A stretch of 35,360 nt of DNA, taken from positions 1 through 35,360 of the forward strand of contig JAUZQQ010000041.1 in NCBI GenBank assembly GCA_030950905.1. The letters are read 5' to 3'. Of this stretch, positions 1 through 35,360 are shown one piece after another (the first letter of the stretch is position 1; each line of letters opens with the position of its first letter). The DNA comes from Mariprofundaceae bacterium. GTDB taxonomy: Bacteria > Pseudomonadota > Zetaproteobacteria > Mariprofundales > Mariprofundaceae. The position numbers were made by a program, and so were the translations under genes. Below the pieces are notes generated by a model. It saw only the letters and a program-made list of their open reading frames with translations. It did no database searches and was not told where the DNA came from.

Positions 1-255
1 ATGACCGGGGCAATCCACATGGGCATAGTGACGGGCATCGGTTTCGTATTCAACGTGTGCTGTAGCGATGGTGATGCCACGGGCGCGTTCTTCGGGTGCG
101 CCATCAATATCTGCATAATCTTTAAATTCTGCCTTGCCTTCTTCAGACAACACCTTGGTTATGGCAGCCGTCAATGTTGTTTTGCCGTGATCAACATGGC
201 CAATTGTGCCAATGTTGACGTGCGGCTTGGTACGTTCAAATTTTTCTTTTGACAT
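1..255 (-). CDS. tuf: Elongation factor Tu, N-terminal part (runs off window start)
   Basis: Minus-strand translation reads [40 protein letters not shown]..., with the GHVDHGKT G1 motif; start codon is the cat at 253-255. The plus-strand 83 aa ORF is antisense to it. Confidence 0.97.
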
Positions 256-328
256 AAACCTCTCCGTTTTCAAGCTTTTGAAACAGCGCATCATAAAAGA
301 TGATGATCGGTGATACGCAACAACGACA

Positions 329-403
<75 letters not shown>

Positions 404-416
404 CAAATTAGAAGAC

Positions 417-490
417 TGGAGCGGGTGGCGGGAATCGAACCCGCGCTTCCAGCTTGGAAGGCTGGAGTTCTACCATTGAACCACACCCGC
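417..490 (-). tRNA. glyT: tRNA-Gly(TCC)
   Basis: GCGGGTGTGGTTCAATGGTAGAACTCCAGCCTTCCAAGCTGGAAGCGCGGGTTCGATTCCCGCCACCCGCTCCA; anticodon TCC. Confidence 0.94.
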
Positions 491-545
491 AAACAAGAAC
501 AATCACCCTTCACGTTTAAAGGTGAGGTAGAATCGTTCTGATAAG

Positions 546-630
546 TGGTGGAGAGAGCTGGATTCGAACCAACGTAGGCGTAGCCAGCAGATTTACAGTC
601 TGCCCCCTTTAGCCACTCGGGAATCTCTCC
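546..630 (-). tRNA. tyrU: tRNA-Tyr(GTA)
   Basis: Class II tRNA with long variable arm; anticodon stem-loop CAGACTGTAAATCTG; GGAGAGA/TCTCTCC acceptor stem and encoded CCA. Confidence 0.94.
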
Positions 631-698
631 ATACCAATCAACTTTTTATCTATTTATCATGCAACCCATTTTTTATTTTAAACCAAACAAATAAAAAA

Positions 699-774
699 TG
701 GAGCCGGCAACAGGATTCGAACCCGTGGCCTGCTGATTACAAATCAGCTGCTCTACCAACTGAGCTATGCCGGC
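699..774 (-). tRNA. thrU: tRNA-Thr(TGT)
   Basis: GCCGGCATAGCTCAGTTGGTAGAGCAGCTGATTTGTAATCAGCAGGCCACGGGTTCGAATCCTGTTGCCGGCTCCA; anticodon TGT. Confidence 0.94.
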
Positions 775-789
775 AAGTAAGGACGGCGC

Positions 790-817
790 AACCTAGCGTT
801 AAACTTGATGAGTTCAA
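790..817 (-). promoter_or_regulatory. Candidate sigma70 promoter of the tRNA-tuf operon
   Basis: Minus strand TTGAAC (812-817), 16 nt spacer, TAGGTT (790-795), then a GC-rich discriminator GCGCCG; directly upstream of the first tRNA. Confidence 0.4.
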
Positions 818-829
818 GTATTTATTCCA

Positions 830-1114
830 TCATCGCTTAATGCGGTAATACTGCGCCTTGCGCGCGCTCCAGAAACGCTTGTATTCATAACGACTTACCC
901 GCCCATCGCCATTGCCATCCATTTCTTTGTATTCACGGCGCGCACGCGATTCAATCATGGTCATAAACTCAGCAAATGATACACCATCACCATTTCGATC
1001 CAATGCAATAAAACGATTCGCCAATTTATTGGTCGTTACCCCTGCGGCAGTAGCTGTGTTTTCTGGTGTCATCACCAGCAACACAGCGATTGCAATAAGA
1101 CTTCGTAACAGCAT
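830..1114 (-). CDS. Small exported EF-hand (calcium-binding) protein
   Basis: Hydrophobic N-terminus (signal-peptide-like) then two EF-hand loops DRNGDGVSFAEF and DGNGDGRVSRYEY. Confidence 0.8.
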   Translation of the reverse strand: MLLRSLIAIAVLLVMTPENTATAAGVTTNKLANRFIALDRNGDGVSFAEFMTMIESRARREYKEMDGNGDGRVSRYEYKRFWSARKAQYYRIKR

Positions 1115-1146
1115 GGCAACCCCTGGATTTTTATTGTATAGATTTC

Positions 1147-1173
1147 AAAAAAAAGAGCCCCTCCTAGAAAGGG
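1147..1173 (-). terminator. Rho-independent terminator downstream of rpsT
   Basis: Minus strand CCCTTTCTAGGAGGGGCTCTTTTTTTT: short hairpin (with G-T pairs) followed by a T tract. Confidence 0.55.
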
Positions 1174-1259
1174 ATCTTAGGAACGCGTACGAAATAACCT
1201 ATTGGTGTTTATTCGCGTCTATTCGTGGTTATGATCTTAGGGACGCGCACGAAATAACC
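1173..1259. repeat. Two direct copies of a 27-bp sequence (60-bp period)
   Basis: gatcttagGaacgcgTacgaaataacc at 1173-1199 and gatcttagGGacgcgCacgaaataacc at 1233-1259, 25/27 identical by eye. Confidence 0.85.
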
Positions 1260-1272
1260 GTTAAAATCTAAT

Positions 1273-1536
1273 TTAAGCCATATTCTTAATGGAGGTATTT
1301 AAGCGAGAAGCACTACGCGATGCCTGCTTGCTATGAATCAAGCCTTTACGCCCCGCTTTATCCAATTTTGAAATAGCACTTTTTAGCAGTGCGTTGGCGT
1401 TATCTTTATCACCATCAGCCACAGCCATTTGAACTTTTTTGATAGCAGTGCGCATTTCTGAGCGCTGTCCACGGTGATCGCCCCGCTTTTTTTCGTCTTG
1501 ACGTGCACGTTTTAGTGCTGATGCATGGTTTGCCAC
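1273..1536 (-). CDS. rpsT: 30S ribosomal protein S20
   Basis: ANHASALKRARQDEKKRGDHRGQRSEMRTAIKKV...HSKQASRSASRLNTSIKNMA; probable GTG start inside the listed ORF (V-ANHAS). Confidence 0.95.
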   Translation of the reverse strand: MANHASALKRARQDEKKRGDHRGQRSEMRTAIKKVQMAVADGDKDNANALLKSAISKLDKAGRKGLIHSKQASRSASRLNTSIKNMA

Positions 1537-1566
1537 AGTATACAATCCTCAATTTTAAGCAGGTAT

Positions 1567-1600
1567 AAAAAAACACCGAGTATTGGCAAGCCGCACTCGG
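1567..1600 (-). terminator. Terminator-like hairpin between DEAD-box gene and rpsT (possible rpsT leader attenuator)
   Basis: Minus strand CCGAGT GCGGCTTGCCAAT ACTCGG TGTTTTTTT: 6-bp stem then T tract, about 30 nt before the rpsT start. Confidence 0.6.
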
Positions 1601-1613
1601 AATAAGGCGGTGC

Positions 1614-1641
1614 ACAATAGAGCATCATTAAAATCTGTCAA
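1614..1641 (-). promoter_or_regulatory. Candidate sigma70 promoter for rpsT
   Basis: Minus strand TTGACA (1636-1641), 16 nt spacer, TATTGT (1614-1619), just upstream of the leader hairpin. Confidence 0.5.
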
Positions 1642-1653
1642 TAGCCAAATCAC

Positions 1654-2904
1654 TCAATGCCTGTTTTTCTTTTTTTTCTTTCGTTGACTTTCCAGCCACA
1701 GATCATGCGCTTGAACCAATTCTTTAAGGTCGTCTATTGATATATTTTTTGGCTCATTGATAATTTCATGCGCGCCTTTTTCACCAACAGTGATAACGTG
1801 AATAGCCCGCCCCAAAAACGACTCAATAGCCTGAAGCAATGGCTTTTCTTCTTCGCTGCAAAGAGACACAGCTTCGCCTTTGTTCACACCACGCCCTGTA
1901 CGCCCAACACGGTGAATATAATTCTCTGTTTTTTCGGGAATATCATAATTAATAACATAAGCAATATTCGGCACATCAATGCCACGCGCACTTACATCTG
2001 TGGCAATAAGAATACGGCAATCACCCGTGTGAAAACGCTGCATGGTTTTTTCCCGTGCCACTTGCTCTTTATCACCGTGGATACTTTCAGTGGCAATATC
2101 AACCCGCGCCATCGCTTTGACCACCCGCTCGGCACGAATCCGTGTCCGCACAAAAACAATAATTTTTTCTTTTGGGTGATCCTGAATAAAACGCGCAAGA
2201 AAAAATCGTTTGTCATCCATCGCAACAAAAGCGACAGCGTGCATGATGTTTTTTGAGACCCGATCTTTAGGCGACACTTGAATGCGAATAGCCGCACTTT
2301 TGACTTGTGAATAGGCCAACTTCTTGATTGAATCACTGATCGTGGCTGAAAAGAAAAGCGTTTGATGACGATTCTTCAGCATTTTTTTGATGGTTTTAAT
2401 GTCTTCAATAAATCCCAAGTCAAGCATATGATCTGCTTCGTCCAACACCAGCGTTGAGACACCATCAAGGCGAATTTCTTGTTGGTGAATAAGGTCAAAC
2501 ATACGTCCCGGCGTGGCAATCAACACATCAATACCATCTTGTAATTTGGCGATTTGATTATCTTGGTCTACCCCGCCATGCAGGGCGAAAACCTTTACCC
2601 GCGTATGCACAGCAATATCTTTAAACACCGTACCAATCTGCAAGGCCAGCTCACGGGTCGGAACCATCACAATACATTTGATACCGTAGGAGCGTTTGCT
2701 GGTTTTGAAACGATGGATTTTATCCACCACGGGTATTGCAAAAGCAGCAGTCTTTCCCGTTCCCGTTTGCGCAATGGCGAGTACATCTTCACCATTCATG
2801 ATCGAAGGGATGGCTTTGAACTGAATATCAGTAGGCCGCTTAAAACCAAGGCGCGCCAAGTTCTTTTTGATGTCGTCAGAAATATGGTATTGATTAAATA
2901 GCAT
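1654..2904 (-). CDS. DEAD-box ATP-dependent RNA helicase
   Basis: AQTGTGKT, PTRELALQI, DEAD, SAT, RGIDVPN and HRVGRTGR motifs; lysine-rich C-terminus. Confidence 0.95.
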   Translation of the reverse strand: MLFNQYHISDDIKKNLARLGFKRPTDIQFKAIPSIMNGEDVLAIAQTGTGKTAAFAIPVVDKIHRFKTSKRSYGIKCIVMVPTRELALQIGTVFKDIAVHTRVKVFALHGGVDQDNQIAKLQDGIDVLIATPGRMFDLIHQQEIRLDGVSTLVLDEADHMLDLGFIEDIKTIKKMLKNRHQTLFFSATISDSIKKLAYSQVKSAAIRIQVSPKDRVSKNIMHAVAFVAMDDKRFFLARFIQDHPKEKIIVFVRTRIRAERVVKAMARVDIATESIHGDKEQVAREKTMQRFHTGDCRILIATDVSARGIDVPNIAYVINYDIPEKTENYIHRVGRTGRGVNKGEAVSLCSEEEKPLLQAIESFLGRAIHVITVGEKGAHEIINEPKNISIDDLKELVQAHDLWLESQRKKKKKNRH

Positions 2905-2933
2905 GGTGTGTTGTTGTTTTACTGTTGATTAGA

Positions 2934-3695
2934 TTAAACAATGCTTGGATCAAACAATGCTTGAAGATGGTGCAGCCGAACCTGTGAAAGGTTGTTCAAT
3001 TGGTGGGGGTTGGCCAATACCTGAATATTTGTCTTATCACCCAATTCAGAGACCACCAAATCTGCATCGCTAAAGTTTTGTTTTTTTGTATAAGCATTCA
3101 CGGTAACAACACAACGCAGTCCCGCAGCTTTGGCAGACAATGTGCCATTTTCAGAGTCTTCCATGGCCAACGTAGCGTTAGGGTCTGCCCCGAGTTGATT
3201 CAGTGCATAGGTATAAACATCAGGCGCAGGTTTTTTATTGGCTACAATATCTCCCGCAGCCAAAACCGCAAAAATATCAAACCACTCATGCCCCAAACAG
3301 TGCTCAATCAATGCATGCAGTGCCGCAGGCGTGGTTGTAGTTGCGACACCCTGAATGATTCCCGCGTCTCGAACTTCTTCCAATAAACGGCGCACACCGG
3401 GACGCAGTGGAATACGCCCTTCAGCGATTAATGCTTGGTAGCAAACTGTTTTGTCTGCATGCAACGCGACAATATCAGCATCACTTAATGGCGGCATGCC
3501 ACCTTGTTGAATGTCACAACGAATGCGTTCTTTGCCACCGGTAACTTTCAATAAGTCACCATAACAAAGCTCATCCCAGCGACGTTGCAATCCAGCCTTT
3601 TCAAAAGCTGTGTTAAACGCCACCCGATGACCATCACGTTCAGTATCAGCAAGTGTGCCATCAACATCCCACAGTATGGTTTTCAATACATCCAT
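2934..3695 (-). CDS. cbbY: HAD-family phosphatase, CbbY-like
   Basis: ILWDVDGTLADTERDGHRVAFNTAFEKAGL...TGGKERIR...KKPAPDVYTYAL...EDSENG; the GHRVAFN and TGGKERI stretches resemble CbbY. Confidence 0.75.
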   Translation of the reverse strand: MDVLKTILWDVDGTLADTERDGHRVAFNTAFEKAGLQRRWDELCYGDLLKVTGGKERIRCDIQQGGMPPLSDADIVALHADKTVCYQALIAEGRIPLRPGVRRLLEEVRDAGIIQGVATTTTPAALHALIEHCLGHEWFDIFAVLAAGDIVANKKPAPDVYTYALNQLGADPNATLAMEDSENGTLSAKAAGLRCVVTVNAYTKKQNFSDADLVVSELGDKTNIQVLANPHQLNNLSQVRLHHLQALFDPSIV

Positions 3696-3742
3696 CTATT
3701 CACACCTCTTTAAAAACACATGGGTTCATAGGTTACAAGCTA

Positions 3743-4612
3743 TCACGCCTCTACGCCAGCAGTATCCAGCTTTGCAGTGGCGACCACAGAACCCAGACCA
3801 CCAACCAAGCCCCCACCAAGCAACAGGGGAAAAAACATGCCCCAAATTTGAACATCGACATGTGCCGTAGCAAGCCAGCCTTGAACACCCAACACCAAAG
3901 GCCAGAGCATCAACCAAGCAAGGCCGCCTGCGCCTGCACCCAAGGCCAATCCTTCTAAGATGAATGGCATACGCACAAACCATTCTTTCGCCCCCAACAA
4001 ACGCATCAAACGGACTTCATCCATTCGCGCCAATAAAATCATACGCAAGGTATTAGAAACGATCAACGCCATGGCAATGCCCAACAGGACTGTGGCAAAC
4101 CAAACCAGTGTGTTTACCCGCTCCAATACATCATGCACCTTGACCAATTGCAATTCATCTTCATTCAAACTGGCAGAAAAGCGACCCACCGTATCGCGCA
4201 AATCAGGCAGGGAAAATTCACCGCGCTGTTGATTCAGTGTGACGACAAAGGTAACGGGTAAAGTCGCTGACAACATTTTGGCATCCATGCCTGTATCACC
4301 CAACCATTTCCGCATCCATTCCAAGGTATCATCTTTGCTAACTTTTTGCACCAGCCCAACACCCGAAATAATAGCCAGCTCTTGCTCTAAACCTTCAAGG
4401 TCAATCTGCCTGTCGGTATCCACATACACATGCAATGCAATCTGCTGCTGCCACGAACCGACCCATTGGCTTGCGCCTTGCAAACCCAACCAAACAGAGC
4501 CAATCGCCCACAATGCCACAGCCACAATCATCAATGCCAAATACTGATGAATACCAAACGGTGGCATATTAAAACCACCGGGCAAACGAACGCGAGAATT
4601 ATTTATCTGCAT
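3743..4612 (-). CDS. ftsX: Cell division protein FtsX (ABC permease)
   Basis: Directly downstream of and overlapping ftsE; four predicted TM segments, periplasmic loop, RLMRLLGAKEWFVRMPFILEG. Start placed at MQINNSR, inside the longer listed ORF. Confidence 0.88.
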   Translation of the reverse strand: MQINNSRVRLPGGFNMPPFGIHQYLALMIVAVALWAIGSVWLGLQGASQWVGSWQQQIALHVYVDTDRQIDLEGLEQELAIISGVGLVQKVSKDDTLEWMRKWLGDTGMDAKMLSATLPVTFVVTLNQQRGEFSLPDLRDTVGRFSASLNEDELQLVKVHDVLERVNTLVWFATVLLGIAMALIVSNTLRMILLARMDEVRLMRLLGAKEWFVRMPFILEGLALGAGAGGLAWLMLWPLVLGVQGWLATAHVDVQIWGMFFPLLLGGGLVGGLGSVVATAKLDTAGVEA

Positions 4613-5285
4613 GAGAGTCCTCCGCCAATGAACCTTCATGCAAGCGCAATACACGCCCTGGGTGGGAGTCAAGAAATTGTAAATCATGGGTGGCAGTAAT
4701 CACTGTTGCGCCCATTTTATTGAGCGCAAGCAACAAGTTCAATACCCGAAAGGCCGTTTCATTGTCCAAATTGCCTGTTGGTTCATCGGCCAAAATAACG
4801 GGGGGCGTGGCGATCATGGCTCGTGCAATGGCAATGCGTTGTTGTTCACCGCCTGATAATGCTTCGGGGTACGCCCACAATCGATCTTTTAATTCTACAA
4901 AGTCCAAAACCTTGCCCACGCGCGCCACCAAACGATCACTCTTCCAGCCTTGCACGCGCAAGGGAAGCGCCACATTTTCAAAAACCGTTCGTGAAAACAA
5001 TAGCTTATGGTCTTGAAATACAACACCTGTACGCTGGCGAAGCAAACGAATTTGTTTTTCTTTCGCTTGGCGCATATCCACACCTTGCACCAACATTTGT
5101 CCTGATGTAGGGCGAATACCGCCATAAATCATACGCAATAATGTTGATTTACCCGCACCACTCTCACCAATAAGATAAACAAATTGGCCTTTTTCAATGG
5201 TCAAGTTTACGCCAGATAAAGCAACCTTTCCTGTGCGGTAACGCAACATGGCTTGTTGCAGTTCAATAAATACCTTATTCTCCAT
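4599..5285 (-). CDS. ftsE: Cell division ATP-binding protein FtsE
   Basis: Walker A GESGAGKST, signature LSGGEQQRIAIARA, Walker B VILADEPTGNLD, next to ftsX. Confidence 0.93.
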   Translation of the reverse strand: MENKVFIELQQAMLRYRTGKVALSGVNLTIEKGQFVYLIGESGAGKSTLLRMIYGGIRPTSGQMLVQGVDMRQAKEKQIRLLRQRTGVVFQDHKLLFSRTVFENVALPLRVQGWKSDRLVARVGKVLDFVELKDRLWAYPEALSGGEQQRIAIARAMIATPPVILADEPTGNLDNETAFRVLNLLLALNKMGATVITATHDLQFLDSHPGRVLRLHEGSLAEDSHADK

Positions 5286-5326
5286 CGCGGTACATTAACG
5301 CCTAGGCTTTTTTTGTACACGTTCCT

Positions 5327-5360
5327 TAAAAGCAGTGTGGGTGCTTACTTCACCCTGCTT
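5327..5360 (-). terminator. Possible imperfect terminator hairpin at the 3' end of pstB
   Basis: Minus strand AAGCAGGGTG AAGTAAG CACC CACA CTGCTTTT: stem with bulge, short T run. Confidence 0.3.
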
Positions 5361-6192
5361 GTCCACGCACATAGGCCAAGGTCAATGGATTTCTTGGATG
5401 TTCAAAGACATTCACGCATCGGCCAAATTCAATCAACGTACCAACCCGTTCTTTCATCCAAAAAAAAGCCGCATAATTGGCGACACGGCGGGCTTGTGCC
5501 AAGTTATGGGTAACGATGACCACAGTGTACCGACCTTGCAGTCGTTTGATCAGCGATTCCACCACGCCAGAAGCGATAGGATCCAGTGCGCTGCATGGTT
5601 CATCCATGAGTAATATTTCTGGCTCCAATACCAAAGCACGGGCGATACATAAGCGTTGTTGTTGGCCACCAGACAAAGCCAGCGCAGAACCATCGAGGCG
5701 GTCTTTTACCTCGTCCCACAGACCAACATCTTTTAAGGCTTGTTCAACCTTTTCAGCCAATAGGTAACGATTTCGCACACCGTGTTCGCGCAGTGGCAGT
5801 GTTAAATTGCGCCGAATAGAGAGCGGAAAAGGGTTGGGTTTTTGAAAAATCATGCCGATACGACGGCGCAAACGCATGGTATCGATAGCATCATGGATAA
5901 TATCATCACGGTCAAAATAGATATGCCCTGTAACACTGGCTTGTGGAATCAATGCCAGCAAACAATTGAGACTGGATAAAAAGCTCGTTTTACCACAGCC
6001 CGAAGGGCCAATCAATGCAGTAATACAACCTTTATAAATATCCAAAGAGACATCATCCAAGACGGTATTGCCAGCATAAGCAATGGATAATTTTTTAATT
6101 TGCAAATGCGGCACTGGCGTGCAACACGCTTGCCCCAAGGTCATATTGCCCAGGGTGTAAGCTGTTGTTGAATTATTGATGGTCATAGACAA
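5350..6192 (-). CDS. pstB: Phosphate ABC transporter ATP-binding protein
   Basis: GPSGCGKTSFLSSLN, GMIFQKPNPFPLSI (PstB-type Q-loop region), LSGGQQQRLCIARAL, LLMDEPCSALDPIAS. Confidence 0.95.
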   Translation of the reverse strand: MSMTINNSTTAYTLGNMTLGQACCTPVPHLQIKKLSIAYAGNTVLDDVSLDIYKGCITALIGPSGCGKTSFLSSLNCLLALIPQASVTGHIYFDRDDIIHDAIDTMRLRRRIGMIFQKPNPFPLSIRRNLTLPLREHGVRNRYLLAEKVEQALKDVGLWDEVKDRLDGSALALSGGQQQRLCIARALVLEPEILLMDEPCSALDPIASGVVESLIKRLQGRYTVVIVTHNLAQARRVANYAAFFWMKERVGTLIEFGRCVNVFEHPRNPLTLAYVRGQAG

Positions 6193-6196
6193 ATTA

Positions 6197-7060
6197 TCAT
6201 GCAGAAAAAATCCTTCGCTTCACCCAACGGTCAGTCATGGCTTGTGCCAAAACATTCAGCAATACAATCAGCGTTACCAGCACCAATGCTGAGGCATAGG
6301 CAGCAGCATTTCCGCCAGTTACATTCATGGATAAATCATAAATATGAACGGCCAAGGCACGCCCAGAGTCCATCCATGATTCAGGCATGCGGTCAACATA
6401 ACCACTGGTAAAAATAAGTGCTGCCGTTTCGGCGGTAGCTCGGCCAATACCCAGCATCAGACCTGCGATAATAGCGGGTGCAGCAGCCGGTAATAAAATA
6501 TACCAAACAGCAGTGCTTCGGCTCATGCCCAAAGCCAGCGCACCGTGTCGCCAACCATGGTCAATCGCCGATAAACCAGCCTCACAACTGCGAATAAAAA
6601 CAGGTATAATCATACAAGCCAACGTAAGCCCTCCCGACAGAATAGAAAAACCAAAACCCAAGAATAAACTAAAGAATGCATTGCCAAACAGGCCATAAAC
6701 AATCGAAGGTACGCCCGCCAACACATCCAAAGACAAGCGAATAATTTGCCCCAAGAAACCACCTTGACGGCTAAACTCTGCCAGCCAAATAGCAGCACCC
6801 AAACCCAAGGGTAACGATACCAACAAAGCCACGCCCAAAATACACAAAGTCGAAACCAAAATTGGGCCAATACCACCATCACGTCCTGCGTGTTCGGGTG
6901 CATCAACAATAAACGCCCATGATAGGTGTGCTACGCCTTGTAGCACGGTATCTGCAAGCAGCCATAACAATGCTCCCGTGACGAGCAAAGCCGCGCCCCA
7001 AATAAGCAGCGTAAACATACGCTCAGGCATATTGATACTTATGCATGGTGCGCGCTGCAA
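6197..7060 (-). CDS. pstA: Phosphate ABC transporter permease PstA (actual start may be at M near 7030)
   Basis: Multi-TM permease with GVPSIVYGLFG and EAG...LALGMSR motifs, between pstB and pstC. Confidence 0.92.
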   Translation of the reverse strand: MQRAPCISINMPERMFTLLIWGAALLVTGALLWLLADTVLQGVAHLSWAFIVDAPEHAGRDGGIGPILVSTLCILGVALLVSLPLGLGAAIWLAEFSRQGGFLGQIIRLSLDVLAGVPSIVYGLFGNAFFSLFLGFGFSILSGGLTLACMIIPVFIRSCEAGLSAIDHGWRHGALALGMSRSTAVWYILLPAAAPAIIAGLMLGIGRATAETAALIFTSGYVDRMPESWMDSGRALAVHIYDLSMNVTGGNAAAYASALVLVTLIVLLNVLAQAMTDRWVKRRIFSA

Positions 7061-7928
7061 ACCATGCCAAAACCAACACCAAAAGAGTCAGGATCAAGCC
7101 TGAGGTAAACAATCCAGCACGATGGAGGTCGGTGGCATAGCCCATTTCAAGGGCAATATTGGCGGTTAAGGCACGTACAGGGTCAAAGATACTGTGCGGT
7201 GTTTGCACCACGTTGCCTGCAACCATTAATACCACCATGGTTTCTCCCAAGGCGCGTGCCGTTGCCAGCACCATGCCTGCCCCAATACCATAACGTGCTG
7301 CTGGCACAATCACCCCCAGCAATAACCCTTGTTTGCTCATCCCCAAGGCTGCCGCACCAGCATGCAGCGAACTTGGTACAGCTTCTAAGGCTGCCAGGCA
7401 AGTCAGCGCGACAGTGGGTAAAATCATCAACGCTAAAACAAGACTTGCAGCCAATACACTGGTTCCCGGCTGGTGGTAAGCTGCAATAATCGGAACAATC
7501 ACCGTCAATCCCCATAAACCATAGACCACAGAAGGCATGCCTGCTAGCAAAGCCAGCATTAATCGGTAAGGGGTGACCAAAAAAGAAGGGGCATAAAAAC
7601 GAACAAACAAGGCGTTCGCGAGTCCCAATGGTGCAGCGAGCAGAAGCGCAAGAGAAACAATTGCCAACGATGCCCATAACATCGGCAATAAACCAAACAT
7701 ATTTTCTAAAGGATACCAACTTTGATCATTAAAAAAAGATCGCCAGCCACCATCATGCAGGGCGGGTATTGCTTCTTTGAGTAAAAAAGCAACGATAAGC
7801 AATAACAATACCGCACAAAGGACAGCCATGCCAGCGAGCAATGGCTGCCACAATCGATCAATGTTGCGAGGCAACAGCAACAAAGAACTGGGCTTCGACC
7901 AAATCACGTACTGCTGGCGAGCGTGCAA
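7023..7928 (-). CDS. pstC: Phosphate ABC transporter permease PstC (annotated start probably too long)
   Basis: GMPSVVYGLWG, AAALGMSKQG, RALGETMVVLMVAGN. The first ~23 codons overlap pstS, so a downstream (possibly TTG) start is likely. Confidence 0.92.
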   Translation of the reverse strand: MHARQQYVIWSKPSSLLLLPRNIDRLWQPLLAGMAVLCAVLLLLIVAFLLKEAIPALHDGGWRSFFNDQSWYPLENMFGLLPMLWASLAIVSLALLLAAPLGLANALFVRFYAPSFLVTPYRLMLALLAGMPSVVYGLWGLTVIVPIIAAYHQPGTSVLAASLVLALMILPTVALTCLAALEAVPSSLHAGAAALGMSKQGLLLGVIVPAARYGIGAGMVLATARALGETMVVLMVAGNVVQTPHSIFDPVRALTANIALEMGYATDLHRAGLFTSGLILTLLVLVLAWFAARTMHKYQYA

Positions 7929-8679
7929 AATCGATGAATGATTGCGCCAATGATGATGGCTTTCCCTTGGTGATGAGGTTTAATGGACGAGACAATGGAA
8001 ATTTTCCCAAACGAACTTGCTCTGTTGTGGGCGCGATTCCTGCCATGGGTAGGCGTTTGATCGCCGTGCCTTGTGCTTCTTCATATTCAGCCGTACCAAT
8101 AGAGACATAACCGATGGCATTGGGGTTGCCTGCCACAGTCTTGATGCCTTGTTGGTTGTCGCCAATGATTACATCCGCCTTGATTTGGCTGTTTTTGAGC
8201 GAAAAGTGATGCAAGAAAAGTTCCAAGGTTGAGTGTCCTTCTGCTTTATTCACCACGGTAATACTGCGGTTCTCACCACCAACTTGTTGCCAATTGCGAA
8301 TTTTACCTGTGAAAATAGCAATGATTTGGGCGTTACTCAGCATTTTAACAGGGTTGTTACGGTGTAGGATAATACTGATCCCATCCATACCAATCAAGTG
8401 TGATGTTAAATCTTGTTCCGTTCCTTTTAGTGCGCGTGATGCCATGCCAATATCTGCCGTGCCAGAACGGGCATCCAATACACCACGGGTAGAGCCACCT
8501 GTTTGCACATCAACACGCACGCCAGCGTGCAGTTGTTCAAAACGCTTGCCGATTTCTAAGGCCAATGGGGCAACTGTGCTAGAACCCGTTAATATCAAGC
8601 GTTCACTGCCTGCGTAAGAACTTTGGCTGAAAAGCATCATGCATATTAGGGTGGTCAAGAGTATTTTAAATTTTTTCAT
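7858..8679 (-). CDS. pstS: Phosphate ABC transporter substrate-binding protein
   Basis: Signal peptide; LTGSSTVAPLALEIGKRFE...QTGGSTRGVLDARSGTADIGMASR, PstS/PBP-like, first gene of the pst operon. Confidence 0.92.
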   Translation of the reverse strand: MKKFKILLTTLICMMLFSQSSYAGSERLILTGSSTVAPLALEIGKRFEQLHAGVRVDVQTGGSTRGVLDARSGTADIGMASRALKGTEQDLTSHLIGMDGISIILHRNNPVKMLSNAQIIAIFTGKIRNWQQVGGENRSITVVNKAEGHSTLELFLHHFSLKNSQIKADVIIGDNQQGIKTVAGNPNAIGYVSIGTAEYEEAQGTAIKRLPMAGIAPTTEQVRLGKFPLSRPLNLITKGKPSSLAQSFIDFARSPAVRDLVEAQFFVAVASQH

Positions 8680-9019
8680 TCTATTTTATCCTTTTTTACT
8701 ATCGCTAACCATCGTGGGTCGCAAAGATAGCATGGGCATTACAGCATCGTTCTCTTTCCAAAGAAAATTGCTGCGCTGCTTGATGTCTCTGAAATTCAGT
8801 TCTCTAACATAGGTTTTATCAATACTGTATCTCTCTTAGGTATAGATAGTATTTAAACTGTCCCTTGATCAGGGATAGAATTCCGACATAAAGCTGCTTA
8901 TTGAACAACGGATTGCAGATTTCTATGAGCGTACCTTACCTAAATGACCCCCTTTTGCTTGACTCTTCCAAAGGAGCTTTTATATTGTTTTTTTAAATAG
9001 CGAACAGGGGGAGTCTATA

Positions 9020-9886
9020 ATGGGGAATATTTTAGTTTCACGTATTTTTTCATGGTCTTTTACTGTTTTTTTTGCTTGCATGCTTTTGCCCACATCTCTG
9101 GCTGCCAGAGAATCTGGCTTGCTGCTGTATGTCGGCTCATCAACCATTGGCAAATATATGCACGCTGCATCACGCCGTTACCACCGTAATACCCTTGTTA
9201 TAAAAACGATGATGGAAAGTTCTGGCGGTGAAAAATGGGTTGCCCATGGTCGCGCTGATATTGGCGGTGTTGCACGCACTGTAAAACAAAAATACCTTGA
9301 TATGGGTGTTGTACCAACCTTGATTGGTAAAGATGGTATGGGGGTATTGGTGCATGCTGATAACCCCGTGCGTGATTTGAGTATGGCGCAATTGAGGGGG
9401 ATTTTCTCGGGTACTATTAAAAACTGGCGCACGCTGGGTGGTGGGAATTACCCTATTCACCTTTACCTTGTCTCTGCTGATAGTGCTACATTTTCTGTTT
9501 TTAAACAGGTAGTATTGCAAGGAAAACGCTATGCTCAGCATGAAACAGTATCGCCTGATGCTGTGGTTATCACCAAAGTTCGCGCCGATCTTGGCGGCAT
9601 TGGCGTGTTAAGTTTAGCCCTCTTGATTGACTCAAAGCGCGTTCGTTCTGTTGCTGTAAATGGGCAAAAAGCTTCATTGAATAATCCAGACTACCCCATT
9701 ACCCGTCCTTTGTACTTAACCACCAGAGGTGTGCCACAAGGTAAAACCAAGGCGTTTATTGATTGGACGCTATCAACACAAGGTCAGCGTTTATTGCAAC
9801 ATTACTTTATCGGCGTGGCAACGCAGCAAGCTACCCGTGGCAATGTAAACCCACTGATTCAATCTGCTAAGGGTGCTAATGAGTAA
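9020..9886 (+). CDS. Solitary PstS-like periplasmic substrate-binding protein
   Basis: Signal peptide; YVGSSTIGKYMHAASRRY..., ESSGGEKWVAHGRADIGGVAR, LSMAQLRGIFSGTIKNWRTLGG: PstS-like fold without adjacent same-strand transporter genes. Confidence 0.82.
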   Translation: MGNILVSRIFSWSFTVFFACMLLPTSLAARESGLLLYVGSSTIGKYMHAASRRYHRNTLVIKTMMESSGGEKWVAHGRADIGGVARTVKQKYLDMGVVPTLIGKDGMGVLVHADNPVRDLSMAQLRGIFSGTIKNWRTLGGGNYPIHLYLVSADSATFSVFKQVVLQGKRYAQHETVSPDAVVITKVRADLGGIGVLSLALLIDSKRVRSVAVNGQKASLNNPDYPITRPLYLTTRGVPQGKTKAFIDWTLSTQGQRLLQHYFIGVATQQATRGNVNPLIQSAKGANE

Positions 9887-9943
9887 ATTATTGCACCATA
9901 ATCTATCGCACTACAATCCATTGCCCATTATCAGGAGAATGTT

Positions 9944-11143
9944 ATGAACCTTCGGAAACTTCTTGTTTTTATTGCCTCCTTTTGGGTATTGATGTTGTTA
10001 TCTACGCCCGCCATAGCAGCGGCAGAGCTTGCATCTTCTGCTGGTAGCCATCAAGTGATTATAACTGGCTTTGTTACGGTATTGTTGATGCTATTATTGA
10101 TTGGCTTTTCATTGCTCATGCTTGCTCGCCTTGATACATCCATCGCCAATACAGTGATGTTTAAAGCAAGTTTGGGCAGTGCTTGGGCTGTATTGCTCTT
10201 TGCCATGGTGGGTTATGGCTTGATGTTTGGTGTTAATAGCACGGGCTTGTGGGGCGCTTCGTTGTTCTTTTTTACGGGTGATATTGGTGGCTCATTGCTG
10301 TTTTACAGTGTCTTGGCCGCAGTGTTTGTCTTTATTTCTGGCAATGCCGTGTTGGGCTACCTTTCTTACCGTATTCATTGGATGGTTTCCTTGTTCTTCG
10401 TGTTGCTCTTTGCCGTGGTCGGAAGCTGGGTCTGGGGCGAACAAGGATGGCTGCATGCGCAAGGTTTTATTGATATTGGGGGTTCCACAGTTATTCACTC
10501 TGTTGCTGGGTGGATTGTGCTGGCCGCATTGATTGGCTTAAAAAAGCATGCTGACGAGCGCGAAGTCAATATTTTACCAAATACAGCATTATCTGGCATG
10601 GCAATTATTTTTATTTGGTTGGGCTGGCTCGGTTTGACTTTAGGCACAACATTATACGGCAACCATCAACTGACTGAAATTGCATTGGAACATGTATTGT
10701 TAAACACCTTGCTGGCAGGTTGTGCTGGCATGATTGCAGCATCCATGGCGAGTTACATGGTAAACCAAACACTTGATTTGTCATCCATTGCATTGGGATG
10801 TATCGCAGGTTTGGTTAGCATATCTGCAGGCGCTGCGATCATGCAGCCATTGTTTGCAATATTAACAGGCTTTATTGGTGGTGCGGTTGCTATTTTCTCG
10901 GTTTTGGTTTTGCATGATATGCGTATTTATGATCGTACGGCGGTGATTTCTGCCCATGGATTACCGGGTGTTTGGGGCACATTGGCTGCAGGCGTATTTT
11001 ATACGGGTGATTTTTTCAACCCTGATCGTGTGTTGGTGCAAATGATGGGTATGGTTGCTGTTTTTGTTTTTGTTTTTTTGGTGACATGGTTGCTGTTTTT
11101 TGCCTTGCGTAAAATCATTGAAGTCAAAGAGGTCGTCAATTGA
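9944..11143 (+). CDS. Divergent ammonium transporter (Amt) family protein
   Basis: About 11 TM segments; GFIDIGGSTVIHSVAG and ISAHGLPGVWGTLAAGVF match Amt motifs carrying the conserved Asp and both pore histidines. Confidence 0.85.
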   Translation: MNLRKLLVFIASFWVLMLLSTPAIAAAELASSAGSHQVIITGFVTVLLMLLLIGFSLLMLARLDTSIANTVMFKASLGSAWAVLLFAMVGYGLMFGVNSTGLWGASLFFFTGDIGGSLLFYSVLAAVFVFISGNAVLGYLSYRIHWMVSLFFVLLFAVVGSWVWGEQGWLHAQGFIDIGGSTVIHSVAGWIVLAALIGLKKHADEREVNILPNTALSGMAIIFIWLGWLGLTLGTTLYGNHQLTEIALEHVLLNTLLAGCAGMIAASMASYMVNQTLDLSSIALGCIAGLVSISAGAAIMQPLFAILTGFIGGAVAIFSVLVLHDMRIYDRTAVISAHGLPGVWGTLAAGVFYTGDFFNPDRVLVQMMGMVAVFVFVFLVTWLLFFALRKIIEVKEVVN

Positions 11144-11194
11144 TAATGTGTTGCTTTGCGTCTTATCAACGGTGTCAATGATGGAGAACTATAA

Positions 11195-11956
11195 ATGAGT
11201 GATCGTTTTACTGTTGGTATTTTTGGCTTTAGAAGATCCGAACAAATTATTGTTGATTGTTTCTTAAAAAAAGGAGCAGCTGATGACAAAAAAAGATACA
11301 AGCTAATTCATGATGTTACAGATGGGGCAGCGCATGTCGCTTTTGTTAATATGGATTATGTGAAATCATTATCAAGCAAAGAATTGGCAGTTTTTGTTGA
11401 TGTCCTTTACAATACGCCCTGCGTATTGGCGATTCATAAGGGGGAAGAAGAAGAAGCACTGTTGGCTCGCTTTGCAGGAAACAATAAAGTTGTGGCTCGC
11501 CCTATCAATTTTAGTACGGTTGCTTCGATGATGATCACCATGCTTTCTTCGGCAAAAGCCGCTGGCTTGAATATCACGGATGAAGAAAAGGGCTACTGCG
11601 TACTGGTGGTGGATGACAGCCAATCATTACGTCTTGACATGAAGTTGAAATTGGGACCCATTGGCATAGAGGTTGATGTGGCTGAGGATGCCAATCAGGG
11701 CTTGCGTAGCGTTAGCAATAAAAAATACAACTTGGTGTTTATGGATGTTATGATGCCCGGTGGCATGGATGGTTTTGAAGCCTGCCGAACGATCAAACAA
11801 TTGTACCCAAATACGCCCGTTATAATGCTGAGCTCCAAAGGTTCGATGTTTAGCAAAGTACGCGGGAAAATGGCAAAATGCGATGGTTATATTACCAAAC
11901 CTGCATCATTAATGGACTTAAAAGAAGTATTTGATGAACATGTCTTTAACCAATGA
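11195..11956 (+). CDS. Response regulator with N-terminal degenerate receiver-like domain plus C-terminal REC (PilG-like position)
   Basis: C-terminal VLVVDDSQSLRLDMK...LVFMDVMMPGGMDGFEACR...YITKPAS; N-terminal domain ends in ARPINFSTVASMM, resembling a receiver lacking the phospho-Asp. Confidence 0.82.
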   Translation: MSDRFTVGIFGFRRSEQIIVDCFLKKGAADDKKRYKLIHDVTDGAAHVAFVNMDYVKSLSSKELAVFVDVLYNTPCVLAIHKGEEEEALLARFAGNNKVVARPINFSTVASMMITMLSSAKAAGLNITDEEKGYCVLVVDDSQSLRLDMKLKLGPIGIEVDVAEDANQGLRSVSNKKYNLVFMDVMMPGGMDGFEACRTIKQLYPNTPVIMLSSKGSMFSKVRGKMAKCDGYITKPASLMDLKEVFDEHVFNQ

Positions 11957-11997
11957 TATTGTTGCGTGGATGAGTATAGGATTTATTCAAAAGGAGA

Positions 11998-12363
11998 ATG
12001 AAAATGGTTCGTAAAGTATTGGTCGTGGATGATTCACCGACAGATCGTGCAAGTCTTGAAGCGATTTTAAACAAAGCTGGCTATATTGTAAGTACAGCCG
12101 ACTCAGGGGTTACCGCCCTAGAAAAAGTAAAGGCCGATACGCCTGATGTTATTTTCTTGGATATTATCATGCCTGATATGGACGGTTACCGTACTTGCCG
12201 CACCTTAAAAAAAGATGCGGCAAGTAAAGATATTCCTATCATATTTGTCACCAGCAAAAAAGAGAAGGCCGACAAAATGTGGGCGATGCGTCAAGGCGGT
12301 GATGGTTACATCGTGAAACCAGCCGAAGAAGAAGCTGTATTAAAAGAACTGTCTGCTTTTTAA
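11998..12363 (+). CDS. Single-domain response regulator (PilH/CheY-like)
   Basis: VRKVLVVDDSPTDRASLEAIL...DVIFLDIIMPDMDGYRTCR...IIFVTSKKEKAD...YIVKPAEEE. Confidence 0.9.
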   Translation: MKMVRKVLVVDDSPTDRASLEAILNKAGYIVSTADSGVTALEKVKADTPDVIFLDIIMPDMDGYRTCRTLKKDAASKDIPIIFVTSKKEKADKMWAMRQGGDGYIVKPAEEEAVLKELSAF

Positions 12364-12375
12364 GGTTTATGCTGA

Positions 12376-12915
12376 ATGAATGAAACAATAAACGCGATGC
12401 GCTCCCCCATGGAAGTCTTGCAAATGCGTCCTGTGGCAAGCGATGATTATGGTGTTGATGATCACGCCAGCGATCTTGTGGTTCATCGGCGAGCGGTACG
12501 CATTGGTGCATCGGGTTTATTGTTTGCAGAAGGTCATATTGGTGAAGTGCTTGATCCTTCCCCGTCCTTGCATGCTGTCCCGAATACCACCGAGTGGTTT
12601 TCGGGGGTGGTGAATATACGTGGGAATATTGTGCCTGTTTTCAATATTGCTTTGTTGTTGAATCAGCAGGTGAATAGCCCTAAAAATTCCCGTTTGTTTG
12701 TTTACGGCAAAGGGGATGCAATGGCTGCTTTTTATATGGACGATCTACCCAAAAAACTGAGTTTGGATAGCAAACAGCTTTTATCCCAATCACCTTTGGA
12801 AACTACCTTGGATCAATATGTTCAAGCAACGTACATCTTGGGTGATGTCATATGGTTGGATATGGACATGGAAGCGATGTTTTCTGGGTTGGCAGGGCGA
12901 ATGAAGAGCACATAG
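12376..12915 (+). CDS. CheW-domain adaptor (PilI-like)
   Basis: HAVPNTTEWFSGVVNIRGNIVPVFNIALLL, the typical CheW core. Confidence 0.85.
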   Translation: MNETINAMRSPMEVLQMRPVASDDYGVDDHASDLVVHRRAVRIGASGLLFAEGHIGEVLDPSPSLHAVPNTTEWFSGVVNIRGNIVPVFNIALLLNQQVNSPKNSRLFVYGKGDAMAAFYMDDLPKKLSLDSKQLLSQSPLETTLDQYVQATYILGDVIWLDMDMEAMFSGLAGRMKST

Positions 12916-12934
12916 AACCACATAAATAGTGGTT
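12916..12934 (+). promoter_or_regulatory. Intergenic stem-loop between CheW-like gene and MCP gene
   Basis: AACCAC ATAAATA GTGGTT, perfect 6-bp stem with 7-nt loop and no T tract, starting right after the stop. Confidence 0.4.
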
Positions 12935-12994
12935 ATGATCTAATACAAGTTTGAATGGGTAATCAACGACCCACGGTGATCGGGAGATACAATC

Positions 12995-15556
12995 ATGGCG
13001 CAAGTTGAAACACAAAAAAGTCGTTGGTTATCGATTTTTGGTAGCCGAAGTGTTAAACAGAAAATTTTACTTTCGGGTATTGCATTGGCCATTTTACCCG
13101 TGTTGGCATCTAACTTTTTCTTGGCTTCTCGTGCCACAAAAGACGGTTCAACAATGGCCACAATACAGGTTAAGGCACTGCTTAGTGCGGTGCGTGATAC
13201 CAAAAAAACACAGATTGAAGATTTTTACAACGGCGTAAAAAGCAACTTGATGAGTCTTGCTGGTTCATCGGGCATTCTTTCTGCAAGCAAAACATTCATG
13301 GACGGCATTGCTGATTATGAAATGGAACCACTGCCAAGCAACACCATGACTAATATACGTGAGCGTTTGCGGCAGTATTACAGTACAGACTTTGCAGCCG
13401 AATATGCCCGTAAGAATCCGGGTGCAAAGACGCTTGATACGGACAGTATGGTTGATCAATTGGACAATACGGCAGTATGGATGCAATACCAATACATTGC
13501 CAAAAACCCCAATCCTTTGGGGCAAAAAAACCGATTATCGCGCCCCCTATCAGATGATGCCTTGTACCATGATGTACATTCCAATGAGCATGAAAACCTT
13601 CGTTACATGGTGGATAATTTTAATTATTACGATGTGTTTATTGTGGATATTGCAAGCGATCGTATTATTTACAGTGATTTTAAAGAGCTTGATTTTGGTA
13701 CGCGCTTAATCGGTGGTTATTTGGAAAACAGTGGCATCGCCAAATTGTATGCTAAAATGAAAAAAGCAGGCAATGGCGCAGGGTTTATGGCGCAACCCTT
13801 TTCACAGTATTTGCCTTCTTACAATGCCTTGGCAAGTTTTGTGGCAGCCCCTATTATTGATGAGGGCGGTCAGTTGATTGCCGTATTGATGGTACAATTG
13901 TCAGACACTGCGATCAGTCGTGTATTAACCAATAATAACCAATGGCAAGACATTGGCTTGGGCAAAACAGGTGAGGCTTATTTGGTGGCAGAAAATGGTA
14001 TTCTGGTATCAAATATACGCCCCATTATTGAAAATAAAGAAACATTTATTGAAGATGCCAAACGTGCTGGAATCAATGAGCAAGAAATAACACAAATGAA
14101 CAGCAGTGGTTCGGCCTTTGGTGTATTAAGTTTTGAATCTGAATCAAAACGCTTGGCATTATCCACTGACTCAGGCGTGCGTGAAGACATGAATTACTTG
14201 AATCAATCGGTATTATCAGCCTATGGTCTGGTGACGGTTTATGGTTTAAAATGGATTATTTTGGCACAAATGAACACCGAAGAAGCCCTAGCACCCGTGA
14301 CCGCGTTGGAAGACTCGTTGCAAAAAGCATCATGGACGGTGGCAATACTGGTGTTAATTGCAGCCTTGGGCTTGGCATTGGTATTTGCCCGTATTTTGAC
14401 AACCCCATTATCAAGCATTGAAGCATCGGTACGCCGTTTGGCGGCAGGCGACTTTACAGCCCGCTGTAATATGAACACAGGTGATGAGTTTCAATCGTTG
14501 GGGGATGCGATTGATCACTTGGTCAGTGAGCGCGCCGACTTTTTGAGTTCAGAAGAGGCCTCTGAATTATTAAATGAACATATCATTCAGGTGCTTGATG
14601 CGGTGGCCGAGCTTAGTCAACGTAACCTTACCGTAAATGTGCCAGTAACCGAAGATATTATTGGCCCTGTTGCCGATGCATTGAATCTGATGACCGAAGA
14701 AACCTCTGAAGTACTAAAAGAAGTGCGCGAGGTCGCACAATACGTTGACCAGAGTTCCAATCGCTTGGAGCAATTGGCATCAGATGTAAATACGCTTGCC
14801 GAGTCAGAGAGTGCCGGTGTACAAAACATGGCCGAAAAATTGATGCAAGAATCAAAAACACAAACGACCATTGCATCGATCGCAGAAACCAGTAACACCA
14901 CCGCACAGTTGGCGAGCAAACGTGTGCAAGAAGCCCGTGAAACTGTGGGTAAAACAGCTTCTGGTATGCATGATATTCGCGAGATTATTCATGAAACAGA
15001 AAAGCGGATCAAACGCCTAGGCGAACGCTCACAAGAAATTAGCAGTATTACCGATATCATCAATACCATTGCAGAACGTACCCATGTGCTTTCTATTAAT
15101 GCCAGCATGCAGGCAGCAGCGGCGGGCGAAGCGGGTAAAGGTTTCTCGGTGGTGGCTGAAGAAGTCCAACGCTTGGCTGAAAGTTCGCGTAATGCAACAG
15201 CACAGATCGCCACCTTGGTAAAAAATATTCAGATCGAAACAGTGGATGCATCAGAGACCATGGCACGTACCATTGAGCAGGTGGTAGCCGGCTCACAACT
15301 TGCTGATGATGCAGGTAAAATCATGGAAGAATCGCGAGATATTACGGCGCAGTTGGCCGAGATGGTCAACAATATTGCCCTGATGGCTGAGAACCAAGCC
15401 ACAGCAGGTAAAGCTCTGCGTGAGGATGCAGAAGACCTTCGTAATACCACAGAACAAACAGCGAAAAAAATCATTGAGCAAAATGCAGAAACGGAGAAGC
15501 TGGCAAATTATTCCACCCAACTGCGTGATTCGGTGGGATCCTTTAAGCTGGATTAG
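12995..15556 (+). CDS. Methyl-accepting chemotaxis protein with large periplasmic sensor (PilJ position)
   Basis: Two TM segments flanking a ~400 aa sensor (dCache-like impression), HAMP (LTTPLSSIEASVRRLAAGDFTAR), signalling tip IAERTHVLSINASMQAAAAGEAGKGFSVVAEEVQRLAESS. Confidence 0.9.
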   Translation: MAQVETQKSRWLSIFGSRSVKQKILLSGIALAILPVLASNFFLASRATKDGSTMATIQVKALLSAVRDTKKTQIEDFYNGVKSNLMSLAGSSGILSASKTFMDGIADYEMEPLPSNTMTNIRERLRQYYSTDFAAEYARKNPGAKTLDTDSMVDQLDNTAVWMQYQYIAKNPNPLGQKNRLSRPLSDDALYHDVHSNEHENLRYMVDNFNYYDVFIVDIASDRIIYSDFKELDFGTRLIGGYLENSGIAKLYAKMKKAGNGAGFMAQPFSQYLPSYNALASFVAAPIIDEGGQLIAVLMVQLSDTAISRVLTNNNQWQDIGLGKTGEAYLVAENGILVSNIRPIIENKETFIEDAKRAGINEQEITQMNSSGSAFGVLSFESESKRLALSTDSGVREDMNYLNQSVLSAYGLVTVYGLKWIILAQMNTEEALAPVTALEDSLQKASWTVAILVLIAALGLALVFARILTTPLSSIEASVRRLAAGDFTARCNMNTGDEFQSLGDAIDHLVSERADFLSSEEASELLNEHIIQVLDAVAELSQRNLTVNVPVTEDIIGPVADALNLMTEETSEVLKEVREVAQYVDQSSNRLEQLASDVNTLAESESAGVQNMAEKLMQESKTQTTIASIAETSNTTAQLASKRVQEARETVGKTASGMHDIREIIHETEKRIKRLGERSQEISSITDIINTIAERTHVLSINASMQAAAAGEAGKGFSVVAEEVQRLAESSRNATAQIATLVKNIQIETVDASETMARTIEQVVAGSQLADDAGKIMEESRDITAQLAEMVNNIALMAENQATAGKALREDAEDLRNTTEQTAKKIIEQNAETEKLANYSTQLRDSVGSFKLD

Positions 15557-15558
15557 CC

Positions 15559-18500
15559 ATGAATTCTGCGTTGCATCAGTTCGGGGAACGCCTAGGCGAG
15601 TGGTTGCCGACATGTATGGAAGAATACAGCAAAATCATTGATGAAAATGATAGTGAAGATGCTGCACATCAAGCCTTGTGTGGCTATTGGCTGGATCTTC
15701 TTGATGGCAATGAAATGTCTGATTCGCTGGTGGTACAACTGTTGGCCGATCATGTGCAGCAAAATGTTGAAACATGGTTGACCGAAAGTATGGTCGCGCA
15801 CGAAGAAATCCATCAGGTCGGATCACTGATGCTGGGCTGGGTTCAACTTGTATGCAATGTATTGCATGCGCCAGATGATGAAGAATCATTGACCTCGTTG
15901 ATGGACTTGCTGATGGATGATTGTTGGGCAGTGCCTTTGTCTGATGAATCATTAGAGGCATTGGTGATGACATTGGCATCGGAAGCCGTTGAGACAGAAG
16001 AGACTGTTGAAGCAGAAGAGACCGAAGTGCCCAATGAAAAAAACCCCTGCGACACCGTCACCGTTAATAATGATAAAACTGCTGCACTTGATGCCGTAGC
16101 AGCATCAGCGGTGGATGAAAAAGAATCAGATATTGATGTTGATAGTTGGACCAGCGACGATGATCATGAAACGTTGGATGCCTTCAAAGAAGAAATGGCT
16201 ATCTTGCTGGATGACATTGGCAGCGCACAAGAATTACTAACGATGCCTGATGCCTCGCATAGCTTGTTCTTTAAAATCCGTGATGCTTGGGACGAGGCGA
16301 ATCAATTGGCCACCCAAATGGCAGAGATGTTAGGCTTTGATACGCTAGAGGCGGCTTGCCTTGGTTTTGGTGCGCATTTATCAACGATGGATCCAGAATC
16401 CATGGATGAGGCTATGCAGTGGGCGGAACGGGTTGACGCTTGGATGATGTTGTTTAAAAGCACCTTGGAAGGAACCGTTGATGTTGCATCGTGTGCGGCC
16501 GATGATTTGGTAGAATTTGTTTGCGATGAATCATTGTGGCAGATCGAAAAAGACGCCGGGTCAACAAAGGTCATAACCGAGCAAGCCTGCGATGCCGATG
16601 TCTCATTAAGGCCTGAAACCGATGTGCATCCTGAACTTTTGCAGGCGTTTTTTCAAGAATCAGAAGATCATGCTGCCAATTTTTCCGCTGCGATTCAACG
16701 CATGTATGCAGGTCAATGCGAGCAAGAATTATTGGCCACCACCCAGCGTGTTGCCCATACCCTTAAAGGTGCAGCCAATACCACTGGCTTTCGTGGCATT
16801 GCGACACTTACCCACCGTGCCGAAGATCTTCTGGAATACCTTTATCAACACAAGTTAACACCACCGCAAGCTTTATTGACGGTGTTGATGGATGTTGCCG
16901 ATTGTTTGGAAGTGATGGTTGAACATATTCAAGGCCGTGCCGATGCACCAGCGGATGCAATCCAAGTGCTTCAACAATTGATGAATTGGCATGCTTTGAT
17001 GAAAAGTGGTGAATTGCGGAACAACCCTGACGCTGTAGCCGCAGCACCTGAGCTTGCCCCCCCTGCCAAAGTTGCAAGCGAAGGTATTGCAGAAACCACT
17101 GAAGTGGTACATGCTGAAGCTGATAGCGAACAAGTGATGGCTGAATCATTGCGTGTGCCTATGACTTTGGTTGATAGCCTAATGCGGGATGTGGGTGAAA
17201 TAACCATTTTAATGGGGCAGATGCGCAAGCAATTTTCCAGCCTTATTGATCAGGCGCATGGCTTGGCGGCGCAGGAGTTTTCTGCCTACCAATACGGCAT
17301 TGAGCTGGATGTTTTGATGTCAGCACGGGGCATGGCCTTGGTGCGTGGTACCCATGACGCTACGCCAGCAAGCACAAAAAAAGATAGCCACAGTGGTTTT
17401 GACCCTTTAGAGATGGATCAATACAACGAATTACACAGTGGTTTGAGCCGCTTGTTGGAGTCGGTTTCTGATTCACGAAGCATGGCAGGCAGCATGCAAA
17501 CCAGTTTAGAAGGTATGGATGCCATGTTGCACCAGCATAACCGCCTGCATGGTGAGCTGCAAGACAACATTTTGCAGACCAGAATGACCCCCTTTGTCAA
17601 CATGGAAATGCGCTTGCAGCGTGTGGTACGACAAACCACACGCAAAACGGGTAAACGGGCTGATTTATTGTGCAGTGGTATGGAATTAATGATGGATACC
17701 GATGTGTTAAACAAATTGGCGGATCCATTGATGCATATTTTACGTAATGCCGTTGATCACGGAATAGAAAGCACTGAAGACCGCATCGCCAAAGGCAAGC
17801 CTGAATCGGGTCTGATTCATTTAAATGTATCACATCTTGGTGCGGATATTTTAATCACCTGCATTGATGATGGGCGGGGCTTGGATTACGATGCCATTAA
17901 AGCCACAGCGATTAAAAAAGGCATGTTAAGCGAGGCACAAGAAGCAACGAACGATGAATTGGCACGCATGACCATGTTACCTGGTTTCACCACCCGCGAA
18001 AAAGCGACACAGGTTTCAGGTCGTGGTTTTGGCATGGATATTGTGTTTCAAGCCATCGCACAGGTCAAAGGTCGGGTGGAATTATCAGCTGCGCCCAATG
18101 GTGGTTTGCAAGTGAGTTTGCACTTACCCATCACCTTAATGACGGTGCATTCTATTTTGGTAGAGTCACAAAAGCAGCGTTATGCACTTCCTTCGCGTGA
18201 TGTATTGCGTGTGTTAAATATCGGTGATGGTGTATTGCAACGCTTGGGCGAAGAAAATGGCTTTGCCTTTGAAGGAAAAGTATACCCACTTCATGATTTG
18301 GCTGCATTGTTGTGGGGGCAACAAGAACATATTACGGCAGAGTTTTTCGCCCGTCACACGCCGCTTATTGTGCGTGCCGATGCAGGTGAGCACGTTGTTT
18401 TGGTGGAACATATCCACGCTTGCCATGAATTAATTGTCAAAAGCATGGGGCGTTATGTACCGCATGTTCATGGTATTTCTGGCGGCAGTATTTTGAACGA

Positions 18501-18990
18501 CAGTAGCATTGCCAGTGTTTTGGATGTGGCTGAAATTCTTCGTCAAACGAACAGAAAAGCAGCCCGAACCCGTCATATTGTCGCCGAAGAAAGTCGTTAT
18601 GCCGAAGATGAAGCAAAAGAAGTGACGGTAATGATTGTTGATGACTCTCTTAGTGTTCGCCGCACCTTGTCCCGTTTGATGCAAGATGAGGGCTACCGCA
18701 CTGTATTGGCAATTGATGGGGTGGAGGCAATCAGTAAAATTGAGCAAGAAATACCTGATATTATGCTGCTTGATTTGGAATTGCCACGCATGAATGGCTT
18801 AGAGCTAGCGGCTTACTTGCGCAGACAAGAATCAACATTAAAGCTACCCATCATCATGATTACTTCACGCGCTACCCAAAAACATCGCGATCGGGCAAAA
18901 CAAGCAGGGGTGAATCACTACCTTATAAAACCCTATCAAGAAGATGATGTGCTGGAGAGCATTGAACGCTTACTTGGCACAGGCAACTAA
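15559..18990 (+). CDS. Hybrid CheA-type histidine kinase (ChpA-like): Hpt-HATPase-CheW-REC
   Basis: AHTLKGAANTTG (Hpt His), LRNAVDHGIES, DDGRGLDYDAIK, GRGFGMDIV, CheW-like region, C-terminal VMIVDDSLSVRRTLSRL...MLLDLELPRMNG...YLIKPYQ. Confidence 0.93.
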   Translation: MNSALHQFGERLGEWLPTCMEEYSKIIDENDSEDAAHQALCGYWLDLLDGNEMSDSLVVQLLADHVQQNVETWLTESMVAHEEIHQVGSLMLGWVQLVCNVLHAPDDEESLTSLMDLLMDDCWAVPLSDESLEALVMTLASEAVETEETVEAEETEVPNEKNPCDTVTVNNDKTAALDAVAASAVDEKESDIDVDSWTSDDDHETLDAFKEEMAILLDDIGSAQELLTMPDASHSLFFKIRDAWDEANQLATQMAEMLGFDTLEAACLGFGAHLSTMDPESMDEAMQWAERVDAWMMLFKSTLEGTVDVASCAADDLVEFVCDESLWQIEKDAGSTKVITEQACDADVSLRPETDVHPELLQAFFQESEDHAANFSAAIQRMYAGQCEQELLATTQRVAHTLKGAANTTGFRGIATLTHRAEDLLEYLYQHKLTPPQALLTVLMDVADCLEVMVEHIQGRADAPADAIQVLQQLMNWHALMKSGELRNNPDAVAAAPELAPPAKVASEGIAETTEVVHAEADSEQVMAESLRVPMTLVDSLMRDVGEITILMGQMRKQFSSLIDQAHGLAAQEFSAYQYGIELDVLMSARGMALVRGTHDATPASTKKDSHSGFDPLEMDQYNELHSGLSRLLESVSDSRSMAGSMQTSLEGMDAMLHQHNRLHGELQDNILQTRMTPFVNMEMRLQRVVRQTTRKTGKRADLLCSGMELMMDTDVLNKLADPLMHILRNAVDHGIESTEDRIAKGKPESGLIHLNVSHLGADILITCIDDGRGLDYDAIKATAIKKGMLSEAQEATNDELARMTMLPGFTTREKATQVSGRGFGMDIVFQAIAQVKGRVELSAAPNGGLQVSLHLPITLMTVHSILVESQKQRYALPSRDVLRVLNIGDGVLQRLGEENGFAFEGKVYPLHDLAALLWGQQEHITAEFFARHTPLIVRADAGEHVVLVEHIHACHELIVKSMGRYVPHVHGISGGSILNDSSIASVLDVAEILRQTNRKAARTRHIVAEESRYAEDEAKEVTVMIVDDSLSVRRTLSRLMQDEGYRTVLAIDGVEAISKIEQEIPDIMLLDLELPRMNGLELAAYLRRQESTLKLPIIMITSRATQKHRDRAKQAGVNHYLIKPYQEDDVLESIERLLGTGN

Positions 18991-19427
18991 TGCAGCTTTC
19001 AAGCATTGGTTATATGATCATGGGTATAGCCGAATTTCGCTTTTTTCTTGCGCAAGAAGATATGGTTGCGGCAATGGGTGTGGCAGATGTTGATATTCAA
19101 GAAAATAAAGACCTTGATACCCAAGGAAATCATTCTATCCATCATGTTGGCCATGATTACCCCCTTCGATTGATGCCAACATCAATGAAAATGAACGCCA
19201 ATGACGTGCGCTATTATGTATTATTGCAAATAAAAGGGCAGCGATTTGGGCTGGCAGCGAATCATTTATCGTTTGTTCCATTGCACCATACTATTCGTTT
19301 TTCTGAAGTGCCTGTTTGCATGCGTATGAAATTTACTTGTGTCCTCGATGTGTCTTTTCATGACGATGGTTTGTTGTGCGCCAGTTCTGCAGAAGTATTG
19401 TATGCCGTATCGCAGGCCATGGTATGA
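18990..19427 (+). CDS. Short, divergent CheW-like protein
   Basis: YYVLLQIKGQRFGLAANHLSFVPLHHTIRFSEVP resembles a CheW start; overlaps the kinase stop codon, in operon. Confidence 0.5.
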   Translation: MQLSSIGYMIMGIAEFRFFLAQEDMVAAMGVADVDIQENKDLDTQGNHSIHHVGHDYPLRLMPTSMKMNANDVRYYVLLQIKGQRFGLAANHLSFVPLHHTIRFSEVPVCMRMKFTCVLDVSFHDDGLLCASSAEVLYAVSQAMV

Positions 19428-19900
19428 GTGCCACCGCATGGCTACTTACCTTGGCGGATGGCAGCCGCGTCGCTTTAGGAAGCCATTGGATCCGCGAGGT
19501 TATTGGTGAACACGAACGCGGATTGTCGCCGATGTTTTCTGTCCCTTTAATGCCTGATTACTGCCATCAATTGATGCATTGGCGCAACCTATTTATTCCC
19601 GTTTTACACCTTGAACCCCTCGTGGGCATCACAGTGTTGGCATTGGGTCATTACTATGTGGTGGTGGCTTACCCACCATTAGAAGAAAAAGCGCACTTGC
19701 ATTATGGCGTTATTGTTTGCAGTGCGCTGCCCATGCAAATCACCATTTCAGATGCTGATCCTGTTGCCTACTCATCGCCCATCTGGGAAAACTACGCGTC
19801 ATCATGTTTTACCTATGAGGGTGATGCAATGCCTATCCTTGATACGGCCAAAGTGTTTCATTACCACGGATCGAACAATGAGCCGCCACGCCCGAGCTGA
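19424..19900 (+). CDS. CheW-like protein (ChpC-like position)
   Basis: WLLTLADGSRVALGSHWIREVIGEHE...PDYCHQLMHWRNLFIPVLHLEPL: CheW-type core; ATGA overlap with the preceding gene. Start placed inside the longer listed ORF. Confidence 0.6.
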   Translation: MSATAWLLTLADGSRVALGSHWIREVIGEHERGLSPMFSVPLMPDYCHQLMHWRNLFIPVLHLEPLVGITVLALGHYYVVVAYPPLEEKAHLHYGVIVCSALPMQITISDADPVAYSSPIWENYASSCFTYEGDAMPILDTAKVFHYHGSNNEPPRPS

Positions 19901-22616
19901 ACCACCCCATCAAACAAACACACGCCTAACCACTTGCTTGCCATTGTTCAAGCGGTTGATGCATCGACTTCCTAAAACAGCGCAAGATAGCGTCATCCAA
20001 GCACCAAAGACTGCTGTTTTACCCACGTTTGATTGGCTGCCAAAGCAACAAGACGAACTGGATGTTGATAGCTGCCAACGTCATTTGCGCTATTACAAAC
20101 AATGGGGCTTGTGCCATTTTATATGGTGGGAGCTGGGTTTGCATGGCGACCCTGTAACATCGTGGCAAAGTATTTCAGCATTGGCCGACAGTTTGATCGC
20201 AGAGGCTTTGCGAATGGCAAAGCTTTTGATCGCCCCCCGTTTTGGTCATATTGCAGATGCCTCATTTTGTATCATCGCCTTGGGGAAATTGGGCGGATGC
20301 GAACTTAACATGGGTTCTGATGTGGATTTATTGTTTGTCTGGCGTGCCAATGGCAACAGCCAAGGCGGGCGCAAGTCGCTGCCTGCCGCTGAATACTATG
20401 CGCAATTATCACGGATGTTCATTCGCCTGATGGATGAGCATACATCAGACGGTCAAGTTTGGCCTGTAGACATGCGTTTGCGCCCTGGCGGCGCAAGTGC
20501 CGCTATTGCTTTGAGCTTGGATGCAAGCTTGGGGCATTATTTGGATTATGGTCAAACATGGGAACGGGCAATGTTGATCAAAGCACGTTCTGTGGCTGGG
20601 GATATGGCCTTGGGTGCGTCTTTTCTTGAAGGTTTGTTGCCTTTTAAATTTCGTCGTTATTTGGATTTCACCACGGTGACAGCCTTGGCAGAGATGAAAC
20701 GGCGCATTGACCAAGAACAGCATATAACCATGCCTGATGTTGGCTTTGATGTGAAAAAAGGGTATGGAGGGATTCGTGAAATTGAATTTACCGTACAAGC
20801 CTTACAATTATTGCATGGTGCTCGCAATGATCTGTTACGCCATCAAAGAAATACATTAAATACCTTAGAAATATTAAAAGAGCAATCTATTGTACCCGCA
20901 GAAGAAGCCAATACTTTACGCTTGGGTTATATTTTTTGGCGGCGTATTGAACATGCTATTCAGGCTCAACATGGTGAGCAAACGCAACGAATGCCTGCTG
21001 ATTATGCGACATGGATGCCTAACTTGTTGGCCATTGATGGATTCAATGCGCAAATGCACAAACATGCTGAACAAATTCACACTATTTTTGCAGAACGCTT
21101 GTTACCATCGTCGCCATTAAATACAGACAACGGGATTCAATGCTTGCAAGGTAAAGCATGCCTACAAAATCAAACGGAAGAAAACAAAACAGCGATGCAG
21201 CAAAGCTTGCAGCGTATTCGGCAACATTTGCGCCGTGGTTTATTGCCTGAGCGCAGTGGTGCGCAAGTGGCGCGTATTTTACAGTATGTCATGCCTTTAT
21301 GGGTCAAAGATGACCATGGTGTTCAAGCCTTGGATGCATTTGCCGATCTGATCCATGCCATTGGTGGTCGTGCAACATGGATTGATCTGCTGGACACCCA
21401 CCGTGGAACGCTGACGTGGTTGGTGGGCGTGTTGTCAGCCAGTCGTTATGTTGCCGCCCATATTGTACGTGATCCTTCATGGCTTGAATGGCCACTTTAC
21501 CATGAACGTGGTGCAGTTGAAGTCTCACGTTTGTGTGCGGATCTCAACAGCTTGGATGTAAGCACCATGGCCGATGAACAGTTTTTGGCAGCACTGGGGC
21601 ATGGGGTGGATCATGTTCGATTGCATAGCGCGTTGGCGATTGATGCCCATGAACAAGACGCATTGCAGATTGGCATTTGGTTATCTGATATTGCAGATGC
21701 TGCAACAGCAGCGTGTATTCGTTACAGCCTTGAACGCCTTGGACTGCCCCATGACTTTCCGTTCGTGGCCTTGGCGATGGGTAAACATGGTAGTCAAGAA
21801 ATGGGCTTGGTATCAGATTTGGATATGGTGTTTGTCTTGGTTGCTGATCATGACCGTGCTATGCTGGGTGAGCGTAACCTTCGTGATTGGGCGCAACGCT
21901 TGGGTCGCCGTGTTATTCAAAGTCTAACCAGCCAGCCCCCCTTTGGTGCAGGTTATGAATTTGACGCGCGTTTGCGGCCTTCGGGGCAAAGTGGTGTGTT
22001 GGTTATTGGCATGAAAGCATTTGAAGACTACCAACGGCATCGTGCCGATACATGGGAGCATCAAGCACTGTGCCGTGCACGCACCGTAGCAGGGCCTAAA
22101 CAAGCGCAGCAATATTTAACCGATTGTGTGCAAGGAATACTTGTTCAGCCAAGGGTTCAAGGTGACCTGGTTAAAGATATCCTTGCCATGCGGCAAAAAA
22201 TACTGACCCACCTTGGCTCGCATGAAGCCAATACAATCAATCTAAAACATGATCAAGGTGGCATGGTTGATATTGAGTTTTTAGCACAATGGTCAAGGCT
22301 GGCTTTTGGTGGTACTAGCCAAGGAACCATTGCAACACTGCGCCATCCACCCCCTACTGCACCAGCCGCATGGTTGATCGATGCCGCGATGTTGGCCGCG
22401 CATTATTTGTCTTACCGCGAATTAGAAAATACATTGCGCGTTGAGTTATGGCAGTCTATCGGGCATCTTCCCGATGAAATAAATCATTCAGAATGGAAAA
22501 CACTGGCACGCCATTGTGTTATTCAATCACCACACATGCTTCAGGCTGTCATGGTTCAAGTACACCAATGTTTCACACGATGGTTGCAAGCTGATTCAGC
22601 TCAAGCCTCTATGTGA
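19878..22616 (+). CDS. glnE: Bifunctional glutamine synthetase adenylyltransferase/deadenylyltransferase
   Basis: ALGKLGGCELNMGSDVDLLFVW and ALAMGKHGSQEMGLVSDLDMVFV (two nucleotidyltransferase G-S-D-x-D sites), GYGGIREIEFTVQALQLLHG, GGMVDIEFLAQWSRL. Start MSRHARAEPP, overlapping the upstream gene. Confidence 0.95.
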   Translation: MSRHARAEPPHQTNTRLTTCLPLFKRLMHRLPKTAQDSVIQAPKTAVLPTFDWLPKQQDELDVDSCQRHLRYYKQWGLCHFIWWELGLHGDPVTSWQSISALADSLIAEALRMAKLLIAPRFGHIADASFCIIALGKLGGCELNMGSDVDLLFVWRANGNSQGGRKSLPAAEYYAQLSRMFIRLMDEHTSDGQVWPVDMRLRPGGASAAIALSLDASLGHYLDYGQTWERAMLIKARSVAGDMALGASFLEGLLPFKFRRYLDFTTVTALAEMKRRIDQEQHITMPDVGFDVKKGYGGIREIEFTVQALQLLHGARNDLLRHQRNTLNTLEILKEQSIVPAEEANTLRLGYIFWRRIEHAIQAQHGEQTQRMPADYATWMPNLLAIDGFNAQMHKHAEQIHTIFAERLLPSSPLNTDNGIQCLQGKACLQNQTEENKTAMQQSLQRIRQHLRRGLLPERSGAQVARILQYVMPLWVKDDHGVQALDAFADLIHAIGGRATWIDLLDTHRGTLTWLVGVLSASRYVAAHIVRDPSWLEWPLYHERGAVEVSRLCADLNSLDVSTMADEQFLAALGHGVDHVRLHSALAIDAHEQDALQIGIWLSDIADAATAACIRYSLERLGLPHDFPFVALAMGKHGSQEMGLVSDLDMVFVLVADHDRAMLGERNLRDWAQRLGRRVIQSLTSQPPFGAGYEFDARLRPSGQSGVLVIGMKAFEDYQRHRADTWEHQALCRARTVAGPKQAQQYLTDCVQGILVQPRVQGDLVKDILAMRQKILTHLGSHEANTINLKHDQGGMVDIEFLAQWSRLAFGGTSQGTIATLRHPPPTAPAAWLIDAAMLAAHYLSYRELENTLRVELWQSIGHLPDEINHSEWKTLARHCVIQSPHMLQAVMVQVHQCFTRWLQADSAQASM

Positions 22617-22654
22617 ATGAATAATTTCGCCTTGCGTGGCATGTTCAAACATGG

Positions 22655-23914
22655 TCAATACAACGCACGGAGCAGGCCTTTTACTTTATGCTCGGTTTCT
22701 TCTAATTCTTGTTCTGCGACCGAATCAGCAACGATGCCAGCACCTGCTGCCCAATGCAGTGTATCGTTTTCATGCCAGAATGAGCGAATGATAATATTGC
22801 TATCACAACTGCCATCGCTGGCGATATAGCCTAAAGTTCCGGTGTATGCTGCGCGTGCTTGTGGCTCTAATTCGTGAATGATTTCCATAGACCGTATTTT
22901 TGGGCAGCCCGTAATGGTTCCACCTGGAAACAATGCGCAAAAAACATCCACAATATCCAAACCCCCTTGTAATCGCCCACGAACATTGGATACAATGTGT
23001 TGGACGGTGGCATAGCGTTCAATCACCATCCGTTCATTCACTTCAATGCTAGCGATTTGACAAACACGTCCCAAATCATTGCGCTCCAAATCGACCAGCA
23101 TGATATGTTCTGCTTGTTCTTTTTCAGAGAGTAACAACGCACGAGAAAATGCTTGATCATGCTCGCCTTCACCACGGGGGCGTGTGCCTGCAATGGGGCG
23201 TGTGTTTAGCCAACCATCGCTGGTTATTTGAAACAAACGTTCAGGGGATGAACAAACAAGCGTTAATGCCCCCGCACGAAAAAAAGAGGAAAAAGGCGCA
23301 GGGTTTTTCTGTCGCAATGAAGCATACAATTCGGGTAATTGATGCGCCAAGTAAGGCATCTTCCAAAAGCGTGCTATGTTTACTTGAAAAACATCACCTG
23401 CACGGATATAGGCTTTTACTTTTTCTACATGCTTGCAATAATCACTTTTTAACGCGCAAGCTTGATGAAGGTTAGGGGCATTGTTTTTAAGTATATGCGG
23501 CTTGACGTTGGCAATCATATGCGCCAAATAATCCAGTGAGGCATATTGTTTGGCAGCAATATAAATGAGGCCTTGTTGATGATCCAAACACAACGACCAT
23601 TCAGGTTGATGAATATAAAGAATGGGAATATTGTTATGGGGTGATATACGCGGCTGCGGCATGGTTTCTAGCCAATGTACAGCTTCATAGGCAATATAAA
23701 ACACTTGAGAAATACCAAACCCATGCTTGCTAACAGTAGGCAGCGATGCCCTCCATTGCGTCAGGGCATCAAGATCGGTTAATGAAAAAGCTTGTGAATA
23801 ACCTTTGGCAGCAACCAAGATTTGCCGCCCTTGTTGATTGGGGTCTTCTAAAAGAGCAGCAAACTTGTCTGGTTGTGATTGAAAAATATCATGGATATTA
23901 ATGCCAGAAGGCAA
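22655..23914 (-). CDS. pabB: Chorismate-binding enzyme, probably aminodeoxychorismate synthase component I
   Basis: RPIAGTRPRGEGEHDQA, AEHIMLVDLERNDLGRVC, FPGGTITGCPKIRSMEIIHELEP, AGAGIVADS. PabB favoured over TrpE by motif feel and by fab-operon context. Confidence 0.78.
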   Translation of the reverse strand: MPSGINIHDIFQSQPDKFAALLEDPNQQGRQILVAAKGYSQAFSLTDLDALTQWRASLPTVSKHGFGISQVFYIAYEAVHWLETMPQPRISPHNNIPILYIHQPEWSLCLDHQQGLIYIAAKQYASLDYLAHMIANVKPHILKNNAPNLHQACALKSDYCKHVEKVKAYIRAGDVFQVNIARFWKMPYLAHQLPELYASLRQKNPAPFSSFFRAGALTLVCSSPERLFQITSDGWLNTRPIAGTRPRGEGEHDQAFSRALLLSEKEQAEHIMLVDLERNDLGRVCQIASIEVNERMVIERYATVQHIVSNVRGRLQGGLDIVDVFCALFPGGTITGCPKIRSMEIIHELEPQARAAYTGTLGYIASDGSCDSNIIIRSFWHENDTLHWAAGAGIVADSVAEQELEETEHKVKGLLRALY

Positions 23915-23986
23915 TGAAATCGTTCGAAAATTTATAATAACAATCTCCGAAAAAGCGAGGAGCCAAGAGACTATCTGAGCCCTTTA

Positions 23987-25231
23987 TCAAGAAAATGATT
24001 GAAGTATCACCGTAGCATTCGTTCCACCAAAGCCAAACGAATTAGACACCGCAATCTTAATGGCTTCTTGGCGTGCCTCATGGGGAACAAAATCCAAGGT
24101 GCACCGGGGGTCTTGTTGATCCAAATTGATGGTCGGTGGCACGACACCATTTTGCAATGCCAAGGCAACAAAGCCAGCCTCAATACCACCAGCCGCCCCC
24201 AGCAAATGACCTGTCATCGATTTGGATGATGAAACCATCAAGCGTTTTGCAGCGTTAGCAAAAACAACTTCAATACCTTGGGATTCCGCCAAATCACCAG
24301 CAGGCGTGGATGTACCATGTGCATTGATATAATCCACTTCATCAGGGGCAATACCAGCACGTTGTAAGGCCATACGCATACAGCGTGAACCACCTTCGCC
24401 AGCAGGCGACGGTGCGGTCATGTGGTGGGCATCGCCAGACATACCATAACCAATAACCTCGGCAATAATATTTGCTCCACGCATGGCGGCAGACGCCAAG
24501 GATTCCAACACCATTACCCCAGATCCTTCACCCATGACAAAACCATCGCGATCAACATCCCACGGACGGGATGCAGCAGCAGGGTCATCGTTGCGTGTGG
24601 ATAATGCCTTGCTGGCACAAAAACCACCAACACCAAGTTCGCAAACACACGCTTCAGCACCACCTGCAATCATCGCATCAGCATCACCACGGGCGATAAT
24701 TTCAAACGCATCGCCAATCGCATGGGTCCCTGTTGCACAAGCTGAAACAGTTGCCAAATTAGGGCCCTTGGCACCCGAATACATCGAAACCCAACCCGAA
24801 ATCATATTGATGATCGTTTGGGGAATAAAAAAAGGTGATATTTTTCTTGCGCCACCTTTTTCATAAGCACGCATGGTACGCTCAATCATGGTTAAGCCAC
24901 CAATACCTGAGCCAATCACAATCCCCACACGATCAGCATTGCGATCGTCAATAACCAATCCTGAATGCTTCAAAGCCATTTGCGCTGCTGCCACGCCGTA
25001 TTGAATAAACGTATCCATCTTGCGAGCATCTTTGCGATTAATAAACGCATTGACATCAAAGTCGGGGACTTCACCTGCAATCGTACACGTCATTTTTGCG
25101 GCTTCAGCATCAAAACGCGTGATACGCCTAATCCCTGATTCTCCCGCAATCAAACGCTGCCAGCTTTCTTCCGTACCGACCCCCAGTGGGGTAATCAGGC
25201 CAATGCCTGTGATGACAACACGTCTACTCAC
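23987..25231 (-). CDS. fabF: Beta-ketoacyl-ACP synthase II
   Basis: MSRRVVITGIGLITPLGVG..., VSACATGTHAIGDA active-site Cys, NAHGTSTPAGD, KSMTGHLLGAAGG. Confidence 0.96.
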   Translation of the reverse strand: MSRRVVITGIGLITPLGVGTEESWQRLIAGESGIRRITRFDAEAAKMTCTIAGEVPDFDVNAFINRKDARKMDTFIQYGVAAAQMALKHSGLVIDDRNADRVGIVIGSGIGGLTMIERTMRAYEKGGARKISPFFIPQTIINMISGWVSMYSGAKGPNLATVSACATGTHAIGDAFEIIARGDADAMIAGGAEACVCELGVGGFCASKALSTRNDDPAAASRPWDVDRDGFVMGEGSGVMVLESLASAAMRGANIIAEVIGYGMSGDAHHMTAPSPAGEGGSRCMRMALQRAGIAPDEVDYINAHGTSTPAGDLAESQGIEVVFANAAKRLMVSSSKSMTGHLLGAAGGIEAGFVALALQNGVVPPTINLDQQDPRCTLDFVPHEARQEAIKIAVSNSFGFGGTNATVILQSFS

Positions 25232-25233
25232 AA

Positions 25234-25473
25234 TTACTCCGCTTTGGCTGCAATATAATCAATGGCATTTTGAACGCTTTGAATTTTTTCAGCGTCATCA
25301 TCAGGAATCTCAATACCAAATTCTTCTTCAAAAGCCATGACCAATTCGACGGTATCCAAAGAATCTGCGCCAAGATCATCAACAAATGAAGAGTCGGAAT
25401 TAATTTCAGACCCTTCAACATTCAATTGATCAGCAACAATTTTTATAACTTTCTCTTCAATTTCTGCAGACAT
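25234..25473 (-). CDS. acpP: Acyl carrier protein
   Basis: [35 protein letters not shown] with the DSL phosphopantetheine site. Confidence 0.97.
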
Positions 25474-25539
25474 TTAAGCCTCCCTGTTTAAAATAAAGGT
25501 TTGCTTGCTAGCAGAACATATCTTACTAGACAAGCGATC

Positions 25540-25560
25540 TTGTTTTAATCATTAAAACAA
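25540..25560. repeat. Perfect 9-bp inverted repeat upstream of acpP
   Basis: TTGTTTTAA TCA TTAAAACAA in the fabG-acpP intergenic region. Confidence 0.8.
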
Positions 25561-25635
25561 ATCAATGTTATCGTGTTATAATCGTTGGTGAATTATAAAC
25601 ATCATCGTTAAAATCTTGCCATCTCGACAAGAGGT

Positions 25636-26379
25636 TTACATGTACATGCCACCATTTACCTGCAATACCTGCCCCGTAATATAGCAGCCACCCGCACCCG
25701 CAAGAAAACGCACGGCAGCAGCAATATCATCGGCTTTTCCCATACGTCCCAATGGAATTTGTTTAACCAATAATTGCTGCGCATCATCACCCAATTCTGC
25801 GGTCATATCTGTGGCAATAAAACCAGGCGCAATGGCATTAACCGTAATGTTTCGTGACCCCACTTCTTGGGCTAAGGAACGCGTCATGGCATCAACACCA
25901 CCTTTGCTGGCGCAATAGTTGGTTTGACCTGGATTACCCATACTGGCAACCACCGATGATATATTAATAATGCGGCCAGATCTCGCACGCATCATGGGTT
26001 TCAATGCCGCTTGTGAGGCAAAAAAAACAGACGATAAGTTGGTGTCCAATACCGATTGCCATTGCGCTGCTTTCATGCGTACAGCAAGCATATCTCGGGT
26101 AATGCCTGCATTGTTGACCAATACAGCAAGCCCGCCAAACGTTTTTACCGTTTCTTGGATGAACCCTTGAACGGACGCTTGTTTACTAACATCGACAACC
26201 TTGGCAAATACCGTTTGATCGGTGACCGATGCCAAGGCTTCTTTGGCAGCTCCTATGCTACGTTCACTGGTTGCGCAAATAGCCAATTGGTAACCATCTT
26301 TGGCCAAGCCTTTGGCAATAGCCAGACCAATGCCTCGGCTGGCACCCGTTACGATTGCGACAGGTGGTTTATTCATCAT
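25636..26379 (-). CDS. fabG: 3-oxoacyl-ACP reductase
   Basis: VTGASRGIGLAIAKGLA, NNAGITRDMLAVRM, YCASKGGVDAMTRSLAQE, IAPGFIATDMT. Confidence 0.95.
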   Translation of the reverse strand: MMNKPPVAIVTGASRGIGLAIAKGLAKDGYQLAICATSERSIGAAKEALASVTDQTVFAKVVDVSKQASVQGFIQETVKTFGGLAVLVNNAGITRDMLAVRMKAAQWQSVLDTNLSSVFFASQAALKPMMRARSGRIINISSVVASMGNPGQTNYCASKGGVDAMTRSLAQEVGSRNITVNAIAPGFIATDMTAELGDDAQQLLVKQIPLGRMGKADDIAAAVRFLAGAGGCYITGQVLQVNGGMYM

Positions 26380-27355
26380 TAATCTCCAATGGATTGCTTG
26401 AATAAGAATGGCTTAAATGGGTTGCGTCAATAGCTTGAAGCAACAGTTCAGGGCTATGAACCGGGTATACAGGAATTGTTTTGTCAATTCGTCGCACTAG
26501 GCCTGTAAGCACCTTGCCTGCGCCCATTTCTACGGCGGATGTGACACCACTGGCGAGCATTTTACGAATACAATCAGTCCATTGAACGGGTGAAGTGAGT
26601 TGGTTTACAAGCCCATTTCGGATAGTCTCTACATCACAGGTTGGCCTTGCATCCACATTGCGCCACAAAGGGTATTTTGGACGGTGCATGATCGTTTCTT
26701 GTAATTTTATCGCCATAGCATCGGCGGCTGGCTGCATTAATGGCGTATGCGATGGTACGCTAACAGACAAGGGTAATACTCGGCGCGCTTTGGCCGCTTT
26801 GCATGCAAGCATGGCGCGATCAACCGCTGCAACATGGCCTGCAATCACCAACTGACCAGGGCAGTTGTCGTTGGCCAGCCATACTTGATGTTGGTCATTG
26901 CTGGCTTCCTTACAAATACCATGCACAACATCTCGGGTTAGGTTTAACACGGCAACCATTTTCCCCATACCCACGGGCAAGGCGGCATTCATAACTTGAC
27001 CTCGGTAAGCAACGAGTGCCACGGCATCAGAAAAAGCCAAGCTGCCTGCCGCAACCAAGGCGGAGTATTCACCCAAACTGTGACCCGCTACGCAATAAGG
27101 CGTGATGCCTTTGCGTTGTTGCCACAAACGGAACAATGCTGTGGAGGCCGTTAATAATACAGCTTGGGTATATTCTGTTTGATTCAAACGCCCATCGGGA
27201 TTGTTGGCAATCAACGCCAGCATACCATAGCCCAAGACATCCGAGGCTTGCTCAAAACATGTACGAACTACCGCTTCTTGCGCAACCATATCAAGCAACA
27301 TGCCTTGTGATTGTGAGCCTTGACCGGGAAATAGAAATGCTGTGTGTTTAATCAT
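26369..27355 (-). CDS. fabD: Malonyl-CoA:ACP acyltransferase
   Basis: AFLFPGQGSQSQGM and VAGHSLGEYSALVAAG active-site Ser motif. Confidence 0.95.
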   Translation of the reverse strand: MIKHTAFLFPGQGSQSQGMLLDMVAQEAVVRTCFEQASDVLGYGMLALIANNPDGRLNQTEYTQAVLLTASTALFRLWQQRKGITPYCVAGHSLGEYSALVAAGSLAFSDAVALVAYRGQVMNAALPVGMGKMVAVLNLTRDVVHGICKEASNDQHQVWLANDNCPGQLVIAGHVAAVDRAMLACKAAKARRVLPLSVSVPSHTPLMQPAADAMAIKLQETIMHRPKYPLWRNVDARPTCDVETIRNGLVNQLTSPVQWTDCIRKMLASGVTSAVEMGAGKVLTGLVRRIDKTIPVYPVHSPELLLQAIDATHLSHSYSSNPLEINDE

Positions 27356-27413
27356 GAAATTTACTGTGTTGTTTGTATTTATTGTTAGTATTTAATTTAT
27401 TTTGCGCAAAAAG

Positions 27414-28448
27414 TTATTTTCGAGACCAGCGAATCATATTTGCACCCCAAGCAAACCCACCAGCAAAAGCTTCCAGTAACAGCACTTGTCCATATTTCAG
27501 TCCACCCTGCCGATAAAGATGATTCAAGGCCAAAGGCACACTGGCGGAAGAAGTATTTGCATGTTGATCAACAGTGATAACCATGCGCTCCAATGGCAAA
27601 TGTAATTTTTTTGCCGTTGCATGCAAGATGCGAATATTTGCTTGGTGGGGAATCAACCAATCAATATCACTTTTTTTCATGGCATTGGCCGCAAGCACTT
27701 CAGTAACGACTTCGCCCAATTTGTTCACAGCAATGCGAAACACTTCATTGCCACGCATGTGAATGGCCGATACACCAGCGGCATCCACGTTCATACTGAC
27801 GCTTTGCCCTGACTGGGGTGGTCGCCCTCGATTTGCATGTTTGGCCATCAGTAATTCACGGTAAGCACCATCACAATGCAATACTGAACGCATTATACCA
27901 CAAGCATCATCATCACCGATCGAAAGAACAACTGCGCCAGCACCATCGCCAAACAGCACACAGGTATTGCGATCGCTCCAGTCCACAATGCGTGACATCG
28001 ATTCTGCGCCAATTAATAACACATGACGAAACATGCCTGCCCGCATCATGCCTTCAAGCTGCGCTAAACCATAAACAAAACCTGAACACACAGCCTGAAT
28101 ATCCCAAGCGGGAAACCCTTGCCCCCCCAGCTTGGCTTGCACAATGCTTGCCGTTGCAGGAAAAATCATGTCAGGGGTGGTGGTGGCCACAACCAATGCA
28201 TCCAAATCAGCGACTATCAGGCCTGCGTCATCCAATGCCTGCTTGCCTGCCTTGCAAGCCAAGTCAGCTGTCATTTCGTCAGGGGCAACAAGATGCCGTT
28301 GGGTAATGCCAGTGCGGCTGCGGATCCATTCGTCCGAGGTATCAACCATTGCCGCCAATTCATCGTTGCTCATTACCCGTTCGGGCAAATATCCACCAAG
28401 CCCGCGAATATGAACAGTGGCTTGCTTGCTTGCTAGCAATGGATTCAT
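27414..28448 (-). CDS. fabH: Beta-ketoacyl-ACP synthase III
   Basis: GLGGYLPERVMSNDELA...IRSRTGI, DIQAVCSGFVYGL, PHQANIRI, GGFAWGA. Confidence 0.96.
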   Translation of the reverse strand: MNPLLASKQATVHIRGLGGYLPERVMSNDELAAMVDTSDEWIRSRTGITQRHLVAPDEMTADLACKAGKQALDDAGLIVADLDALVVATTTPDMIFPATASIVQAKLGGQGFPAWDIQAVCSGFVYGLAQLEGMMRAGMFRHVLLIGAESMSRIVDWSDRNTCVLFGDGAGAVVLSIGDDDACGIMRSVLHCDGAYRELLMAKHANRGRPPQSGQSVSMNVDAAGVSAIHMRGNEVFRIAVNKLGEVVTEVLAANAMKKSDIDWLIPHQANIRILHATAKKLHLPLERMVITVDQHANTSSASVPLALNHLYRQGGLKYGQVLLLEAFAGGFAWGANMIRWSRK

Positions 28449-29446
28449 GCAGGTACGGTCATATTATTCATCTTATTGGCAATCGCTGTTTTTAAGTTTG
28501 CACGAACCTCAACGCAGGCGGCATTGATGGCACAAGATAACGCATAGGCATCAGAGGAGCCATGGCTTTTTACCACCACACCGTTAAGCCCCATCAATGG
28601 TGCGCCATTGTGTTCGCTAGGGTGCAGTGTTTCTTTGAGGTTTTTTAAGGCAGGCATGGCCAACCATGCGCCCGCCTTGCTGCGTATCGAAGATTGCAGC
28701 TCTTGTTTCATTTGATCCAAAATATAACGGGCGATACCTTCCATTGATTTTAATGCAATATTACCCACAAAACCATCACAGATAATAACGTCAACATGAC
28801 CTGTAAATAAGTCTGTTCCTTCGACATTGCCGATGAAATTCAAATCAGTTTTTGCCAATTGCTGGGCCGCATATTTAACAACATCCGTACCCTTGATGTC
28901 TTCTGTGCCAACGTTAAGCAAGCCAATACGCGGCGAAGTATCACCGCAAATAACTTCGCGATAACAATGCCCCATAACACCAAATTGAATCAGATGGTTT
29001 GATGAACACTCAATATTAGCACCGATATCCAACAGCAGCGTGCCACCATGCTTAGATGGAATCATCGCAGCAATCGCAGGTCGATCGATACCAGGAATGG
29101 TTTTCATAATCATTTTAGAAATCGCCATTAATGCGCCTGTATTGCCACCACTAACCAATGCATCCCAATGACCATCACGAACAGCCCGTGCACCAACATG
29201 AATGGAAGAATTGCGTTTTCGACGTGCAGCAAGGGCTGGTGGATCACACATCTCAATGATATCTTCTGATTCAACCCGTTCAACACGGTCTTTAAGACCG
29301 TACTTTTCTAAAGCAGGATTGACGATTTCAGGCCGACCAACAATACCAAGTGTTGGTGGGTCTGGCTTCTCCAGTATTAATATCATCGCCTCAAGCACTA
29401 CATCAGGAGCAAGATCGCCACCATGACCATCAATCAGAATGCGCAT
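28445..29446 (-). CDS. plsX: Phosphate acyltransferase PlsX
   Basis: GGDLAPDVVLEA, SGGNTGALMA, DIGANIECSS, ICDGFVGNIALKSMEG; operon with fabH and rpmF. Confidence 0.95.
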   Translation of the reverse strand: MRILIDGHGGDLAPDVVLEAMILILEKPDPPTLGIVGRPEIVNPALEKYGLKDRVERVESEDIIEMCDPPALAARRKRNSSIHVGARAVRDGHWDALVSGGNTGALMAISKMIMKTIPGIDRPAIAAMIPSKHGGTLLLDIGANIECSSNHLIQFGVMGHCYREVICGDTSPRIGLLNVGTEDIKGTDVVKYAAQQLAKTDLNFIGNVEGTDLFTGHVDVIICDGFVGNIALKSMEGIARYILDQMKQELQSSIRSKAGAWLAMPALKNLKETLHPSEHNGAPLMGLNGVVVKSHGSSDAYALSCAINAACVEVRANLKTAIANKMNNMTVPA

Positions 29447-29494
29447 CGAAATCTCCAGTTTTTTACAGTAGGCTTTCTATTGTCAAGAAAGAAT

Positions 29495-29659
29495 TTAGAT
29501 TTGGCGATCCTTGTATGTGCCACAATGACCGCATGCATGGTGCGAACGAACGGCTTCGCCACAATTGGTGCATATTTGAACATTTGCCATGGTCAAACCA
29601 TCATGCGCACGACGCATATTACGTTTGGATTTACTGGTTTTTCTCTTAGGAACTGCCAT
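29495..29659 (-). CDS. rpmF: 50S ribosomal protein L32 (54 aa, missing from the ORF track)
   Basis: Hand translation MAVPKRKTSKSKRNMRRAHDGLTMANVQICTNCGEAVRSHHACGHCGTYKDRQI, with CxxC...CxxC zinc ribbon. Confidence 0.95.
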   Translation of the reverse strand: MAVPKRKTSKSKRNMRRAHDGLTMANVQICTNCGEAVRSHHACGHCGTYKDRQI

Positions 29660-29725
29660 ATTATACTCCCTACTGGGGTAGCCCAGTATTCAATACGAAT
29701 CAATAATTCGCGTGTTTATTTTTTA

Positions 29726-29887
29726 CTACTTTAACTTTTTTAACGCTGCAAAAGGGTGTTTTTCTCTATCATCACCTTTAAGCGTGGTGCTGTCCAAACA
29801 AAAGTCACGTTGGTTTTTTTTCTTGCAACGAGCACAATGACGTTTAATATGCAGTGAAACAGATCGTTGCCCAAAAAGAGCGCGGCA
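29726..29887 (-). pseudogene. yceD: C-terminal remnant of YceD/DUF177 family protein
   Basis: Open frame with no start codon after an in-frame TAA: CRALFGQRSVSLHIKRHCARCKKKNQRDFCLDSTTLKGDDREKHPFAALKKLK*; the HPFAALKKLK end resembles the DUF177 C-terminus (NPFAVLxxLK) and the position just upstream of rpmF is the usual yceD site. Confidence 0.65.
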
Positions 29888-29993
29888 TTATCATGGAAAA
29901 AAAAGTTCAGTCAAGAACAAGACACCAAGCGCGACGACTATTTACTGAATATACTTAATTTTTACCCGTATCTTTTTTTGGTGCACAAGCTCG

Positions 29994-32801
29994 CTACCCT
30001 TTAAGGTAATCCACCAGGTTTTTTATTTTAAGTTCAAACCACGCTTTCTTGTGAAAACCAGTGCGCCCTTCATATTTTCTTGAATCAAAGAATAGACGAT
30101 CTAAAATAAGTAGCTCGTAAATATTGACCCAACGCCCATTTTTACGAATGGAAACGTCAGGATTAATAATATACTGCCCTCGCTTTGTTCGTTTAAAGAT
30201 TTTTCTATTGTAGAGCGCTGTTCCTTGACATTCGTTTTTTGATAACATACTGGAAATATAGGTTTGTTTTTTGCGGTAGTGAGGCAGCACACTATCAGGG
30301 AAGGTTTTAAGCATCGCCGTTAATCCTGCTGCATTAAACGCATGTTCACGATGAACCCATGCTTGAGGAATACTGCGATAGAAACTCGCAATCATTATAT
30401 TTAACAAGACAAACTCCATGGTGCGACGCAGCAGCTTCAGCAGGCGACCATCCACCTGCAATGTGATTTCTGCAGGAGCCAGCAGCCCGTAAACTTCAGG
30501 CAAAGAGCGTTTGGCAAACTTTTCATCCACACAGGCCTGTTCCAATGCGATCTGAAACGCATTGAAGCCATTGTTGTTACAAAGCTCGGTGTCTGCACCG
30601 ATTTCGCACAGCTTTTCTACCAAATCCGCATTGCCGAAACGAGCCGCCAACATCAGCGGTGTATGGTTGAATAGGTCACGGAAATCCACACCATATTCAT
30701 CAACCTTACGCATGATGTTGCTGGTGTTTTTAAAGGTGTACAGGGTGAAATATTTTCGGTTGAGTAGATCCAACCCCTTGCCAATGTTTTTAGCGGGTGT
30801 AAAACCAGAGCATTCAAGTTTATTCAGCCGTTTGAGATCATGATGCACCAGTGCATATTCAAAAAGGGGTAATTTTGCTTTTTTATTGCCTTGGGTGAGT
30901 GCCAAGTCATCCAGTTGGGTCAGCGCTTCACCCACCAGCGGTTTCCAATTAATCTTCTTCTGCTTTAAAATTCTACTGCGGATTTCATCAGCTTGATCGG
31001 TTTTACCCTGAAGCTCAAGCTTGCGTGCTTCTTCCCGCCACTCTTCAAAGCAGGAGTTTTGCTCGGCCATTTTCAGAGAAATTTGGGCATCATGCAAGCC
31101 CATCAATGTAAGAATCGGGTGCTCAGGCTCCTTTTCGATCAAATAAAGGTTTTTAATAGCCCTTGTGATGGCAACATAAAAGGCATTGATATGGAATTTA
31201 TAAATTTCCAATGATTTATCACTTTTATCTTTGACCCGAGCAAAAGTCAGCTGATCCACATGCAGATCATCCACATGCACGCCCTCGGCAATGGTGGCAA
31301 ACCGTTTAAGATCGGAAGCAACAAAGTTGTAGAGGATAATATTTTCATATTCCAATCCTTTTGCCTCCTGTACAGAAAAAACCAGTGGTGTACTGAAATG
31401 TTTGCGTGCCTGATCCTTTAGCTCATCGCGCATGACAATAATAGCAAAACGGGTGGAATGACGGGTTTTTTTCTCCAACTCCAGCTTGATCTGTTCCCTA
31501 TCCTGCAAAAAGCAGATGTTTCCACGGTTGTGGGCATTGCTTTTAACCAAGTAATTGCTCTCTTTGTCGATAGAACCGAAGCGGGCATTTTTTAGCTTAA
31601 GCAGACGATTGGCTACCTCGGTGACTTCTGGTGAATTGCGGTAGTTGGTATTAAGGACAGTAATTAATTCACGGGGTTGTGCGCTAGTCTGATGGTGTTG
31701 CTGATGGAAAAAGCTTTTAATTTTCGACCATGAAAAAAAATTAGGGTGCACAATTTGATTCGAATCACCACAGATAATAAATTCACCCGCTTGGTTTAGC
31801 GATTTAAGTATCAGTGCAAGCTGTACGCTCGTGATGTCTTGCACTTCATCAATAATAATAAAGTCGTAACATGGCTGAACACGCTCAGCGTAGTGATGGC
31901 AGATAATATTGCTGTCGTACAACGTCTCTTTGTCAATAAAACGATGATAGCTTTCAAAGAGATTGTATACCTCTTCGCGTTCATTCTGCTGAAAAATAGA
32001 TTGCTTGATGCCCAATTGCAGGTATTCATCCCGACTCAACCAGCCTTTATCGCTCATTGTGCCCGTGATCACCCCCTTAAATTCCTCCACCAACTTGTGT
32101 GCATCGTTTAAGCTTCGACTTTTACGCGTCTGCGCAAACCAGCGATTAAAGTCTTGAAAGTTCACTTCACGACCAGATGGAATATGGATGGATTCGAGAA
32201 ACTCTTGAAAGGAGAAAAAGTCCACCTGCTGATCTTCATTGTCGTAACGCAGGCTGTAGTAGATATCACGCGAATTCTTTACCAAATAAGGGGAGTGGGT
32301 GACATAGAGTACATCCCCAATGGCGTGTTTCATCTTCTCCAACGTCAACGCCGTTTTACCACTTCCCGCCGAGCCGATGATGATCACCGGAGGATTTAAG
32401 GCATAGACCGAATGTTGCGTTGAATCAAATGAAATAACCTTATCTAAAATGTTAAAAGTATGACTTTTCTCATTGAGGTAAACCAGTGATTCAGGTTCTT
32501 CATCCAGTTCGTCAATGCTTGCTATTTTGCTCTCATCAATGCTTGCCCCGTGTTCTAAAAAGCGTGATTTTTCGTAGGCATGGTTAGCAATAAACTCCAA
32601 AATGAGTGCGTACCGCTGCCCATCATGTTGGTAGATGGAGAACAAAAGCCGATGATGAATATCCAGCCTACTGCGATAAAGGTTGGGGCCAACTTTCTTC
32701 ACATCAGCAGATTTAAAATCATCAGCCTCAAGCAGAGCTTTCATTTTGGCGAACCCAGGAATTTTTTTGACATTCAATTCGTTGTAGAGCAGTACTTTCA
32801 T
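29994..32801 (-). CDS. Multidomain protein: N-terminal RelE/ParE-like segment, SF1 (UvrD/Rep-type) helicase, ankyrin repeats, uncharacterised C-terminus
   Basis: Walker A GSAGSGKTAL, Walker B IIIDEVQDITSVQ, CGDSNQIVHP, NTNYRNSPEVTEVA, SVQEAKGLEYENIILYNF, AFYVAITRAIKNLYLIE; ankyrin-like NHTPLMLAARFGNADLVEKLCEIGADTELCNNNGFNAFQIALE. Listed 951 aa ORF begins at a TTG (32849); first ATG is at 32801. Confidence 0.85.
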   Translation of the reverse strand: MKVLLYNELNVKKIPGFAKMKALLEADDFKSADVKKVGPNLYRSRLDIHHRLLFSIYQHDGQRYALILEFIANHAYEKSRFLEHGASIDESKIASIDELDEEPESLVYLNEKSHTFNILDKVISFDSTQHSVYALNPPVIIIGSAGSGKTALTLEKMKHAIGDVLYVTHSPYLVKNSRDIYYSLRYDNEDQQVDFFSFQEFLESIHIPSGREVNFQDFNRWFAQTRKSRSLNDAHKLVEEFKGVITGTMSDKGWLSRDEYLQLGIKQSIFQQNEREEVYNLFESYHRFIDKETLYDSNIICHHYAERVQPCYDFIIIDEVQDITSVQLALILKSLNQAGEFIICGDSNQIVHPNFFSWSKIKSFFHQQHHQTSAQPRELITVLNTNYRNSPEVTEVANRLLKLKNARFGSIDKESNYLVKSNAHNRGNICFLQDREQIKLELEKKTRHSTRFAIIVMRDELKDQARKHFSTPLVFSVQEAKGLEYENIILYNFVASDLKRFATIAEGVHVDDLHVDQLTFARVKDKSDKSLEIYKFHINAFYVAITRAIKNLYLIEKEPEHPILTLMGLHDAQISLKMAEQNSCFEEWREEARKLELQGKTDQADEIRSRILKQKKINWKPLVGEALTQLDDLALTQGNKKAKLPLFEYALVHHDLKRLNKLECSGFTPAKNIGKGLDLLNRKYFTLYTFKNTSNIMRKVDEYGVDFRDLFNHTPLMLAARFGNADLVEKLCEIGADTELCNNNGFNAFQIALEQACVDEKFAKRSLPEVYGLLAPAEITLQVDGRLLKLLRRTMEFVLLNIMIASFYRSIPQAWVHREHAFNAAGLTAMLKTFPDSVLPHYRKKQTYISSMLSKNECQGTALYNRKIFKRTKRGQYIINPDVSIRKNGRWVNIYELLILDRLFFDSRKYEGRTGFHKKAWFELKIKNLVDYLKG

Positions 32802-32830
32802 GGGCGATACCGTACCATTATTTTCCTTGA

Positions 32831-33475
32831 TTACACTTTGTTCTTGCAATCTACGGGGTGTCCCGTCTTAAACAGGAAGTCTTTTAATGTCAGCCAAGCA
32901 GCCAAACATAAACCACTGACCAAGCCAAAGGCATGGGCTTGCCAAACGACATGAAAGGACGTTTCATTGCCGCTAAAAATAGAGATATGAGCTGCCTCTA
33001 GGATTATTTTTAATACGCTTAATAAAAACAATAAAACAACAATCAATCGCAGCTTAAAATTATCGCTCGTCGCTATGACATCGCACAAGGTATAGATCCA
33101 CAATGCCATGATAAAACCCGATAGACCAGCGAAGTATTCCAGCTTTGGTAGGCAGTGAAAAATATAAACCGTCGTTAGCAGTGTTGATGTGCAGTATAAA
33201 AAAAGAAGGTGTGATCGTTTGCGTCGTTCAAGCAATAGCATAAGCGGCCATGCCAATGATAGATTCAGCAAAAGATGTTGCCATGAGAAATGAATCAATG
33301 GCGCAGTCAAAAGTCGCCACCATTGATCTTCGTATATCAACAATGAGCGTTGATAAATCAACCCTGATGCAGGCCATTCCAGTGCATAAAACAACAGCAC
33401 TAAAACGAGCATCATGCTACTTAGAAGTCTATCCAAGAAGAGCACGCGTAGCGAGGTGTTTTTATTTTTCATCAT
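32831..33475 (-). CDS. Rhomboid-family intramembrane protease, rhombosortase-like
   Basis: Multi-TM; APLIHFSWQHLLLNLSLAW, catalytic-type FAGLSGFIMAL and VVWQAHAFGLVSGL. Confidence 0.82.
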   Translation of the reverse strand: MMKNKNTSLRVLFLDRLLSSMMLVLVLLFYALEWPASGLIYQRSLLIYEDQWWRLLTAPLIHFSWQHLLLNLSLAWPLMLLLERRKRSHLLFLYCTSTLLTTVYIFHCLPKLEYFAGLSGFIMALWIYTLCDVIATSDNFKLRLIVVLLFLLSVLKIILEAAHISIFSGNETSFHVVWQAHAFGLVSGLCLAAWLTLKDFLFKTGHPVDCKNKV

Positions 33476-33520
33476 GATTTTTAGCGTGTGAGGGGAATTA
33501 CCTTATTACGAATCTATGTA

Positions 33521-34339
33521 TTACGCATTGTCATGACGCTTTCGCCAAAACACCCCCATCAGTCCGATCAACAACAGCATATTAAACCAACCCATTGCAC
33601 CACCACCATAACCACTGCGATGTTCAACGCGATATTCTTTGGGCGAGGTCTTCACTTTTTCTCGAAACGCTTGTAATTTTTTATCCAAAGCAACAATCAA
33701 ATCCGCGCTTGCCTCTGTAAAACCTGTTTGAGCATCTTTACGCAGTTGCTCGCTTAAATTAATCGGCGTTGCAGTGCTATGAATATGACTTACGCCAGGT
33801 GCTCTAAATAACATTTTGTGGCTGACAACATCGTAAACAGCTGCATCCACCATGGTGTGGGTATCGTTTTTTTCACCGGGGACTATATAGGCTCCAATCA
33901 AGGTCCAGTAGGTTATGGAAGCGAGACCTTCACCCGTAAATCGTGATTGATCATAGGATAGCAGTACAATTACATCCAAACCAAACATCGTCGCCATTTG
34001 ATCGACATTGGCAAAACTTCCTTTGGGTTGTAAATAAGCACTGGGAATAATTTCGATGTTTTTAACAAATTTATATTGAGAAAAATGCTTTTTAACGGTC
34101 TGCATGAGGCGGACTTTGCGTTCTTCATTGATGGCTTTTATACTGCCAGCATCATCGGGGACAAAAGCAATGCCTACGCGCAGTGGAAGGGGTAAATAGG
34201 GTATTTCTGGCACCTCTATAGGTTGTGCTTGCTTGGGGTATAAATATTTAACGACGCTGCTGCTGTAATGATCGCTGCGATTGGTTACACAAGCAGTGCT
34301 TACTCCCAACACCAGTAGTGCACATAAAATAATTCTCAT
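33521..34339 (-). CDS. Lipoprotein with GlyGly-CTERM-like C-terminus (candidate rhombosortase target)
   Basis: N-terminus MRIILCALLVLGVSTAC (lipobox); C-terminus GYGGGAMGWFNMLLLIGLMGVFWRKRHDNA: Gly-rich motif, TM, basic tail. Confidence 0.8.
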   Translation of the reverse strand: MRIILCALLVLGVSTACVTNRSDHYSSSVVKYLYPKQAQPIEVPEIPYLPLPLRVGIAFVPDDAGSIKAINEERKVRLMQTVKKHFSQYKFVKNIEIIPSAYLQPKGSFANVDQMATMFGLDVIVLLSYDQSRFTGEGLASITYWTLIGAYIVPGEKNDTHTMVDAAVYDVVSHKMLFRAPGVSHIHSTATPINLSEQLRKDAQTGFTEASADLIVALDKKLQAFREKVKTSPKEYRVEHRSGYGGGAMGWFNMLLLIGLMGVFWRKRHDNA

Positions 34340-34479
34340 TTACAAGCTCCTAGAATAATTCAATGCTGCATCGCCCTGTAAAACAATGCAATATTCAATT
34401 CTCTTTTTTGCGGCGATAATCTGCGTTAGGCTTGATTGAGCGTGGCACGCAGCAGTGACAAATTAGCAAGCGTATGAAT

Positions 34480-34767
34480 TTATCTGCGTCGACGCTTAAT
34501 GCTGTCTTCCAGGCTTTTTTTGGCACTGAAGTGCGCCCAAATATCAGAGATGACAGCCATGGCCATCACCGCCAATAACACATCAGGATGAATGCCCAGC
34601 AATACACTTAGCTCTTCTACCCCAGCATTTTGAAAAAACACTTCCCAAGCCCAAATCAACATAAGAAAATGACCGAGAATCATGACCAACAGCATAAAAA
34701 CTGTCCAAGACCCACTGACAACAAGTGTGACAAAGGATGTTTGGCCAGGTATTCTAGCCATCTTCAT
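34480..34767 (-). CDS. Small membrane protein of unknown function
   Basis: 95 aa with two hydrophobic segments, basic C-terminus KRRRR; start overlaps the bamE 3' end. Confidence 0.6.
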   Translation of the reverse strand: MKMARIPGQTSFVTLVVSGSWTVFMLLVMILGHFLMLIWAWEVFFQNAGVEELSVLLGIHPDVLLAVMAMAVISDIWAHFSAKKSLEDSIKRRRR

Positions 34768-35080
34768 GTTCCTTTTTTTCTATATTGAAGCGGTGAATGT
34801 TTGTCACGCGCAATGATTTATCATAGTTTATTTCAATTCGACGAATAAAAGCCACATCTGTTTCTTGATTTTCATATTGCTCAATATAATAAACATGACG
34901 GGGATGAAGGGGGTCATTCATTGCAGGCGAACCCATCAATGTTTCTACTTGAAACTTGGAATCACCCACCTTGATTTGCGCAAGCTTGCTTGTCTTAAGC
35001 ACATTGCCTTGTTGAATGATTCGATTGTGACAAGCGGAAAACATTAGCACAATACTGACCAGAACCCATAGTTTAAGCAT
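34754..35080 (-). CDS. bamE: BamE/SmpA-like outer membrane assembly lipoprotein
   Basis: Lipobox (MFSAC), KLAQIKVGDSKFQVETLMGSPAMNDPLHPRHVYYIEQYENQE typical of the BamE fold. Confidence 0.8.
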   Translation of the reverse strand: MLKLWVLVSIVLMFSACHNRIIQQGNVLKTSKLAQIKVGDSKFQVETLMGSPAMNDPLHPRHVYYIEQYENQETDVAFIRRIEINYDKSLRVTNIHRFNIEKKEHEDG

Positions 35081-35360
35081 TATTTGCCTCCAGTGGCCCA
35101 CGTTGTCCTCGTTTGAGTCTTTGAATATAATCGTGCATACCTTGCTCTAAGGTATGGCTCGGTTGCCATTGCAAAATCCGCTGCGCTTCAGACATATCGG
35201 CTTCAGTATGCATTTGATAAAAATCAAAGGGATTATCAATATATTCAATATCAAATGACATGCCAAGATTGTTGCCCAGAATGGTTACAACATCATTAAA
35301 ACAACGTGCCGTACCAGAACCAACATTACATACGCCAGAAACACTGCTGTTCAAGGCAGC
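35073..35360 (-). CDS. hldD: ADP-glyceromanno-heptose 6-epimerase, C-terminal part (runs off window end)
   Basis: GVCNVGSGTARCFNDVV...IEYIDNPFDFYQMHTEADMSEAQRIL...SLEQG-like tail; matches the HldD C-terminal pattern. Confidence 0.82.
   Translation of the reverse strand, partial: AALNSSVSGVCNVGSGTARCFNDVVTILGNNLGMSFDIEYIDNPFDFYQMHTEADMSEAQRILQWQPSHTLEQGMHDYIQRLKRGQRGPLEANNA

What the first reader, a model, noticed from the sequence alone, without database searches (positions are those of the whole stretch)
29994..32849. Large fusion of a RelE/ParE-like N-terminal segment, SF1 helicase and ankyrin repeats
Directly visible: complete SF1 motif set from ~aa 159 (Walker A) to ~aa 565, plus an ankyrin-like stretch at ~aa 727-770. 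The first ~85 aa after the ATG (KVLLYNELNVKKIPGFAKMKALLEADDF...LYRSRLDIHHRLLFSIYQHDGQRYALILEFIANHAYEKSRFL) read like a RelE/ParE toxin-type fold. Established: SF1 helicases and RelE-family toxins each occur in defence or conflict systems. Inference: this could be a single-gene defence/conflict protein in which the helicase or ankyrin part controls a toxin-like RNase or mRNA-interacting domain. It sits alone among housekeeping genes.
Basis: partly seen in the sequence, partly recalled or inferred. Interest (0 to 1): 0.78.

Follow-up and report, generated by a model that had tools for sequence, protein, structure and literature searches.

The report
Mobile toxin-fold, helicase and ankyrin protein
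A single travelling bacterial gene joins a domain shaped like an mRNA-cutting toxin to a DNA/RNA-unwinding motor and a protein-binding tail; it has moved between distant bacteria and might be a one-gene defence system, but nobody has tested what it does.

Summary
The ORF is real and intact; its start is most likely the ATG at 32801 (935 aa). It has a YoeB/RelE-fold N-terminal domain, a complete UvrD-type SF1 helicase, one clear ankyrin repeat and a conserved unnamed C-terminal domain. R51, H74 and Y76, at or near the positions of YoeB Arg65, His83 and Tyr84, are invariant in 14 family members from two phyla. The gene is mobile: its nearest relative (90%) is in another family while the same-genus copy is 66% identical; seven Zetaproteobacterial copies sit in seven places; others lie on plasmids and in CP4-like islands (2% of E. 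coli genomes). No antitoxin or partner is conserved. RelE-like/SF1-helicase fusions recur elsewhere with TPRs or no repeats, so this is an ankyrin-bearing variant of a recurrent, uncharacterised architecture. Defence is plausible but not shown: no known defence genes beside it, no known system matches. Best guess: a self-gated, ribosome-dependent mRNase used in conflict (about 0.4).

The parts
29994..32801 (-). whole gene, 935 aa, likely ATG start at 32801 (stop 29994-29996)
   Evidence: homologues in Zeta-, Alpha- and Gammaproteobacteria and Thermus align from this Met
32556..32801 (-). N-terminal YoeB/RelE-fold domain (aa 1-82), beta-alpha-beta-beta-beta-beta
   Evidence: AlphaFold2 pLDDT 81; Foldseek PDB top 17 hits are RelE-superfamily or RelE-like; weak profile match to YoeB
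32649..32651 (-). R51 codon, aligned with YoeB Arg65 (transition state)
   Evidence: invariant in 14 members; aligned; YoeB role from PMC3814384
32580..32582 (-). H74 codon, aligned with YoeB His83 (general acid), to within a residue or two
   Evidence: invariant in 14 members; a His is present here also in L016, L017, L099
31122..32393 (-). SF1 (UvrD-type) helicase core, aa 137-560
   Evidence: Pfam UvrD-helicase, UvrD_C, AAA_19, Viral_helicase1 above cut-off
32352..32375 (-). Walker A GSAGSGKT (aa 143-150)
   Evidence: sequence; G143 and A145-T150 invariant
31836..31850 (-). Walker B DEVQD (aa 318-322)
   Evidence: sequence; D318, E319, Q321, D322 invariant
31158..31175 (-). motif VI VAITRA (aa 543-548)
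   Evidence: sequence; invariant except the Ile
30966..31055 (-). helical linker W588...G599..Q603 (aa 583-612); more distant relatives have TPR matches after their helicase core
   Evidence: invariant positions; TPR_2 matches in L016 and L017
30534..30695 (-). ankyrin repeat region (aa 703-756), one clear repeat
   Evidence: Ank_2 28.4 bits (cut-off 27.3), Ank 23.5 (cut-off 21.1)
30117..30491 (-). conserved C-terminal domain (aa 771-895), motif Y-N-R-K-I-F-K-R-x-x-R-G-x-Y-x-x-N
   Evidence: conserved to Thermus and Methylosinus; no significant Pfam or PDB match

Best explanation
A solitary, horizontally mobile conflict protein. Inferred mechanism: an ATP-driven SF1 motor binds a cue (for example unusual DNA/RNA ends, or a phage product caught by the ankyrin/C-terminal part) and releases the N-terminal YoeB/RelE-like domain, which docks in the ribosomal A site and cuts mRNA, stopping translation. 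Shown here: intact gene, domains, YoeB-like predicted fold, retained catalytic-type residues, selection on all domains, mobility, absence of a conserved antitoxin. Inferred: RNase activity, the gating, the cue and the defence role.
For: Fold: pLDDT 81; ranks 1-17 all RelE-superfamily or RelE-like; 6n90 YoeB/ParE E=1e-3; Sa2YoeB 7v5y TM 0.57/0.65, rmsd 2.6, 24% id. Sequence: a profile of this and related NTDs scores 21 YoeB toxins 5.8-18.8 bits, the best shuffled decoys of 3000 scoring 15.1 and then 8.4; NTDs of related helicases hit Pfam HigB-like at E=2.3e-4 and 0.0024, below the curated cut-off. Active site: R51, H74, Y76 invariant; R45 (Lys in Thermus) six residues before R51, as Arg59 before Arg65 in YoeB. 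Helicase motifs intact. Mobility: helicase 90% identical to G039 of another family while PlsX is 56%, and 66% to same-genus G003 while PlsX is 76%; different neighbours in every Zeta copy; plasmids; CP4-like islands, 111/5426 E. coli genomes with a match, some copies broken by IS or frameshift.
Against: The YoeB general base Glu46 is not clearly conserved (A32 invariant, D33 variable). No adjacent known defence gene; PADLOC scores are generic. No phage-challenge or toxicity data. Housekeeping neighbours in Zetaproteobacteria do not themselves point to defence. A RelE-like fold can be a non-catalytic ribosome or nucleic-acid binder.
Confidence: 0.4

Rival explanations
1. Nucleic-acid or ribosome-associated helicase in which the RelE fold is only a binding module (to ribosome, RNA or DNA), used in repair, R-loop removal or rescue of stalled complexes; accessory and mobile but not a toxin.
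For: RelE-like N-termini recur on otherwise different SF1 helicases (L016, L017, L099-L101, L103), as expected for a helicase accessory domain; Glu46 equivalent not conserved; the gene is tolerated without an antitoxin.
Against: H74, R51 and Y76 are absolutely conserved, which a mere binder need not keep; patchy, transferable distribution is unusual for repair genes.
Confidence: 0.3
2. Cargo that helps the mobile element itself: plasmid or island maintenance, or competition with other elements (the cell does not benefit directly).
For: Present on plasmids (Shigella/E. coli, Piscirickettsia, Methylosinus, Thermus) and in CP4-like islands next to replication, AlpA and antirestriction genes.
Against: Zetaproteobacterial copies are single genes in chromosomal housekeeping surroundings with no element seen around them, yet under strong purifying selection.
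Confidence: 0.17
3. Interaction factor for eukaryotic hosts (ankyrin protein exported into host cells).
For: Copies on Shigella and Piscirickettsia plasmids; ankyrin domains are frequent in effectors (general knowledge).
Against: Present in free-living deep-sea iron oxidisers, Thermus and Methylosinus; a large ATP-dependent helicase; only one clear ankyrin repeat.
Confidence: 0.04

Closest known systems
YoeB/RelE (type II toxin-antitoxin) mRNases
   Same: Predicted fold of the N-terminal domain; positions of Arg59, Arg65 and His83/Tyr84 (the last two within a residue or two)
   Different: Fused to about 850 aa of helicase, ankyrin and C-terminal domain; no antitoxin gene; longer beta hairpin; Glu46 not clearly kept; activity untested
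UvrD/Rep/PcrA SF1 helicases
   Same: All catalytic motifs
   Different: 20-31 bits against equivalog cut-offs of 911-1168; extra N- and C-terminal domains
RelE-like + SF1 helicase proteins with TPRs or no repeats (e.g. Crinalium WP_015205634.1, Cetobacterium WP_240220137.1, L099-L101, L103)
   Same: Same order, RelE-like domain then SF1 helicase; the Arg and His positions kept
   Different: TPR or nothing in place of ankyrin plus the conserved C-terminal domain; similarity to the window protein is confined to the helicase
Gabija GajB
   Same: UvrD-like SF1 helicase used in defence (39 bits)
   Different: No GajA nuclease beside it; RelE-like and ankyrin domains are not part of the GajB models
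Proteins annotated 'UvrD-helicase / ankyrin repeat domain-containing protein' in E. coli and on Shigella virulence plasmids
   Same: Same family, 43-44% identity over about 96% of the length
   Different: Nothing in kind; no reported function found

Membership tests
RelE/YoeB toxin domain superfamily | RelE-type alpha/beta fold | tested here: met
   predicted structure and PDB fold search
RelE/YoeB toxin domain superfamily | Passes a curated sequence model (Pfam YoeB/ParE/HigB) | tested here: not met
   no such Pfam hit in 11 members; only distant relatives give hits, below cut-off
RelE/YoeB toxin domain superfamily | Catalytic residues (YoeB Glu46, Arg59/Arg65, His83/Tyr84) | tested here: inconclusive
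   R51, H74, Y76 invariant, R45 nearly so; Glu46 equivalent uncertain
RelE/YoeB toxin domain superfamily | Ribosome-dependent mRNA cleavage | not testable with these tools
   needs biochemistry
Type II toxin-antitoxin system | Adjacent antitoxin gene conserved with the toxin | tested here: not met
   different neighbours in window, L006-L008, L118-L120, L014, L015; an upstream 150-190-aa gene is shared only among the E. coli copies
SF1 UvrD-type helicase | Motifs I to VI present and conserved | tested here: met
Ankyrin-repeat protein | Ank model above curated cut-off | tested here: met
Gabija | GajA OLD-family nuclease next to GajB | tested here: not met
   no such gene seen in the neighbourhoods read
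MZA system (MzaA) | MzaA equivalog score above 800 | tested here: not met
   32 bits, ankyrin part only
Anti-phage defence gene | Co-location with known defence genes | tested here: inconclusive
   mobile islands and plasmids; ten neighbours scanned, one hit (Rpn-like, C3a178)
Anti-phage defence gene | Protection against phage | not testable with these tools
   needs plaque assays

The most novel reading that the evidence does not exclude
A one-gene immune protein in which an SF1 helicase motor, informed by an ankyrin/C-terminal sensor, directly gates an in-cis YoeB-like ribosome-dependent mRNase, replacing the antitoxin of a classical toxin-antitoxin pair, and spread by horizontal transfer between phyla from Thermus to E. 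coli.
Probability: 0.3. Interest if true: 0.78.

Novelty: new variant of a known kind. Interest (0 to 1): 0.52.

Why it matters
It is a testable example of a toxin-fold nuclease apparently held in check within its own polypeptide by a motor domain, and it puts a function hypothesis on a gene family that sits on Shigella and E. coli plasmids and islands but, in the papers searched here, has no described function.

Tried and rejected
Sequence-only proof of the RelE link: profile-profile comparison with a mixed ParE set gave nothing; with YoeB only P about 0.003-0.006 for a single comparison, in the expected register. Full-length AlphaFold with 4 sequences was poor (pLDDT 38.5), so the helicase, ankyrin and C-terminal domain were not fold-searched. 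The viral structure library gave no good match for the N-terminal domain. A viral-contig search with the N-terminal profile found nothing; phage records hold only a distant helicase. Megablast of the IMG/VR copy against E. coli found nothing, the sensitive mode found 111 genomes. A conserved partner gene was looked for and not found. GC content of the gene (0.43) is near that of its flanks (0.42-0.44), so composition does not mark it as foreign. TRANK1, an animal protein with ankyrin, TPR and UvrD-like parts, is a lead from memory only and was not tested; no paper linking it was found.

Full report
What is there. The window is a contig of a Zetaproteobacterial metagenome-assembled genome (1.6 Mb in 114 contigs, 82% complete), with relatives among Mariprofundales MAGs. 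The ORF at 29994-32849 on the minus strand is open for 951 codons from a TTG. Homologues align from the ATG at 32801, so the protein is most likely 935 aa; numbers below use that frame. It is a single copy: the only other hit in the genome is noise.

Domains. Pfam places UvrD/AAA_19/Viral_helicase1 and Ank models above their cut-offs. The SF1 motifs, Walker A GSAGSGKT 143-150, Walker B DEVQD 318-322, R388, the KGLE motif V (481-484) and the motif VI core, are kept across 14 full-length family members. The ankyrin part is one clear repeat with weaker flanks (703-756). A conserved C-terminal domain (771-895) has no significant Pfam or PDB match. All domains are under purifying selection against the 90% homologue (dN/dS 0.05-0.15), except the last 40 residues, which are variable (0.42).

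N-terminal domain. No RelE-type Pfam family and no PDB sequence matches it. A 101-residue AlphaFold2 model from five sequences has mean pLDDT 81 and pTM 0.73, though only two of the five models were confident (81.0 and 78.5, the others 54-61). Against the PDB its first 17 matches are all RelE-superfamily toxins or a RelE-like toxin fold: Agrobacterium YoeB/ParE (E=1e-3), S. aureus Sa2YoeB (TM 0.57/0.65, rmsd 2.6, 24% identity), YafQ, E. coli YoeB, HP0892, RelE, and part of Txp40. Sequence agrees weakly: a profile of this domain together with those of related helicases ranks YoeB toxins above nearly all of 3000 shuffled decoys, although one decoy reached 15.1 bits and the profile of this family alone does not separate well. 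The N-terminal regions of related helicases hit Pfam HigB-like toxin at E=0.00023-0.022, below the curated cut-off. In the YoeB-ribosome structure the catalytic or substrate-contacting residues are Glu46, Arg59, Glu63, Arg65, His83 and Tyr84 (PMC3814384). Here the segment Y42-R-S-R-L-D-I-H-H-R51 aligns without gaps to the YoeB segment ending in Arg65, placing R45 on Arg59 and R51 on Arg65, and H74/Y76 fall at the end of the last strand as His83/Tyr84 do. R51, H74 and Y76 are invariant in all 14 members; the Arg and a His are present also in the more distant Crinalium, Cetobacterium and proteobacterial helicases. The Glu46 equivalent is uncertain. So the fold claim is well supported and the catalytic claim is plausible.

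Relatives and mobility. In the first 61 genomes 4 carry it, and in 399 genomes of the phylum 9 do, all of them in the window's own family or order. The closest homologue (90%) is in a different family of the same order (G039), while the same-genus copy (G003) is 66%; the housekeeping neighbour PlsX shows the opposite, 56% and 76%. A tree groups the window with the G039 copy at full support. Neighbours differ in every Zetaproteobacterial copy read: after rhombosortase and before rpmF-plsX (window), beside an IstB gene and rsmB-like/carA-like genes (L006), after a tadA-like gene (L007), after a cysteine-cluster protein (L008), after a HemJ-like gene (L118), near suf genes and an Rpn-like fragment (L119), after a type II secretion operon (L120) (gene names here are my reading of the translations). 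In two same-genus relatives, G002 and G003, a gene of the YceD type stands directly before rpmF; YceD was not found in the incomplete window genome. Outside the class: Methylosinus pOB3b2 (41.6%), Thermus pTA78 (39.8%), Piscirickettsia plasmids (42.8%), and Shigella and E. coli plasmids (43-44%). An IMG/VR contig holds a 44% homologue next to what reads as a Mu-like prophage end and CP4-57-type island genes (AlpA, DUF3987, antirestriction). Sensitive search with that copy finds matches in 111 of 5426 E. coli genomes, mostly chromosomal; the examples read lie in CP4-like islands with inovirus Gp2-type, YagK/YfjJ, GTPase, CdiA, Rpn nuclease or fimbrial cargo, and some are broken by frameshift or IS66.

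Is it defence? PADLOC gives only generic helicase scores for the protein (best 44 bits to a DRT helicase, 39 to GajB), and ten neighbours yielded one hit, the Rpn-like protein. No antitoxin or other partner is conserved across lineages. The mobile, accessory and occasionally broken pattern is what conflict genes show, but also what other cargo shows.

How general is the architecture? Crinalium and Cetobacterium proteins have a RelE-like N-terminus by alignment, the SF1 helicase and TPR matches, and a group in other Pseudomonadota has a HigB-like N-terminus and SF1 helicase. So a RelE-like domain in front of an SF1 helicase is a recurrent design; the version with ankyrin plus the conserved C-terminal domain is one family within it. 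No paper found describes its function; absence from this open-access library does not prove that none exists.

Conclusion. Shigella/EIEC plasmid neighbourhoods were deliberately not fetched.

Noticed in passing
window 32831-34339 (-): Rhombosortase (TIGR03902, 97.9 bits) next to a rhombotarget lipoprotein (TIGR04179, 314.6 bits), a known protease-substrate pair.
   Followed up: partly
window 29495-29659 (-) and its upstream side: rpmF-plsX-fabH-fabD lacks the yceD-type gene that precedes rpmF in G002 and G003; YceD (PF02620) is not found in the 82% complete genome, and the helicase gene occupies that side. Insertion, rearrangement or incomplete assembly cannot be told apart.
   Followed up: partly
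L099, L100, L101, L103 (other Pseudomonadota): A second RelE/HigB-like plus SF1 helicase family with a conserved HHD..Y motif, unlike the window family in its C-terminus.
   Followed up: partly
G000 contigs C41, C9, C83, C6: The same genome carries free-standing YoeB and ParE toxin genes.
   Followed up: no
L022, L025, L027 (E. coli): In part of the E. coli copies an Rpn-family nuclease gene lies about 60 bp downstream of the helicase gene.
   Followed up: no
window 12995-22616 (+): Three very large neighbouring ORFs (853, 1143, 970 aa), not examined.
   Followed up: no
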